DNA of 64,000 bases from Prochlorococcus sp. AG-321-E21 (GTDB taxonomy: Bacteria > Cyanobacteriota > Cyanobacteriia > PCC-6307 > Cyanobiaceae). Below, piece by piece: positions 1 through 64,000 of this stretch (the first letter of the stretch is position 1; each line of letters starts with the position of its first letter). Below the pieces are notes generated by a model. It did not search any database, was not told the origin of the DNA, and was given only the letters and a program-made list of their open reading frames with translations. Both the position numbers and the translations under genes were made by a program. Location of the stretch: assembly GCA_003283415.1 (NCBI GenBank), contig QBXH01000001.1:106215-170214 (forward strand). The letters run 5' to 3'.

Positions 1-617
1 ACTTTTTGTCTGAAAAAAGTCATGAGAGATATTTAACTATTAAAGAAAAATTAAAACTTCTTAAAGTACCTTTTATCGAAAATCTTAATTTAGTAAGAGG
101 TTTGGATTATTACACACACACTGCATTTGAAATTACAAGTGGTTTACTAGGTTCTCAGGCTACTGTATGTGGAGGAGGAAGATATGATGCTTTGATTAGT
201 CAAATGGGAGGGAAAGAAACTCCAGCTATTGGATTTGCAATTGGATTAGAAAGACTCATTTTATTATCGGGTAAAGATCTTGAAGAAAGTAGAGAAAATG
301 ACATTTATATTGTGAATAAAGGTATTCATGCTGAAACATTGGCAATGGACTTATCTAGAAAGTTAAGAAATTATGATTTAAAAACAGAATTAGATCTTAC
401 TGGGGCATCATTTTCAAAGCAATTTAAAAAAGCTAATAAAATTAAATCAAAAAGTATAATTGTTATTGGTGATGATGAAGCTTTAAATAAAGAGTTTGTT
501 ATTAGGCTTTTTAATAATAAAAATTCAGAAGATAGACAGGAGACTATTTCAATTGAGGATAATATTAAATTAGAAAAGTGGCTAAAAAGTAATTTGCTTT
601 TAGATATAAACCTATAG
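1..617 (+). CDS. hisS: Histidyl-tRNA synthetase, C-terminal part (truncated by window start)
   Basis: LVRGLDYYTHTAFEI, CGGGRYDALISQMGG and AIGFAIGLERL motifs of class II HisRS plus anticodon-binding tail. Confidence 0.92.
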   Translation, partial: FLSEKSHERYLTIKEKLKLLKVPFIENLNLVRGLDYYTHTAFEITSGLLGSQATVCGGGRYDALISQMGGKETPAIGFAIGLERLILLSGKDLEESRENDIYIVNKGIHAETLAMDLSRKLRNYDLKTELDLTGASFSKQFKKANKIKSKSIIVIGDDEALNKEFVIRLFNNKNSEDRQETISIEDNIKLEKWLKSNLLLDINL

Positions 618-621
618 AATA

Positions 622-888
622 GTGAAAATTATATTATTAATATCATTTTTAATTATGTTTTCTTTTATATTTTTAAAATTTTACAAAAATAACAAAATTT
701 TAAAAAAAAAGAAGGAAATTAAATTCAACAAAAATAACTTGTATCAATGGATGAATTTGACTAAAAAAGAAAGATTTGATTTATCAAAAAAAGAATCCAA
801 TTCTTACTTAAAAAAAAGGAAAAGTTTATTAGAAGAAATTAGAAAAGAATATAAAAGTATTTCTAAAAATGATAAAAAAAGTTTATAA
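622..888 (+). CDS. Small hypothetical protein with N-terminal TM helix and Lys-rich tail (GTG start)
   Basis: Open frame 5 nt after hisS; hydrophobic N-terminus. Confidence 0.55.
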   Translation: MKIILLISFLIMFSFIFLKFYKNNKILKKKKEIKFNKNNLYQWMNLTKKERFDLSKKESNSYLKKRKSLLEEIRKEYKSISKNDKKSL

Positions 889-902
889 GTTCTTTAAAAT
901 TC

Positions 903-1205
903 GTGGAAATCTTCTGGACTTCAAATAAATCTATAAATGGTTTAAGGCATTTTGTTTTACTAAATAAAATTAGTGAAAAAGATCAAATTAAATTTTTGAT
1001 GGTTTCTGTTATTGATGTCGAGATTAGTTTGAAAATCTCATATGACGAACTAATAAATAGTGAAAAATGGATTGAAGGATGGTTAAATCTTCCTAATAGT
1101 GAATCAATCACTAAAGATTATTTAGATTATAAATCAGGTAAAAATTTAAAAGAAGAGATTATTAAAATCTTTGTTAGTAATAATTCCTTATTTAATATTT
1201 CTTAA
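903..1205 (+). CDS. Conserved-type hypothetical protein, 100 aa
   Basis: Open frame in hisS gene string. Confidence 0.6.
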   Translation: MEIFWTSNKSINGLRHFVLLNKISEKDQIKFLMVSVIDVEISLKISYDELINSEKWIEGWLNLPNSESITKDYLDYKSGKNLKEEIIKIFVSNNSLFNIS

Positions 1206-1343
1206 TTTGAAATTAAAAATAAAATCAAAAATATCCATAAAAACTATACTCTTAATAATCAGATTAATTATTTAAAAAACTTTTCCCCCCTTTCAAAGTA
1301 TTCAAAGAAACGTTATTAAGGATTAATAATATTTAATTAAACA

Positions 1344-1580
1344 ATGTTAGAAAATATATGGCACTCATCTAATTTTGCTGCAAAGGATTTAGGTCTAACT
1401 GAAATTAAACTTTCCCGTCTAAGGGAAAATGGGTTTTTAAAACCTGGAATTCATTGGAAAAGCTCTCCTATAGGACAAAAAAAACCCTGGAATCCAGAGG
1501 CTCTTTACAATTCAATTTTATGCAGAAAAATAATTGATGAAATTTATTCTGAAGAAAAATATGACCAATATGCGGCTTAA
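1344..1580 (+). CDS. Small putative DNA-binding protein (excisionase/MerR-like winged-helix feel)
   Basis: 78 aa; LTEIKLSRLRENGFLKPGIHWKSSPIGQKKPWNPEALYN resembles short wHTH/Xis-like proteins; no search run. Confidence 0.5.
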   Translation: MLENIWHSSNFAAKDLGLTEIKLSRLRENGFLKPGIHWKSSPIGQKKPWNPEALYNSILCRKIIDEIYSEEKYDQYAA

Positions 1581-1637
1581 TTTAATTTCTGAATCATCTA
1601 AGACCTCTTAAGAATCATGATTTATTTAATTAGATTA

Positions 1638-1814
1638 CTATTTTACTAGATTTTCATACTTACAATCAGTCAAAGTGCTTTGAAGTATTGGATATAGGTT
1701 TATCATGTTTATATATTGAACTGATTTACGATAAGACTTAGCTGCTTTTTTGTAATGCCCTTGTGATTTCATTTCTAGAGAAATTTTTCTAGAATTCCTT
1801 GGGGAAATTGTCAT
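1638..1814 (-). CDS. Hypothetical microprotein, 58 aa (absent from ORF track)
   Basis: Read on minus strand: MTISPRNSRKISLEMKSQGHYKKAAKSYRKSVQYINMINLYPILQSTLTDCKYENLVK*. Confidence 0.4.
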   Translation of the reverse strand: MTISPRNSRKISLEMKSQGHYKKAAKSYRKSVQYINMINLYPILQSTLTDCKYENLVK

Positions 1815-2133
1815 ATTTAAAATTATTTTATTCTCTTTTTAGTAATCGTCTGATCATGGGTCAATGTTGTATCTGTTTTTATTACACATAAAATTGTTTA
1901 TGTCAGCAAAAAAAGATTTATAAAAATTTGAATTTATTTGAAAATAAAATAAAAATTTGGCTTTTTTAATTAAATATCATATTAAAACTATGTTCTTTGC
2001 ACTTAGGAATTCTATTGAAATTAGCTTTCCCTTATTATCCTTTGAATTAATAACCTTTACAATTTTGTTATTAATTCAGCCGTTTGATGAAATATAAAGT
2101 ATTCTCAAAACGTTTAAGCTAATCAATTCCTAA

Positions 2134-3192
2134 ATGCAAACCTATGGTAATCCAGACACCACCTATGGATGGTGGGCTGGTAATTCAGGTGTAGCTAATC
2201 GCTCAGGAAAATTTATCGCTGCTCATGTCGCTCATGCAGGGTTAATTGTTTTTTGGGCCGGTGCTTTCACTCTTTTCGAACTATCAAGATTTGACCCCAG
2301 TGTCCCAATGGGTCAACAACCTCTTATTGCACTTCCACACTTGGCTACCCTTGGAATAGGGTTTGATGCTGATGGAGTTCTAATGGGAGATACCAAACCT
2401 GTACTAGCAATAGCTATTGTTCATTTGGTTTCCTCTATGGTACTTGCAGCTGGTGGATTACTTCACTCGCTACTTCTTCCAGGAAATCTTGAAGAATCAG
2501 AAGTCGCAAAGGCAAGGAAATTCAATATTGAATGGGATAATCCAGATAAATTAACTTTCATTCTTGGACATCATTTAATTATTCTTGGTTTCGCTGTAAT
2601 TCTTCTTGTTGAATGGGCAAGAGTTCATGGAGTCTACGATCCCGCTATTGGTGCCGTGAGACAAGTTGAGTATGATCTAAACCTTGCTGAGATTTGGAAT
2701 CATCAAACAGATTTTCTACTAATAGATGATTTAGAAGATGTTATGGGAGGTCATGCTTTCCTTGCATTTGTCTTGATTACAGGTGGTGCTTGGCACATTG
2801 CTACAAAGCAAGTTGGTGAATATACCAAATTTAAAGGTAAAGGTCTTCTATCTGCGGAAGCAGTTCTTTCATGGTCTTTAGCAGGTATTGGTTGGATGGC
2901 AATTATTGCTGCCTTCTGGAGCGCATCAAATACAACAGTTTATCCTGTAGAGTTTTTTGGTGAACCACTTGAATTGAAATTCAGTATTTCTCCATATTGG
3001 ATTGATACTGTTGACCTTCCTGATGGTGTTTATACATCAAGGGCATGGTTAGCAAATGTACATTACTACTTTGGTTTCTTCTTTATTCAAGGTCATCTAT
3101 GGCACGCACTAAGAGCCTTAGGATTTGACTTTAAGAGAGTTACAAATGCTATCAGTAACATTGATAGTGCTACTGTTACTCTTAAAGATTAA
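2134..3192 (+). CDS. pcbA: Prochlorophyte chlorophyll a/b-binding light-harvesting protein Pcb (CP43/IsiA family)
   Basis: [74 protein letters not shown]; conserved His in TM helices; 352 aa. Confidence 0.95.
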
Positions 3193-3214
3193 ATTTTAGT
3201 CATTAATTAATATT

Positions 3215-3244
3215 AAAAGGCCTCAATTAATGAGGCCTTTTTTA
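3215..3244 (+). terminator. Rho-independent terminator of pcb
   Basis: AAAGGCCTCA-attaa-TGAGGCCTTT followed by T-run. Confidence 0.85.
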
Positions 3245-3296
3245 TTTGATAAATTTTATCTATTAAATTAGATTAAAAGTATTAAGTTTAAATTAG

Positions 3297-4670
3297 TTGA
3301 ATATTTCTCTCCTACAGAATCAAAATATTTTCACAAATTCTCTTTTAATAAGTCTAATAGGATTTCTAGTAATCGGTTTTTTCTTGATTTTTGGAAGGAA
3401 ATTTAAATTTGCTGTTCAATTAGAAAGATTTGGATTACCCATAGCTGTTATTTCTGGAATTGTAGGAATATCGATAGGTCCCTATGGATTAATAAATATT
3501 TTATCTAAGGAGACTACAAATGTCTGGAGTAATTTTCCAACTCCTCTCTTATCTCTAGTTTTTGCAACATTAATGATGGGAAGGCCAATCCCAAATATTA
3601 ATGGTTTAATTAGACCCATTGTCAATCAGTTTTTGTTAGCTCTTTCATTGGGCTTTGGTCAATTTCTTGTAGGAGGATTAGTAGTCAAATACTTATTATC
3701 TCCATCTATGGAAACAAATCCTTTAATGGGATGTTTAATAGAGGTTGGTTTTGAAGGAGGGCATGGTGCTGCAACTATTATTGGAGAAAGTTTTAATAAA
3801 CTTGGATTCTCAGAGGGCTTAGACTTAGGTCTTGCAATGGCTACAATGGGCCTTTTATCCTCTTCTTTATTAGGAAGTTTTTTTATTTTTGTAGGAAGAA
3901 CTTTAGGAATTTCAGATACAGAGAAGATCGTTGATAAAACAGATAATGAAAATCCAAATCTTAAAATAGGCATTTTTTCAGATTTGAGAGTTTTATTAAT
4001 AAATCTTGGCTTTGTAGGGTTGGCAATTTCTTTTGGGGTCTCGATACTTAACCTTTTGAGGTATATTTCAAACTACTTTGGTGAATTCTCAAAACAAGTA
4101 ATCTTATCACTTCCTGTATTCCCACTTATTCTTATAGGATCACTTTTGATTAGATATATCTTAGAAAAAACGAATAATACAGACTTTATCTCTAATCTTC
4201 TTCAAAGAGAAATTGGGATATTGTCCACAGATTTATTGATTTTTACAGCAATGGCAAGTTTAGATATTGCTACTGTTCTTGATAATTGGAGATTGATTTT
4301 GGTACTTACTATTTTTGGTTTGATTTGGAATTTAATTTGTATTGCTTATTTCGCATACTTTGTATTTGAAAAACACTGGTTTGAAAGAAGTTTAATAGAA
4401 TTTGGAAATTCAACTGGAGTAGTTGCATCTGGACTACTTCTTTTAAGACTCGCTGATCCAAAAAATATTTCTAAAACACTTCCGATTTTTACATCTAAGC
4501 AACTTTTTGCTCAATTAATCTTATCAGGAGGATTTTTTACAGTATTAGCTCCATTATTGATCTCAAAAATAGGATTAGATTATTGGACAGAGATTTGTGC
4601 ATCAATAACTCTTTTTACTATTTTGGTTGCATTCTTTTTTAACAAAAGGTTTTCTACAAGTTATCAATAA
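3297..4670 (+). CDS. Sodium/glutamate symporter (GltS-like)
   Basis: Polytopic 457 aa; FEGGHGAATIIGESFNKLGFSEGLDLGLAMATMGLL resembles GltS. Confidence 0.75.
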   Translation: MNISLLQNQNIFTNSLLISLIGFLVIGFFLIFGRKFKFAVQLERFGLPIAVISGIVGISIGPYGLINILSKETTNVWSNFPTPLLSLVFATLMMGRPIPNINGLIRPIVNQFLLALSLGFGQFLVGGLVVKYLLSPSMETNPLMGCLIEVGFEGGHGAATIIGESFNKLGFSEGLDLGLAMATMGLLSSSLLGSFFIFVGRTLGISDTEKIVDKTDNENPNLKIGIFSDLRVLLINLGFVGLAISFGVSILNLLRYISNYFGEFSKQVILSLPVFPLILIGSLLIRYILEKTNNTDFISNLLQREIGILSTDLLIFTAMASLDIATVLDNWRLILVLTIFGLIWNLICIAYFAYFVFEKHWFERSLIEFGNSTGVVASGLLLLRLADPKNISKTLPIFTSKQLFAQLILSGGFFTVLAPLLISKIGLDYWTEICASITLFTILVAFFFNKRFSTSYQ

Positions 4671-4708
4671 GAAGTTAGGTTAGTATAAAAATATATTTTT
4701 CTTGATTT

Positions 4709-4966
4709 ATGTCCTACACACCATATGATATTCCTCCTCAAGAAAGTAAAGAAAAATGGTTTAGGAGTCACTTGCTTGGAAGAGAAGTTGAACTAGGAGA
4801 ATTATATAGTCTTGGATTTAAAGAATTGGATTTAATTATGGCTGAAACTGCAGAAATTAGAAGTGATATTGAATTTAAAGAAAAAAATATTGGAAAATTT
4901 AGAACAGCAGGATATTTTTTAGAATTAGCCAGAATTATTGAAAAAAGAAAATTACTTGAAAGCTAA
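4709..4966 (+). CDS. Hypothetical protein, 85 aa
   Basis: Open frame; convergent 4-nt overlap with GST gene. Confidence 0.65.
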   Translation: MSYTPYDIPPQESKEKWFRSHLLGREVELGELYSLGFKELDLIMAETAEIRSDIEFKEKNIGKFRTAGYFLELARIIEKRKLLES

Positions 4967-5622
4967 TCAAAATAGAAATATTCTTTCTTTTTAGATGGTT
5001 TCCATGGATCAAATTTATGCATTAATTTTTTAAAGTGTTGATGTCTTTCAAAATATCCTAACCAATCTTTTATAGGATCATCAAAATAATTTATTTTTTT
5101 TTGGCTTTCGCAAGCAATTTTAAATTGCCTTACAAATGGCCAAATACACCAATCCGCAATCGAAGGTTTATCTCCAATTATCCATCTATTATTTGTAAGG
5201 ATTTTATTCCATTTTTTTATGAATTTAGTAGCTTCTAAAAAATGGTAATCTTCTTCGCTAGCATTAAATCTCATGGAATATTTAAAACGATCTAAATGAT
5301 ATTTAAAACTATGATCATTTTCAGAAATAATTTCTAAAATTTCTTCTTCTTTATTTTTAGGATTATAAAATTTCTTTATATTTTCCTTTTCTGATTCTGA
5401 AAGTGCCCAGATTATGATGTCTAAACTTTCCTCTATGACTTCATTATTTTTTTTTAATAAAATTGGAACAGTTTTTGTCCTTGATTTATTCATGAATTCG
5501 ATGGGCTTATTTTTTAAATCAACTTCTCTTATTTCGACTTTGATTTCGCAAATTAATAATGCCCATCTAACTCGAATAGCATATGGACATCTACGAAATG
5601 AATATAAAATCTCTGTTGTCAT
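4963..5622 (-). CDS. Glutathione S-transferase family protein
   Basis: ILYSFRRCPYAIRVRWALLICEIKVEIREVDLKNKP thioredoxin-like N-terminus plus helical C-domain. Confidence 0.8.
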   Translation of the reverse strand: MTTEILYSFRRCPYAIRVRWALLICEIKVEIREVDLKNKPIEFMNKSRTKTVPILLKKNNEVIEESLDIIIWALSESEKENIKKFYNPKNKEEEILEIISENDHSFKYHLDRFKYSMRFNASEEDYHFLEATKFIKKWNKILTNNRWIIGDKPSIADWCIWPFVRQFKIACESQKKINYFDDPIKDWLGYFERHQHFKKLMHKFDPWKPSKKKEYFYFD

Positions 5623-5696
5623 TTTGTAAAAAAATAAAATTTTTTTGATTCTTTTAGTATTATCTACATAGGAATAATCTTAACTTTACATCGAAA

Positions 5697-6239
5697 ATGG
5701 CGGGATATGTTTACCTCATAAGAGTAGGAGATCTTTATCGTATTGGTAAGGCAGATAATCTTGATAAGAAAATCAGAAAACTCAAGCCAGATGAATTGCT
5801 AACTTCCATCATGACTAAAGAACCTGAAACACTTGAAGCCAGGTTATTGAGAAAATATAAATCTCAAAGAATTCCTGAAACGGGATATTTGAAGCTCACT
5901 AAAAGACAAATAATTGAATGTAAAAAACAATTTGACTTAAAAGGAAATTTACCGCATACACTTGATGCTGAGGTTTCCATAACTTTATTTGCATCCTTTT
6001 TATTATTTGGAACAAATTTTTTAATTCTTAATTACTTTAATGTTGGATTTTTAAGAAATATTTCCTATTCATTCGGTTTTGCCTCTATACCTATGATAAT
6101 TTTGTTTCTAACAGGTAGTTTTGGAGGATATTTTTCTGATGATTTAGCTCTATTTTCGTTATTAACAAATCGAATAAAAGGTTTATTGATAGCTATTGCG
6201 ATGATAACAATGGCTTTTTTAGTGTTCAAACTAAATTAA
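5697..6239 (+). CDS. GIY-YIG-like (T5orf172/MUG113-type) N-terminal domain fused to C-terminal TM helices
   Basis: YVYLIRVGDLYRIGKADNLDKKI...PETLEARLLRKYKSQRIPETGYLKLTKRQI then three hydrophobic segments. Confidence 0.65.
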   Translation: MAGYVYLIRVGDLYRIGKADNLDKKIRKLKPDELLTSIMTKEPETLEARLLRKYKSQRIPETGYLKLTKRQIIECKKQFDLKGNLPHTLDAEVSITLFASFLLFGTNFLILNYFNVGFLRNISYSFGFASIPMIILFLTGSFGGYFSDDLALFSLLTNRIKGLLIAIAMITMAFLVFKLN

Positions 6240-6943
6240 ATTTCATAATTACAATTTAAGGCTATTTCAAATGGAACTGACTGCATGGGTAATTTCAAGA
6301 TTGTAGAACATATCTCTGCTATGTCCTCTGGTTGACTCATCTTTGACTTTTCTAAGGAAGATATCTTCTCCGCCATTTTTGTATTAACCCAACTAGGACA
6401 AATAGCAGTAACTCTAATATTTTCTTCCCAACCTTTGTTCTTCATTGTTTGACAAAGGCTCATTAAAGCAAATTTTGATGAGGAATAGGCTGCTAAATCT
6501 CCTTTTGACCTTTTGCCACTCATTGAAACTAAAACGACAATTCTTCCATTATTTGATTGAATTAAGTGTTCCCAGGATAGCCTGCATAATTTCCAAATAG
6601 CTAAAAAATTTATATTAAAAGTATTTACAATCTCTTCTTCATCCCGATCTTTATATAAAAAAGGAACTTTTGAGAGAACTCCAGAACAATTTATCAAAGT
6701 ATCAAAACTTCCAAATTTATTAATTGTATTTTCGACCCATTCTATAGCGGAAAATTTATCTAATGCATCATATTTGTTTATGAGAAGTTTTTCTTTTGGC
6801 CAATTATTTGGATCGATAACGCTACCTTTAACAGACTCTAAATCTCTTATCCCAATACTAATTCTATTTCCTGCTTTTAGTTCTCTATGTGCAATATTTA
6901 ATCCAATCCCTCTGCTAGCTCCACTTATTACAATAGTTCTCAT
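6236..6943 (-). CDS. Short-chain dehydrogenase/reductase
   Basis: TIVISGASRGIGLNIA, NCSG, YSSSKFAL motifs. Confidence 0.85.
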   Translation of the reverse strand: MRTIVISGASRGIGLNIAHRELKAGNRISIGIRDLESVKGSVIDPNNWPKEKLLINKYDALDKFSAIEWVENTINKFGSFDTLINCSGVLSKVPFLYKDRDEEEIVNTFNINFLAIWKLCRLSWEHLIQSNNGRIVVLVSMSGKRSKGDLAAYSSSKFALMSLCQTMKNKGWEENIRVTAICPSWVNTKMAEKISSLEKSKMSQPEDIAEICSTILKLPMQSVPFEIALNCNYEI

Positions 6944-6950
6944 TTTATGA

Positions 6951-8234
6951 TTATATATTTGGAAGAACTATCCTCAATAGCATTTTTAGTTCTTTGCCAT
7001 GCATAATCATTAAACCTTTTTTGACACTCCAAGGGGCTTTTATAAACATTATGCACATTGCATATACTATTTCTCTTAAGGATAATGTATCAGTTAAAAA
7101 TCCATACCATTGAGTTTTAGGTAATTTAAAGAAACTACCAAAAAATTCTCTTAATAGTTTTTCATCGAATCTCATTAGTTTTTCTAAACCAAATTGGTAA
7201 ATTGATTTCTTTCTTATTAATTCTTTAGGCCATAAACTCTCCCAGCCTTTTCTGGCAATATTATAAGTACTTAATTTCTTATCATTCATTGCGGTTGATA
7301 TTGCTTTTGCTACAAGTGGAGCTCTTCTTAAAACATTACCAATTAAATATCCTGAGGCTGGGTGAACCATTGAAGCCGCTCCACCGTATCCCAATATTGG
7401 TTGTTTAAAGTCTGGGATAGGCATATTCATTGGTAAAAACAACCCAAGTTCTTCATGCTGCATGCTTGTAATTGAGATATTTCTGTAAGACAATCTTTTC
7501 TCTAATCTTTCTTTTAAATTCTCCATTGTTAAAGGATTTACTAATCCAAGAGAAGTCTCTTCAAGAAAATACTTCCCATTTCCCATATCCATTGCATACA
7601 AAAAAGTAGGAGGTTCTTTTTTTTGCTCCTCATTTAAATGATCATTTCGATAATCCATCAAAACAAATTGCCCTTTTTGTAGTGGAGGCTTACTAAAACT
7701 TCCTACTATTCCGTAACAAGTCTGAACTGCTAATGGTCCACATGATTTTAATTTTAGAAATACAGGATCATATCCTGTTGCATCTACAACTAATCTTGCA
7801 GAGTAAGTTTTTCCATCACTTGTTGTAACTATACTTTTATTTTTCTGAAAGTTTATCTTCTCTGCAAAACCCTCATGCCATCTAATAAGAGACTTATTAC
7901 ATTCATTTAACCAGTAACTATGTAATTTCTCTTTATCAAATAATCCATAATCTAAAGAATGCTCGGTTGCTTTGTTTTCATAGTGATGTTCTTCAATAGA
8001 ACCATGTCCAAAAAAACTAACGGTATTTTTCCATCTATATTCAAGTAAATCCTGAAGTCCAAGTTGATCTACTTCTTTTCCCCAAATCCCATAAGTATTT
8101 GGCCAAGGCTCGTCTGGGCCATTAGGGGAAAGAACCTCTACATCTAATCTTTCTTTGCCTAAAGCCGAAGCAATAGCCATCCCTGCGGGCCCAGCTCCTA
8201 AAACTAATACATCTGGCAATCTTTTGAAAGGCAT
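6951..8234 (-). CDS. crtL: Lycopene cyclase (probably CrtL-e)
   Basis: VLVLGAGPAGMAIASALGKERLDVEVLSPNGPDEPWPNTYGIWGKEVDQLGL; GYGGAASMVHPASGYLIGNVLRRAP. Confidence 0.87.
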   Translation of the reverse strand: MPFKRLPDVLVLGAGPAGMAIASALGKERLDVEVLSPNGPDEPWPNTYGIWGKEVDQLGLQDLLEYRWKNTVSFFGHGSIEEHHYENKATEHSLDYGLFDKEKLHSYWLNECNKSLIRWHEGFAEKINFQKNKSIVTTSDGKTYSARLVVDATGYDPVFLKLKSCGPLAVQTCYGIVGSFSKPPLQKGQFVLMDYRNDHLNEEQKKEPPTFLYAMDMGNGKYFLEETSLGLVNPLTMENLKERLEKRLSYRNISITSMQHEELGLFLPMNMPIPDFKQPILGYGGAASMVHPASGYLIGNVLRRAPLVAKAISTAMNDKKLSTYNIARKGWESLWPKELIRKKSIYQFGLEKLMRFDEKLLREFFGSFFKLPKTQWYGFLTDTLSLREIVYAMCIMFIKAPWSVKKGLMIMHGKELKMLLRIVLPNI

Positions 8235-8463
8235 TAATTATAAATTCTGAAGTTAGAAAAGTTTTTGGAAAAATAAAAAATATCTAAAGCTTCATTTTTA
8301 TAATTCATTCAAAATTTTATAATTAGAATAAATTTTATAATAAGCAAGAGAATCTATTCCTAGGTCTTATGTTTTAAGTGTTTTAACAATAATTTATAAG
8401 ACTTCAAAAGATGATATTCTATATAATTTTTTATATTATTAATAATACCCTCATCCAATTGTA

Positions 8464-9465
8464 ATGATAAAAGATAAAAATATTTTATTAACCGGAGGTA
8501 ATTCTGGGATTGGGTTTTTTTCAACTATTAACTTATTGAAGACTCAAAATAATTTATATATTCCAATTAGATCTTTATCAAGAAAAGAAGAATTTTCATT
8601 AAAACTAATAAAGTATTTTGATAAGGAATATCTAGACAAATATTTAAATATTATTGACAATATTGATTTAGCTAATTTAGAAAACATCCAAAAAGTAAGA
8701 GATTATTTAATCCAAAAAAATGTTTCTTTAGATGTTGTTATTTTAAATGCAGGCTTACAATATACTGGAGCTTTTTATCCTAAAGTCTCAAAACAAGGAA
8801 TCGAGCTGACGTTTGCTGTTAATCATCTTGCACACTTTTATTTAGTTAATATTCTTACAGGACTAATAAATAACAATAATGAATCTAGGATTATTATTAC
8901 ATCATCGGATGTTCATGATCCTGAGAGTCCAGGAGGAAATGTAGGAGAGAGAGCAGGTTTAAATAATTTAATAAATTTTAAAGAAGAAATTACAGGAAAA
9001 TATATAAATTTTAATTCTGACAAGGCTTATAAAAATAGCAAATTATGTAATATTTTATTTGCTAAAGAACTTTCAAAAAGATTACAAATGCAAGCTAGTA
9101 AAATATCAGTCATTACTTGGGCTCCAGGTCTTGTTATTCCAGATGAAGACTTAGGTTTTTTTAGATATAGTAATAAGTTTAATATCTTTGGATATTTAGT
9201 TTTTTCAAGTATTGCAAAGAATATTTTAGGTATTTCTGAAAATGTAGAAAATGCAGGTAATCTTCTTTCTCAGATTGTTTTCGATAGTGCTTTTAATAAT
9301 ATTAAATACTTACATTTAAGCAATAAGCTTGTCTTTTATAAAAAACATAAATTACTCAAAAGTACTGTAAGTGAAGAAGCTTCTAAAAATGAGCTTGCTT
9401 TAAAACTTTGGAATTTAAGCGAGGAATTATGCAGGTCATTTGGGTTCGTTTCTTTCAATATTTAA
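8464..9465 (+). CDS. Short-chain dehydrogenase, protochlorophyllide-oxidoreductase-like
   Basis: NILLTGGNSGIGFFSTINLL; LNAGLQYTGAFYPKVSKQGIELTFAVNHLAHFYLVN; AYKNSKLCN motif as in POR-like SDRs. Confidence 0.75.
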   Translation: MIKDKNILLTGGNSGIGFFSTINLLKTQNNLYIPIRSLSRKEEFSLKLIKYFDKEYLDKYLNIIDNIDLANLENIQKVRDYLIQKNVSLDVVILNAGLQYTGAFYPKVSKQGIELTFAVNHLAHFYLVNILTGLINNNNESRIIITSSDVHDPESPGGNVGERAGLNNLINFKEEITGKYINFNSDKAYKNSKLCNILFAKELSKRLQMQASKISVITWAPGLVIPDEDLGFFRYSNKFNIFGYLVFSSIAKNILGISENVENAGNLLSQIVFDSAFNNIKYLHLSNKLVFYKKHKLLKSTVSEEASKNELALKLWNLSEELCRSFGFVSFNI

Positions 9466-10467
9466 TGTTTGAGTTGGGAATGCAAACTCTATATTATTGA
9501 GAGAGAATTCTTCGATAATTTTTAAATTAATACATTGCTGTGCTTCCATAGCAGCTAAATAATTGTTTGTTGGAATATAATAAACTAATTCGATATTAAG
9601 ACTGAAGTCTCCAAAATCTGTAAAGTGACATCTATCAAAAGAAGCATCTTTAGTCTCTTCAACAATTTTTTCTATGATTTTGGGAATCATTTTCATCAGG
9701 GATGGAGATGTTTCATAAACTACTCCTAACTTATGTACAAGTCTCCTTTTTTTCATTTGAGCATAATTTGAAATAATCCCATTAGTTAATGCACTATTGC
9801 TCATCACTATTACTTCTCCATTGATACTTCTTATTCTTGAGGATCTTACTCCTACCCTTTCTACCATTCCTAATACGCTATCTGCCTTTATAAACTCACC
9901 TTTTTGAAAAGGTTTATCAAGTAAAATTGTGATGTATTCAAAAAATTCTTGTACAGGGTCTTTTAAAGCTAATCCTGCTCCAATCCCGCCTGCACTAAGT
10001 AAAGCCCAAATTGCGGTCATTTGAACTCCTATATTTTGTAAGAAAAATATCGACCCTATTGTCCAAGTAAATGCTTTTATTAGAGGTGTTAATGAGGAAA
10101 TCATTGAACTGATAGATGAATCAGCTATTTTAGAGGTAGATTCTGTTAAGGATCTAATCAATACTTTGTTAAGAGCCTTGATAATGATTATTAATATAAG
10201 TAACTTTTGAATATTTAATAATACAGATATAAATGTTATTTCATCAGTAAAAAAATAATCAATTGATAAATAGGCTGAGAGAAGAAAACCAATTGGTCTT
10301 ATGATTCCAGTAACAGTTTCAAAAATAAAATCATCAAAATTTGTTTTTGTACGCTTAGAAATTCTTTTAAGAATAATTTTGAAAACTTTAGATATTATAA
10401 TTGATAATATTATTCCAATAATAAATATAGAAATAGCCAAAAGAATGTTTTCCGTAATTAATTTCAT
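9436..10467 (-). CDS. MscS-family mechanosensitive channel
   Basis: ALLSAGGIGAGLALKDPVQEFFEYITILLDKPFQKGEFIKADSVLGMVERVGVRSSRIRSINGEVIVMSNSAL. Confidence 0.88.
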   Translation of the reverse strand: MKLITENILLAISIFIIGIILSIIISKVFKIILKRISKRTKTNFDDFIFETVTGIIRPIGFLLSAYLSIDYFFTDEITFISVLLNIQKLLILIIIIKALNKVLIRSLTESTSKIADSSISSMISSLTPLIKAFTWTIGSIFFLQNIGVQMTAIWALLSAGGIGAGLALKDPVQEFFEYITILLDKPFQKGEFIKADSVLGMVERVGVRSSRIRSINGEVIVMSNSALTNGIISNYAQMKKRRLVHKLGVVYETSPSLMKMIPKIIEKIVEETKDASFDRCHFTDFGDFSLNIELVYYIPTNNYLAAMEAQQCINLKIIEEFSLNNIEFAFPTQTLNIERNEPK

Positions 10468-10540
10468 ATCTAATTAATACTTAAATAACCAATATTTAAA
10501 GTTTAAATTATCTCTAAAAATAAACCAGTCTTGATTATCT

Positions 10541-11098
10541 TTAATTTTTAATTATAGTTCTTATTTGTTTAAATTCTTTTCTATCTGAGGTTTTACATAT
10601 CTCAAAAATTATTGATTCAGTAGTAGTAATAATGGCTCCCTTATAAAGCATTCTTTGTAATGCTATTTCATGATCTAATTTATTTCTACTTCCCATAGCA
10701 TCTGATATTAATAGCACTTCATATCCTTGTTTTAAAAATCCTAAGGCACTTTGTTGAATACATATATGCGTCTCAAATCCGCATATTATCAAATTAGTAA
10801 TGTTTTTATTCTCAAGTTTTTCAATAAGATTTTGACTTCTAGCTAAGCTGAAATCCATCTTTAGGATTTTTGTGAAATCTTCATTGGGCAAAATCTTTGG
10901 CAATGTTTTCCCCAATTTATTGGGGTTTTGCTCTGAGATGAAAATGTTCTCATCAAGAATTTGGTAAGAGCTTATTAGCTTATGGATATTTTTGATAATT
11001 GAATCTTTGTTATTAATTGTATTTATAATTTTTTCCTGAATATCTATGAGAAGCAAGGCATTTTTTATTGGTAATTCACTTTTAATAGGATGTGTCAT
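10541..11098 (-). CDS. Isochorismatase-family cysteine hydrolase
   Basis: ALLLIDIQEKII; ICGFETHICIQQSALGFLKQGYEVLLISDAMGSR. Confidence 0.85.
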   Translation of the reverse strand: MTHPIKSELPIKNALLLIDIQEKIINTINNKDSIIKNIHKLISSYQILDENIFISEQNPNKLGKTLPKILPNEDFTKILKMDFSLARSQNLIEKLENKNITNLIICGFETHICIQQSALGFLKQGYEVLLISDAMGSRNKLDHEIALQRMLYKGAIITTTESIIFEICKTSDRKEFKQIRTIIKN

Positions 11099-11182
11099 TA
11101 ATTTTTTAAAACCATTTTTGGGATACGTTTATATTTAAATAAAACTTATCAACAATTTTAGTAAATATTTTGAGATAAAAAG

Positions 11183-11686
11183 TTGTTTAGCTCTCATCAA
11201 GAGTTATTATTGAGAATAGTCATTGTATCTTTGTTGTCTTTATCTTCTCAATACCAAGTAATTTCATCCCCTTTAGGAGATGGTTTACATAGAGATGGTA
11301 AAAGGTTAACTCCTCAGAGACTAAAGGTTTTGAATTTATTTGAGAATATTGGATCAGGTAATCATCTAAGTGCGGAAGAGGTACATGAAAAATTAGTAAA
11401 AATTAGTGCAAAAGTTTCTCTAGCAACAATATATAGAACCTTGAGACTTCTAGTTCAGATGGGTCTATTACATGAATTAGAGCTTAGTGAAGGCGGACAT
11501 AGATATGAATTAATTAGTAATGAAACTGCTGATCATCACCACTTAATTTGTATTAGGTGTGGAAGAACTGAAGAATTTGAAAATGATGAAGTATTAGAGG
11601 CTGGTAAAATCGCAGCTAAATTTAACGGTTTTAAACTTATTGAATCTTCATTAAATGTAAGAGCTATTTGTCCTGAGTGTATTTAG
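11183..11686 (+). CDS. Fur-family metal-dependent transcriptional regulator (start may be downstream)
   Basis: LTPQRLKVLNLFE, SLATIYRTLRLLVQMGLL, HHHLICIRCGRTEEF, AICPEC. Confidence 0.88.
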   Translation: MFSSHQELLLRIVIVSLLSLSSQYQVISSPLGDGLHRDGKRLTPQRLKVLNLFENIGSGNHLSAEEVHEKLVKISAKVSLATIYRTLRLLVQMGLLHELELSEGGHRYELISNETADHHHLICIRCGRTEEFENDEVLEAGKIAAKFNGFKLIESSLNVRAICPECI

Positions 11687-11692
11687 TGGAAA

Positions 11693-12625
11693 CTAGGTTA
11701 AAGTTCCTCCACAGCTTGAACCTGAACCTGCAGTGCACGCAAAGCAATGTTCCTTTACTGCCACCTCATAATCAAATTTAAATGAATTATTCATTAAATC
11801 AGAAAGTGTCCTTGGTCCTTTATGCCCCCGTAAATTAATTTGTTGGTTAAAGTCGCAATCATAAATTTCTCCAAGCCAATTAACACTTATCGTTTTTTTA
11901 CACATAAGGTTTTCTAAGTTATCAATATTGAAATTTTCTTTTAGTAATTTGTGATAAGTATTAAGTTTTCCTTCTCTCCTCAGGGAGTCTGAGTATCTAT
12001 TAATTGGCATATTAGTTATGGTATAAAGATTATTAAATGAAATATCATACTTCTCAAAAAGTATTTTTTTATAGTCAGTTTCTAATACCGCTTGTGGTGG
12101 AGGAAGAATAGGATTTATAGGGTTATAAACTAAATTTAATTGCAGTCCATTTTTACTTTTTCCATAACCTAAATCATTAAGAATTTTTAAAGCTTTAATA
12201 CTTTTATCAAAGACTCCATAACCCCTTTGAACCTCTACATTATTTTTTTCGTAACATGGAAGTGATGCTGTTACTATGACATTGTTACGAGCTAAAAATT
12301 GAGGTAAGTCTTCATATCCTTCTTCAAAGAAAATTGTTAAATTACATCTGTCAATAATATCAATTTTTTTATTACTTAAACTTGTTACTAAATTTCTGAA
12401 TTCAGGATGAAGTTCTGGAGCCCCCCCAGTAATATCTAAAGTCTTGATTTTATATTTATCTATTATTTTTGGAATGAGAGTAATTATCTCATTAGACATT
12501 TTTTCTGTACGCATTGGACTTGAATTTACATGACAATGTTTACAAGCCTGATTACATCTATAACCTATATTGATCTGCAGTGTTTCTATAGGTTCTTTAT
12601 TTATTGAAGGAAAAATATTTATCAT
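11693..12625 (-). CDS. arsS: Arsenosugar-biosynthesis radical SAM protein ArsS-like
   Basis: NIGYRCNQACKHCHVNSSP radical SAM CxxxCxxC; LDITGGAPELHPEFR; C-terminal HCFACTAGSGSSCGG. Confidence 0.8.
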   Translation of the reverse strand: MINIFPSINKEPIETLQINIGYRCNQACKHCHVNSSPMRTEKMSNEIITLIPKIIDKYKIKTLDITGGAPELHPEFRNLVTSLSNKKIDIIDRCNLTIFFEEGYEDLPQFLARNNVIVTASLPCYEKNNVEVQRGYGVFDKSIKALKILNDLGYGKSKNGLQLNLVYNPINPILPPPQAVLETDYKKILFEKYDISFNNLYTITNMPINRYSDSLRREGKLNTYHKLLKENFNIDNLENLMCKKTISVNWLGEIYDCDFNQQINLRGHKGPRTLSDLMNNSFKFDYEVAVKEHCFACTAGSGSSCGGTLT

Positions 12626-12665
12626 TATTTTTATATCTTAATTACATTTTAAGTAAATAAACCAA

Positions 12666-13880
12666 CTAATTATTTTTAAATTTGGATCTATTTCTTACAA
12701 ATTTAGTAAACCATTCAACATATTCTTTAGGCCCATTTTGAAAAACTATATCAAACTTTAAGTTGTCTTCTTCATCAATTATTCCCTCAAACCCAGATTT
12801 TTTTGTAGAGGGCCTATAAACTTCTCCTGAACTACTATCAACAAATATTATTTTATTATTGCTTCTAAACTCCTTTCCTAGTAATTGAATTAATTCTAAG
12901 AAAGATCTATCACTTCCTCCTCTTGAATAACTTTTATTAGATATTTTTTGTGATGTTATGGTGTCTCCAACACCAATAATAGTGGGCATATCTTTTGCTT
13001 TAATATTCTTCTTACAGAAATCTACTTTTTCTTTTATTGTTTTTGGCGAATTCCTAAAATTAAAGTTTCTTCCAAATGGGGCTTTGCCAGTTTCTTCTTC
13101 AATAAATTTATTTAATAAAAAAAGTACACCAGAATCTTTAACTGCTCCTTTTAAAAGTAACTGTATATCGGTTGATCCAATGTCATTTTTAGTAGAAAGC
13201 TTGATTATTTCATTACCATTATTACTTCCTAAGTTTGGTGAAATATGAAGAAAAAATGAATTTTTAAGTCCTAGAGATTCTGCTTTATAAATAATTTGAT
13301 TCATCATCTCCTCAAAACTTTTTTGAATAATTTTCCTTTTATAAGAATCATCTTGAACTAAATCGAAAAGGCTATTGAAATTAATTGTTGGGGAAAATCT
13401 TGTCTTACATATTGACTTTGAAGCATGTTTATTTATACCTACTTGATCAAGATTAGGAAAGATTTTCCTAACTATTCTTTCAAAACTTGGTCTCATCAAG
13501 TTAGGAACTTTAGATAAGAAATCTAACTCCTCTTTGGATACTCCCTCAAAACTTATGTTTCCACTATTATCTTGATATTCGACCCCGCATGCAGCTAAAC
13601 CTCTTAAATACAGTCCTTTTTCTTTTGGCTCAATAATATTATTTAAGCTTCTTTCAATTATTCTATTAACTCCTCTTTGGCCTTCATGCTCTCCGCAGGT
13701 TAATACAAAGAATTCTTCTTCTAAATTTTTTGCTGCATATATGTATTTTGATTCTAATTTTCTAGTCATTGGATCTTTTACTAATGGAATACATACACCA
13801 TCAATATCTTGAATAAATAAAATACTTTTAGATTTAATTACTATTTCTTGAAAATCTGAGATATCTTTTTCATTCTCCAT
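12666..13880 (-). CDS. stpA: Glucosylglycerol-3-phosphate phosphatase (StpA)-like HAD protein
   Basis: FIQDIDGVCIPLVKDPMTRKLESKYIYAAKNLEEEFFVLTCGEHEGQRGVNRIIE resembles StpA/GGPP. Confidence 0.72.
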   Translation of the reverse strand: MENEKDISDFQEIVIKSKSILFIQDIDGVCIPLVKDPMTRKLESKYIYAAKNLEEEFFVLTCGEHEGQRGVNRIIERSLNNIIEPKEKGLYLRGLAACGVEYQDNSGNISFEGVSKEELDFLSKVPNLMRPSFERIVRKIFPNLDQVGINKHASKSICKTRFSPTINFNSLFDLVQDDSYKRKIIQKSFEEMMNQIIYKAESLGLKNSFFLHISPNLGSNNGNEIIKLSTKNDIGSTDIQLLLKGAVKDSGVLFLLNKFIEEETGKAPFGRNFNFRNSPKTIKEKVDFCKKNIKAKDMPTIIGVGDTITSQKISNKSYSRGGSDRSFLELIQLLGKEFRSNNKIIFVDSSSGEVYRPSTKKSGFEGIIDEEDNLKFDIVFQNGPKEYVEWFTKFVRNRSKFKNN

Positions 13881-14031
13881 TATTTTTGAAATTTATCAGT
13901 CCTTTAAATTTATACTAATCCTTGACATTAGAAATTAAAAATTTACTTTTATTTTTAATTTTTTTGTTTTGTTTTTTTTTTGTTCTTTTGTTTTTTTTTG
14001 TTTTATAGGTTAAATATTTTAAAAATATTTT

Positions 14032-15558
14032 ATGAATAAAACAAAAAAAATTAAAAATAGTTTTATTGGAGAATTAAATAATGAAAATTTAATTTTTTCA
14101 TTATTGGAAAATATTGAAAACTGCAAAGTTGGATTTTACAGTGTTGGTCTATATCCAGCATCATTAGCTTATAACTGTGCAATGCATTCTCAGTCAAATA
14201 ATATTCTTTTGGCTCCAAGATCTGGCAGAGATTTACTAGGGGCTTTTTCATCAGAAGTTCTATCTAATATGGAACCGGAAATAATAGGGAAAATCGAAAA
14301 AATGGGACATTATTTTCATGAGGGGAAGAAAATAATTAACACCTTAGAGGACCTTCTTTTGAAATGTAAAATAGTTATTCTTGCTTCAAATAGTAATCAT
14401 ATTCAAGAAGATATAAGTAAAGCTCAAGAATTAAGAAAATCCTTAAATCGTGAAAATGTTGTTCTTGGATCGCTTGTTGGGTCTTTTTGTATTGATGATG
14501 AAAATAATAAACCTTATATTATTTGTAATAAATATCCTAATTTAGCTTTTTTTACAGGATTCCATCGTCATGGGGCTTTACGAAATCCTACTGACAGTTT
14601 TACTGCAAATTTCTGCCATCCTGACTCATTGATTGCATTAATTGGAGCAGCAATCTTAAATCAATTGTCACCAAATATTCAGGTTTCTGCAGGAGTTCAT
14701 AATATTGAGAGCCAATATATCAAATCAATAAAGAATATTTCGTCAATATTTGCAGGTTTTGTAAATAACTTTCATTCTGATAAGCCTGGAATGCTTCCTA
14801 CAATTAATACTGTTTTGTTAACTCAATGCTTGGATCAAGCAGCTAGGGTTTCTTTAAAAGTTAGAAAAGAAAATAAATTTAAAAACTTGCATTTTTCTTT
14901 AAAAGAACTTGGTTACGGAGAGGATACCATTATCGCTGAAGAAAATATTGAGGGTAAATTATTTGAATCAGCTGATTATACTTTTTCTCAACTAAATGCT
15001 GTAAAAGCAGATGTATTGGGCAGCATGTCTTTACCAACAGAGGGAAAACCTACTAGGAATTTTCAGGCAGGACAGGTTTTATCAGATATGCTTTTAAGAC
15101 TAAAGAGATGTCCAAACGATGTTTCTGAGTTCATTAAATGGTGTGATAAATTCAGTTTGAGCCAAGGTGGCCTTGAAGGATTGAAATCGCTTAAGTTTTG
15201 GCCCGATATTTATAAGGAATTTAATATTAAAAATAATAATTGTTCAATGATAAATCTTATTTATTTATGCTTTAACGCTAAATCTAATGAGAAAAGTGTC
15301 ATTTACGAGGTGTTAATTAATTCAGAGGAAATTACTAATTTTTGTCAGGAATCTGTAAAACCCAATTTATGTTTTGAACTCAATTATAAACTTCAAGGAA
15401 TAGATCTTTTTGATAATAAAGGTCTTTTATATGAAAAATTTCTATCAAATAGTAGTAAAAATAACTTAGGTAAAAAATTATATGAAAATAAATTTTCAAA
15501 AAAAATTCCAAATTTTATTAAGGCAATAAAAATAATAAATAAATATTTTACTAATTGA
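14032..15558 (+). CDS. Putative Rossmann-fold dehydrogenase, glycerol-3-phosphate-dehydrogenase-like
   Basis: KVGFYSVGLYPASLAYNCAMHSQSNNILLAPRSGRDLL N-terminal nucleotide-binding region; 508 aa; remote similarity only. Confidence 0.5.
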   Translation: MNKTKKIKNSFIGELNNENLIFSLLENIENCKVGFYSVGLYPASLAYNCAMHSQSNNILLAPRSGRDLLGAFSSEVLSNMEPEIIGKIEKMGHYFHEGKKIINTLEDLLLKCKIVILASNSNHIQEDISKAQELRKSLNRENVVLGSLVGSFCIDDENNKPYIICNKYPNLAFFTGFHRHGALRNPTDSFTANFCHPDSLIALIGAAILNQLSPNIQVSAGVHNIESQYIKSIKNISSIFAGFVNNFHSDKPGMLPTINTVLLTQCLDQAARVSLKVRKENKFKNLHFSLKELGYGEDTIIAEENIEGKLFESADYTFSQLNAVKADVLGSMSLPTEGKPTRNFQAGQVLSDMLLRLKRCPNDVSEFIKWCDKFSLSQGGLEGLKSLKFWPDIYKEFNIKNNNCSMINLIYLCFNAKSNEKSVIYEVLINSEEITNFCQESVKPNLCFELNYKLQGIDLFDNKGLLYEKFLSNSSKNNLGKKLYENKFSKKIPNFIKAIKIINKYFTN

Positions 15559-15663
15559 TGTCAGGCTGATTAGTAAATCTCTAAAACAATTGAGGTGTTT
15601 ATCTAAATTATTTACTTATCCTATTTTCAGAGTTAGAATTACTTAGTTAAGTAAGGTTTTTTT

Positions 15664-16314
15664 TTGAATAAAGAATTATCACATCGATCTCATGAACTTA
15701 AAGCTCTTGGTTGGAATCAAGAAGACTTATCTAGGTACGAAGATTTATGGGACTATAGCCAAAGATGGGGATTGATAAATCTAGAAAGAGAAGATAGACA
15801 ATTTTTGAAGAAGGCTGAAAATTTGCTTCCAAAAATTCAAAATAAGAAAGCATCTGTAAAAAAATCTATTGAAGAGAAATCTTATTATTTATGGTTAAAT
15901 TTTTATCTTGAAGAAATTAAAATATTTAATGAATCTTTTTTACCAAAAAATAAAGTCAGTGTATGGAGTCTCTTAATTGAAGAGGAATTAAAACTTCTTA
16001 AGGATCTTAAACCAGTAATGGGATTGCCAGATACTTTGAAAGCTAAAAATTTGTTTGCGATTCGAAAAGAACTTATAAGTAAATCACATAGCAAATACGA
16101 GGCTAATAACATTGAACAGGTATTTGATTTTAGTGAAATATTTTCTAAATCTGAAAAAGAGGTTAGTAAAAGCTGGAAATCTATAACTGAAAAAGATCCT
16201 GAATCAAATAAAAAATTCCCTATTATCGACAGCAAAAATGTAGAGGATTTAAGGTCTGAAATAAATCAAGATTTAAGAATTTTTATGAGTGAAAATTATC
16301 CCTCATTAAAATAG
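15664..16314 (+). CDS. Conserved-type hypothetical protein, 216 aa
   Basis: Open frame between neighbours; antisense ORF less plausible. Confidence 0.6.
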   Translation: MNKELSHRSHELKALGWNQEDLSRYEDLWDYSQRWGLINLEREDRQFLKKAENLLPKIQNKKASVKKSIEEKSYYLWLNFYLEEIKIFNESFLPKNKVSVWSLLIEEELKLLKDLKPVMGLPDTLKAKNLFAIRKELISKSHSKYEANNIEQVFDFSEIFSKSEKEVSKSWKSITEKDPESNKKFPIIDSKNVEDLRSEINQDLRIFMSENYPSLK

Positions 16315-16355
16315 GATTTATAAAGATTTATCTTTTTTATATTTATTTTTAGTAA

Positions 16356-17723
<1,368 letters not shown>

Positions 17724-17737
17724 ATAATGGAGATTCT

Positions 17738-18628
17738 TTGGCTTTAATAATACCTAGCAATTATCACAAGATTAGAGATGTTGAGAAAAATCATATTTCT
17801 TGGATTGAACCGGAATTGGCGGAAAGGCAGGATATACGACCATTAAGGATTGGTATTTTGAATATCATGCCTCTTGGCAAGCAATATGAATTTAATTTAT
17901 TACATCCTCTTGGGTTGTCTCCTCTCCAAATAGAGCCTGTTTGGATTAAATTAAAAACTCATTCATATAAAACATGGGATCTTAATCATTTAAATAATCT
18001 TTATACAACATGGGAAGAGGCAAATGATCCAGAACCATTAGATGGAGTAATTATTACTGGAGCACCTGTTGAGCATTTAGCTTTTGAAGAAGTTAAATAT
18101 TGGGATGAATTCGTAAATATCACTAATGAAGCAAGAAATTTATGTGCAAGTACTCTTGGATTATGTTGGGCAGGATTTGCCCTGGCTTACTTAGCAGGTG
18201 TTAATAAAACAGTATTTAATCGTAAATTATTTGGTGTATTCCCTTTAAATAGCCTTGTTCCTGGTCATCCTTTGATGGGTACACAAGATGATAAATTTAT
18301 CTGCCCTCAAAGTAGGTTTGCAGGATTACCCGATCTCCAAATGGAAAAGGCTCAAAAAGATGGGAAATTAAATTTGCTTGCATATGGTGAGAATGTTGGC
18401 TATACAATTTTTGAAACCAAAGATCAAAAACAACTGATGCACTTAGGTCATCCTGAGTATACAGTGCATAGAATAATTAGTGAAATCAATAGAGATAAAG
18501 AGAAGGGAGATGTACCTCTTCCTGAGAATTTTGATATTAATTGTTCAAATACATCTTGGAGATCTCATCGCAATCTTCTTTTTCAGCAATGGCTATGGTT
18601 TTGTTATCAACAAGTTAGTCTCAGTTGA
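17738..18628 (+). CDS. metA: Homoserine O-acyltransferase (MetA family)
   Basis: LRIGILNIMPLGKQYEFNLLHPLGLSPLQIEPVW; VIITGAPVEHLAFEEVKYW; STLGLCWAG. Confidence 0.92.
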   Translation: MALIIPSNYHKIRDVEKNHISWIEPELAERQDIRPLRIGILNIMPLGKQYEFNLLHPLGLSPLQIEPVWIKLKTHSYKTWDLNHLNNLYTTWEEANDPEPLDGVIITGAPVEHLAFEEVKYWDEFVNITNEARNLCASTLGLCWAGFALAYLAGVNKTVFNRKLFGVFPLNSLVPGHPLMGTQDDKFICPQSRFAGLPDLQMEKAQKDGKLNLLAYGENVGYTIFETKDQKQLMHLGHPEYTVHRIISEINRDKEKGDVPLPENFDINCSNTSWRSHRNLLFQQWLWFCYQQVSLS

Positions 18629-18634
18629 ATCCTA

Positions 18635-20203
18635 TTAGTGAGATGTTTCAATACCTCCTAGTCTTTCAAATAAATTTAAGCTTTCTTTATTTAGACCAAT
18701 AATCTCTACTTTTGAACCGCTATTTTTGAATTTTCTAATAATTTGATCCAGAGCAACAACTCCGCTCTGATCCCAAATATGAGCTAAAGACATGTCAATT
18801 AAAATATCTTTTGGATGCTCATGAATATCAAATCCCTGTAGAAAATATATTTTGCTTACAAAAAATAATTGACCTTCAACTTTGTAAGTTATTTTGTTTT
18901 TACCTTTAACTCTTAAAACCGTTATAACTTTCGCAACTTTCCTGCTAAAAAGTATTGCAGCTAAACCTACTCCTGCAATAACACCTAGAGCAAGATTATG
19001 TGGTTTTGTAAGCATGGTAACTGCAAATGTCATAATCATTACTGCAGTATCACTTTTGGGGATCTTTGTAATATTCTTTAAACCATTAAAATCAGCAGTA
19101 CTTACAGCAATTGTGATCATTATTGCTACCAGAGCGGCCATAGGTATTGCTCCTATCCATGGCTTTAAAAGGATTATCATCAATAATAATGATAATCCTG
19201 AAATTAAAGTTGATAACCTAGATTTGCCTCCATTCTCATTATTCATAACTGATTGTCCTACTAGTGCGCAGCCTGCCATTCCTCCAAATAAAGAGGATAT
19301 TATATTAGCTATACCTTGTCCCCTTGCTTCTTTGTTTTTATCTGAACTTGTATCTGTGGCATCATCTAATATATCCTGAGTTAAAAATGTTTCCATTAAA
19401 CCTACCAGAGAAATTGCCAAAGATGTTGGCAATATTACACCTAATGTTGAAAGGTTAAATGGTACTTTCCCATTCTCTAATGCGCCAAAGGGTAAGGAAA
19501 GGCTAGGGAATCCATTCGGTAATGTTCCTAAATCACTAACAGTAGGAATTTCTAATTTAAAAAATATACTTATTAAAGTAAGCAAAACAATAGCTACTAA
19601 TTGAGAAGGGATTACTTTTGTTATTTTGGGAAATCCGTAAATAACAATTAATCCTAAAATTACGAGGATCCATACAGAAGGTATTTGACTACTTGTCGGA
19701 TATTTTGAAAGTTCATTTTCTAATAAATTCCCTTCATTAATACCAATTCCTAATTGAAGGAATTGTGCTTGAAATATTAATAAAGCGAGAGCATTTACAA
19801 ACCCGCTTAATACACCTGTTGGTACAAAACGCATTTGATAAGCAAGTCTTAGATATCCCCAGAGTATTTGAAAAACACCTGTTAATAATCCTGCCGCTAT
19901 TAAATATGAAAGACCAAGATTTGTGCCAGGGGCCTGAGCTTCTCCAATAGCAACAACTCCAGTCATTAATAAAGCTGTTGATCCTGTCGCGGAGGTGATC
20001 ATACCCCTTCTGCCGCCAAGGATAGCAATTGTTATAGATAAGCAGAATGCACCATAAAGTCCAACTTTGGGATCAACTCCAGCTATTCCTGAAAAAGCAA
20101 TTGCTTCAGGAATCATCGCAAAAGCGACTACTAAACCTGAAAGAATATTAGATTTTGGATCATCTAACCAATTTTTAGATAAATATTTAGTGAAATTTGA
20201 CAT
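18635..20203 (-). CDS. SulP-family anion (sulfate/bicarbonate) transporter with STAS domain
   Basis: Ten-plus TM segments; AFSGIAGVDPKVGLYGAFCLSITIAILGGRRGMITSATGSTALLM; C-terminal STAS. Confidence 0.88.
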   Translation of the reverse strand: MSNFTKYLSKNWLDDPKSNILSGLVVAFAMIPEAIAFSGIAGVDPKVGLYGAFCLSITIAILGGRRGMITSATGSTALLMTGVVAIGEAQAPGTNLGLSYLIAAGLLTGVFQILWGYLRLAYQMRFVPTGVLSGFVNALALLIFQAQFLQLGIGINEGNLLENELSKYPTSSQIPSVWILVILGLIVIYGFPKITKVIPSQLVAIVLLTLISIFFKLEIPTVSDLGTLPNGFPSLSLPFGALENGKVPFNLSTLGVILPTSLAISLVGLMETFLTQDILDDATDTSSDKNKEARGQGIANIISSLFGGMAGCALVGQSVMNNENGGKSRLSTLISGLSLLLMIILLKPWIGAIPMAALVAIMITIAVSTADFNGLKNITKIPKSDTAVMIMTFAVTMLTKPHNLALGVIAGVGLAAILFSRKVAKVITVLRVKGKNKITYKVEGQLFFVSKIYFLQGFDIHEHPKDILIDMSLAHIWDQSGVVALDQIIRKFKNSGSKVEIIGLNKESLNLFERLGGIETSH

Positions 20204-20233
20204 TTTAATTTCTTTTATAGTTAAAAAGTTACC

Positions 20234-21514
20234 TTATAGAGGTGGCAAAATACTTTCTGGATCACAAATATTCTTTAAAGTTTTTAATTCATGAAGTCTT
20301 TCCCCAAAAGATAAATGAACTTCTTCTTCGTGAGAATTTAAGTGATTATGAATTTGTGCTAGATGTATTTGTGGAAAAAAAGGTTTTAACTTTTTCCAGG
20401 ATTCATTCATCCAGTTCAAAACTATTTCCCTTTCTTTAAGATCATTTTTTTTCCATGAGGCATATATCCAAGGCTTCCAAGTACTTGTTCGATGAATAAA
20501 GAAACTTGAGTTGGGATCAAATTCTTTTGTCTTTAATCCAAGCTGTTGCGTCGCAATGTAGCAAGAACTATTTGGTTTGTTTTGAATTATTTCTTTCAAG
20601 CTACTTACAAAAATTTGAATATCATTTTTTAAATCTCCTCCAAGAAGACTTATTACTTCTGAATGGTTATTCTTATTTAACTCAAAAAGATCTAGTTCTT
20701 TTGGAAAGAAATCTATATGGTTATAGGTCTTGTAAATTTTTCTTTTGAGAGAGGAGAATTTTTCAAATTGTTTTAAATAATTTTGAAAAATCTCTTTGTC
20801 TGAATCATCTTTTATTTCTGCAAAGATATAAACATATATCCTCTCCGCAAAGATCCATTGAAGGCTAAGATTCTCTGGGAACCCCTCGGATAAATTAATA
20901 ATCTTTGAGAGTTCATTATCATCTACAAATCCTTCAATAATTTGAATAGGGTGAGATTGGAACGTTTTAAGACCAATTTCAGTAATTATTGCAAGAAAAG
21001 GAGCAGCACCTTTAAGCCCTTTCCATAATAGTTTTTGGGTTGAATTTAGACTATCTTTTTCTAGAGATATAAAGGTTCCATTTCCTAGGTACCCTTTTAT
21101 AGAATCAATATTATCGATAGCTAATCCATACCTTCGACTCATCGGACTTATTCCTCCTGTTAATATATATCCTGCACCTGGAAGTTTTGATAGGCCAATA
21201 GGGAAGGTCTTATTATGTTTTTCTAAATAATTCATCAGATCCTTCATAATCACTCCACCTCCAATTCTTATCAAATTCTTTTCTTTTTCAAGATGAATCT
21301 CGTTATATTCCTTTCTTAAATCAAGAGTAATAAAACCATTTCTAGCACAGCTTGATGTAGTACCCCCGCTGCAAACACAAAGATATTCTGGTTTTGATGA
21401 TGATTTGTAATGGCTATTAAATAAATTATCTTCTACCTTATAAATTAGTTTTTTAACTTGAGCATCACTAGAATTAATATTTGGGACTTGAAGTAAATTA
21501 TTATTTTTTTTCAC
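20234..21514 (-). CDS. FAD-linked oxidase/dehydrogenase (GlcD/FAD_binding_4-like)
   Basis: VCSGGTTSSCARNGFITLDLRKEYNEIHLEKEKNLIRIGGGVIMKDLMNYLEKHNKTFPIG; LPGAGYILTGGISPMSRRYGLAIDNI. Confidence 0.8.
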   Translation of the reverse strand: MKKNNNLLQVPNINSSDAQVKKLIYKVEDNLFNSHYKSSSKPEYLCVCSGGTTSSCARNGFITLDLRKEYNEIHLEKEKNLIRIGGGVIMKDLMNYLEKHNKTFPIGLSKLPGAGYILTGGISPMSRRYGLAIDNIDSIKGYLGNGTFISLEKDSLNSTQKLLWKGLKGAAPFLAIITEIGLKTFQSHPIQIIEGFVDDNELSKIINLSEGFPENLSLQWIFAERIYVYIFAEIKDDSDKEIFQNYLKQFEKFSSLKRKIYKTYNHIDFFPKELDLFELNKNNHSEVISLLGGDLKNDIQIFVSSLKEIIQNKPNSSCYIATQQLGLKTKEFDPNSSFFIHRTSTWKPWIYASWKKNDLKEREIVLNWMNESWKKLKPFFPQIHLAQIHNHLNSHEEEVHLSFGERLHELKTLKNICDPESILPPL

Positions 21515-21561
21515 TACTAAATATTCTTCTTTACTATTATGTTATTAGTTATTGATTACAA

Positions 21562-22716
21562 TTGGATACTTTTGACTCTAACTTAAATAAGCAATTTGGT
21601 ATCCTTATTTGTGGTCATGGAAGTAGAAATAAATTAGCTATTACAGAATTTCAGGAATTAACTAGTTTTATACAAAGAAAATATCCATCAATATTAGTTG
21701 AGTTTGGTTTTTTAGAATTTGCAAAACCCTCTCTTACTGATGCTTTAGATAAATTACGAAATAGTTCCATAACAAAAGTTATAGCAATACCGGCTATGCT
21801 TTTTGCTGCTGGGCACGTAAAAAATGACATACCAAGTTTACTTATGAACTATGCAAAAAAAACTAATATGGAAATAATTTATGGTAGAGAATTAGGAATT
21901 AATAATTTAATGATTAGTGCAGCTTGCGAGAGAGTTAAAGAAGTATTCAAAAAAGATAATTCTTTAATTCCTGAAGAATCATTATTAGTTGTTGTTGGAA
22001 GAGGCTCCTCTGATCCTGATGCAAATTCTAACGTATCTAAAATTACAAGAATGGTAGTTGAAGGAGTTGGTCTGGGATGGGGAGAAACTGTGTTCTCTGG
22101 AGTGACATTTCCATTAGTAGAACCTGGTTTGCGAAATGTTATAAGACTTGGTTATAAGAATATTATTATTTTTCCATACTTTCTTTTCTCAGGGGTACTC
22201 GTAACAAGAATAAAAAGACAGCTCGATTTAGTAGCACTTGATAATCCACATATTGAATTCCATGAGGCAAAATATCTTTCATCTCATAAATATGTCGTTC
22301 AAACTTTTGTTGAAAGGATTGAAGAAATTTTTAATGATGAGAGCAATAATTTTATGAATTGTTCCTTGTGCAAATATAGATCGAACTTATTTGGTTTCGA
22401 AAATGAAGTTGGATTAGTTCAAGAAAGCCATCATGATCATGTTGAGGGAATAGGCCTTAGTTGCGATTTGTGTGATTCTGAATGTAATGGGGCCTGCGAG
22501 ACGAATAGTCAAAGCTTAACTGAGGGCCAAGATCAAACAGTACTTTTAGCAGGAAAAACTGATGTTGAACATCATCATAAACATGCAGATCCCTATCATC
22601 AGACAGATCACCATCATCATAGTGTTTACCCAAATTCAAAACATCCTTTGGGACCTGTTACGCTTCGCTTGCTTAACGATGATCAAATCTTAAGAAATTC
22701 AGTTGAAAAAGACTGA
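21562..22716 (+). CDS. cbiX: Sirohydrochlorin cobalto/ferrochelatase CbiX-like with Cys/His-rich C-terminal tail
   Basis: GILICGHGSRN...; VVVGRGSSDPDANSNVSKI; tail CDLCDSECNGAC, HHHKHADPYHQTDHHHHS. Confidence 0.82.
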   Translation: MDTFDSNLNKQFGILICGHGSRNKLAITEFQELTSFIQRKYPSILVEFGFLEFAKPSLTDALDKLRNSSITKVIAIPAMLFAAGHVKNDIPSLLMNYAKKTNMEIIYGRELGINNLMISAACERVKEVFKKDNSLIPEESLLVVVGRGSSDPDANSNVSKITRMVVEGVGLGWGETVFSGVTFPLVEPGLRNVIRLGYKNIIIFPYFLFSGVLVTRIKRQLDLVALDNPHIEFHEAKYLSSHKYVVQTFVERIEEIFNDESNNFMNCSLCKYRSNLFGFENEVGLVQESHHDHVEGIGLSCDLCDSECNGACETNSQSLTEGQDQTVLLAGKTDVEHHHKHADPYHQTDHHHHSVYPNSKHPLGPVTLRLLNDDQILRNSVEKD

Positions 22717-22805
22717 ATCAACAGTCTCTTTCTTGACTTGGTCTCAATAGACTAATTATACATAAGTATTTCTAATAGAAATTCGGGAAAGTATTTAGGG
22801 TTATA

Positions 22806-22847
22806 TTTTCCACAGTTAATAATAAGTTTTCCACGTCCACTTCCACA
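22806..22847. promoter_or_regulatory. Cluster of three DnaA-box-like 9-mers
   Basis: TTTTCCACA (22806-22814), TTTTCCACG (22827-22835), ACTTCCACA (22839-22847). Confidence 0.45.
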
Positions 22848-23066
22848 TCGATTTAGCTATAAGAGCACATTTCGAAAATAACTGGACTTCAACATTATTC
22901 TTGACTTTTCTTAAAGCTTTTTTCAATTTCTACTTTTAGTGACAACTTTTTTTAAAATCTAATTTATTACATGAGTCTCATTTGATAAAGATATAGAAAT
23001 GATAAAAATATATTTTTGACTTTCTTACAAAAATAGATGACTATATTTATACATAAGATTTGTATT

Positions 23067-23324
23067 ATGAATCAAATAAATCAAGATAATAAAATTGAAG
23101 TTGATTTCGATAATTATTTTCCATCAAAGGTTTCTCTAGAAACCGAGCTTTCTGAAAGTCTATATGAAATTATGAAAGATTTTGTTTTACATAACCCCAC
23201 TTGGGATCAATATAAGCTGATAAATTCTGCTTTAGCTTCATTTCTTGTTCAAAATGGTTGTACTGATAGTTCAGTTTCAGAGATTTATATAAATCAACTT
23301 TTTACACCTTCTAAATCTTTTTAA
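23067..23324 (+). CDS. DUF2811-like small protein
   Basis: VSLETELSESLYEIMKDFVLHNPTWDQYKLINSALASFLVQNGCTDSSVSEIYINQLF. Confidence 0.75.
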   Translation: MNQINQDNKIEVDFDNYFPSKVSLETELSESLYEIMKDFVLHNPTWDQYKLINSALASFLVQNGCTDSSVSEIYINQLFTPSKSF

Positions 23325-24951
23325 TATTTAAACAAGCTCTCCTGCTAATAGCCATCATCGTTAAAGTAGGACTTTGCCACGAAGAAGTTGGCCAACATGC
23401 ACCATCTAGAACAAGTACATTTTTACATCTCCATAATTGATTTGATTTATTGACGACACTGTTTTCCTCACTAAATCCCATAGCTGCTCCTCCTACTTCA
23501 TGAATATAATATCCTGGTGGTGGAGGATTTCCTGATAGCGCAATAGATTTTTCTGTAAAAAATCCCATAAATGGGATTTTCATGAGCTCATCCATCCTTC
23601 TGATTTTTCCATCTGCTGCTTCAATTGAATCTCGGATAGTACTCTCCATATGTCTAACCATATTCAATTCGTTTTCACTCCATTCGAATTCAATATGAGG
23701 AATTGGAATCCCCCAATTATCTGTTTTGTTAGATAGGGAAACTGAATTTTCTTCTCTTGGTAGGACCTCACCATGCGCGATCAGGAAACCCATAGAAGAA
23801 TCTAAATCTTTTTGTAAAAACTTAGGAATCCCTAACCTGTCAATTGCGCCCCAAATTCCATAACCTCTTAAAAAGTTAATACTTTCAGGTTTAGGTAAGT
23901 TAGTCCCGAAAGGTATAAAAAAGCTTCCCGCTCCAGAGAGTTCAGGATAAGGAGTAGATGAATTTTTTGTCTGAATTGTATTTGGAACTGAAAAGAATCT
24001 ACAGATAGAAATATGATCCATTAGATATTTTCCTAATTTCTCAGAGGTATCTTTAAAGCCGCAGGAATTTGACTTGGCCTCAGAGTTAAGTAGTATCCTA
24101 AGTGTTGATATTGTTGAAGCACATAGAATAATTAAATCGCACTTTAATGATGTTTTTATACCATTTTCTAAATTTACAATGTTTATTTTAGAAGCGAGCT
24201 CAGTTTTTTTATCTGTTTCAAATGATTCTACTAAGTGATTTGAAAGTATTTGAACATTTCCCGTTTTTAATGCTTTTTTGAAGGTGGTCCCCACACTTGA
24301 AGATTGCGGCCATTTATCTTCTTTTACTGAGGAATTACGGTCAAAACCTCTAGATTGAATAAACGGATAGTTTAATTTTGATTTAACTTTATCGCCAAAA
24401 ATATTTTCATTATTTGTAAGAGGTATTTTACCAATATATTTACCATTTGGAACTTCTTCAATATCATCTTTTTGTCCATAAATCCCACAGAATTTCTCAA
24501 TAAAATCATAATGAGGTGATAATTCATCGTAAGAAATAGGCCAATCTGGTCCGTATCCATCTTTTTTAGATGGATGAAAATCCTCTGGAGAAAATCTTAA
24601 GGTAATACCTCCCCAAGTTAATGATCTCCCTCCATATTGCTTGCCTTGAGTCCAAAGGAATGGCTTGTTTTTGGGTTGACTATAAGGATGATTTAATTCA
24701 TTTGAATATAAATTAGGGTTGTTTTTCCAATAACCTGGATGCTGACTTTGGTTAGCATGTTTTTTTGAGACTATTCCTGATAATCGGGTTAAGGTATCTT
24801 TCGGCTCATTACTGCTAGCCTCATCTCTTTTAATTTCAGGACCTGCTTCTATTACTAGAACTCTTATTCCTTGTTCGGCTAAAGTAAGTGTAGCTACTCC
24901 TCCTGTAGCTCCTGAACCAACTACTATTGCATCATAAGGATTTATATCCAA
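23311..24951 (-). CDS. GMC-family oxidoreductase
   Basis: DAIVVGSGATGGVATLTLAEQGIRVLVIEAGPE; FLWTQGKQYGGRSLTWGGITLRFSPEDF; C-terminal VLDGACWPTSSWQSPTLTMMAI. Confidence 0.88.
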   Translation of the reverse strand: MDINPYDAIVVGSGATGGVATLTLAEQGIRVLVIEAGPEIKRDEASSNEPKDTLTRLSGIVSKKHANQSQHPGYWKNNPNLYSNELNHPYSQPKNKPFLWTQGKQYGGRSLTWGGITLRFSPEDFHPSKKDGYGPDWPISYDELSPHYDFIEKFCGIYGQKDDIEEVPNGKYIGKIPLTNNENIFGDKVKSKLNYPFIQSRGFDRNSSVKEDKWPQSSSVGTTFKKALKTGNVQILSNHLVESFETDKKTELASKINIVNLENGIKTSLKCDLIILCASTISTLRILLNSEAKSNSCGFKDTSEKLGKYLMDHISICRFFSVPNTIQTKNSSTPYPELSGAGSFFIPFGTNLPKPESINFLRGYGIWGAIDRLGIPKFLQKDLDSSMGFLIAHGEVLPREENSVSLSNKTDNWGIPIPHIEFEWSENELNMVRHMESTIRDSIEAADGKIRRMDELMKIPFMGFFTEKSIALSGNPPPPGYYIHEVGGAAMGFSEENSVVNKSNQLWRCKNVLVLDGACWPTSSWQSPTLTMMAISRRACLNIKKI

Positions 24952-25059
24952 AATTTACTTTTATATTTTTCATATAAATAAATATAGCATTCAGTAAAAT
25001 ATCTATTTCATGTTTTCTACTTAAGAAGTTAGAATTTATTTAAACATGTTTAGATTTTA

Positions 25060-25533
25060 ATGAGATTTATAATATCGATTATTTTTTCGATTGGTCTAAT
25101 CTTCCCATCTAGTTGTTTTGCGGCATTAGATTATGGTAAACAATCATTATTAGGAGCTGATTTTTCTGGATCTGATTTACAAGGTGCAACTTTCTATTTA
25201 ACAGATTTACAGGATGCAAATTTGTCAAATTGTGATCTCCAAAATGCAAGTTTATATGGAGCAAAATTAAAGGATACAAATTTAAGTAATTCTAATTTAA
25301 GAGAAGTTACTCTTGATTCGGCAGTATTGGATGGAACTGATTTAACAAATACTAATTTAGAGGATTCTTTTGCTTACAGTACACAATTTGAAAATGTAAA
25401 AATTCAAGGAGCAGATTTTACAAATGTCTATTTGCCAAGAGATATCGTGAGGGAATTTTGTAAAGAGGCTTCTGGAACTAATCCTTTTACAAACAGAGAA
25501 ACTAAGGAAACTTTAGAGTGTGATTATATTTAA
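25060..25533 (+). CDS. Secreted/lumenal pentapeptide-repeat protein
   Basis: Signal peptide then repeated A(D/N)LxxxxLxx pentapeptides. Confidence 0.88.
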   Translation: MRFIISIIFSIGLIFPSSCFAALDYGKQSLLGADFSGSDLQGATFYLTDLQDANLSNCDLQNASLYGAKLKDTNLSNSNLREVTLDSAVLDGTDLTNTNLEDSFAYSTQFENVKIQGADFTNVYLPRDIVREFCKEASGTNPFTNRETKETLECDYI

Positions 25534-25535
25534 AT

Positions 25536-25952
25536 TTAAGCAAATGAAAGTTCTTTTTTGATTTTCCTATGCTTGTAAAGTGATCGCCCCACGGGCCAAC
25601 CTAAAGTAAATAAATGTCTAATAAGAACATTTGAGTATCTAAAATTTAATTTACTAGAAAAATTGATATCTAATTCATTTAAGGTTTTTATTAATAAATT
25701 AAGGTCTTGCTTTTTACCCCTCTTCTTGTCTAATAAAATCGAATTTGAATTAAAAACTTTATTTTGCAACATCTTTTCGCTTTCAGCAAAGCCTACTTCA
25801 ATTGTATTAAAATCAACAGAATATAGAGTATAAACTATTCCAACTTTAGATTTTTGATGAACTAAATTTAAAGATGATGAAATTAATTTACGATATTCTT
25901 TAATTATTTTTTTTAAAACCATTTTATTTTTGTTCGTTTTGAGAAATTTCAT
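25536..25952 (-). CDS. Hypothetical protein, possibly degenerate GIY-YIG-like, partner of upstream RHH gene
   Basis: VGIVYTLYSVDFNTIEVGFAESEKML resembles VYxLYS..xKVGFxxxxxxR; overlaps upstream gene by 29 nt. Confidence 0.5.
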   Translation of the reverse strand: MKFLKTNKNKMVLKKIIKEYRKLISSSLNLVHQKSKVGIVYTLYSVDFNTIEVGFAESEKMLQNKVFNSNSILLDKKRGKKQDLNLLIKTLNELDINFSSKLNFRYSNVLIRHLFTLGWPVGRSLYKHRKIKKELSFA

Positions 25953-26421
25953 ATTTTTCTAACAAATTATTCACTTCTGCCAAAGCAATTCTTTTCTGAC
26001 AAGCCGAATCATATCGATTTATTGCTATTGATGGTATTGAACCTTTGCTCTTCATTTCTCGTAGACCAGTTTCTAAACACTGAAATGCAACACTTGATAG
26101 ATCTCGCCCTTCTGCAGCTGCCCAAACCTTTAAAAGATAATTGAGATTTGATGGGACAGAAATTTGAACTTTGTTTGAGTTAGAGGTATTTAAAGCAATA
26201 TCATCTAAACTTATTTCTTTTGAGGAAATAGTTTCTTTTACTTTCTTCTTTAAACTTTTAACTTGACCTAAGGCATCTTCATTATTTTTAAATTTTCTTT
26301 CTATCTCAAATAAATCTTCCTCAGTGTTAATTAAAGCTTCTAGCGCCCACTTTGCGTCATCTTCCGCAATAGTTGTACTCTTTAGCCATTCATCTCTAAT
26401 ATAAGACCAATTCTTGGGCAT
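25924..26421 (-). CDS. Ribbon-helix-helix (CopG/Arc-like) domain protein (ATG at 26421; ORF track starts at TTG 26445)
   Basis: KVQISVPSNLNYLLKVWAAAEGRDLSSVAFQCLETGLREM beta-helix-helix pattern. Confidence 0.65.
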   Translation of the reverse strand: MPKNWSYIRDEWLKSTTIAEDDAKWALEALINTEEDLFEIERKFKNNEDALGQVKSLKKKVKETISSKEISLDDIALNTSNSNKVQISVPSNLNYLLKVWAAAEGRDLSSVAFQCLETGLREMKSKGSIPSIAINRYDSACQKRIALAEVNNLLEKYEISQNEQK

Positions 26422-26451
26422 AATCTTTAAGCTATATCTTGACAATACTTT

Positions 26452-26500
26452 AATCTATATAGATTGTCTATAGATTCTAAAATGATTATAAATAGATTGT
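26452..26500. promoter_or_regulatory. Phased operator-like repeats upstream of RHH gene
   Basis: Perfect palindrome AATCTATATAGATT (26452-26465); ATAGATTGT at 26459, ATAGATTC at 26470, ATAGATTGT at 26492 (11- and 22-bp spacing). Confidence 0.6.
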
Positions 26501-26997
26501 ATAATTTTTTAATAAAATATTTCAAAACATAATATTTAGCGCTCTCTCTCTCTCAGATCGGTTTTATAATCATTTAGATCATCAACCAAAGCTAAGACTG
26601 TTCCACTATTTCTATTGGCGTAAGCCCCTAGTTATTTACAAACATATTCAATAAAAAAATCTTACATAATTAATTAATATCTTGCACTCCTATAACTCTG
26701 TGTTTATGAAAATCTACCCTATTAGATATTTTAAAAATTAATTAAGTGAATTCTTTCACCTCTTTATCTTTCTCAGATACAAGGGCAAGAGTAAATTATT
26801 CATGAGTATAGTTTTTATGTAATTAGATTTATTCCAAATCCTATTTACATAAAATTAATAGATTTATCCAAACCACCAACTCTCAAAATGGTATCTAAGA
26901 TTATCATTAAAAGTTTAATTGTTTGTACACAATGATATTTCGTAAAGTTGGTTTTTATGAAAATACGTTAAATTATATATTAAAGGGTGAATTTTAA

Positions 26998-27432
26998 TTG
27001 AATCAAATAATTCAACGAGCAACTTCAGTTATTTTTTATACTTTGCCATTAAAAGCTTCATTGCCTTTTGGATATTATTTATTCTATAAATTTTCTTTTT
27101 TAAAAATACTTTTATTGCTCACATTCCCTGTTGCGATAATTGAAAGATCCTTACCTTTTGGAGGTATATTATTTTTTATAATATTGTTTGCAGGAGTTGT
27201 AAGAAATCCTAAGGTCCCTTATTTTATAAGATATAATGCTTGCCAAGCGTTACTCCTTGATATTGCCTTAATAATAATTAGTTATCTATTACGTATTTTG
27301 CCTTTAGTTGAATTTGGTTCAATAGTATTTATATTTACACTATCTATTTTTATTTTTTCTATATTCAAGTGTATTAATGGCGTTGAACCTGAAATACCAT
27401 TTATAAGTAAATCTGTAAGAATGCAAATTTAG
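26998..27432 (+). CDS. Tic20-family membrane protein
   Basis: ASLPFGYYLFYKFSFLKILLLLTFPV...VRNPKVPYFIRYNACQALLLDIALIIISYLLRIL. Confidence 0.82.
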   Translation: MNQIIQRATSVIFYTLPLKASLPFGYYLFYKFSFLKILLLLTFPVAIIERSLPFGGILFFIILFAGVVRNPKVPYFIRYNACQALLLDIALIIISYLLRILPLVEFGSIVFIFTLSIFIFSIFKCINGVEPEIPFISKSVRMQI

Positions 27433-27465
27433 ATAAATCAAGAAGTTCCTGTTTGCTTGAGTTTT

Positions 27466-27795
27466 TTAACATTCATTTAAAATAGATTCCCATCTTTTTT
27501 GACTTGTTTTTATTGCTTCCATTGGTGGTTCAGTCCCCCCAATTTCAAATGCTTTAATTAAGGATTTATTAGCTAATAATCCTAACATTGCGGCTTCTCT
27601 CTGTCTTGAACATACATTTTTTCTAGATCCTTCTTTAAGAGTAATTTCTATCTCTTTGAGAATTTTGCTGGCTTTGTTTGATTTAGAGTAAAAATCATTC
27701 ATATAAACATCAAGAGGTGTTTCAGCTAGCGTTTGATTTGGTGAAACGATGAAAGTTAACAAAATTAAAAAAGAGATAATAATAAATCTGCTCAT
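27466..27795 (-). CDS. Exported hypothetical protein, 109 aa
   Basis: N-terminal signal peptide; 4-nt overlap with upstream gene. Confidence 0.6.
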   Translation of the reverse strand: MSRFIIISFLILLTFIVSPNQTLAETPLDVYMNDFYSKSNKASKILKEIEITLKEGSRKNVCSRQREAAMLGLLANKSLIKAFEIGGTEPPMEAIKTSQKRWESILNEC

Positions 27796-28409
27796 TTCAA
27801 AATCTCAGATAATTTATTTTTTGATCTTCTTAATACTAAATAAAAAGTAATTACACTAATAGTCCCTGATGGTCCAATAAATACATGCCAAATTTGGTTT
27901 CCAGTTATTGATAGATTTGTTCCAAAGAAAGTTGTAAAAATAATGCCAAAGATTGGGTAAGCAATGAAGATCCAATCTTTAAACTTTCGTTGCCAGTTTA
28001 TGATCAAGAATATACTAATAATTACTTGTAATGAAAGAGCTATCGTTTTATCAATTAATAAATAGGAAACTATTGAGCAAAAACATAGGAAGATATTTGC
28101 TCTAATAGCAAATTTATTTTTAATAACGGATATTGTTAAACTTGTTAAGCCTAAAGCAAGAAAAGTATAAAAAAACCAATTAAAGATAGAAGAATGATCT
28201 ATATAAATCCAATTTGTTTTTGTATGATCAATCATCTCAAACATTGAGGCCAAACCTAAAAAAATAAAACCAAAGGGAATAAGAGCATGGCTTTTTATAT
28301 TTTTAAATTTATTAATTGATTTAATTCCAAGAAATATTGGAACAATTACTGCTTGCAAATGTGCAGAAAATAAGAGAAAGAAAAACAAATTTATTTTAAA
28401 TATCCTCAA
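27792..28409 (-). CDS. Hypothetical polytopic membrane protein
   Basis: 205 aa with multiple hydrophobic segments. Confidence 0.65.
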   Translation of the reverse strand: MRIFKINLFFFLLFSAHLQAVIVPIFLGIKSINKFKNIKSHALIPFGFIFLGLASMFEMIDHTKTNWIYIDHSSIFNWFFYTFLALGLTSLTISVIKNKFAIRANIFLCFCSIVSYLLIDKTIALSLQVIISIFLIINWQRKFKDWIFIAYPIFGIIFTTFFGTNLSITGNQIWHVFIGPSGTISVITFYLVLRRSKNKLSEILK

Positions 28410-28445
28410 TTTATTTTAAATTTAAATTAAATATGAGGGTTTAAA

Positions 28446-28646
28446 TTATCTCAAAAGAGAAATATACCATTGCCCAATTAAGACAATTAATAATGTAAGA
28501 ACCAGGGGGAAAGCAGGGTAGCGAGTTTGAAAATTTGCTGGTGGCCAAGGAGACCATGATATAAGTCTACCTTTGGGTTCTTTTGAAGGAATTATTTTTT
28601 TTGTTTTATTGGTACTTGAAGTTTTTGTTGCAAATCCTTTTTCCAT
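28446..28646 (-). CDS. Small membrane hypothetical protein (internal ATG start preferred)
   Basis: MEKGFATKTSSTNKTKK...FPLVLTLLIVLIGQWYISLL. Confidence 0.55.
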   Translation of the reverse strand: MEKGFATKTSSTNKTKKIIPSKEPKGRLISWSPWPPANFQTRYPAFPLVLTLLIVLIGQWYISLLR

Positions 28647-28749
28647 AGTTAATACCAAAAACAAATTTTAACAAAAACAAAAATAAAGAGTGTATTTAAA
28701 ACTATATAATGTCTATTTGATTTATTATTCCAATAAACTTACTTTTAAT

Positions 28750-28953
28750 ATGGGAGAAGCTAAAAGAAGGAAAGATTTGGGTTTACCCCCTAGAGAAAAA
28801 GAATTTGTTTTACCCGAATTTAATAAAGATAAGGTCAAGCAGAAAGTTAGAAATACTTTATATAAATATCCAATTATTCCTTTCGTATTTTATGGTGTTG
28901 CAATTGTTATCCTTCTTGTTGGCGTATACATTGTCATTAAATATTATAAGTAA
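28750..28953 (+). CDS. DUF2839-like small membrane protein
   Basis: MGEAKRRKDLGLPPREK signature N-terminus followed by TM helix. Confidence 0.8.
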   Translation: MGEAKRRKDLGLPPREKEFVLPEFNKDKVKQKVRNTLYKYPIIPFVFYGVAIVILLVGVYIVIKYYK

Positions 28954-28982
28954 TAATTGATAATTTTTTTGAATAAATAATA

Positions 28983-29273
28983 ATGTGGGAATTAGAAAAG
29001 ATTGCAAAAGTTTTAAAATACAGAATGTTGAAATCAGAAGAAGGATTAGATAATAAACCCTCTATATTATTCTGTGGAATGGATTCCTATCAAAAGAGAG
29101 ATCTTCATAGCGAAGCAAAAAAAGCAGGATTCAAACCTGTATATTCAATGAAACATCCATCAATAAAAGTTGTAATGCAAATGTCATCATCAAGAAATAT
29201 AGATACTGATAAGTTCAAAACGACCACTATTGACATTGAACATTTTTGGTATTTGTGCAGACATCTTTTATGA
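28983..29273 (+). CDS. Hypothetical protein, 96 aa
   Basis: Open frame 30 nt after DUF2839 gene. Confidence 0.6.
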   Translation: MWELEKIAKVLKYRMLKSEEGLDNKPSILFCGMDSYQKRDLHSEAKKAGFKPVYSMKHPSIKVVMQMSSSRNIDTDKFKTTTIDIEHFWYLCRHLL

Positions 29274-29395
29274 AAAATAATTTTTTAAAATTCAGATAAA
29301 TGGAGCAAGCACGTAAGAGTTAATCAATAAAACCTTAAGATCAAACAATAAATAGTTCTATTATCTAAATAAAGATCCGGAACTTGTTCAGTCAT

Positions 29396-29597
29396 CGCCA
29401 AAAAAATATTCAAAATCACTCAAGGACTAAACCGTCAGATTAGGAGAATATGTGAGTGCTTAGGCTACAGATTAAGATCATTGAAGCGTGTAAGAATCAT
29501 AAATATTAAATTAGACATATCTATATGAAAATAGCGCAAATTTACCAAAGGAGAACTCTTAGAATTAAATCGATTGCTCGAAGACTCTTCAAAAACA
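29396..29597 (+). pseudogene. Truncated, mutated second copy of the 3' end of the pseudouridine synthase gene at 61270-61980
   Basis: gaccgtcagattaggagaat.tgtgagt.cttaggctacag.taagatcatt.aagcgtgtaagaat and tttaccaaaggagaactctt.gaattaaat shared with 61779-61980; frame broken. Confidence 0.85.
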
Positions 29598-29684
29598 TAT
29601 GCCTAATCAAAAATCCTATGTTTTCAATGAAAAGTGTTTTATGGTTTCCCAAAAACACAAGTTAAAATTTCTTGTCTATAAATA

Positions 29685-29774
<90 letters not shown>

Positions 29775-29995
29775 AACGGGTTATTCAGTTTTAATGAACC
29801 TCAAAATCATAACATAAGAAATTAGTCATAGTCTAATAATTCAGATAGTTTAGAAAAACTATACTAAACTAAAATTTACCAAAGAGTTCAAGATAATAAT
29901 AATGGGTTAAATCGTCATAATAGTCCATTATTCGTCATATTTAGTCCACAAAAAAAGACACTTATTTTATATAAAAAGGTTTAAATTAAACTTAT

Positions 29996-30405
29996 TCGTT
30001 TAATTCATTAAATCTTTTATTAAACTTTAATATTTCTTCCAAAGACTTTAAACTTTCTCTGTGACTTTCATCCTCGGGTTCTAAGAAAACTAACTTCTTA
30101 CATTCTTCAATTGCTTCATCATATTGAGATAAAACTGAGTGAGATAAATGGCGATAATAATAAAGTGACGCATTCCTGGGATTTAGATTAATTGGTTTTT
30201 AAAAACAACTATAATGGTTAGGTTTTGATTCGACTGCATTCTTACTAATCCTCTTAATGCAAAAGCTTTGCTTAAACGAGTAATAGTAATTGGTAACTCA
30301 AATGATAATGCCCTATTTAGATATTCTAAAGAAATTAAATATAACTTTCTCTCATAGAATTGTTCTGCCTTGTCATAGAGATCATTAAATTGAAAAAATC
30401 TTTTA
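29996..30405 (-). pseudogene. Degenerate TPR-repeat protein remnant
   Basis: Minus strand reads INLNPRNASLYYYRHLSHSVLSQYDEAIEECKKLVFLEPEDESHRESL and, in a shifted frame upstream, DLYDKAEQFYERKLYLISLEYLNRALSFELPITITRLSKAFALRGL. Confidence 0.6.
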
Positions 30406-30515
30406 AGACTAGAGCCTGATTATGATTATTTCACTAATAAAAAATCTCTCCCATTACCTTCATTAATAAAGAATTCTAGTGATGAGTTTTAAGAAGGATT
30501 GCTATCGGTACTCAA

Positions 30516-30911
30516 TTGTTAAAAGAACCTAAGATTGATGGCATTGCTATTGCTTTGCAATACAAAGATGGCAACTTAGAAAAGTCCATTTCTAGAAAAG
30601 GTATAGATGTCACAAACAAAATTGCTGAAATTCAAGACATACCCCTCAAACTTCCTGTTTCAGGAATTATGCAAATTAGAGGCGAACTTTTCACTCCAAA
30701 TAGATCTCCCAACTTTTCCCAAAGAATTGTATCAAGCTTCGTCAGAGCTGCAGCAGGGTCTCCAGAAAGTATCAGCTTTTGCGGTTTCCAAATTATTAAT
30801 GGAAAGCTTAATCAATACGAAACCATTCAATATCTTAAAAAACTTGGCTTCAACACCCCAGACATTAAAAGCTGTAATTACACAAGCCAAGTCCAAGTCT
30901 TTAAGAAATAA
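30516..30911 (+). pseudogene. Fragment of NAD-dependent DNA ligase (LigA) adenylation domain
   Basis: EPKIDGIAIALQYKDGNLEKSISRKG...IQDIPLKL...MQIRGELF (KxDG and RGE motifs); no OB/Zn/HhH/BRCT domains follow. Confidence 0.6.
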
Positions 30912-31684
30912 TAGTTAGATAAAAAATTATTTACTGACTATCTAATTGACGGAATAGTTGTAAAAATAAATTCTAAAAAATTACAATATAATTAAAGAAC
31001 AATCAAGTATAAAATTTCCTCACTGACAGATTGCTGTCAAGGATTAAAGCTTTATTTCTGAGTTCTTTATTAGTTAAATTTTGAATGTAAACGTTTTGAG
31101 ATAACCTATTAACTTTTTTAACAGCTCAAAAAGAACAGTAGATCTTAATCAACCAATTATGATTCAGCACGGATTGAGAAACAATTTAAGTTTGTATCCA
31201 AATAGGTAAAAAATAAGAGCTTCTTTTTTCTGACTCGTTATGAAGAAAAAAGATCATATAGCTTCGAGTGACCACTACACAAAAGGTGAATAATGCTAGA
31301 GCTACACAAATAGGGCAATGTGGGAATCCCATTATGATTACGACCTAAAGTTTACTTTTCATTCTATCTATGATGTTAATCATTTCATCTAGCCATTCTG
31401 AATTGCTTTTTGATTGTCTCTTATGATTTTGACTTCTTTGAATACTCATCAAATAAACCTTTTATAAATTCCGTTCATATTATTAAAAGAATTTATTGGG
31501 ATCAATAAGTAAAAATACTAGATCGATTGATATGACTTAGTTCTATTAATAAATCTATACAATTGAAATTTAACAAAACAGAAAAAAAGGGGTATTATTC
31601 GATATTTACCTTAATGAAGGAACTAAAGAATAGGTTCTTGTTTTTCAATCAGGAAGATATTGGATTATTTATTAACAAAATGAA

Positions 31685-31834
31685 TTAGCCAAAATTAACA
31701 TTTTGTTGAAATATCCCAAATAAATTATTTCCAACTATGGCAGCAATAATTAAAATGAAGGCTACTATCGCGAAAAGAGCACTTACATCTTTAATATCAT
31801 AAGGAGCTTTAAATAGAGGTTTTTCCTCTGTCAT
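31685..31834 (-). CDS. 49-aa single-TM microprotein (absent from ORF track)
   Basis: MTEEKPLFKAPYDIKDVSALFAIVAFILIIAAIVGNNLFGIFQQNVNFG*. Confidence 0.6.
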   Translation of the reverse strand: MTEEKPLFKAPYDIKDVSALFAIVAFILIIAAIVGNNLFGIFQQNVNFG

Positions 31835-31960
31835 GATTTTCCTCTTAAATCTTAATATTAAATCATCTTATATCATTGTTTGAAGGAAGAATTGAGTATT
31901 TATTCGCTTGACTTCATATGTGGACTCATTTTATAGAGTAGCTAGTTACAAAGTAAGATT

Positions 31961-32125
31961 ATGAAACTTACAACACCCTTAACTATCCTCAACAATTCAT
32001 TAAATGATGTATGGAGGATGCACGATTTTAATTATCAATTACCAAAAGATACTTTTAGTGAGTACTGGGATGAGGAATGTATTTTGCATCCTACAAATTC
32101 TCATTGTAAAATTTTTGATGATTAG
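31961..32125 (+). CDS. 54-aa microprotein with CP12-like C-terminal motif (absent from ORF track)
   Basis: MKLTTPLTILNNSLNDVWRMHDFNYQLPKDTFSEYWDEECILHPTNSHCKIFDD*; CxxxPxxxxC(K/R)x(F/Y)D(D/N) spacing as in CP12 C-terminus. Confidence 0.6.
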   Translation: MKLTTPLTILNNSLNDVWRMHDFNYQLPKDTFSEYWDEECILHPTNSHCKIFDD

Positions 32126-32157
32126 TGACTTGATTATCTTTCAACAAATTTAACAAT

Positions 32158-32186
32158 AAAAAAGGCCACCTTAATGGCCTTTCTTA
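32158..32186. terminator. Bidirectional-type terminator between CP12-like and DUF4278 genes
   Basis: AAAGGCCA-ccttaa-TGGCCTTT flanked by A/T runs. Confidence 0.8.
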
Positions 32187-32202
32187 TTATTTATATAGGG
32201 GA

Positions 32203-32340
32203 TTAATTTGTATAAGATTTACCTCTATATGTAAGTTCAGTATGCTGTTTCTTAACAGCTGCTTTGTTTTGGACATATTTTTGTCCTCTGTAGATTAGAG
32301 TCATCTGTTTTCTCCGGTTTCGCCCAAGTCCCCGTTCCAT
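32203..32340 (-). CDS. DUF4278-like microprotein, 45 aa with Arg-rich N-terminus (or 33 aa from internal ATG at 32304)
   Basis: MERGLGRNRRKQMTLIYRGQKYVQNKAAVKKQHTELTYRGKSYTN*; twin YRG motifs. Confidence 0.7.
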   Translation of the reverse strand: MERGLGRNRRKQMTLIYRGQKYVQNKAAVKKQHTELTYRGKSYTN

Positions 32341-32612
32341 GGCTTGAGTCGATTTGCGGCTTGCATTATTACAAGTTGAACGTTTTGGTAGCCTTTGCTA
32401 CATATTTATATTAACACATGAGAAATTTTTTTGTATGGGGTTTTCTAAAAGTTTTTATAGTCATTAATTATCTATTTTGAGGTTTCTTTCTTATAAAATT
32501 TTTTGGAAATAGCTTAAAGTTTTATGCAGGTTACGTTTTGTTCAAGTTATCTATTTATTGTTAATAATTTTACTTTTTAAATGTAAAATTCAAATGATTA
32601 TAACGTTGTTTT

Positions 32613-32807
32613 ATGTTCTCAAGAAACAAAAAATCTCCTAGTAAAAAAGCTGCAGTTGTTGTAGAGAAACCTTTGTATGCTCAGTTACTTCCATTCGCGA
32701 ATGTTATGACTGAGAAGGTTCAAGTGGTTAATGCATTAGCTTTTACTTTAATAATGGGCGTATCAATTTTTGGAATAGCTCTTTGGAGGCTTTCTGCTCT
32801 AACTTAA
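32613..32807 (+). CDS. Small membrane protein, 64 aa
   Basis: KKAAVVVEKPLYAQLLPFANVMTEKVQVVNALAFTLIMGVSIFGIALWRL. Confidence 0.65.
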   Translation: MFSRNKKSPSKKAAVVVEKPLYAQLLPFANVMTEKVQVVNALAFTLIMGVSIFGIALWRLSALT

Positions 32808-32811
32808 TTAT

Positions 32812-33075
32812 CTAATTTTTCAGGGAATTAATTTTTGACTCTTTGTCGTTAATCATCGTAATTAACCACTTTGAAGCTAAAGCTCGTGATATGGATCTAT
32901 TTTTTAGAAATCTACATATGTAAATATGTAGATTTTTTTCGTTGGTAGAGTTGAATCTCTCTTCAAATTCTAATATTGATTCTTCTGTGTTTCTTTTCCT
33001 GAGCTCGTCAACTAATGCATGAGTAGATGAATCATTAAAAAAATTACCAATATTTAAGCTTAATGTCATAGTCAA
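32812..33075 (-). CDS. Hypothetical protein, 87 aa
   Basis: Open frame. Confidence 0.5.
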   Translation of the reverse strand: MTMTLSLNIGNFFNDSSTHALVDELRKRNTEESILEFEERFNSTNEKNLHIYICRFLKNRSISRALASKWLITMINDKESKINSLKN

Positions 33076-33155
33076 TTTATATACCTACTAAAGATGTAGC
33101 TATAAATTGAAATTTTAAAAACAAAAATTTCCTTTTTTTACAAATAATTTAATAT

Positions 33156-35489
33156 TTAATTTTCTGGTTTAGCTAAAGGAAGTAAACACTTATCTGAATC
33201 ACAACCAGCTGGTCCTGCTTCGGAGAGTTCTCCAATATCATATTTATTGAGCGCATCAAAGAAATCGTTATTTACTTTCCTTTCAGTTACTTTTTCCTGC
33301 AAAGATAAATATTCCTCTTTGCTTATAGGTTCAAAAGGTAATCTTGGGAATGTAGCATTTGCACTGAAACGAGCTAATAATGCTGCAGAAATATAACCTT
33401 CGTTATTTTCTATTGCACTATGTATTGCTTTTGCTAAGTCTTCAATTTCACTTTCTCTAAATTCTACTGTTGCAGAAGTATTATGTTCTGTATAAAATTT
33501 TTGAACTTGCATGTAAAAATCGAATTGTGCAAGGGCAGAGAAGTTATTTATATCTATTTGATCTGCTCCTTCTATATTGGCCCAACTTACTTCAGTTGGT
33601 ATTTCAACTAGCCATTCAGTACATCTTGGATCAAATGGATTATTAAGTAAGCAGCCTTTCTCATCTTTGTCAGATTGGGATGGAACAACAGAGTAACCAT
33701 AATCCATACAAGCTAAAGCAATAGGATCGTTCTTTCTGAAAGTTATTCTTCTTAAAAATCTTTGTGCTTTAGGTGGATGCCATCCAGGAGCTGCCCCTGT
33801 TAAAAGACTTTTGGTGCCGGCAGGTTGAACTGTTGTACATCTATTAGGTCTTCTAAGATTATGTTTGTCGCAGTATTCCCAAACAGTTTCTTTTACAGTT
33901 TTTCTCCATGAATCTAAGAATTTAGCTTCTTGCTTTTTAAATTCTTTCCCTTTTTCGTTATCAGGTCTCCCAGCCTCCCACCATTTTAACCAAGGGGTTC
34001 CAAAGGCATGTACACAAAAATCAAATAATCCCGTAAAACTAACACCCACAATAGGATCATACGCCCTGCTTTTTCTATATCTTTCAACTTCAAATTCATG
34101 ATTTAGCAAACATGCCACTGAAAGTGCTGCAGCTTTAAAAGCTTTTTTTTGTTCTTCAATATTTTCAGGGTCAATCTGATTTAGGTGAACTTCGGCCAAG
34201 TTACAATGAAAATCGTTGCCTAATATTTCTCCGCAAGGATTAAGTCCATATCTACTCATTCTATGATCTAGTTCTTCTTCAGAAAAAGGTCCGTAATTAA
34301 GATTAATCCAGTCTCTTGCTTCTTCCTTACCTTGTTCTGAATATATTTCTATGAATTCATTTTTGAGATCTTCTTCGTTTAAAATATCTGCATTTGATCT
34401 TGCTATTGCTTCTGGTGCAAATTGAATTGCTCCTTCACCTGAATGGAATTGCTTGGTTACAGCCTCCAGAATTGTTTGATAAGAGGGTTTTGTATGATAA
34501 ACCCTTGTATGATTTGCCATTCTAAGAGCGTCCTTTTCGGGATCGATTCTCCAATTACCTTCTTCGTCTTGACTCCATAGATTCTCTTTAGCTGATGCTG
34601 CTTCTTTGTCATCAGATGCAAACTGCCTCATACCAGCGCTTCTTCTTATATTGCCTGCAACTATTGTTACAGCTGCCTCGTCGATTAGTAAGCAACACTC
34701 AACTGTATTTAGCTTTCTACCAATTGCTTTTCCTAAAAGAGATGCAACTCGAGCGTAAAGATCCTTTAATTTAATAGGATTCGCCATGCCTCCAAAACCT
34801 TTTAATGATTCTCCTGCTGGCCTAATATCCTCTAAGTCAATATGAACATTAACTTCTTTCTCAAGACTTTCATTGCTTGATGCTTCTAGAAGATATTTAT
34901 AACTATCTACCCAGCCTCTTCGGCTATCCCCAACTTTTATAAAAATATCGTTGCCTTTAATTTCTAAAGAAGATTTTTCTTTCCTTTGGTCTTTAGGAGT
35001 TATTCCTACTTCGCTTACTGATTTAATAGTTATTTTATTTTTTACTATTGGAAGCTTATTTATAAAATGGGGCTCTATTATTGCTCCTGTGCCGCAACCC
35101 ATCATTGCTAAATCCATCATTAAGGCAAAAGCTTCCCAATCAATTAAATTTGTCGATGTACAATTGTACGCTCCTGAAAAATTCTGGTTTTTATTAATCC
35201 ATGGAGTCCCTCCGATCCATAACCATCTTCCAGATGGTTGAGCCTTTTGGTTGCTCTGCATTTCTCTCATTAACATCAATTCTTGATCAGAGAGTTTTCC
35301 TAATTCTTTTAATCCAGATAAATTTCTTTCTCCAACTTCACTCCAATTTTCTCTTTTCCCGGAAACTGTCTTTCTGCTATATGACCTAAAGAAGACAGGA
35401 TAAGCAGCAGGAGCTGTTTTGGGGAAGTCATCTTTTCTAAGATTATTAGAATTGCTCTCGGAGGAAGCTTTATTTGGTGCAATTGTCAC
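33156..35489 (-). CDS. nrdJ: Adenosylcobalamin-dependent (class II) ribonucleoside-triphosphate reductase
   Basis: FFRSYSRKTVSGKRENW; GGTPWINKNQNFSGAYNCTSTNLIDWEAFALMMDLAMMGCGTG; RYGLNPCGEILG; 777 aa. Confidence 0.93.
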   Translation of the reverse strand: MTIAPNKASSESNSNNLRKDDFPKTAPAAYPVFFRSYSRKTVSGKRENWSEVGERNLSGLKELGKLSDQELMLMREMQSNQKAQPSGRWLWIGGTPWINKNQNFSGAYNCTSTNLIDWEAFALMMDLAMMGCGTGAIIEPHFINKLPIVKNKITIKSVSEVGITPKDQRKEKSSLEIKGNDIFIKVGDSRRGWVDSYKYLLEASSNESLEKEVNVHIDLEDIRPAGESLKGFGGMANPIKLKDLYARVASLLGKAIGRKLNTVECCLLIDEAAVTIVAGNIRRSAGMRQFASDDKEAASAKENLWSQDEEGNWRIDPEKDALRMANHTRVYHTKPSYQTILEAVTKQFHSGEGAIQFAPEAIARSNADILNEEDLKNEFIEIYSEQGKEEARDWINLNYGPFSEEELDHRMSRYGLNPCGEILGNDFHCNLAEVHLNQIDPENIEEQKKAFKAAALSVACLLNHEFEVERYRKSRAYDPIVGVSFTGLFDFCVHAFGTPWLKWWEAGRPDNEKGKEFKKQEAKFLDSWRKTVKETVWEYCDKHNLRRPNRCTTVQPAGTKSLLTGAAPGWHPPKAQRFLRRITFRKNDPIALACMDYGYSVVPSQSDKDEKGCLLNNPFDPRCTEWLVEIPTEVSWANIEGADQIDINNFSALAQFDFYMQVQKFYTEHNTSATVEFRESEIEDLAKAIHSAIENNEGYISAALLARFSANATFPRLPFEPISKEEYLSLQEKVTERKVNNDFFDALNKYDIGELSEAGPAGCDSDKCLLPLAKPEN

Positions 35490-35620
35490 GATAAAAAAGT
35501 ATGTAAATTTACCCGTAAAGGAAGAATAACTCTACCTGTGGCGTCTGCAACTATTCTTACCACTATTTAACGGTTTGTGTAAAAATATGTTTATTATGAA
35601 ATCTTTGTTCACGGAAGTTT

Positions 35621-36316
35621 ATGGAAAGAATTGTTGAACCTGAATTAATGGAAAGAGAAGACCAAGTTGATTCTTATGCTAAAGCTGACTTTTCAGAGGG
35701 AGAGAATAATCTTATTAGTCAAATAAATCATTACTTGATTAAAAATAATATTAATTTGAGTGAAAAAGAATTGATTATTGATTTAGGATGCGGACCTGGC
35801 AATATTTCTGAAAAGTTATCAACTAAATGGCCTAATGCCACAGTTATTGGTATTGATGGCTCCAAAGAGATGATTCGAATAGCTGATTTAAATAAAAAGA
35901 ATTCCTTAAATAGGAGTCGATTAAAAAATTTGAGTTACATTTGTGCAGATATAAAAAGCCTTAAATCAAGTGATATTTCTTTCGAAAAAAATATAAGTTT
36001 ATTAGTCAGCAACAGTTTAATTCACCATATTACTTATCTGGATGATTTTTTTAATACTATAAAGAGATTATCAACTGATTTGACTATAAATTTTCATAAA
36101 GATCTGAAAAGACCGATTGATAAACAATCAGCCTTACATTTAAAAGAAAAATGTGGGGAGAAATATAATGAAATTTTGACTAATGATTATTACGCTTCAT
36201 TAAAGGCTTCTTACACTTCAAAAGAATTAAAAGATTTTATTTTTGAGAATAAATTATCCTCTTTAGAAGTGTTCGAAGAAGGTGATCAATATTTAGTTAT
36301 TTATGGTAAGGTTTAG
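35621..36316 (+). CDS. SAM-dependent class I methyltransferase
   Basis: LIIDLGCGPGNISEKLSTKWPNATVIGIDGSKEMI. Confidence 0.85.
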   Translation: MERIVEPELMEREDQVDSYAKADFSEGENNLISQINHYLIKNNINLSEKELIIDLGCGPGNISEKLSTKWPNATVIGIDGSKEMIRIADLNKKNSLNRSRLKNLSYICADIKSLKSSDISFEKNISLLVSNSLIHHITYLDDFFNTIKRLSTDLTINFHKDLKRPIDKQSALHLKEKCGEKYNEILTNDYYASLKASYTSKELKDFIFENKLSSLEVFEEGDQYLVIYGKV

Positions 36317-36345
36317 AGTTAGTGGGATTGTTAAAATAGAATTTC

Positions 36346-37983
36346 ATGAGTTCAAGTACTAAAAACTTTAATAATAAAAATATCTTAGAGGCGGTTAATA
36401 AAAGGAGGAACTTTGCGATTATTTCACATCCTGATGCTGGTAAAACAACTCTCACTGAAAAACTTCTTTTGTATGGTGGCGCTATACAGCAAGCAGGGGC
36501 AGTAAAAGCAAGAGGTAATCAAAGGAAAGCAACTTCTGATTGGATGGAACTTGAAAAACAGAGAGGTATTTCAATTACTTCAACTGTTTTGCAGTTTGAA
36601 TATGAAAGATCAGTAATAAATCTTTTGGATACTCCTGGTCACAAAGATTTTTCAGAAGATACATATAGAACTTTAGCTGCCGCAGATAACGCAGTAATGC
36701 TTGAAGATGCCGCCAAAGGATTAGAACCTCAAACAAGAAAATTATTTGAGGTATGCAGAATGAGGAAAATACCTATTTTTACTTTTATTAACAAGATGGA
36801 TAGACCAGGCAGAGAACCTTTTTCTTTGCTTGATGAAATTGAATCAGAGCTTGGTTTAAATACTTTGCCGGTTAATTGGCCGATTGGTATAGGTGAGGAA
36901 TTTAGAGGAGTTATAGATAGACTTACAAGAGAGGTTATTTTATTTGATAAAGCTGTTAGAGGAAAACAGTCAAATGAGAAAAGAATGAGGTTAGATGATA
37001 AAGAACTTTCAAAATATGTAGAGAAAGAATTACTTGATATCTCTCTTGAAGAGCTCGAGGTCCTTGATGAGGCAGGTTCGAAATTAGAAAAAGAAGAAAT
37101 TTATAATGGCTCACTTACGCCTGTTTTCTTTGGCTCGGCGATGACAAATTTTGGGGTAAGACCCTTTTTAGATAGTTTTTTAAAAATGGCTCAAAAACCA
37201 ACTTCAAGAAATAGTAATAAAGGAGATATCGAGCCTGCAAGCGATGAATTTAGCGGTTTCGTATTTAAGTTACAGGCAAATATGGATCCAAAGCATAGAG
37301 ATAGAGTTGCTTTTATAAGAGTTTGTAGTGGAAAATTTGAAAAGGATATGTCAGTCAAACACTCTAGAACAGGAAGAACTATTAGATTATCTCGACCTCA
37401 AAAAATATTTGGTCAAGAAAGAGAAGTAGTTGATGATGCCTACCCTGGTGATGTAATTGGACTTAATAACCCTGGAATGTTTTCTATCGGAGATACTTTA
37501 TATACAGGCGCTCATCTTGAATATGAGGGTATACCCTCCTTTAGTCCTGAAATATTTAGTTGGCTTAGAAATCCAAACCCTTCAGCATTTAAAAACTTTA
37601 GAAAGGGAGTAAACGAACTTCGTGAAGAAGGTGCTGTTCAAATACTTTATGACTTTGATGAGAGCAAAAGAGATCCTATCCTTGCAGCTGTTGGACAATT
37701 ACAGTTGGAAGTAGTTATTCATAGATTAAAAAATGAATATGGAGTGGATGCCAATCTTGAATCTATGCCATACCAATTGGCAAGATGGGTTTCAGATGGA
37801 TGGTCAGCTATTGACGAATTAGGAAGAATTTTTAATTGCAAAGTAGTTAAGGATTGCTGGAACAGGCCAGTTATTCTTTTTAAAAATCAGTGGAATCTTA
37901 ATCAATTTATTGAAGATAATGAGAGTTTAGATTTAAAAAAAGTAGCACCTGTTGTTAGTGGAGTGGAACCAATTGTTTTATAA
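36346..37983 (+). CDS. prfC: Peptide chain release factor 3
   Basis: [76 protein letters not shown]. Confidence 0.95.
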
Positions 37984-38010
37984 AGTCCTAATGGATAATA
38001 AAATTAGTTA

Positions 38011-38709
38011 ATGTATATTTATTGTAAGAAACAATTGGATTCTAATAAAAGCAAAAACAATCCCGATAAAACTCCTTATGAGATATTAGGTGTCAAAGAA
38101 GGTGCCGATTTTGAAGTTATACAAAAAGCAAGAGATCTTAAAGTTAAGGAGGCCGGTGAAGATTTACTACTTAAGGCAAAAATAGAATCATCTTTTGATC
38201 AATTGTTAATGGGTAGTTTAAAAGCAAGGCAATCAGGTAATGTTAGTTTCGAAGCTCAAAATGCGTCTAAGAAAGAGAAACAAATTAATAAACTTATTAA
38301 TAATGATTTTCCACTTTTATCAAAAATAAAAAATTTCAATAATAATGGTAATAAGTCAAACGAATATAGCCTTCCAAAAATAAATCCTCCATCTTTTGAT
38401 AATCTTTCAATCAAATTATCTGTTGGATTACTATTTTTGATAATACTTTTAATTAGTCCTGATTCTTACAACAGACTTCTGCTCTCTATTTCAACATTAA
38501 TCCTTACTTATATTCAACTTAAATCAGGTAAAAAGTTTATTAGTTCTCTGGGTTGGAGTGTGACATTTCTTTCAATAGGATTAATATTTGGAGGTTTATT
38601 TGAAACCAACTCATTTATTCAGGAAATATCCAATAACTCACTATCAATTCAGAAGATTCAAAGTTTACCAGCAATGATAATTTTGTGGTTTGGAGTAATT
38701 TTCCTTTAA
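38011..38709 (+). CDS. CPP1-like (DUF3353, J-like) membrane protein
   Basis: TPYEILGVKEGADFEVIQKARDLKVKEAGEDLLLKAKIESSFDQLLMGSLKAR plus C-terminal TM segments. Confidence 0.75.
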   Translation: MYIYCKKQLDSNKSKNNPDKTPYEILGVKEGADFEVIQKARDLKVKEAGEDLLLKAKIESSFDQLLMGSLKARQSGNVSFEAQNASKKEKQINKLINNDFPLLSKIKNFNNNGNKSNEYSLPKINPPSFDNLSIKLSVGLLFLIILLISPDSYNRLLLSISTLILTYIQLKSGKKFISSLGWSVTFLSIGLIFGGLFETNSFIQEISNNSLSIQKIQSLPAMIILWFGVIFL

Positions 38710-38710
38710 A

Positions 38711-39613
38711 TTAATTTTTAATCATCTCTCTAATCTCTTCAGAATTTATTAAATATTTATTTTTGCAAAATTCACAAACTAATTCGGCTTTCCCTTCTTT
38801 TTTTAAAATATCTTCTAATTCTTTTTTATCAAGCATTCTCATTGCATTTAAACTTCTTTCTCTGGAGCATCTACATTCAAATCTCACTTCTTGAGTTCGA
38901 GCTTTCTCGGAAATTGATTTATCGTCAATATCTGGAAATATATTTTTTATTAGTGAAAGAAGATTATCTTTTGATTTAAATAAGTCTTCACTAAAAGAAT
39001 TGATTTCTTTACATCTTTCTTCAAGCAGCGAAACTAATAAGGGATCAGTTTCTTTTTTTGGTAATACTTGAGCTAACAATCCTCCGCTTGAAATAATATT
39101 TTTATTTTGAATCTTTTCCCCAATAAATACCGCAGAAGGAGTCTGTTCAGAATGATATAGATAAGATGCTAAATCTTCTGCAATATTTCCATTAACTAAC
39201 TCAACAGTGCTAGTAAAAGGTTCTCCAAAACCATTATCCCGAATAACATTTAAATATCCCGTCCCTAATGCTTTGGTGAAATTAAAAGAATATTGATTTG
39301 ACTTGGTTTTGACTAAATCTAATTCCAAATTAGGGTTTCCTACATAACCTCTTACTTTCCCATCTCTGCCTGCATCAACTAGTAATCCCTTTAAGGGACC
39401 ATCAGATCTTACTCTTAAAGTAACTCGCCCATGCATTACTTTCATTGAACTTGCTAATAGAAGAGAGGCGCTGAAAGCTCTTCCCAGGATAGATGTAGTT
39501 AGATATGACAATCCGTGCCTATCTTTCGCATCCATTATTGCATCAGTTGTTAATACCGCAACTAACCTTATTCCACCATTTGCAGCAGTTGCTCGTACAA
39601 TTTTATCTCCCAT
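38711..39613 (-). CDS. hslO: Hsp33 redox-regulated chaperone
   Basis: [23 protein letters not shown]-terminal CRCSRER...CEFCKNKY zinc motif. Confidence 0.93.
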
Positions 39614-39617
39614 GATT

Positions 39618-40250
39618 TTATTTAATTAATTTCTTAATCTTTCCTTTCTCTAGAGTTAACATTTTAGAAGGTATCCCCTCAAATAATGAGGGTTCATGAG
39701 TAACGATAATTATTGTATTTTTACTTTTTAGATTGAGAACTAAATTCTTAACATCATTTTTCATTGACCAATCAAGACCAGCAGTTGGCTCATCAAGTAA
39801 AAGAATGGTTGGATTTCTCATTAGTTGGACTGCTACAGCTAATCTCCTCTGTTGGCCACCACTTAGTTTTTCAGGTGGTTGAGTTAGATTAATATCGGAT
39901 AGTCCCACTTTTTTTAGAACTTGCTCTATGTTTTTTTCTCTCAAAGATTTATAACCAATTTTTAATTCTTTCCCAACGGTTGTTCCTAAAAAGTATCTTT
40001 CCGGGAATTGGAATACTACTCCACATATCCATCTTCTTTGCCTAGCAGAAATTTTTTTATTTTTCCAAGAAATCTTTCCTTTCTGAGGAATAATTAGTCC
40101 ACTTATTATTTCCAGCAGGGTTGTTTTACCTGAACCACTACTTCCGCAAATTAATATAATTTCATTTTCATGGAGACTGAAAGTAATATCATCTAATATT
40201 TTTTTATTTCCAGTTTGAGGTTGATAAGTAATATCTTTTAAATCAAGCAT
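39618..40250 (-). CDS. ABC transporter ATP-binding protein
   Basis: [49 protein letters not shown]. Confidence 0.9.
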
Positions 40251-40335
40251 TATTAATTAAGTTGTAGGTATGAATTTTAAACTATGTAATACCAACTTAT
40301 AATAAGTATAAATCTAAAAAAAAATTATAGTAAAA

Positions 40336-40779
40336 ATGAATATTGCATTTAGGGAAGTTGATCCTTTTAATTGTTGGATTTGGATAAAATTTTTTGAAAT
40401 CCCTACTGAAGCAGAAAAAAATTACTTAGATGGTGTTTTTGATAGTTGGTACGTTTTAGGAAGGTTAGGTGGTTTTAATTCTGAGAATTTGCAAACTCAT
40501 GAAGAGGGTTCTGATTTAAGTTGGATGTCATACGATAATGAACAAAAAGAATCTTCCCTTCCTGCATTGATGCATAATTTAGGTGTTATGGAATATCAAA
40601 ATTTGTGGTCACGAAGTTGGGTAGATTTTGGCACTTCAGATTCACTTTCTATTGATATTTTAATAAATGCATTAAATGAGATATCTAATAATTATGTAAA
40701 AATTGATGAATTAATAATAGGTGGAGAAAATAGCGATTGGTCTATTGAGGAACATGAAGATTTGGTTTTTAAAAATTGA
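40336..40779 (+). CDS. DUF3531-like conserved protein
   Basis: MNIAFREVDPFNCWIWIKFFEIPTEAEKNYLDGVFDSWYVLGRLGGFN. Confidence 0.72.
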   Translation: MNIAFREVDPFNCWIWIKFFEIPTEAEKNYLDGVFDSWYVLGRLGGFNSENLQTHEEGSDLSWMSYDNEQKESSLPALMHNLGVMEYQNLWSRSWVDFGTSDSLSIDILINALNEISNNYVKIDELIIGGENSDWSIEEHEDLVFKN

Positions 40780-40788
40780 TTTTTAAAT

Positions 40789-41562
40789 ATGGATGATTTA
40801 ATAAGATTATTTATACAGAATGAAAGAATAATTAATAACAAGAACAATAATTTAAAACTTACAAATAACGAGGCACGCTACATAAATAAAGTCATGCGAT
40901 TAAAAATTGGTAAAGAAATATTTATCACTAATGGCCTAGGTTCATTATGGAAAGCCATAAATTTGGAGGACAATTTTATAAAGATAAATAATATTACGAA
41001 TCCTTATTTATTTCAAGAAAATCAAAAAATTTTATTAGGAATAGCTGTTGTTATTCCTAAAAATGGTTTTGAAGATATTCTAAAAATGTGTACTGAAATA
41101 GGAATTGATTTTATACAACCATTATATTCAGATAGACAGGTTAAGAAGTATACAAACTTCTCAAATAAACTTATAAGGTGGAATTCTATAATCAATGAAG
41201 CTGTTGAACAATGTGAAAGATTATGGAGACCATATATTTTGAATGATATTAATGTCTTTGACTGGATAAATTCTATAGAAAATAAAGATATTATTTCAAT
41301 CTCTGCAACTAGAGATGATACTTCTGAACATTTAAACCATTTGTTAAAAAAAAGGCAAAATATTTTGAAAAAAAAAGAAGAGGTTTTATGGAATGTAATT
41401 GGACCGGAGGGAGGCTGGTCCCAAGGTGAAATTGAATTTTTTATAAAAAATAAAATTGCCTTTGTAAAACTTTCAGAAAACATTTTAAGAACTTCAACAG
41501 CTGCAATTTATGCAACTTCAATTCTTAATCAATGGCGTAATGATTTTAAATTAACTCTTTAA
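40789..41562 (+). CDS. rsmE: 16S rRNA m3U1498 methyltransferase
   Basis: EARYINKVMRLKIG; VLWNVIGPEGGWSQGEIEFF; VKLSENILRTSTAAIYATSIL. Confidence 0.9.
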   Translation: MDDLIRLFIQNERIINNKNNNLKLTNNEARYINKVMRLKIGKEIFITNGLGSLWKAINLEDNFIKINNITNPYLFQENQKILLGIAVVIPKNGFEDILKMCTEIGIDFIQPLYSDRQVKKYTNFSNKLIRWNSIINEAVEQCERLWRPYILNDINVFDWINSIENKDIISISATRDDTSEHLNHLLKKRQNILKKKEEVLWNVIGPEGGWSQGEIEFFIKNKIAFVKLSENILRTSTAAIYATSILNQWRNDFKLTL

Positions 41563-41567
41563 AAAAA

Positions 41568-42311
41568 ATGAATTTATCTTCTAATGATTTTTTACTTGGT
41601 TTTTTCATTAATTTTATTCTAATTTCTTTATTTTTTAGAGTCCCATTAATGACAAAAGGAGGGTGGATAAGTGCTGGGGTGTTAGGGTCTGTTTTATGGG
41701 GTTGTATGTCATGGCATGGTTGGAGCTCTGTTGTAATTTATTTATTTCTTGGATCTCTTGTGACAAAAATTGGTTATAAATTTAAAAATGAAAAAGGTAT
41801 AGCTGAAAAAAGAGGTGGAAGAAGAGGTCCTGAAAATGTTTGGGGTTCTGCTGCAACAGGATTGTTTTTTGCATTAATGGTTAAATTGAATTTCACTAAT
41901 TTAGTCTTTTATAAAATTGGCTTTGCGGCAAGTTTTGCCGCAAAGTTGGCAGATACTTTTGGTAGTGAAATAGGAAAAAGATTTGGTAGGAATACATATT
42001 TAATTACTTCGTTTAGAAAAGTTGAGAGAGGTACAGAAGGAGGAATTAGTTTAGAAGGAACAGCCGCAAGTGCCTTAGGGGCAATATTTATGTCATTAAT
42101 AATGTTTTTTTTAACTATTATCTCAACAAAATATCAAATTTTAATAGTTGCAATTTCCGGTTTTTTAGCAACAATTACTGAAAGTTTCATTGGAGCTAAA
42201 TTTCAAGATAAATATAAATTAAGTAATGAATTAGTAAACTCTATTCAAACAAGTATTTCTTCAATAATTGCTATTTTTCTTCTAATCTTTTATTTAAATA
42301 TTTCTAATTAA
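41568..42311 (+). CDS. DUF92-family membrane protein
   Basis: GWISAGVLGSVLWG; AASFAAKLADTFGSEIGKRFGRNTYLITSFRKVERGTEGGISLEGTAASALGA. Confidence 0.85.
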   Translation: MNLSSNDFLLGFFINFILISLFFRVPLMTKGGWISAGVLGSVLWGCMSWHGWSSVVIYLFLGSLVTKIGYKFKNEKGIAEKRGGRRGPENVWGSAATGLFFALMVKLNFTNLVFYKIGFAASFAAKLADTFGSEIGKRFGRNTYLITSFRKVERGTEGGISLEGTAASALGAIFMSLIMFFLTIISTKYQILIVAISGFLATITESFIGAKFQDKYKLSNELVNSIQTSISSIIAIFLLIFYLNISN

Positions 42312-42328
42312 AACACCTTTATTTAAAA

Positions 42329-42973
42329 TTAGGATTCCTTCCATTTCTTAAGAATATCCCAACTTTTAAGACGTTGGTAAATCCAAAGATGTCCATTTGC
42401 ATTTAAGTGTATACCATCCTCTGAGATCCAATTTTTACTTCTATTATCGGAGTACATTTCTCTAAAAGTTGGAAGGAAAGGGACATTTTGATTTATACAG
42501 ACTTCTTCCATTCTTCTTTCATAAGAATGACAAAAATTATTTGAATACCATAAGCATCCAGCAAATGGCATTTTGTTTTCATCAACTGGGGTTAGCCCAA
42601 TTACAAATACTTTTGTTTGAGAGTTCATTTCAAAAATTAATCTTTCTAATCCATACTCGAATCCATTTATCTCTAATTGATGTCTGCCATTTTTTTGTCC
42701 AATTGTTGGAGTATCATTAAGACCTACATTCAAGAGGATAGCTTTGGGTTTATTTCTTCTTGTTTCTCCTCTTGAAGACCATTCTTTTTTCCAACGTAAA
42801 GAAACCTTTTCAATTCCATCTCCTCTTACCCCTAGGGGATAAATAATTGGAAAATTATGAGATTTTGACCAATCTTTTCTAAGTCTTTCGCACCATCCTC
42901 CTCCCTCAGTATCCCCCCATCCATATACTGAACTATCTCCAATTACAACCAATTGTTTTGGTAAGACAGGCAC
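42329..42973 (-). CDS. SGNH/GDSL hydrolase
   Basis: LVVIGDSSVYGWGDTEGGGWCERL; LLNVGLNDTPT; WISEDGIHLNANGHLWIYQRL. Confidence 0.85.
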   Translation of the reverse strand: MPVLPKQLVVIGDSSVYGWGDTEGGGWCERLRKDWSKSHNFPIIYPLGVRGDGIEKVSLRWKKEWSSRGETRRNKPKAILLNVGLNDTPTIGQKNGRHQLEINGFEYGLERLIFEMNSQTKVFVIGLTPVDENKMPFAGCLWYSNNFCHSYERRMEEVCINQNVPFLPTFREMYSDNRSKNWISEDGIHLNANGHLWIYQRLKSWDILKKWKES

Positions 42974-43022
42974 TAGGTTCCTTTAAATTATTTCACTTGA
43001 TTTAAGAAGATTTTATTACTAA

Positions 43023-44525
43023 TCAAGTTAGATTACTTTTGATTTTACCATTTATTAATTCTCCAATTATTGCAATTGAGCTATAAGAAAACAAAATTAC
43101 TATGACTTCTTCCCATGCAAATGAACTCAAGGATTCTTGAAGTTGCCAACCTAAACCAACACTACCAATTACACCTAGAATAGCTGTTTCTCTAATAATA
43201 ATATCGGATCTATAAGCACAATATGCTAAGTAACTGTTTGCTTGTTTAATAAATAATCCGAAAAGCCAACTAGACCTATTTGCAACTCCTAATGATTTCA
43301 TCGCAGTATATTGAGTCTTATCTTGGTTATATAAATTCGCCAAAAGCAATTTGCTTGTTATTGCTGCGTTATGTAATCCTAATGCTATTGCTGCTAAAGA
43401 TATTGAAGGATCATTAAACATTAGGAGTACTAAAATTAATATAGGCGCTGGTATTAAACGAAATAGAAATGCTATTAATCTGATAATTGTAATTCCTATT
43501 TTATTATTTAAAATCAATATAAAAATGGGAGGAAAACTTATAGCTATTCCTGTAGATAAAAGACCTAAAATTATTGTTTCGAATAATAGCTTTAAAAAAT
43601 CATATGAAATGAAATTAAAGTTTGATATCAAAAGATTATTGATTGAATTAAAAGGGATTGCATTTTTATTAAATATAAAATAAACAAAGAAAGATAAAGA
43701 AAATAAACTAATACAAAATAAAGCTATTACAAAAGAGGTCAAAAATTTCTTAGAAGTGTTTAAGAGGTTAATTTTTTTTAATAGTACATTTGAGATAATA
43801 ATTAAAAAAGCCAAGCTCCAAAGATAAGTCCATAGCTCTCGGAAATTTAAAGTTTGAAAGGATAAAAATATACTTGTACCTATTCCTCCAACTCCAAATA
43901 AACCCAAAACTGTTGTACTTCTTATGGCACATTCTAAACGGTATAACCCAAAATTTTTAAAGGTTTCTATCACTGGAGACCAAACTAAGGTTATTAAAGT
44001 TGAAGATTTAATACCATTAATTTGTTTAATTGATTCAATAGTTTTAAGATTAATATTTTCTATTTGCTCACTAAAAACTTTTGCATTTATAGCTACATAA
44101 GGAATGCAAATAGCTATTATTCCAATTGAAAAATTTATACCATATATTTGCATTAATATAAGCCCCCAAATTATTTCATGAATTGATCTAATAAAAGTTA
44201 AAAATAAATTTAAAAATCTCTTTAAAAATATAGGTAAATTTAATATTTTATAAAAAATTTCTGAAGATAATATTCCAAAAATAATTCCAAATATAATACT
44301 TATTAGCCAACTATAAAATGCAATTAAAATAGTTTCATTTAATCTTTTTAATAATGTGAAAATGATTTCATTATTAATTTTTGGATTTAAGGAAGAAATA
44401 ATAAATTCTTTAAATAATTCAATTCCTCCTATATGAAAATTAATAAATAATTCATACGCTAAAGGTATACAAACTAGTACTGGTAGAAAAGTTATTGAAG
44501 AAGGATTTAATTTTAATTTATTCAA
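43023..44525 (-). CDS. phnE: Phosphonate/phosphite ABC transporter permease, two PhnE-type domains fused
   Basis: Two internally similar permease halves each with ...(R)xTxxLGxxGxxGxG motif. Confidence 0.82.
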   Translation of the reverse strand: MNKLKLNPSSITFLPVLVCIPLAYELFINFHIGGIELFKEFIISSLNPKINNEIIFTLLKRLNETILIAFYSWLISIIFGIIFGILSSEIFYKILNLPIFLKRFLNLFLTFIRSIHEIIWGLILMQIYGINFSIGIIAICIPYVAINAKVFSEQIENINLKTIESIKQINGIKSSTLITLVWSPVIETFKNFGLYRLECAIRSTTVLGLFGVGGIGTSIFLSFQTLNFRELWTYLWSLAFLIIISNVLLKKINLLNTSKKFLTSFVIALFCISLFSLSFFVYFIFNKNAIPFNSINNLLISNFNFISYDFLKLLFETIILGLLSTGIAISFPPIFILILNNKIGITIIRLIAFLFRLIPAPILILVLLMFNDPSISLAAIALGLHNAAITSKLLLANLYNQDKTQYTAMKSLGVANRSSWLFGLFIKQANSYLAYCAYRSDIIIRETAILGVIGSVGLGWQLQESLSSFAWEEVIVILFSYSSIAIIGELINGKIKSNLT

Positions 44526-44529
44526 TTAC

Positions 44530-45267
44530 CTAATAAATCTTGTTTAAATGAAATTTTTTTAATTTAGTTTTCTCTAAATCAAATAATATTGCACCTTTTT
44601 TCATTCCAATAATTCTATTAAAACCATCTAATAAATCTAATCTATGCAAAGAAATTAAAGTAGTATTAGGGACTTTAATTTTATTATTATTTTTAGTATT
44701 TAATAATAGATTTTTAATATTAGAAGTTAGTTTTGGATCTAAATTATTAAAAGGTTCATCAGCAAGTAGGATATCTGACTCTTGGGTTAATGATCTTGCA
44801 ATAGCAACTCTTTGTTTTTGGCCTCCAGATAGTTTTCTAATATTTTTGGAAAAAATAGATTTCTTAAGATTACAAAATTGCATATATTGATGTGCTTTAT
44901 TAAAAGAACTTATATTTAGTAGATTTTTAAAAGCGAATAGGAAAGTTTGTTTTCCAAGAAGTCCACAATTAACATTTTGTTCTGCAGATAGCTCTTCTAT
45001 TAATCTCAAATCTTGCCAGATAGTAGAGATTTTACTTTTTTGAGATAAGTTTAATTTATCAAATTCATTATTAAGTAATTTGACGCTCCCTTCGTTAGGC
45101 CTGAGTGTGCCGTTAAGAATAGATATAAGAGTAGTTTTACCTGCGCCACTTTTGCCTAATAAGGCAATTTTTTCGCCCGATTTAATTTGTAAATTTACCT
45201 TGTTTAAGGTGAATTTATTTTTGTTTTTATAGCTTACCTCTTTTAATTCCAGAAGAGTATTAATCAT
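44530..45267 (-). CDS. phnC: Phosphonate/phosphite ABC transporter ATP-binding protein
   Basis: IALLGKSGAGKTTLISILNG; IRKLSGGQKQRVAIARSLTQESDILLADEPFNNLDP; genomic context. Confidence 0.85.
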   Translation of the reverse strand: MINTLLELKEVSYKNKNKFTLNKVNLQIKSGEKIALLGKSGAGKTTLISILNGTLRPNEGSVKLLNNEFDKLNLSQKSKISTIWQDLRLIEELSAEQNVNCGLLGKQTFLFAFKNLLNISSFNKAHQYMQFCNLKKSIFSKNIRKLSGGQKQRVAIARSLTQESDILLADEPFNNLDPKLTSNIKNLLLNTKNNNKIKVPNTTLISLHRLDLLDGFNRIIGMKKGAILFDLEKTKLKKFHLNKIY

Positions 45268-46169
45268 CTGATTTTTTTTAATTTTCTCGCTATTGCCTCT
45301 ATATTTTTATAGTCACTAGATTCTGCTTCTATGAACTTTTTTGCGTTGAACATATCTAATATCTTTTTATGTTCTTTATTTTTAATATCTAAATTTAGAA
45401 TTATAGATTTAAGTTCTTTGGTAAAATCTTTTCGAAATCTATTGTCAAGATTTCCTTGAGCAACCCAATGATAGTCAACATAATCAGGAGTTATCCAAAG
45501 AAGATTTACATTATTTGTTCTTTTAGGATTATTTTTAAGATTGTTTTCCCACACTTGTTTATTTAAAGCTCCTGCATCAAAGGCTCCACTATTAACTAAA
45601 GCGATAGTTGCATCATGACTACCGCTAAAGCCCGCTCTTTTTCCTTTAAAGTCTTTTATTTTTATTCCAGCATCATTAAGGAAATATTCTGGCATTAACC
45701 TTCCAGATGTTGAATTTTCAGAACCAAAAGTAAATCTTAGATTTTTTAGCTTTTTAAGTCCAATTTTATTTGAAATTGAATCAAGTTTTAATTTTTTATT
45801 TACAATAAAAACGCTTTTAAATTCTTTATCTATATCTCGTTGAGCAATCACAATTGCATTAGGAGTTTGTAATCTTGCCTGAACTCCTGATAGACCACCA
45901 AACCAAACTAAATCTAAATCATTTGTTCTAAATCCAGTAACCGCAGCAACATAATTAATAACGGGAATGTACTTTACCTTTACATCTAAACTCTTAGACA
46001 ATTCTTTCGAAAATAAATTAAATCTTTTATCTAAAACCTCTTGATTTTGATCTGGAATTGCTCCTATCTTTAAAACTTTTAGATTTGCATTTAATGGAGA
46101 AGAAAGAGTTGAAAGAACGAAGGTGCAGGCTAACAGTATCTTCTTATAATTAAGAAAATTATTTTTCAT
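45264..46169 (-). CDS. phnD: Phosphonate/phosphite ABC transporter substrate-binding protein
   Basis: Signal peptide; LKIGAIPDQNQEVLDKRFNLFSKELSKSLDVKVKYIPVINYVAAVTGFRTNDLDLVWFGGLSGVQAR. Confidence 0.87.
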   Translation of the reverse strand: MKNNFLNYKKILLACTFVLSTLSSPLNANLKVLKIGAIPDQNQEVLDKRFNLFSKELSKSLDVKVKYIPVINYVAAVTGFRTNDLDLVWFGGLSGVQARLQTPNAIVIAQRDIDKEFKSVFIVNKKLKLDSISNKIGLKKLKNLRFTFGSENSTSGRLMPEYFLNDAGIKIKDFKGKRAGFSGSHDATIALVNSGAFDAGALNKQVWENNLKNNPKRTNNVNLLWITPDYVDYHWVAQGNLDNRFRKDFTKELKSIILNLDIKNKEHKKILDMFNAKKFIEAESSDYKNIEAIARKLKKIR

Positions 46170-47351
46170 TTAAAAGTAATAATTTGAAATACCTTTCTCT
46201 AATCTTGATAAACCATCAAGAATTTTTTCTTTTGAAGAGGCACAAGATATTCTAAAACATTGATCATCACCAAAAGATTTTCCCGGCACTACCACTAAAC
46301 CATAATCATTAAGAATTCTTTTGCAAAATTCTACAGAGGTTATGGAATTATTAGGTAATTTAGGAAATGCATAAAAAGCTCCATTAGGTGGGTATATAAA
46401 TAATCCTTTGATATTTTTTAGCCCTTTATAAAGGACTTCTCTTCTTAAGTCATAATGGCTATTGATTTTTAAGAAAAATTCTGGGTTTATTTTTAAAGCT
46501 TCTAAAGCACCTCTTTGAACGAAAGAACAGACATTACTTGTACTTTGACTTTGCAAGGCTGATGATGCTCTAATAACATCTTTTTGTCCTATTAAATAAC
46601 CTACTCTCCAGCCAGTCATTGCCCAACCTTTTGCAAAACCATTAATTATAAAAATTCTTTCTTTTAGGTCACTTGAAAGTGAAGCTAAACTTAAATGCTT
46701 AAATTCTTTTTTAAGAATTAATTCGTAAATCTCATCTGAAAGAATATTAATATTTTTATTTTCTCTTACTAATTCTGCAATTTGTAACAACTCTTCTTTT
46801 GGCATTACTCTTCCAGTTGGATTATTGGGAGAATTAATAATTATAAATTTCGTTTTTGAAGTTATCTTAGCTTTTAAATCTTGTATGTTTATTTTGAATC
46901 CATCTTCAGCAGAAGAATTTAGGATTACAGGCTTACCGCCTGCCAATCTAACCATCTGAGGATAGCTTAGCCAATAAGGAGCAGGTATAATCACTTCATC
47001 TCCATCATTCAATAAAACCTGGAAAAGATTATAAATTGCCTGTTTGGCTCCATTTGTTACCATTACATTTTCAAATTCAACATTTAAATTGTTTTGGGTA
47101 TGAATTTTTTTAGCAATAGCTTTTCTAAGTTCTAAATCTCCTGAGGCAGGACCATATTTTGTAAATCCATCAAATATAGCCTCACTTGTTGCTTTTAATA
47201 TTTCATTTGGAGCATCAAAATCTGGTTCTCCAGCACTTAAATTACAGATGTCTTTTCCTTCTTTTGAGAGTTGTTTAGCTTTAGCACTTATCTGCAGAGT
47301 AAGTGAAGGCTCAATAGAGAGTGCTCTTTTTGATAAATTTACTTCACTCAT
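46170..47351 (-). CDS. aspC: Aspartate/aromatic aminotransferase (class I PLP)
   Basis: CNLSAGEPDFDAPNEI; NSPNNPTGRVMPKEE; NGFAKGWAMTGWRVGYLIG. Confidence 0.92.
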   Translation of the reverse strand: MSEVNLSKRALSIEPSLTLQISAKAKQLSKEGKDICNLSAGEPDFDAPNEILKATSEAIFDGFTKYGPASGDLELRKAIAKKIHTQNNLNVEFENVMVTNGAKQAIYNLFQVLLNDGDEVIIPAPYWLSYPQMVRLAGGKPVILNSSAEDGFKINIQDLKAKITSKTKFIIINSPNNPTGRVMPKEELLQIAELVRENKNINILSDEIYELILKKEFKHLSLASLSSDLKERIFIINGFAKGWAMTGWRVGYLIGQKDVIRASSALQSQSTSNVCSFVQRGALEALKINPEFFLKINSHYDLRREVLYKGLKNIKGLFIYPPNGAFYAFPKLPNNSITSVEFCKRILNDYGLVVVPGKSFGDDQCFRISCASSKEKILDGLSRLEKGISNYYF

Positions 47352-47580
47352 TTGATCTAAAGTTCTTTAAATATAACTTTTAAAAATTTTTTATTAATAG
47401 ATTAAGAATAAGTAAAACTATCACATATTGGTTTGAATTGGTTCATTTTCTTAATTTAATTTATTTTCGTATTTTCTTTTTTGAAAAATTAAAATGTGGA
47501 GTGAAGAATTATATAGTTAATATTTTTTTTAATAATTTTTAGTTTTAAAATTATTTATAAGCTTTTAACTTAAATTTGCT

Positions 47581-48084
47581 TTGAAAAGATTAGTCATTAG
47601 TAGAGGTAATGTATTTGCAGATTTATTAATAATTGGGGAAGCACCTGGGGCTCAAGAAGACTTAGAGGGAGAACCTTATGTTGGTAAATCAGGAAAATTG
47701 TTGGATGGTCTATTGATAGAAGCAGGAATTGACTTACATAAGGATGTATATTTTTGCAATGTAATTAAATGTCGTCCTCCAAACAATAGAAAACCTTCTA
47801 ATAAAGAAATAAATATTCATAAACCATGGTTATTGCAGCAAATTAAACTGGTAGATCCAAAGTTTATTATTTTAACTGGTTCGACTGCTATGAGAACTAT
47901 TTTGGAAATAAAAAAGCCAATTTCTATGACAAGAGGAAAATGGTTTAATAAAGATGGGAGAGAAATTATTACTATTTTTCATCCATCTTATTTGTTGAGA
48001 TTCTCTTCAAAAGAGGTTGAAAAACCGTATGATCTAACTTTAAAAGACCTTAAGAATGTTAGTAGTAAACTATATGCTTTATAA
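47581..48084 (+). CDS. Family 4/5-type uracil-DNA glycosylase
   Basis: LLIIGEAPGAQEDLEGEPYVGKSGKLLDGLL; NVIKCRPPNNRKP; IFHPSYLLR. Confidence 0.9.
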   Translation: MKRLVISRGNVFADLLIIGEAPGAQEDLEGEPYVGKSGKLLDGLLIEAGIDLHKDVYFCNVIKCRPPNNRKPSNKEINIHKPWLLQQIKLVDPKFIILTGSTAMRTILEIKKPISMTRGKWFNKDGREIITIFHPSYLLRFSSKEVEKPYDLTLKDLKNVSSKLYAL

Positions 48085-48117
48085 TTTAGGTAAGTCTTTT
48101 TGAATTTCTAGAAGTTA

Positions 48118-49335
48118 ATGTCACTTACTCAATCAAAAGAGGTGAACAGTCTCTCAAGGAGATATTCAACTCATATTGAGAGAAGAATAACTAGAACAGT
48201 CATGGTTGGTAATATTGCAATTGGTAGTGAGTATCCGGTAAGAGTTCAATCAATGATAAATGAAGATACTATGGATGTAGATAATGCTTACTTAGCAATT
48301 AAAAGACTTCATGAAGTTGGATGCGAAATAGTAAGACTAACTGTTCCTTCTTTAGCTCATGCCAAGGCTGTTGGAGATATTAAAGAAAAATTAATAAAAA
48401 ATAATATAAATACTCCATTAGTTGCAGATGTTCACCATAATGGAATGAAAATTGCAATGGAGGTTTCAAAACATGTTGATAAAGTAAGAATTAATCCAGG
48501 ATTATTTGTTTTTGAGAAATCAGATCCTACAAGGACTGAATATACTGACGCTGAATTTGAGACTATTAAAAAAACAATTCTTAAAAGATTTACTCCACTT
48601 GTAGAAGTTTTAAAGTCGGAGAATAAAGCTTTAAGAATTGGAGTTAATCATGGATCTCTTTCCGAGAGAATGCTTTTTACTTATGGGGATACACCGTTAG
48701 GAATGACAGAATCTGCGATGGAATTTGTCAAAATCTGTGATGAGCTTGATTTTCATAACATCATTATTTCCATGAAAGCCTCAAGAGCACCAGTGATGTT
48801 AGCTGCATATAGAATGATTGCAGATAGATTAGATGCAGAAGGATATAACTACCCTTTGCATTTGGGTGTTACTGAAGCGGGAGATGGAGACTATGGAAGG
48901 ATTAAAAGTACAGCAGGTATTGGAACACTTCTTGCAGAAGGTCTTGGAGATACACTTAGAGTTTCTCTAACTGAAGCTCCTGAAAAGGAAATTCCAGTAT
49001 GCTATTCAATTCTGCAATCTTTAGGATTGCGAAAAACAATGGTTGAATATATCAGCTGTCCCAGCTGCGGAAGAACTCTTTTTAATTTGGAGGAGGTTGT
49101 TGATAAAGTCAGAAATGCCACTTCCCATTTGACTGGTTTAGACATAGCAATAATGGGATGTATAGTAAATGGTCCTGGAGAAATGGCTGATGCTGATTAC
49201 GGTTATGTAGGCAAAGGTAAAGGTACAATTGCTCTTTACAGAAGAAAAGAAGAGATAAAAAGAGTACCTGAGGATGAAGGGGTTGATGCTTTAATTCGCC
49301 TCATTAAAGATGATGGTAAATGGATTGAACCCTAA
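48118..49335 (+). CDS. ispG: 4-hydroxy-3-methylbut-2-enyl-diphosphate synthase
   Basis: [70 protein letters not shown]. Confidence 0.95.
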
Positions 49336-49392
49336 ACATATTTTTAATTTATAATTCAATTAATAAAAAATATTAATGCCTAGTACCGACCT

Positions 49393-50727
49393 TTGAAAAT
49401 AAAAAAATTATTTAAAAAGAAACTTGTCTTTCTAATAGTGACTACTTTTTCTGGAATATTAGTGATTAATCATTCAAAGGCGACAATTTTACAAAATAAC
49501 TATAAAGAGGTTATTGATCACGTTTGGCAGATTGTATATAGAGATTTCCTTGATTCAAGTGGGAATTTTGAGAGATCTAATTGGATTACTTTAAGAAAGG
49601 AATTTTTAGCAAAAAAATATTCAGATAATAATGAAGCTTATGATGCTATTAGAGATATGCTTTCAAATTTAAATGACCCATATACAAGATTTCTAGATCC
49701 TAAAGAATTTAATCAAATGAGAATAGATACTTCAGGAGAATTAACTGGCGTAGGAATACAAATTGTTAAAGATAAAGAATCTGATTCTCTAATAATTATC
49801 TCTCCTATAGAAGGAACTCCTGCTTATGAGGCTGGAATTAAAGCTAGAGATAAGATTTTATCCATCGATAATGTCTCTACTAAAGGATTGAATATTGAGG
49901 ATGCAGTTAAATTAATAAGAGGCAGAAGAGGTACAAAAGTTAAACTTGAAATCCTAAGAAATGGGAATTCTTTTTACAAGTCTTTATTAAGAGAAAGGAT
50001 AGAAATAAAATCAGTGACAAGCAAAATCAATCAAACAAAAGATGGATTATTAATAGGTTATGTAAGATTAAAACAATTTAATGCAAATGCATCAAAAGAG
50101 ATGAAAGATACATTAAAAGATCTAGAAATAAAAAAAGTTTCTGGATATGTTCTTGATTTAAGAAGTAATCCTGGAGGATTATTAGAATCTAGCATTGACA
50201 TTTCTCGTCAATTTATTGATAAAGGCATAATCGTAAGCACCTTATCTAAAGATGGATTAAAAGAGATAAAGAGAGCAAATGGTAAGGTTTTAACAAAAAA
50301 ACCTTTAATTGTACTTGTGAATGAAGGTTCGGCGAGTGCGAGTGAAATAGTTTCAGGAGCAATAAGAGATAACAATAGAGGTAAATTAGTTGGGGAAAAA
50401 ACTTTCGGTAAAGGTCTTGTTCAGTCTATGAGAACTTTGGTGGATGGTTCAGGTTTAACAGTTACAGTCGCCAAGTATTTAACTCCTAATGGAACAGATA
50501 TAAATAAGTTTGGAATTACTCCAGACATAGTAGTCGAAATGAATTCTAATCCAATTCTTCAGAGAGAAATTGGTACTAAAAGAGATAGACAATATAGAGC
50601 GGGTGAGAAAGCACTTATTAAAATTATTAAAAAAAATAAATTAGTAAGCCAATTTAAACCTAGGTCTGTAAATTTATTAGCTGTTTTTAAAAACAAGGAA
50701 AATAACTTCGTTTATTCTTTAAATTAG
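49393..50727 (+). CDS. ctpA: Carboxyl-terminal processing protease (PDZ/S41)
   Basis: VWQIVYRDFLD; PDZ; YVLDLRSNPGGLLESSIDIS; VNEGSASASEIVSGAIRDN; GEKTFGKGLVQ. Confidence 0.93.
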   Translation: MKIKKLFKKKLVFLIVTTFSGILVINHSKATILQNNYKEVIDHVWQIVYRDFLDSSGNFERSNWITLRKEFLAKKYSDNNEAYDAIRDMLSNLNDPYTRFLDPKEFNQMRIDTSGELTGVGIQIVKDKESDSLIIISPIEGTPAYEAGIKARDKILSIDNVSTKGLNIEDAVKLIRGRRGTKVKLEILRNGNSFYKSLLRERIEIKSVTSKINQTKDGLLIGYVRLKQFNANASKEMKDTLKDLEIKKVSGYVLDLRSNPGGLLESSIDISRQFIDKGIIVSTLSKDGLKEIKRANGKVLTKKPLIVLVNEGSASASEIVSGAIRDNNRGKLVGEKTFGKGLVQSMRTLVDGSGLTVTVAKYLTPNGTDINKFGITPDIVVEMNSNPILQREIGTKRDRQYRAGEKALIKIIKKNKLVSQFKPRSVNLLAVFKNKENNFVYSLN

Positions 50728-51638
50728 ATACTCATATCCAGCATTCTTTTTATAGGTGTGTAAGCTTTTTTTATTATTTTAGGGTCTAATTCAATTGCAG
50801 GGGAATTGTTTTTTAAACAATCTAAAATTTTTTCTAAAGTATTTAATTTCATATATGGACACTCATTACATTTACACCCATCAATATCTGGTACTTCGAT
50901 AAAATTTTTATTAGGTTCTTTCTTTTTCATTTGATGAATTATCCCAGGTTCAGTTAAAACCATATAAGTATTAGAATAATCCTTACTAACGAAATCTAAT
51001 AACTTACTGGTTGAACCAATAAAATCTGAAAGGACTAACAAATTTTGACTACATTCAGGATGGGCTATTACCTTTGACTCGGGATATTTGTACTTTAATT
51101 TTAATAAAGCCTCTTCACTAAATGTTTCATGAACTACACAGCTACCTGGCCAAAGTTTAAGTTTTCTACCTGAATTCTTTTGAACCCATCGACCAAGATT
51201 TTTATCTGGTGCAAATATGATTTTTTTATCTTTAGGAATTTTTGCTACTAATGAAACAGCGTTGCTACTAGTACAGATTAAATCACTTTGAGCTTTAACT
51301 TCTGCAGTACAGTTTATATAACTAACAACATAATGATCTGGATTCTCTTCTATAAATTTTCTGAACTCTTCTGCAGGACAATCATCAGCCAATGAACAAC
51401 CTGCATCAATATCAGGTAATAAAACTGTTTTGTTTGGGCTAAGTATTTTTGCGGTTTCTGCCATGAAGTGGACTCCGCAAAATATTATTATATCTGCATC
51501 ATTATTTGCCGCTTTCCTAGAGAGATCTAAAGAATCTCCAATAAAATCAGCAATATCTTGAATTTCTGGCGCTTGATAATAATGTGCAAGTATTATCGCA
51601 TTAGCTTTTAAACAAAGCTCCTTAATTTCAGAAATCAA
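50724..51638 (-). CDS. nadA: Quinolinate synthase
   Basis: ILAHYYQAPEIQDIADFIGDSLDLSRKA; VSYINCTAEVKAQSD; CKCNECPYMKLNTLEKI. Confidence 0.95.
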   Translation of the reverse strand: MISEIKELCLKANAIILAHYYQAPEIQDIADFIGDSLDLSRKAANNDADIIIFCGVHFMAETAKILSPNKTVLLPDIDAGCSLADDCPAEEFRKFIEENPDHYVVSYINCTAEVKAQSDLICTSSNAVSLVAKIPKDKKIIFAPDKNLGRWVQKNSGRKLKLWPGSCVVHETFSEEALLKLKYKYPESKVIAHPECSQNLLVLSDFIGSTSKLLDFVSKDYSNTYMVLTEPGIIHQMKKKEPNKNFIEVPDIDGCKCNECPYMKLNTLEKILDCLKNNSPAIELDPKIIKKAYTPIKRMLDMSI

Positions 51639-51719
51639 ATCTTTTTCTGTTTGAGTTGATTTATGTTTGGCAGTAGAAGTTATACTGGTCAGGATTTACA
51701 ATGTCACTAAATAGATTAT

Positions 51720-52590
51720 ATGCCTTTAAATAGAAAAAATTCTGACAAATTTAAAAATTGCTATTGTTGGTGACTGCCACGGTCAGTGGTCTGAGGTAGA
51801 TGTCGGGATTTTATCGCTTATAAATCCAGATATTGTTTTATTTGTTGGAGATGTTTCTGATGGTAGTATCAAAATAATAAAGAAAATTAATCTAATAAAA
51901 ATCCCCACTTATGTGATTTTAGGAAACCATGATCGAGGTAAAGACTCCACAGGAGAGACTCTTTTAAAACAAATTCGAGTTTTGCGAGAAAAATATTGCG
52001 CCTGGAATTTGAAAATTTTTAATAATCAATTAAATATTTTAAGTGCCAGGCCCTGTAGCTCAGGTGGGGGATATTATCTTTCGAAGGAGGTTAAATCTAT
52101 TTATGGGCCCATAAGCGAACAAGAGTCAGTTAAAAAAATCCTAAAATGTTCAGAAAAAAACGTTAAAGAATTACCTCTTATTTTCATGTCACATGCAGGC
52201 CCTTCTGGCTTGGGATCCGACTCTACCAGTATTTGTGGCAAAGATTGGAAAGAACCCTCTTGTGACTGGGGAGATAGAGATTTAGCTGTTGCAATCTCAG
52301 AAATACAAAAAAAAAGGAAAATAGACCTTGTCATTTTTGGCCATATGCATAATCGTCTGAAAAGAAATCAAGGTTTGAGAAAAATGTTCAAAATTGATAA
52401 AGAAGGTACAGCTTATTTGAATTCTGCAATAGTGCCTAGATATAAAAATAATTTGGAGGGCGAATTATTAGTAAACTTTTCTTGGGTTGAGTTTGTAGAT
52501 AATGAAATTTCGCATATTTCTAGCCGATGGTATTCAGAGTCTGGAAAGATATGTGAAGAAGAAATTCTTTTTTCAAATAGCAATTTTTAA
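51720..52590 (+). CDS. Metallophosphoesterase; true 5' end lies upstream of ORF-track start and is frame-problematic
   Basis: KIAIVGDCHGQWSEVD...DIVLFVGDVSDG...VILGNHDRG (51754 onward), then SHAGPSGLG, VIFGHMHNRL. Confidence 0.82.
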
Positions 52591-53408
52591 CTTCTTTTAG
52601 GTTTCTCATATCTTGAGAATACGGTTTGTGATAAAAGGTATCCTGCAATTGCTGCGGCGGCAAAAGCAAGTCCATTTTTGAATAACGGTATTAGTTCACT
52701 TGTTCTAGAAATTATTGGTGCTAAACCAAAAATGCCAAATAGCATTCCCCATAAAGGTGAAAGCAGAGCTAAAAATCCAATTGAAATTATTTGACCTTCT
52801 TTTCTTGGAGCGGCAGCAAATCCTGCAACTAATCCTCCTAAAATAGAAGTACACAAAGTCCATATATATTGTTCTTTTGGCAATCCAGGAACAACTTGAC
52901 ACCCTCCTCTGTTAAGACAAATTTTTACTGAATTAATTGCATCTAATACTGCACCATCTTCTCCATGATCTTTTACATAATATTGATTCCCGAATCTTGT
53001 TTGAAGTTCCACCCAAAATAATCTTGGCATGAAAGCAAAGTATGCTTCACCAACATTAAAATTTAATAAATTTCCTCCTCTAGGATCTGCAATTACTAAT
53101 AAACTTGTTTCATCTAAATCCCAATAATCTTTTATGGCAATTCCAGGGATACTTTCGAATTGAGATAAATATTTAATCTTCCAACCACTTACCTTTTCTA
53201 AGTTATTAAGGTTTTCCTCTAAAGAAGTTTTCTGATCGGGACTTAATGTCTTTGCCAAATCAATAACAGGTGTTTTTTCTTCAGGTAAAAGATTTGGATT
53301 ATTAATAGCAAAAGAAGGTTCATTAAAAATTAAAATTACTATAGATAGAATTATTCCTAAGAAATAGTTAATCTTTGAATGCATAAAAGTGTTTTTGTCT
53401 TTATACAT
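52587..53408 (-). CDS. TPM-domain (Psb32-like) membrane protein
   Basis: Signal peptide; PVIDLAKTLSPDQKTSLEENLNNLEKVSGWKIKYLSQ; C-terminal TM. Confidence 0.75.
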   Translation of the reverse strand: MYKDKNTFMHSKINYFLGIILSIVILIFNEPSFAINNPNLLPEEKTPVIDLAKTLSPDQKTSLEENLNNLEKVSGWKIKYLSQFESIPGIAIKDYWDLDETSLLVIADPRGGNLLNFNVGEAYFAFMPRLFWVELQTRFGNQYYVKDHGEDGAVLDAINSVKICLNRGGCQVVPGLPKEQYIWTLCTSILGGLVAGFAAAPRKEGQIISIGFLALLSPLWGMLFGIFGLAPIISRTSELIPLFKNGLAFAAAAIAGYLLSQTVFSRYEKPKRS

Positions 53409-53416
53409 TTTCGCCG

Positions 53417-54607
53417 ATGAAAAGCCTACCCGTGAATAATCAAGAATGGTTAATAAAAAAAATAATAAAAAAAGGAGGAACTATCAGTTTTTATGACTAT
53501 ATGGACCTCGTTTTGAATGACCCAAATAATGGATACTACGGAAGTGGTAGAGCTAATTTAGGCTCTAAGGGTGATTTTGTTACTTCACCTTCAATGTCAG
53601 ATGACTTTGCATTTTTGTTATCGAAACAAATTCACGAATGGTTGATACAGGTAAAAAATAAATCAATTTATGATGATAAGTTATCTGTGATTGAGTTTGG
53701 AGCAGGAGATGGCACTCTTATGAGCGGTCTCCTTGCGTACTTCTTAATTCATGATAAAAAATTATTAAAAAATGTTTGTTTTATAATCTTTGAGCCAAAT
53801 AAAGGAATGATAAAAAAACAGCACAAGAAATTAGAAAAATATTTAAAATTGGGTTTTGATATTTTATGGAAAAATTTAGAGGACTTGGAAGATAATACTT
53901 TAAATGGGGTTGTATTAGCTAATGAGGTACTCGATGCTTTGCCAGTAGAAAGAATAATAAATTCAAAAGGTAAAATGCATCGGCAAGGAGTCTCTTTAGA
54001 TAAAAAATCAGGAAAATTGTTCTTTGAAGAAATTACAATTACGCAAGAATTAAAAAAGAGTATTGCCTCTGTTCAGGAAAGATTAGATATTAATATCCCC
54101 CCTAAAAATGCTCCAGAAGGATGGACTACCGAATGGCATATAGATAATAAAAAATGGTTAAAGGCTATTTATGCAAAAATGAATAATGGAATTGTATTAA
54201 TAATTGACTATGCCAAAGAAGCTAAAAGATATTATTCACCAAGTAATAGTAACGGGACATTAATTTCCTATAAACACCAAAAGATTGTTGAAAATGTTTT
54301 CGAGTCTCCAGGTAATTGCGATTTAACTTCTCATGTTTGTATTGAAAGTTTAATTTATGATTCGGAAACCTCAGGTTTTGAAACTATTGGAATAGTTAAA
54401 CAGGGAGAAGCTTTGTTGGCACTTGGTTTAGCAGAACGTCTTTTTGAAATTCAGAATGAACTAAAGGATGATATCTCAAAGGCTCTTTTCAGAAGAGAAG
54501 CCTTACTGAGATTAGTTGACCCAATCTGTTTAGGAGATTTTAAATGGTTTATTTTTAGCAAATTTAATAATAAAAAAATTAAAATAAATTCAAGCTGTGT
54601 TCGCTAA
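53417..54607 (+). CDS. MidA/NDUFAF7-family SAM-dependent methyltransferase
   Basis: [75 protein letters not shown]. Confidence 0.88.
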
Positions 54608-55695
54608 TCGAAATATTTTAGGAATTGCGACTCATTTATATCATTGAATATATCAACTTCTCCAATCTCTTTAGGTAGGATAAATCTCATTTTTCCATCT
54701 CGTACTTTTTTATCGCCCATAAGTATTGTTATTACTTCATCCTTTTTGATTTTAGGTGTCTGGGTTGGTAGACCATAGCTTTCAATAAGATTATCCTGCC
54801 TTGAAGAATGCTCTTTTGACCATAAATTTTTTTCAGTAGCAATATCTCCTGCGATTTTCATCCCAATTGATATTGCTTCGCCATGAAGATACTCTCCATA
54901 TCCACACAAATTTTCTATTACATGGCCAAATGAATGTCCATAATTCAATATCGCTCGAATACCTGTTTCTTTTTCGTCTTCAGAAACTATATAAGCCTTA
55001 GTTGTAATTGAATTATTTATGATTTTTATTAATGATTCGTTCTCGAGCTTGAGAATTTTATCTCTATTCTTTTCTCTTTCTAAGTATTCAAAAAGTGATT
55101 TATCTTTTATGACTCCATATTTGATAACTTCTGCCATGCCTGCCTTGAATTCTCTAGTGGGTAAAGTTATTAGGGTTTCAGGGTCAATAAAAACTGCTAT
55201 TGGTTGATAAAAAGCTCCTATTAGATTTTTCCCTTTAGGATGATTAACTGCTGTTTTCCCCCCAACAGATGAATCAACCATAGACAATAATGTTGTAGGA
55301 ATTTGTACGTATTCAATACCTCTTAACCATGTGGCGGCAGCAAAACCAGTGACATCTCCTACAATTCCTCCCCCGAGTGCAATCATTAAGGAATTTCTAT
55401 CTAAACCAACCTCAAAAGCAGCATTATATATATCACTTAAACTTGCCAAGTTTTTATGAGATTCTCCGGCTTTAATATTAAATATTTGAGCACTGAAATT
55501 ATATTTTTTTAAACTATTAAGAAGTTTCGTACCAAATAAATTTGATATTTCTATATTTGAAACTATAAGTATTTTTCTATCATTATTAATCCCAATTCGG
55601 GTTAGTTCTTCCCCAATGTTATTAATTATTCCTTGTTTTATAGTAACTTCATATGAATTATTACTTAAAGGAACTAGTATTTTGTTCTTATTCAC
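54604..55695 (-). CDS. aroB: 3-dehydroquinate synthase
   Basis: [60 protein letters not shown]. Confidence 0.95.
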
Positions 55696-55826
55696 AATGA
55701 ATGTCTTAGAAGAGTTATTTCTATGATATTTAAAATGGATTGTATTTATTCTAACCTTATAGGGACTTAAAAATTAGATTAAAATAATCAGTTGTTAAGA
55801 ATTAAAATTCATAATAAGATCATCAT

Positions 55827-57014
55827 ATGAATTCAAAAAGAAATATAGAAAATATAAAGAAAAATTATTCACTGGGAATAATTGGAGGCGGTCAATTAGC
55901 TTTAATGCTTGCTGAAGCTGCAAATAATAGAGGAATTAAAGTATGCATTCAAACCAAATCTTCCAATGACCCTGCAGGTTCAAAAGCTGATTATGTCATT
56001 GAAGCAGATCCCCTAAAGGTAAAGGGAAATAAAGACTTAATTAAAGAGTGCGAAAAAATTATTTTTGAAAATGAATGGATTAAAATTGAAAAATTGAATT
56101 TAATTGAGTCTAAAAATGTTTTTGTACCAAGCCTTGAATCAATTCAACCTTTAGTCGATAGAATTTCTCAAAAAAAATTAATAAATAGATTAAATATCCC
56201 ATCACCAAGATGGAAATCAATAGAAGAATTTAAAAGTCTTGATAATGAAGAAATTGATTCTTGGAATTTTCCCTTAATGATTAAATCTTATAAAGGAGGT
56301 TATGACGGTAAAGGGAATAGAAAAATTAATAGCTATGAAGATTTAAATTCTTTTTTAGAGACTAATTCAGACGAATGCCTTATTGAAGAATGGGTCGACT
56401 ATAAAAATGAACTTGCCTTAGTGGGATCTAGAGATTTTGATGGATCAATAAGATTCTTTCCTCTCGTTGAGACATTTCAAAAAAATAATGTTTGTGATTG
56501 GGTTTTGTCTCCAGCTGAAATTGATTATGATTTGAAAACTTTTGCAATAAATATTTTCTCTTCAATAGTAAATGAACTTAATTATGTTGGGGTAATGGGA
56601 ATCGAATTCTTTTATGGTGATAAAGGACTATTAATTAATGAAATAGCTCCCAGAACTCATAATTCTGCACACTTTTCTATTGAAGCTTGTTCTTCAAGCC
56701 AATTCGATCAATATGTTTGTATCTCTTCAGGCATCAAGCCTCCCGAAATAAATATGCATTCCCAAGGATCCTTAATGATAAATTTACTAGGTTTGAAAAA
56801 AAATTTTCCTATATCCATTAAAAAAAGAATTGAATTGTTATCTCAAATAAAAGGTTCCAATCTTCATTGGTATGGAAAATCTAGAGAAAGTGTTGGACGG
56901 AAAATGGCCCATGTAACTTTTTTACTGAATGAAAAGAATCATTCGAAAAGAGTAGAAAAATCAAAGGATATATTAACTAAAGTAAGAGAGATCTGGCCAT
57001 CTCCAAATGACTAA
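55827..57014 (+). CDS. purK: N5-carboxyaminoimidazole ribonucleotide synthase
   Basis: LGIIGGGQLALMLAEAANNRGIKVCI; EIAPRTHNSAHFSIEACSSSQFDQ. Confidence 0.94.
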   Translation: MNSKRNIENIKKNYSLGIIGGGQLALMLAEAANNRGIKVCIQTKSSNDPAGSKADYVIEADPLKVKGNKDLIKECEKIIFENEWIKIEKLNLIESKNVFVPSLESIQPLVDRISQKKLINRLNIPSPRWKSIEEFKSLDNEEIDSWNFPLMIKSYKGGYDGKGNRKINSYEDLNSFLETNSDECLIEEWVDYKNELALVGSRDFDGSIRFFPLVETFQKNNVCDWVLSPAEIDYDLKTFAINIFSSIVNELNYVGVMGIEFFYGDKGLLINEIAPRTHNSAHFSIEACSSSQFDQYVCISSGIKPPEINMHSQGSLMINLLGLKKNFPISIKKRIELLSQIKGSNLHWYGKSRESVGRKMAHVTFLLNEKNHSKRVEKSKDILTKVREIWPSPND

Positions 57015-57036
57015 AGAAATAAGTTAATATTTGAAT

Positions 57037-57230
57037 ACTGGATCTTTGGTCAAGTTCTTCTTTATGTGCTCTGATCTGACTCTTTTTCGACTTGAGGAGA
57101 CTGACGTGATGTGGACGTAAACCAATCCTGTAATTGGAAACGAAAGCCCACTTTGACTCCTCTTCTGGCTTTTCCAGGTCGATGCAACAGAGGGCTGGCG
57201 GGGATTCGGTGTACCTCTAAGAACAGTTAT
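57037..57230 (+). ncRNA. ssaA: Probable 6S RNA (ssaA / Yfr7-type) 3' of purK
   Basis: GC-richer non-coding block; terminal stem GTTCTT (57054-57059)/AAGAAC (57219-57224) and GTGC (57066)/GTAC (57211); purK neighbourhood; TAATAT -10-like at ~57025. Confidence 0.55.
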
Positions 57231-57273
57231 AATGACTGCTTTCTTGGAGGTATTTAATTTTTTAGAAATAGGT

Positions 57274-57308
57274 GGTCCTACCACGAGGTCCTACCTAGAG
57301 GTCCTACC
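57274..57308. repeat. Three tandem GGTCCTACC units with 13-nt period
   Basis: GGTCCTACC at 57274, 57287 and 57300. Confidence 0.9.
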
Positions 57309-57649
57309 ATGTTTACATACTGAAACTTATATATCTCAAATCGCTTATATAATGATTACTTTAAAATAAGGAAACAGATCGCTAGAAGTATAAATAATTA
57401 ATTATTAAAGGATAAAAAGTGATATATTTAGCTTTTCTTATAGGTAACAGCTAATAGTGGACCTACCAGTTGTTTTCTCTTAACGTTATTATTTGTAGTT
57501 AATTTAAATCAATATATGGTAGTGCCAGTTATTGGTTGAAGCTAAATTTTTTTATCTCTTTCGAGAATAGCTCTTGCTTTATTCCATCTTTTCTCGAATG
57601 ACTCTTTGCTTACTTCAATCTGATTCCCATACTTATCTACACTGCTGTA

Positions 57650-57964
57650 CTAGATGTCTTGAACATAATCTACAAAAGGTTTAAGGGCTTTCATACTCTT
57701 TGATTTAAGAAGCTTTGTAAATGCTTCCATCGACCTCTCAAGCCTGTCTCTTTCAAGGTTTTGAATCCACATTGAATCCTGATGATGATAGAGAAGAACC
57801 TTCACTACTTCGTCATAGGAAAGCCAAGGGTGAGCCTCTTTTATTTGTTGTGTTCTGTCCATTTGTTTAAGTGTTAATTGTTCGTTATGTCTGTGTAGTT
57901 TTCGATGGGGTGGCATGGAGGGGGATCTCCTGAAGATATTAATTATTAATCCCTTTCTATCCAT
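57650..57964 (-). CDS. Hypothetical protein, 104 aa
   Basis: Open frame; IKEAHPWLSYDEVVKVLLYHHQDSMWIQNLERDRLERSMEAFTKLL; 5 nt after next upstream ORF. Confidence 0.55.
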   Translation of the reverse strand: MDRKGLIINIFRRSPSMPPHRKLHRHNEQLTLKQMDRTQQIKEAHPWLSYDEVVKVLLYHHQDSMWIQNLERDRLERSMEAFTKLLKSKSMKALKPFVDYVQDI

Positions 57965-57969
57965 AAAGG

Positions 57970-58191
57970 TTATTTTTTATTGAATATATTTAGAAATTTT
58001 TGAATTAAGGATTCCTCTTTCTTCTCACTTTGTTCCTTCTCTGAATTAATAAAAAAAGATGGCTCTTTCTTCTCAATTTGTTCCTTCTCAATTTGCACTT
58101 TCTTTTTTTCTTCGGCTTTCTTATACCAACTTCCATATTGAGATTTTTTATAATCTTGACTACTTTTTTCTAAGTTTTTCTCATCAGTCAT
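57970..58191 (-). CDS. Hypothetical Lys/Glu-rich protein, 73 aa
   Basis: Open frame directly upstream of 57650-57964; internal EKEQxEKKE repeats. Confidence 0.5.
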   Translation of the reverse strand: MTDEKNLEKSSQDYKKSQYGSWYKKAEEKKKVQIEKEQIEKKEPSFFINSEKEQSEKKEESLIQKFLNIFNKK

Positions 58192-58205
58192 GGGTTAAAT
58201 AATTT

Positions 58206-58490
58206 CTATATATATAGAGTAATTATTTGATAGTAAATATCAACTATTTCGGTGGGTTCTTCTTCTAATTGTTCAAGAGCTCTTCTAATTCTCTTGATTT
58301 CTATTTGATTTTCTCTATCAATAACTTCACTTTACAGGAATGTTAGTGAAGTTTTAAATGAATCAACTGCTGTGTAAGGTCTAGTTCCACTTGATAAACC
58401 AATATCAACTAATTTCTAGATTATTACAGCCAATGTAATGAATAAGACTGTTCCCTTTTTTGAAAATTATAAAATCCAAAGGCAATACCT
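58206..58490 (-). pseudogene. Decayed small membrane protein gene
   Basis: Minus strand: GIAFGFYNFQ (shift) GTVLFITLAVII*KLVDIGLSSGTRPYTAVDSFKTSLTFL*SEVIDRENQIEIKRIRRALEQLEEEPTEIVDIYYQ. Confidence 0.6.
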
Positions 58491-58518
58491 AATTAAAGAT
58501 GTGTAAGTAGTATGCGTT

Positions 58519-58692
58519 TCATTTCTTTGAAGGAATATTATTTTTAACCTTTTCTTTTTTGTCTAGTTGATGCTCTGGAGGACAATAGTAATCATGACAT
58601 TCCTCAGAAGAATTCTCACTATATCCATGACCTAAAATTGGTCCTGTAGGTAAAGCGAGAGCAGCTAGTAGTGGGAGAAGGAGCCGTTTCAT
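58519..58692 (-). CDS. Secreted microprotein, 57 aa (absent from ORF track)
   Basis: MKRLLLPLLAALALPTGPILGHGYSENSSEECHDYYCPPEHQLDKKEKVKNNIPSKK*; signal peptide; 3 nt after DUF3764 stop. Confidence 0.7.
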   Translation of the reverse strand: MKRLLLPLLAALALPTGPILGHGYSENSSEECHDYYCPPEHQLDKKEKVKNNIPSKK

Positions 58693-58695
58693 TTG

Positions 58696-59001
58696 TTAAA
58701 CACAACAACTGTCCTTTGTTAATGATGCAGTCCAAGATGATTCCTCCATTGTTGATAAGTTAACTCTGTGAGTTGCCATCCAGTCACCATTAGCTTCAAC
58801 AAACTTTTGAATATTACCTTCTGGAGCTTGATGAATAACAATAACTTTTTGAGGATCTTCTTTGCTTACTCCTCTGAAAAGCGGCTTAATATTAAATTCT
58901 GAATGTCTTTTATCTCCTTCAGCACTATCAAATATTGCTGCCCATTCATCGAAAGTGCTTTCGATTTTAAAAGTAAACACGGAGGTGACTGAACAAGACA
59001 T
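58696..59001 (-). CDS. DUF3764-like protein
   Basis: TVFTFKIESTFDEWAAIFDSAEGDKRHSEFNIKPLFRGVSKEDPQKVIVIHQAPEGNIQKFVEANGDW type sequence. Confidence 0.75.
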   Translation of the reverse strand: MSCSVTSVFTFKIESTFDEWAAIFDSAEGDKRHSEFNIKPLFRGVSKEDPQKVIVIHQAPEGNIQKFVEANGDWMATHRVNLSTMEESSWTASLTKDSCCV

Positions 59002-60115
59002 AAAAAATAAGCTAATTAATAGGCATGATAGTGATTATTCCTAGTAAGAACAATGTTGTATTTAGGAGTCTGTATCTAAAAATAAGTTACTAAGTGGTGG
59101 CATGTGGTAATCATCTTTGCCTATACGTAAATACGACCCCTCACAAATTTCTGCCAAAATTACAGAGGTGTCTAATTTAATGTTTAGGGATTGGATGCGG
59201 GCTTTTGAAGCTGGACTGCAGATCTCTTAGAAACTCAGGTTTTTTTTTGAACGTTTTATTCCTACTTAATAATTTCGCTTAAAAGGATAGTAAAAAGGGC
59301 TTTCGTAACAGTAAATCAGAGAATATCATAAGATGCATTTTTACTCTGGAAATCTATGCAAAATCAAGTAGGGGTGTGAATCCTCAAGGGAAAGTGTTTT
59401 TTATGGGAGTTTAAATAAACTTAATTTTTATTATGTTTTGTACTCACTAGGAGTGATCACTGGGTGATTGATATTGATGTATCTGTTTTTTTATAAATTT
59501 CCACCAACCAAGAAGAGGTTCATTTCCACTTGGATTTATTGTCTTATTAGATTTGTTGTTTTTTCATTAATGAGTTTTATGAGTGTGAGGAATAATGGTT
59601 AGGTAATGTTGATAACTATTTTTTATTTCGTCGTACCGTAATATTGATCAACTAAAAATTTCTAATGTATAAAGCCTTCATTAATTTGTTTTATTGGTTG
59701 CTAATTAATTCAGCGGAATTGCATTATGGTTCTTCATTATTGGAGGTAGATAATGCAGCAAATAAAATTGTTCTATTTAAATTTTAAAGTTCTATTGGAT
59801 AAGTTCTATGAAAATATTTCTTTGCGAATAATGCTTTTCTAGAATGTCACGTCTTGTTGAATTACTTTTCACGCGGAAATCTAGTATTGTCAATATAGTA
59901 CTGGTAGATCCACTTATGGAACTATATCAAAAATTCACTCATAAAACTTTATAAAAATCTTGGAGTGGATTAGATAGGACGTAAATAAAATTGAGTAGAA
60001 ATGAGGAGATAGGTATTACCTATGGCAAATAAATTTTAATACTATAAATTAAACATTTTTATGTTTTATTGCTATCAATATTTAATAAAATAAGCTAATA
60101 GAAAATAAATTTATA

Positions 60116-60220
60116 TTGGAAATAAACTCACAGGGATGGAGCTTAAATTTTAGTATTGGAACGATAGCTTTAATTTTAATAATTTTGGATAAAGAGGAAA
60201 GAAAAAATATAAATCAATGA
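60116..60220 (+). CDS. Putative 34-aa membrane microprotein (TTG start)
   Basis: (M)EINSQGWSLNFSIGTIALILIILDKEERKNINQ*; stop overlaps next ATG (ATGA). Confidence 0.35.
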   Translation: MEINSQGWSLNFSIGTIALILIILDKEERKNINQ

Positions 60221-60388
60221 CAAGCCAAGAAAGTCAAGAATTGATATTGCAAAAAATGAAAGCTAAAGGAATAGAAGTAGGAAGTGGAGCCTAGATAAAA
60301 ATATGACAGTGAAAAGGTTTATCAGTTAGTCTATATTGCTAATTGCTTTCCTGAATTAAGAAAAAAGGTAAATAAAATAAATACTTGA
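60217..60388 (+). pseudogene. Small ORF broken by an in-frame TAG and A-run frameshift
   Basis: MTSQESQELILQKMKAKGIEVGSGA* then in shifted frame KYDSEKVYQLVYIANCFPELRKKVNKINT*. Confidence 0.55.
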
Positions 60389-60424
60389 CGAACTATATTT
60401 AATGTACTTAAATTAATAGTACGT

Positions 60425-60739
60425 ATGTATTACTTTCTAATGACTCTCGGAGGAGCTAATGTTTGGTCTAATTTTTCTTATGGCAGTCGTCTTGACACCC
60501 CAAATGGCTGGTTACTTAACCCGCAAAGTAGCTTTTTAATTTTATTTGAAAAGTGCAAGAATTCTGCAAGGAACAACATTAAAGTCTATACCCATCTCTT
60601 CTATGCAAATCATCTAGGAGAACCTGCAGGACTTAAAAATAGAAGACTTCATGATCTCGACTGTGCGTTTGAAACATGGAACGAATTAATAGCAGGAGGA
60701 TGGACTGAGGTAACAAACAAATTTCAAGAATCAGTATGA
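60425..60739 (+). CDS. DUF1651-like protein
   Basis: NGWLLNPQSSFLILFEKC...GEPAGLKNRRLHDLDCAFETWNELIAGGWTEV. Confidence 0.72.
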   Translation: MYYFLMTLGGANVWSNFSYGSRLDTPNGWLLNPQSSFLILFEKCKNSARNNIKVYTHLFYANHLGEPAGLKNRRLHDLDCAFETWNELIAGGWTEVTNKFQESV

Positions 60740-60875
60740 CTAACCTAAATCCAATAAAAAAAAACTTGCAAAAGAGAATAAAAAAATTTCTGTTCAAGAC
60801 CCGTCAAAACTATTAGCAGAATTTTTTAATGGTGTAGTAATTAAGCTTGATGAAGAATATGCATATGACGCATAA
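60736..60875 (+). pseudogene. Small ORF with frame break at A9 tract
   Basis: MTNLNPIK + (A9) + KLAKENKKISVQDPSKLLAEFFNGVVIKLDEEYAYDA* needs one frameshift; ATGA overlap with DUF1651 gene. Confidence 0.5.
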
Positions 60876-61017
60876 AGAATTAGTAGATCAAGTTTCCGCA
60901 AATTTATTTAAGCAAAGTGGAAAAATAGAAAGCCAAAGATCTTGGCTAGCAATGAGAAATTATTTAGAGCAGCTAGATAGTGAGCAACTTAAGTTGATGC
61001 TCAAAGATGCTGTATAA
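60865..61017 (+). CDS. 50-aa microprotein (absent from ORF track)
   Basis: MTHKELVDQVSANLFKQSGKIESQRSWLAMRNYLEQLDSEQLKLMLKDAV*. Confidence 0.6.
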   Translation: MTHKELVDQVSANLFKQSGKIESQRSWLAMRNYLEQLDSEQLKLMLKDAV

Positions 61018-61269
61018 AAAAATCAATAATTGAATTATAAGAATTAAGTTGCAAACACCAAAATCAATTTGTATACCCTTTGGATCAGAAATATATAATC
61101 TTTAGAATTTAAAAGATATTTCTTTTAATAAAAACTAAAGTATATTTTTGTAATTTCATTATTTATTCTTATTCAGATAATTTCTAAACCGGCCTTCGCA
61201 TGAGTTAAAGGTTTGTCATGGGGTATTGAACCAACTAAATTTAAAATATAGAAAAGTAATTTTGATAAA

Positions 61270-61980
61270 ATGGCTACTAGAATAAATAAGTATTTAAGTG
61301 AAGTCGGATACTGTTCTAGAAGAGTAGCAGATAGACTAATTGAAGAAGGGAAAGTAACCATTAATGGTAGAATCCCAGAAATTGGTACTAAGGTAGATAA
61401 AGATGATCAAGTAGAAGTTGAAGGTCAAAGAATAAAAAAATCAACTAAACAACAAAATATTTACTTAGCCTTTAATAAGCCCGTTGGAATTGTTTGTACA
61501 ACCGATAAAAGAGTAGAGCCCGAAAATATTATAGATTTCATTAATTATCCTGTAAGAATTTTTCCTATTGGAAGATTGGATAAGCCAAGTGAAGGATTAA
61601 TTTTTTTAACTAACGATGGAGATATAGTAAATAAAATACTTAGAGCTAGAAATAATCATGAAAAAGAATATATCGTAAGCGTTAATCGTCCGATTAATAG
61701 TGACTTTATTCAAAGCATGAGCAATGGAGTTGAAATTTTAGACACCATAACTAAGAATTGTTTCGTAAAACAATTGGGTCCAAAAAAATTTAAAATCATA
61801 CTTACCCAAGGACTTAATCGTCAGATTAGGAGAATGTGTGAGTCCTTAGGCTACAGAGTAAGATCATTAAAGCGTGTAAGAATTATGAATATTAAGTTAG
61901 ACGTCCCAACAGGAATATATCGCGAATTTACCAAAGGAGAACTCTTGGAATTAAATAGATTACTAGAAAACTCTTCATAA
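61270..61980 (+). CDS. RluB/RluF/RsuA-family pseudouridine synthase
   Basis: INKYLSEVGYCSRRVADRLIEEGKVTINGR S4 domain; FPIGRLDKPSEGLIFLTNDGD; LTQGLNRQIRRMCESLGYRV. Confidence 0.93.
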   Translation: MATRINKYLSEVGYCSRRVADRLIEEGKVTINGRIPEIGTKVDKDDQVEVEGQRIKKSTKQQNIYLAFNKPVGIVCTTDKRVEPENIIDFINYPVRIFPIGRLDKPSEGLIFLTNDGDIVNKILRARNNHEKEYIVSVNRPINSDFIQSMSNGVEILDTITKNCFVKQLGPKKFKIILTQGLNRQIRRMCESLGYRVRSLKRVRIMNIKLDVPTGIYREFTKGELLELNRLLENSS

Positions 61981-62182
61981 CAATTGACTTAATTAACAGG
62001 CATAATAGTTATCAATTCTAGATGAAAATTATGCTCTATTAAGTTCTCTTACTTTAGGATCGATTATCTTAAAAGACTTTTGAACTTTTTTTATAATTCC
62101 ACCATCAGCTTTTAGTTCCTATACAATCCAAATCAATTAAAATATTATATAAATTTGAAGAGATATTACTTTATAAAGTTAT

Positions 62183-62329
62183 TTATTTAGCTTTCTTTAA
62201 ATATAGATTCTTTTTATTTGCTTGATCTGATGTAAATAACATAACTAAAATTGTTCCAACTAAAAATGAAAACATTGTTGTCACCTCCAATACAGTTAGC
62301 ATTTCACTTGGCAAATAATTTGTAAACAT
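62183..62329 (-). CDS. Small membrane protein, 48 aa (or 30 aa from internal ATG with strong Shine-Dalgarno)
   Basis: MFTNYLPSEMLTVLEVTTMFSFLVGTILVMLFTSDQANKKNLYLKKAK*; GGAGGTGACAACAATG. Confidence 0.5.
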   Translation of the reverse strand: MFTNYLPSEMLTVLEVTTMFSFLVGTILVMLFTSDQANKKNLYLKKAK

Positions 62330-62709
62330 AATAAATTCCGTCTCTTGTTCTAAACGTAGCAACTATTGAAAGTTTGACCATGGGTAATAACTTTAATTTT
62401 TCGAAGTTTTAATGGTGAGTTTATAAAAATAGAACCTAACCTCGCTAAAACAGCTAAATTCCTACTAATTTTTTTGTATGAAAATTTCAACCAATTTAAC
62501 TATTACAATCCTAGATCCAAAGAAAACAAAAAGAAAATATCTATAAGCAAAGCTACTCCAGCATAAGTGATATATGAATTAAAAAAGTTTTAAGAAATAA
62601 TATTTCTTGTAGTGATACTTACATTAAAAAATAAACTAGATTCTAAGGGATTAATAAACCTAGGGCCTTTTTAAAGAAAGGATATAAAAATAATTTTTAT
62701 TATTGTTCT

Positions 62710-62892
62710 CTACGCTCCTTGAGGGACATGATTGTAAATCGGAGTAATTAAACCGCCTCCATCGTCATCATCATCGTCATCATTCCATGGCAAATCACTA
62801 AGCATTAATGCACTAGCAATAAAGATAGTTATAACTGGCATAAAAGGAAAAAGTATAGTGTTAATCCAAGTAGTAATATCTGCTTCTGGCAT
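62710..62892 (-). CDS. Small membrane protein with Asp7-Gly3 tract, third gene of hli cluster
   Basis: FPFMPVITIFIASALMLSDLPWNDDDDDDDGGGLITPIYNHVPQGA; ATG directly abuts hli stop. Confidence 0.7.
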   Translation of the reverse strand: MPEADITTWINTILFPFMPVITIFIASALMLSDLPWNDDDDDDDGGGLITPIYNHVPQGA

Positions 62893-63036
62893 TTACACTA
62901 TCCCAGGAATAATTTGTCCTGTAGTTATATAAGCTCCAACTAAAGCACTTAGTCCTAAAAGTGCGAATCTACCATTTAATTTTTCTGCAATTATTTTTTG
63001 AGGGTCAATGTTTCTTTTTTGATTTTGATTTTCCAT
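62893..63036 (-). CDS. hli: High-light-inducible protein, 47 aa (absent from ORF track)
   Basis: MENQNQKRNIDPQKIIAEKLNGRFALLGLSALVGAYITTGQIIPGIV*; ExxNGRxAxxG motif. Confidence 0.88.
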   Translation of the reverse strand: MENQNQKRNIDPQKIIAEKLNGRFALLGLSALVGAYITTGQIIPGIV

Positions 63037-63152
63037 TAGAAGACACCCGGGATAAGTTGACCTGTTGTAACATATGTTCCGACTAAGATCATGAAAGCCA
63101 TCATTGTAGGCCTTCCAATTGCTCTATCAAGAATATCTTTGTTTGAGTTCAT
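63036..63152 (-). CDS. hli: High-light-inducible protein, 38 aa (absent from ORF track)
   Basis: MNSNKDILDRAIGRPTMMAFMILVGTYVTTGQLIPGVF*; shares GxYxTTGQ(I/L)IPG with neighbour; TAATG overlap. Confidence 0.85.
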   Translation of the reverse strand: MNSNKDILDRAIGRPTMMAFMILVGTYVTTGQLIPGVF

Positions 63153-63336
63153 GAAAATTTAAAAATCCTTTTTACTATAATAACATTAATATTACAGGAT
63201 GTAAAGAAATAAGAGTATTATTTTATAATTTTGCACTTTTTTTTACATAAATGTCTCAATAATGTGTAGAGGTTGCAAGGAATTTATTTAGTACTTAATT
63301 TGATTTTTTAATCAGCTATCTTTACTAGTCATTATT

Positions 63337-63480
63337 TTATTTTTCTGTTGAAGTCTCTATATCTTCATAAAGAGTTTTAGTTGATCTGCTAAATCCATTA
63401 GTTTTTATGTATTCTTGTGACTCTCTAAATTTTTCTGCTAGTCTTTGCGCGTATGGAGTGCTTATTGAAGACTGAGTCAT
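63337..63480 (-). CDS. Soluble 47-aa microprotein upstream of hli cluster (absent from ORF track)
   Basis: MTQSSISTPYAQRLAEKFRESQEYIKTNGFSRSTKTLYEDIETSTEK*. Confidence 0.6.
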   Translation of the reverse strand: MTQSSISTPYAQRLAEKFRESQEYIKTNGFSRSTKTLYEDIETSTEK

Positions 63481-64000
63481 AATATTTATTTTATAGTTAC
63501 CTCAATAATGCAAATTAATTGATTAACTGAAAAGTGATCAACCATACAAAAATAAAAATTTAGGAATTTTTACTTAGTTGAAACAAACATTAAAAATTAG
63601 AAAAAGAATATGAATTCTGATTGATTAGTTGAAATTATCTCCTAATTTAATTGAATAAATCAAAGAATAATATCTAGATTTTTCATCTCTTTGCTATTTA
63701 AAAATTAATCTATCTGCTCTCTGGAAAAGTGATTCTCCCTTTTTAATATTTGTCGTAATGGTAATTCCCAATCCACTGGTCTCAATTTAAGTAGTCCCTC
63801 ATTCAAGATAAAAGAGAAAAGACAAAACTTTATTCCCCCCCCCAAGAAAAAAACTATTTTGGGACACGGATTTACTTATATTTATTACTTCAATAATAAA
63901 TTCCAAATTAAATCTTTTATTATATTTCCTAATACATCTAGAAATAAGTTACTAAAAAAAGGAGCTATTTACTATTTTCTTAAATAGAAAGTTAATCATT

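Follow-up and report, generated by a model that had tools for sequence, protein, structure and literature searches.

Two adjacent minus-strand ORFs of a Prochlorococcus genome, preceded by short repeats, raise the question of whether they form a toxin–antitoxin pair or a self-regulated operon. The original prediction offered both possibilities, with a ribbon-helix-helix (RHH) protein encoded first (gene 1) and a GIY-YIG-like partner encoded second (gene 2). The window analysed here is the whole stretch of 64,000 nucleotides, and the host genome is Prochlorococcus-like (1.31 Mb, 48 contigs, 73% complete). We consider it likely that the two genes form an operon of marine picocyanobacteria that is inherited vertically and represses its own expression. 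In the literature searched, such an RHH/GIY-YIG-like operon is undescribed.

Table 1. Features of the two-gene locus, in positions of the window unless residues are given
Feature	Position	Strand	Basis or remark
Gene 1, RHH protein, 165 aa (MPKNWSYIRDEWL...)	25927..26421	-	Orthologues, profile-profile comparison, dN/dS
Gene 1 stop codon	25924-25926	-	
Gene 2, predicted GIY-YIG/T5orf172-like partner, 128 aa	25539..25922	-	AlphaFold, viral-structure matches, profile score, dN/dS
Gene 2 stop codon	25536-25538	-	
11-bp unit 1, CAATCTATTTA	26489..26499	-	
11-bp unit 2, TAATCATTTTA	26478..26488	-	Degenerate in the window
11-bp unit 3, GAATCTATAGA	26467..26477	-	
11-bp unit 4, CAATCTATATA	26456..26466	-	
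Palindrome, AATCTATATAGATT	26452-26465		Begins with the core of unit 4
Putative -35 element, TAGACA	26465..26470	-	Overlaps units 3 and 4
Putative -10 element, TATTGT	26442..26447	-	17 bp from TAGACA
Gene 1 predicted helical N-terminal extension	~residues 1-75		
Gene 1 predicted ribbon	K84-V-Q-I-S-V-P90		
Gene 1 predicted helix A	residues 91-104		
Gene 1 predicted helix B	residues 108-125		

The two genes and their products

Both of the predicted ORFs are real genes. The 29-nt overlap proposed between them is wrong, being a mechanical result of starting the frame at its first ATG. Alignment of the orthologues sets the starts at MPKNW.. (ATG 26421) and MVLKK.. (ATG 25922). With these shared starts, the genes abut without overlap, and the junction reads TAA-A-ATG, leaving a 1-nt gap. 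In relatives, the spacing is mostly +1, +2 or -4 nt.

The pair is present in high-light and low-light Prochlorococcus and in marine Synechococcus. It is single-copy, occurs in most of the high-light genomes and is restricted to the family; the named orthologues come mostly from Prochlorococcus single-cell genomes. Three outcomes had been set beforehand as refuting the prediction, namely no predicted RHH fold, repeats unconserved in the promoters of orthologues, and routine separation of the genes in relatives, and none of them was observed. The two genes are adjacent in 80/80 high-light loci, and they are also adjacent in the examined low-light and Synechococcus loci despite other neighbours. 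The flanking genes vary, a pentapeptide-repeat gene giving way to a HIT-like gene (naming by eye). At two Synechococcus loci (L101 and L107), automated frame calling picked a longer alternative frame, and the partner is visible there. Gene 1 was not found in the Synechococcus genomes G404, G409 and G419, where the array pattern occurs at background counts only. The profile of gene 2 gave 0 matches in ~255 sampled genomes outside the family. No relatives of gene 1 were found in viral contigs, and a phage origin was rejected on this ground. The inheritance of the pair looks vertical.

The RHH segment claimed for gene 1 was compared as a family profile with 27 cyanobacterial RHH_1 domains by hhalign, resulting in a probability of 93% and an E value of 3.7e-7. 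The alignment spans the ribbon and both helices. The profile score is 33-34 (34.4 for the whole protein), and 200 column-shuffled profiles scored at most 14.9. According to these profile comparisons, gene 1 is an RHH protein. Single-sequence searches of Pfam and PHROGs gave RHH matches for gene 1, all of them sub-threshold. The predicted secondary structure (E85-88, H91-104, H108-125) has the expected order, and the AlphaFold model is of low confidence (pLDDT 49). In the Prochlorococcus proteins, ~75 residues that include conserved tryptophans form a helical extension at the N terminus, whereas the Synechococcus RHH proteins (~80 aa) begin at the ribbon and lack this extension. Gene 1 is near-invariant; it is 98% identical to the MED4 orthologue, with a dN/dS of ~0.02 against MED4 and of 0.02-0.06 over four comparisons. 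A locus-tag search in papers gave nothing on the gene itself. A distant RHH-like family, for example LLKLWAQFTGRTVSGLAGHLLE, is present in G416 and G181 (L347 and L348).

Gene 2 evolves faster, with a dN/dS of ~0.24-0.30. Its AlphaFold model (42 sequences, pLDDT 76) has a strand-strand-helix-strand-helix core. In a Foldseek search against viral predicted structures, most of the top matches that have an informative name belong to GIY-YIG, T5orf172, MUG113 or BRO proteins (probability ~1.00, E 6.5e-4 to 1e-2). Foldseek against solved structures (PDB) gave no significant match. Against 31 cyanobacterial T5orf172/MUG113 domains, the gene 2 profile scores 20-23, and 150 shuffled profiles score at most 15.9. 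Because this comparison is poor by absolute standards (alignment probability 4-12%), we rely mainly on the fold search. Gene 2 has no match above the Pfam curated threshold, and Pfam, NCBIfam, PADLOC, PHROGs, and the PDB sequence and fold searches returned nothing useful for it. A chance resemblance is unlikely given the score over the shuffles and the viral-fold matches. The GIY-YIG-like character claimed for the partner thus gains support, and its fold is predicted to be GIY-YIG/T5orf172-like. Gene 2 shares the predicted fold and strand motifs with the T5orf172/MUG113 members of the GIY-YIG superfamily; it differs from them in having no Pfam match, no conserved catalytic Arg, and its own family-specific motifs, T-L-x-E and LGWPxG. 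In the weak profile alignment, the catalytic Arg column of the gene 2 family varies (Q, E, K or others), and Leu stands in the catalytic Glu column in the gene 2 of the window; acidic residues directly next to the Glu column are common in the family. The variable Arg column and the Leu at the Glu column together make the nuclease activity of gene 2 doubtful.

In the low-light loci L216-L220, the partner has lost LGWP along with further core residues, and the RHH protein is still conserved. G357 also encodes a 208-aa GIY-YIG-like protein that is related to the partner but unlinked (L213, 1240-1866, plus strand). Elsewhere in the window, at ~5736-5930 (plus strand), a 193-aa frame carries a further T5orf172/MUG113 GIY-YIG domain, which scores above the Pfam cut-off.

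The relative carrying L003 is taken here to be MED4, and the position published for the Yfr13 ncRNA of that strain (PMC2518516) agrees with the local gene order. In MED4, this ncRNA is encoded upstream of gene 1 (L003, 2620-2720, minus strand). Yfr13 has no convincing match in the window, and no Rfam RNA was found at the locus. Elsewhere in the window, Rfam matches a 6S RNA (57032-57216, plus strand), a glutamine-II riboswitch (32323-32385, minus strand) and an IsrR antisense RNA (2533-2704, minus strand).

The 11-bp array and the putative promoter

Upstream of gene 1, three scattered ATAGATT(G/C) repeats and a perfect 14-bp palindrome had been pointed out. The 11-bp phasing of the repeats is correct, but there are four units, which run contiguously on the minus strand from 26499 down to 26456 with no gap. 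The 11-bp period in the window has a z of 3.1 (0/300 shuffles). The palindrome is present as described; it starts at the end of TAGACA and lies mostly within the 17-bp spacer. Such 14-bp perfect palindromes are ordinary in this AT-rich window (14 observed against ~10 expected), and the palindrome was rejected as the key feature. The signal above chance is the 11-bp period together with its conservation. TAGACA, the 17-bp spacer and TATTGT form a plausible promoter, as read from the sequence.

The array is kept in the orthologous promoters. The 11-bp period reaches a z of 19 in high-light Prochlorococcus and 18 in Synechococcus. TAGACA-17 bp-TAnnnT is kept in all of the 75 distinct high-light promoters, defined as those less than 95% alike, and TAnnnT is found at the matching spacing in 10/11 low-light promoters. 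TAGACA is nearly invariant across both groups, and the low-light clades have the same design of array and promoter. Within the unit, position 2 is A and position 4 is T in 99%. In the high-light promoters, the mean pairwise identity is 73% for the array columns, 32% for the 60 columns upstream, and 76% for the leader down to the ATG. Thus, the conserved block takes in the leader. The period and its conservation across relatives bear out the claim of an operator-like, helically phased array at the promoter.

In marine Synechococcus, a longer array is located at the same place, with a different unit (AGNNRCY core) and the same 11-bp period. It has 5-9 consecutive units in 21/22 promoters, compared with 1-3 in shuffles, and the three strongest autocorrelation lags are 11, 22 and 33 bp. 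The middle residue of the ribbon tracks the unit sequence. The ribbon is KxQxS in Prochlorococcus, with AATCTAT units, and KxTxS in Synechococcus, with AGNNRCY units; a further lineage (G114) has the Q residue with AATCTAT-like units. This correspondence is a correlation over three lineages at most.

Genome-wide sites were searched by sequence patterns. A pattern of four Synechococcus units was run against 36 genomes. Among the matches listed, those with 0-1 mismatch are all at the RHH promoter where gene coordinates are given, and those with 2 mismatches are scattered, at the level of the reversed control. The RHH promoter also accounts for all matches with at most 2 mismatches in 17 Prochlorococcus genomes. 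No other three- or four-unit array above background was found in these 36 and 17 genomes. At the three- to four-unit level, the array thus appears essentially unique per genome, and a wider regulon through single or double sites elsewhere is possible. The failure to find another array like it suggests that the RHH protein serves largely its own operon.

Proposed autorepression and the alternatives

The self-regulated module, one of the two readings first put forward, is favoured here. We infer binding and cooperative autorepression from the sequence, its conservation and known RHH biology. TrcR of Anabaena, an RHH protein that represses its own gene from a site overlapping the promoter, is a cyanobacterial precedent (PMC10272220). 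RHH dimers would bind side by side on the tandem 11-bp repeats, with about one DNA turn per unit. As the repeats cover the -35 element and the spacer between -35 and -10, repression would probably be cooperative and would turn both genes off, the partner being presumably co-transcribed with gene 1. The partner has probably lost its nuclease activity. Judging from its predicted fold, it may most likely bind nucleic acid or the RHH protein, and thereby tune the repression.

In the toxin–antitoxin reading, gene 1 would be the RHH antitoxin and autorepressor, and gene 2 a toxin derived from a GIY-YIG protein. Type II modules of the ParD/CopG type likewise consist of two genes, with the RHH gene first and operator-like repeats at the promoter. 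The adjacent, co-directional pair is found here, and its gene order, its abutting genes, the RHH protein with an operator-like array dedicated to one operon, and the predicted nuclease fold of the partner all fit. However, the patchy, mobile distribution that is usual, if not obligatory, for such modules was not found: the pair is single-copy and family-restricted, and shows no sign of mobility or of patchiness within the high-light genus. PADLOC gave no match, and the search of viral contigs yielded nothing related to gene 1. Evolution is slow to the point of near-invariance in the putative antitoxin and fast in the putative toxin, which is the reverse of the expectation. The catalytic Arg of gene 2 is not conserved, and some low-light partners diverge while the RHH protein stays conserved. 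Surveys, covering known families only, reported no toxin–antitoxin pairs in Prochlorococcus (PMC5498466, PMC2518516) and in MIT9303 (PMC2701414). The toxin–antitoxin label is thus disfavoured, and we regard it as unlikely.

A regulator with wider scope is somewhat easier to accept, though still improbable. Gene 1 would also act at weaker sites, the array would be its strongest, autoregulatory site, and gene 2 would be a cofactor. The conserved N-terminal extension of the Prochlorococcus proteins, a possible sensor missing from the Synechococcus proteins, is consistent with such a role. TrcR (All0854) of Anabaena PCC 7120 is an autorepressing RHH protein with a conserved site overlapping its own promoter and with several targets (PMC10272220), and the likeness of gene 1 to this cyanobacterial autorepressor is known at the level of the RHH fold. 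TrcR is reported to be absent from Prochlorococcus, it has a single 18-bp motif as its site rather than 11-bp units, and no GIY-YIG-like partner is mentioned in the part consulted (PMC10272220). Against a wider regulator, no other three- or four-unit array rises above background. A ParR/parC-like nucleoprotein site for chromosome handling, with autoregulation as a side effect, is very improbable. ParR proteins are RHH proteins, and the ParR of the plasmid R1 ParMRC system requires two or more 11-bp repeats, with parC located as tandem repeats at the promoter of its own autoregulated operon (PMC9426499 and references there). The 5-9 units of Synechococcus, present essentially once per chromosome, also resemble such a site. 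ParMRC is, however, a plasmid partition system with an actin-like ATPase partner, ParM. Here, a ParM-like partner is absent, the partner being a 128-aa protein with a predicted GIY-YIG-like fold; the Prochlorococcus array is short and always tied to the RHH promoter, and some Synechococcus genomes have neither the gene nor the array.

Implications for picocyanobacterial regulation

Prochlorococcus has very few regulators, and this highly conserved RHH protein seems unstudied in the literature searched. A further, tentative proposal is that the RHH repressor, together with a GIY-YIG protein that has lost catalysis, makes up a dedicated control module in the core genome of marine picocyanobacteria, in which the operator and the DNA-contacting ribbon have co-evolved. 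The partner would then act as an anti-repressor or as an effector of growth control. The role of an apparently decayed GIY-YIG protein beside a repressor is a directly testable question. The operator-like array is defined at the level of bases, is near-unique per genome, and differs in sequence between sister lineages while its 11-bp period is kept; the locus may therefore offer a clean natural case for the co-evolution of an RHH protein and its site.
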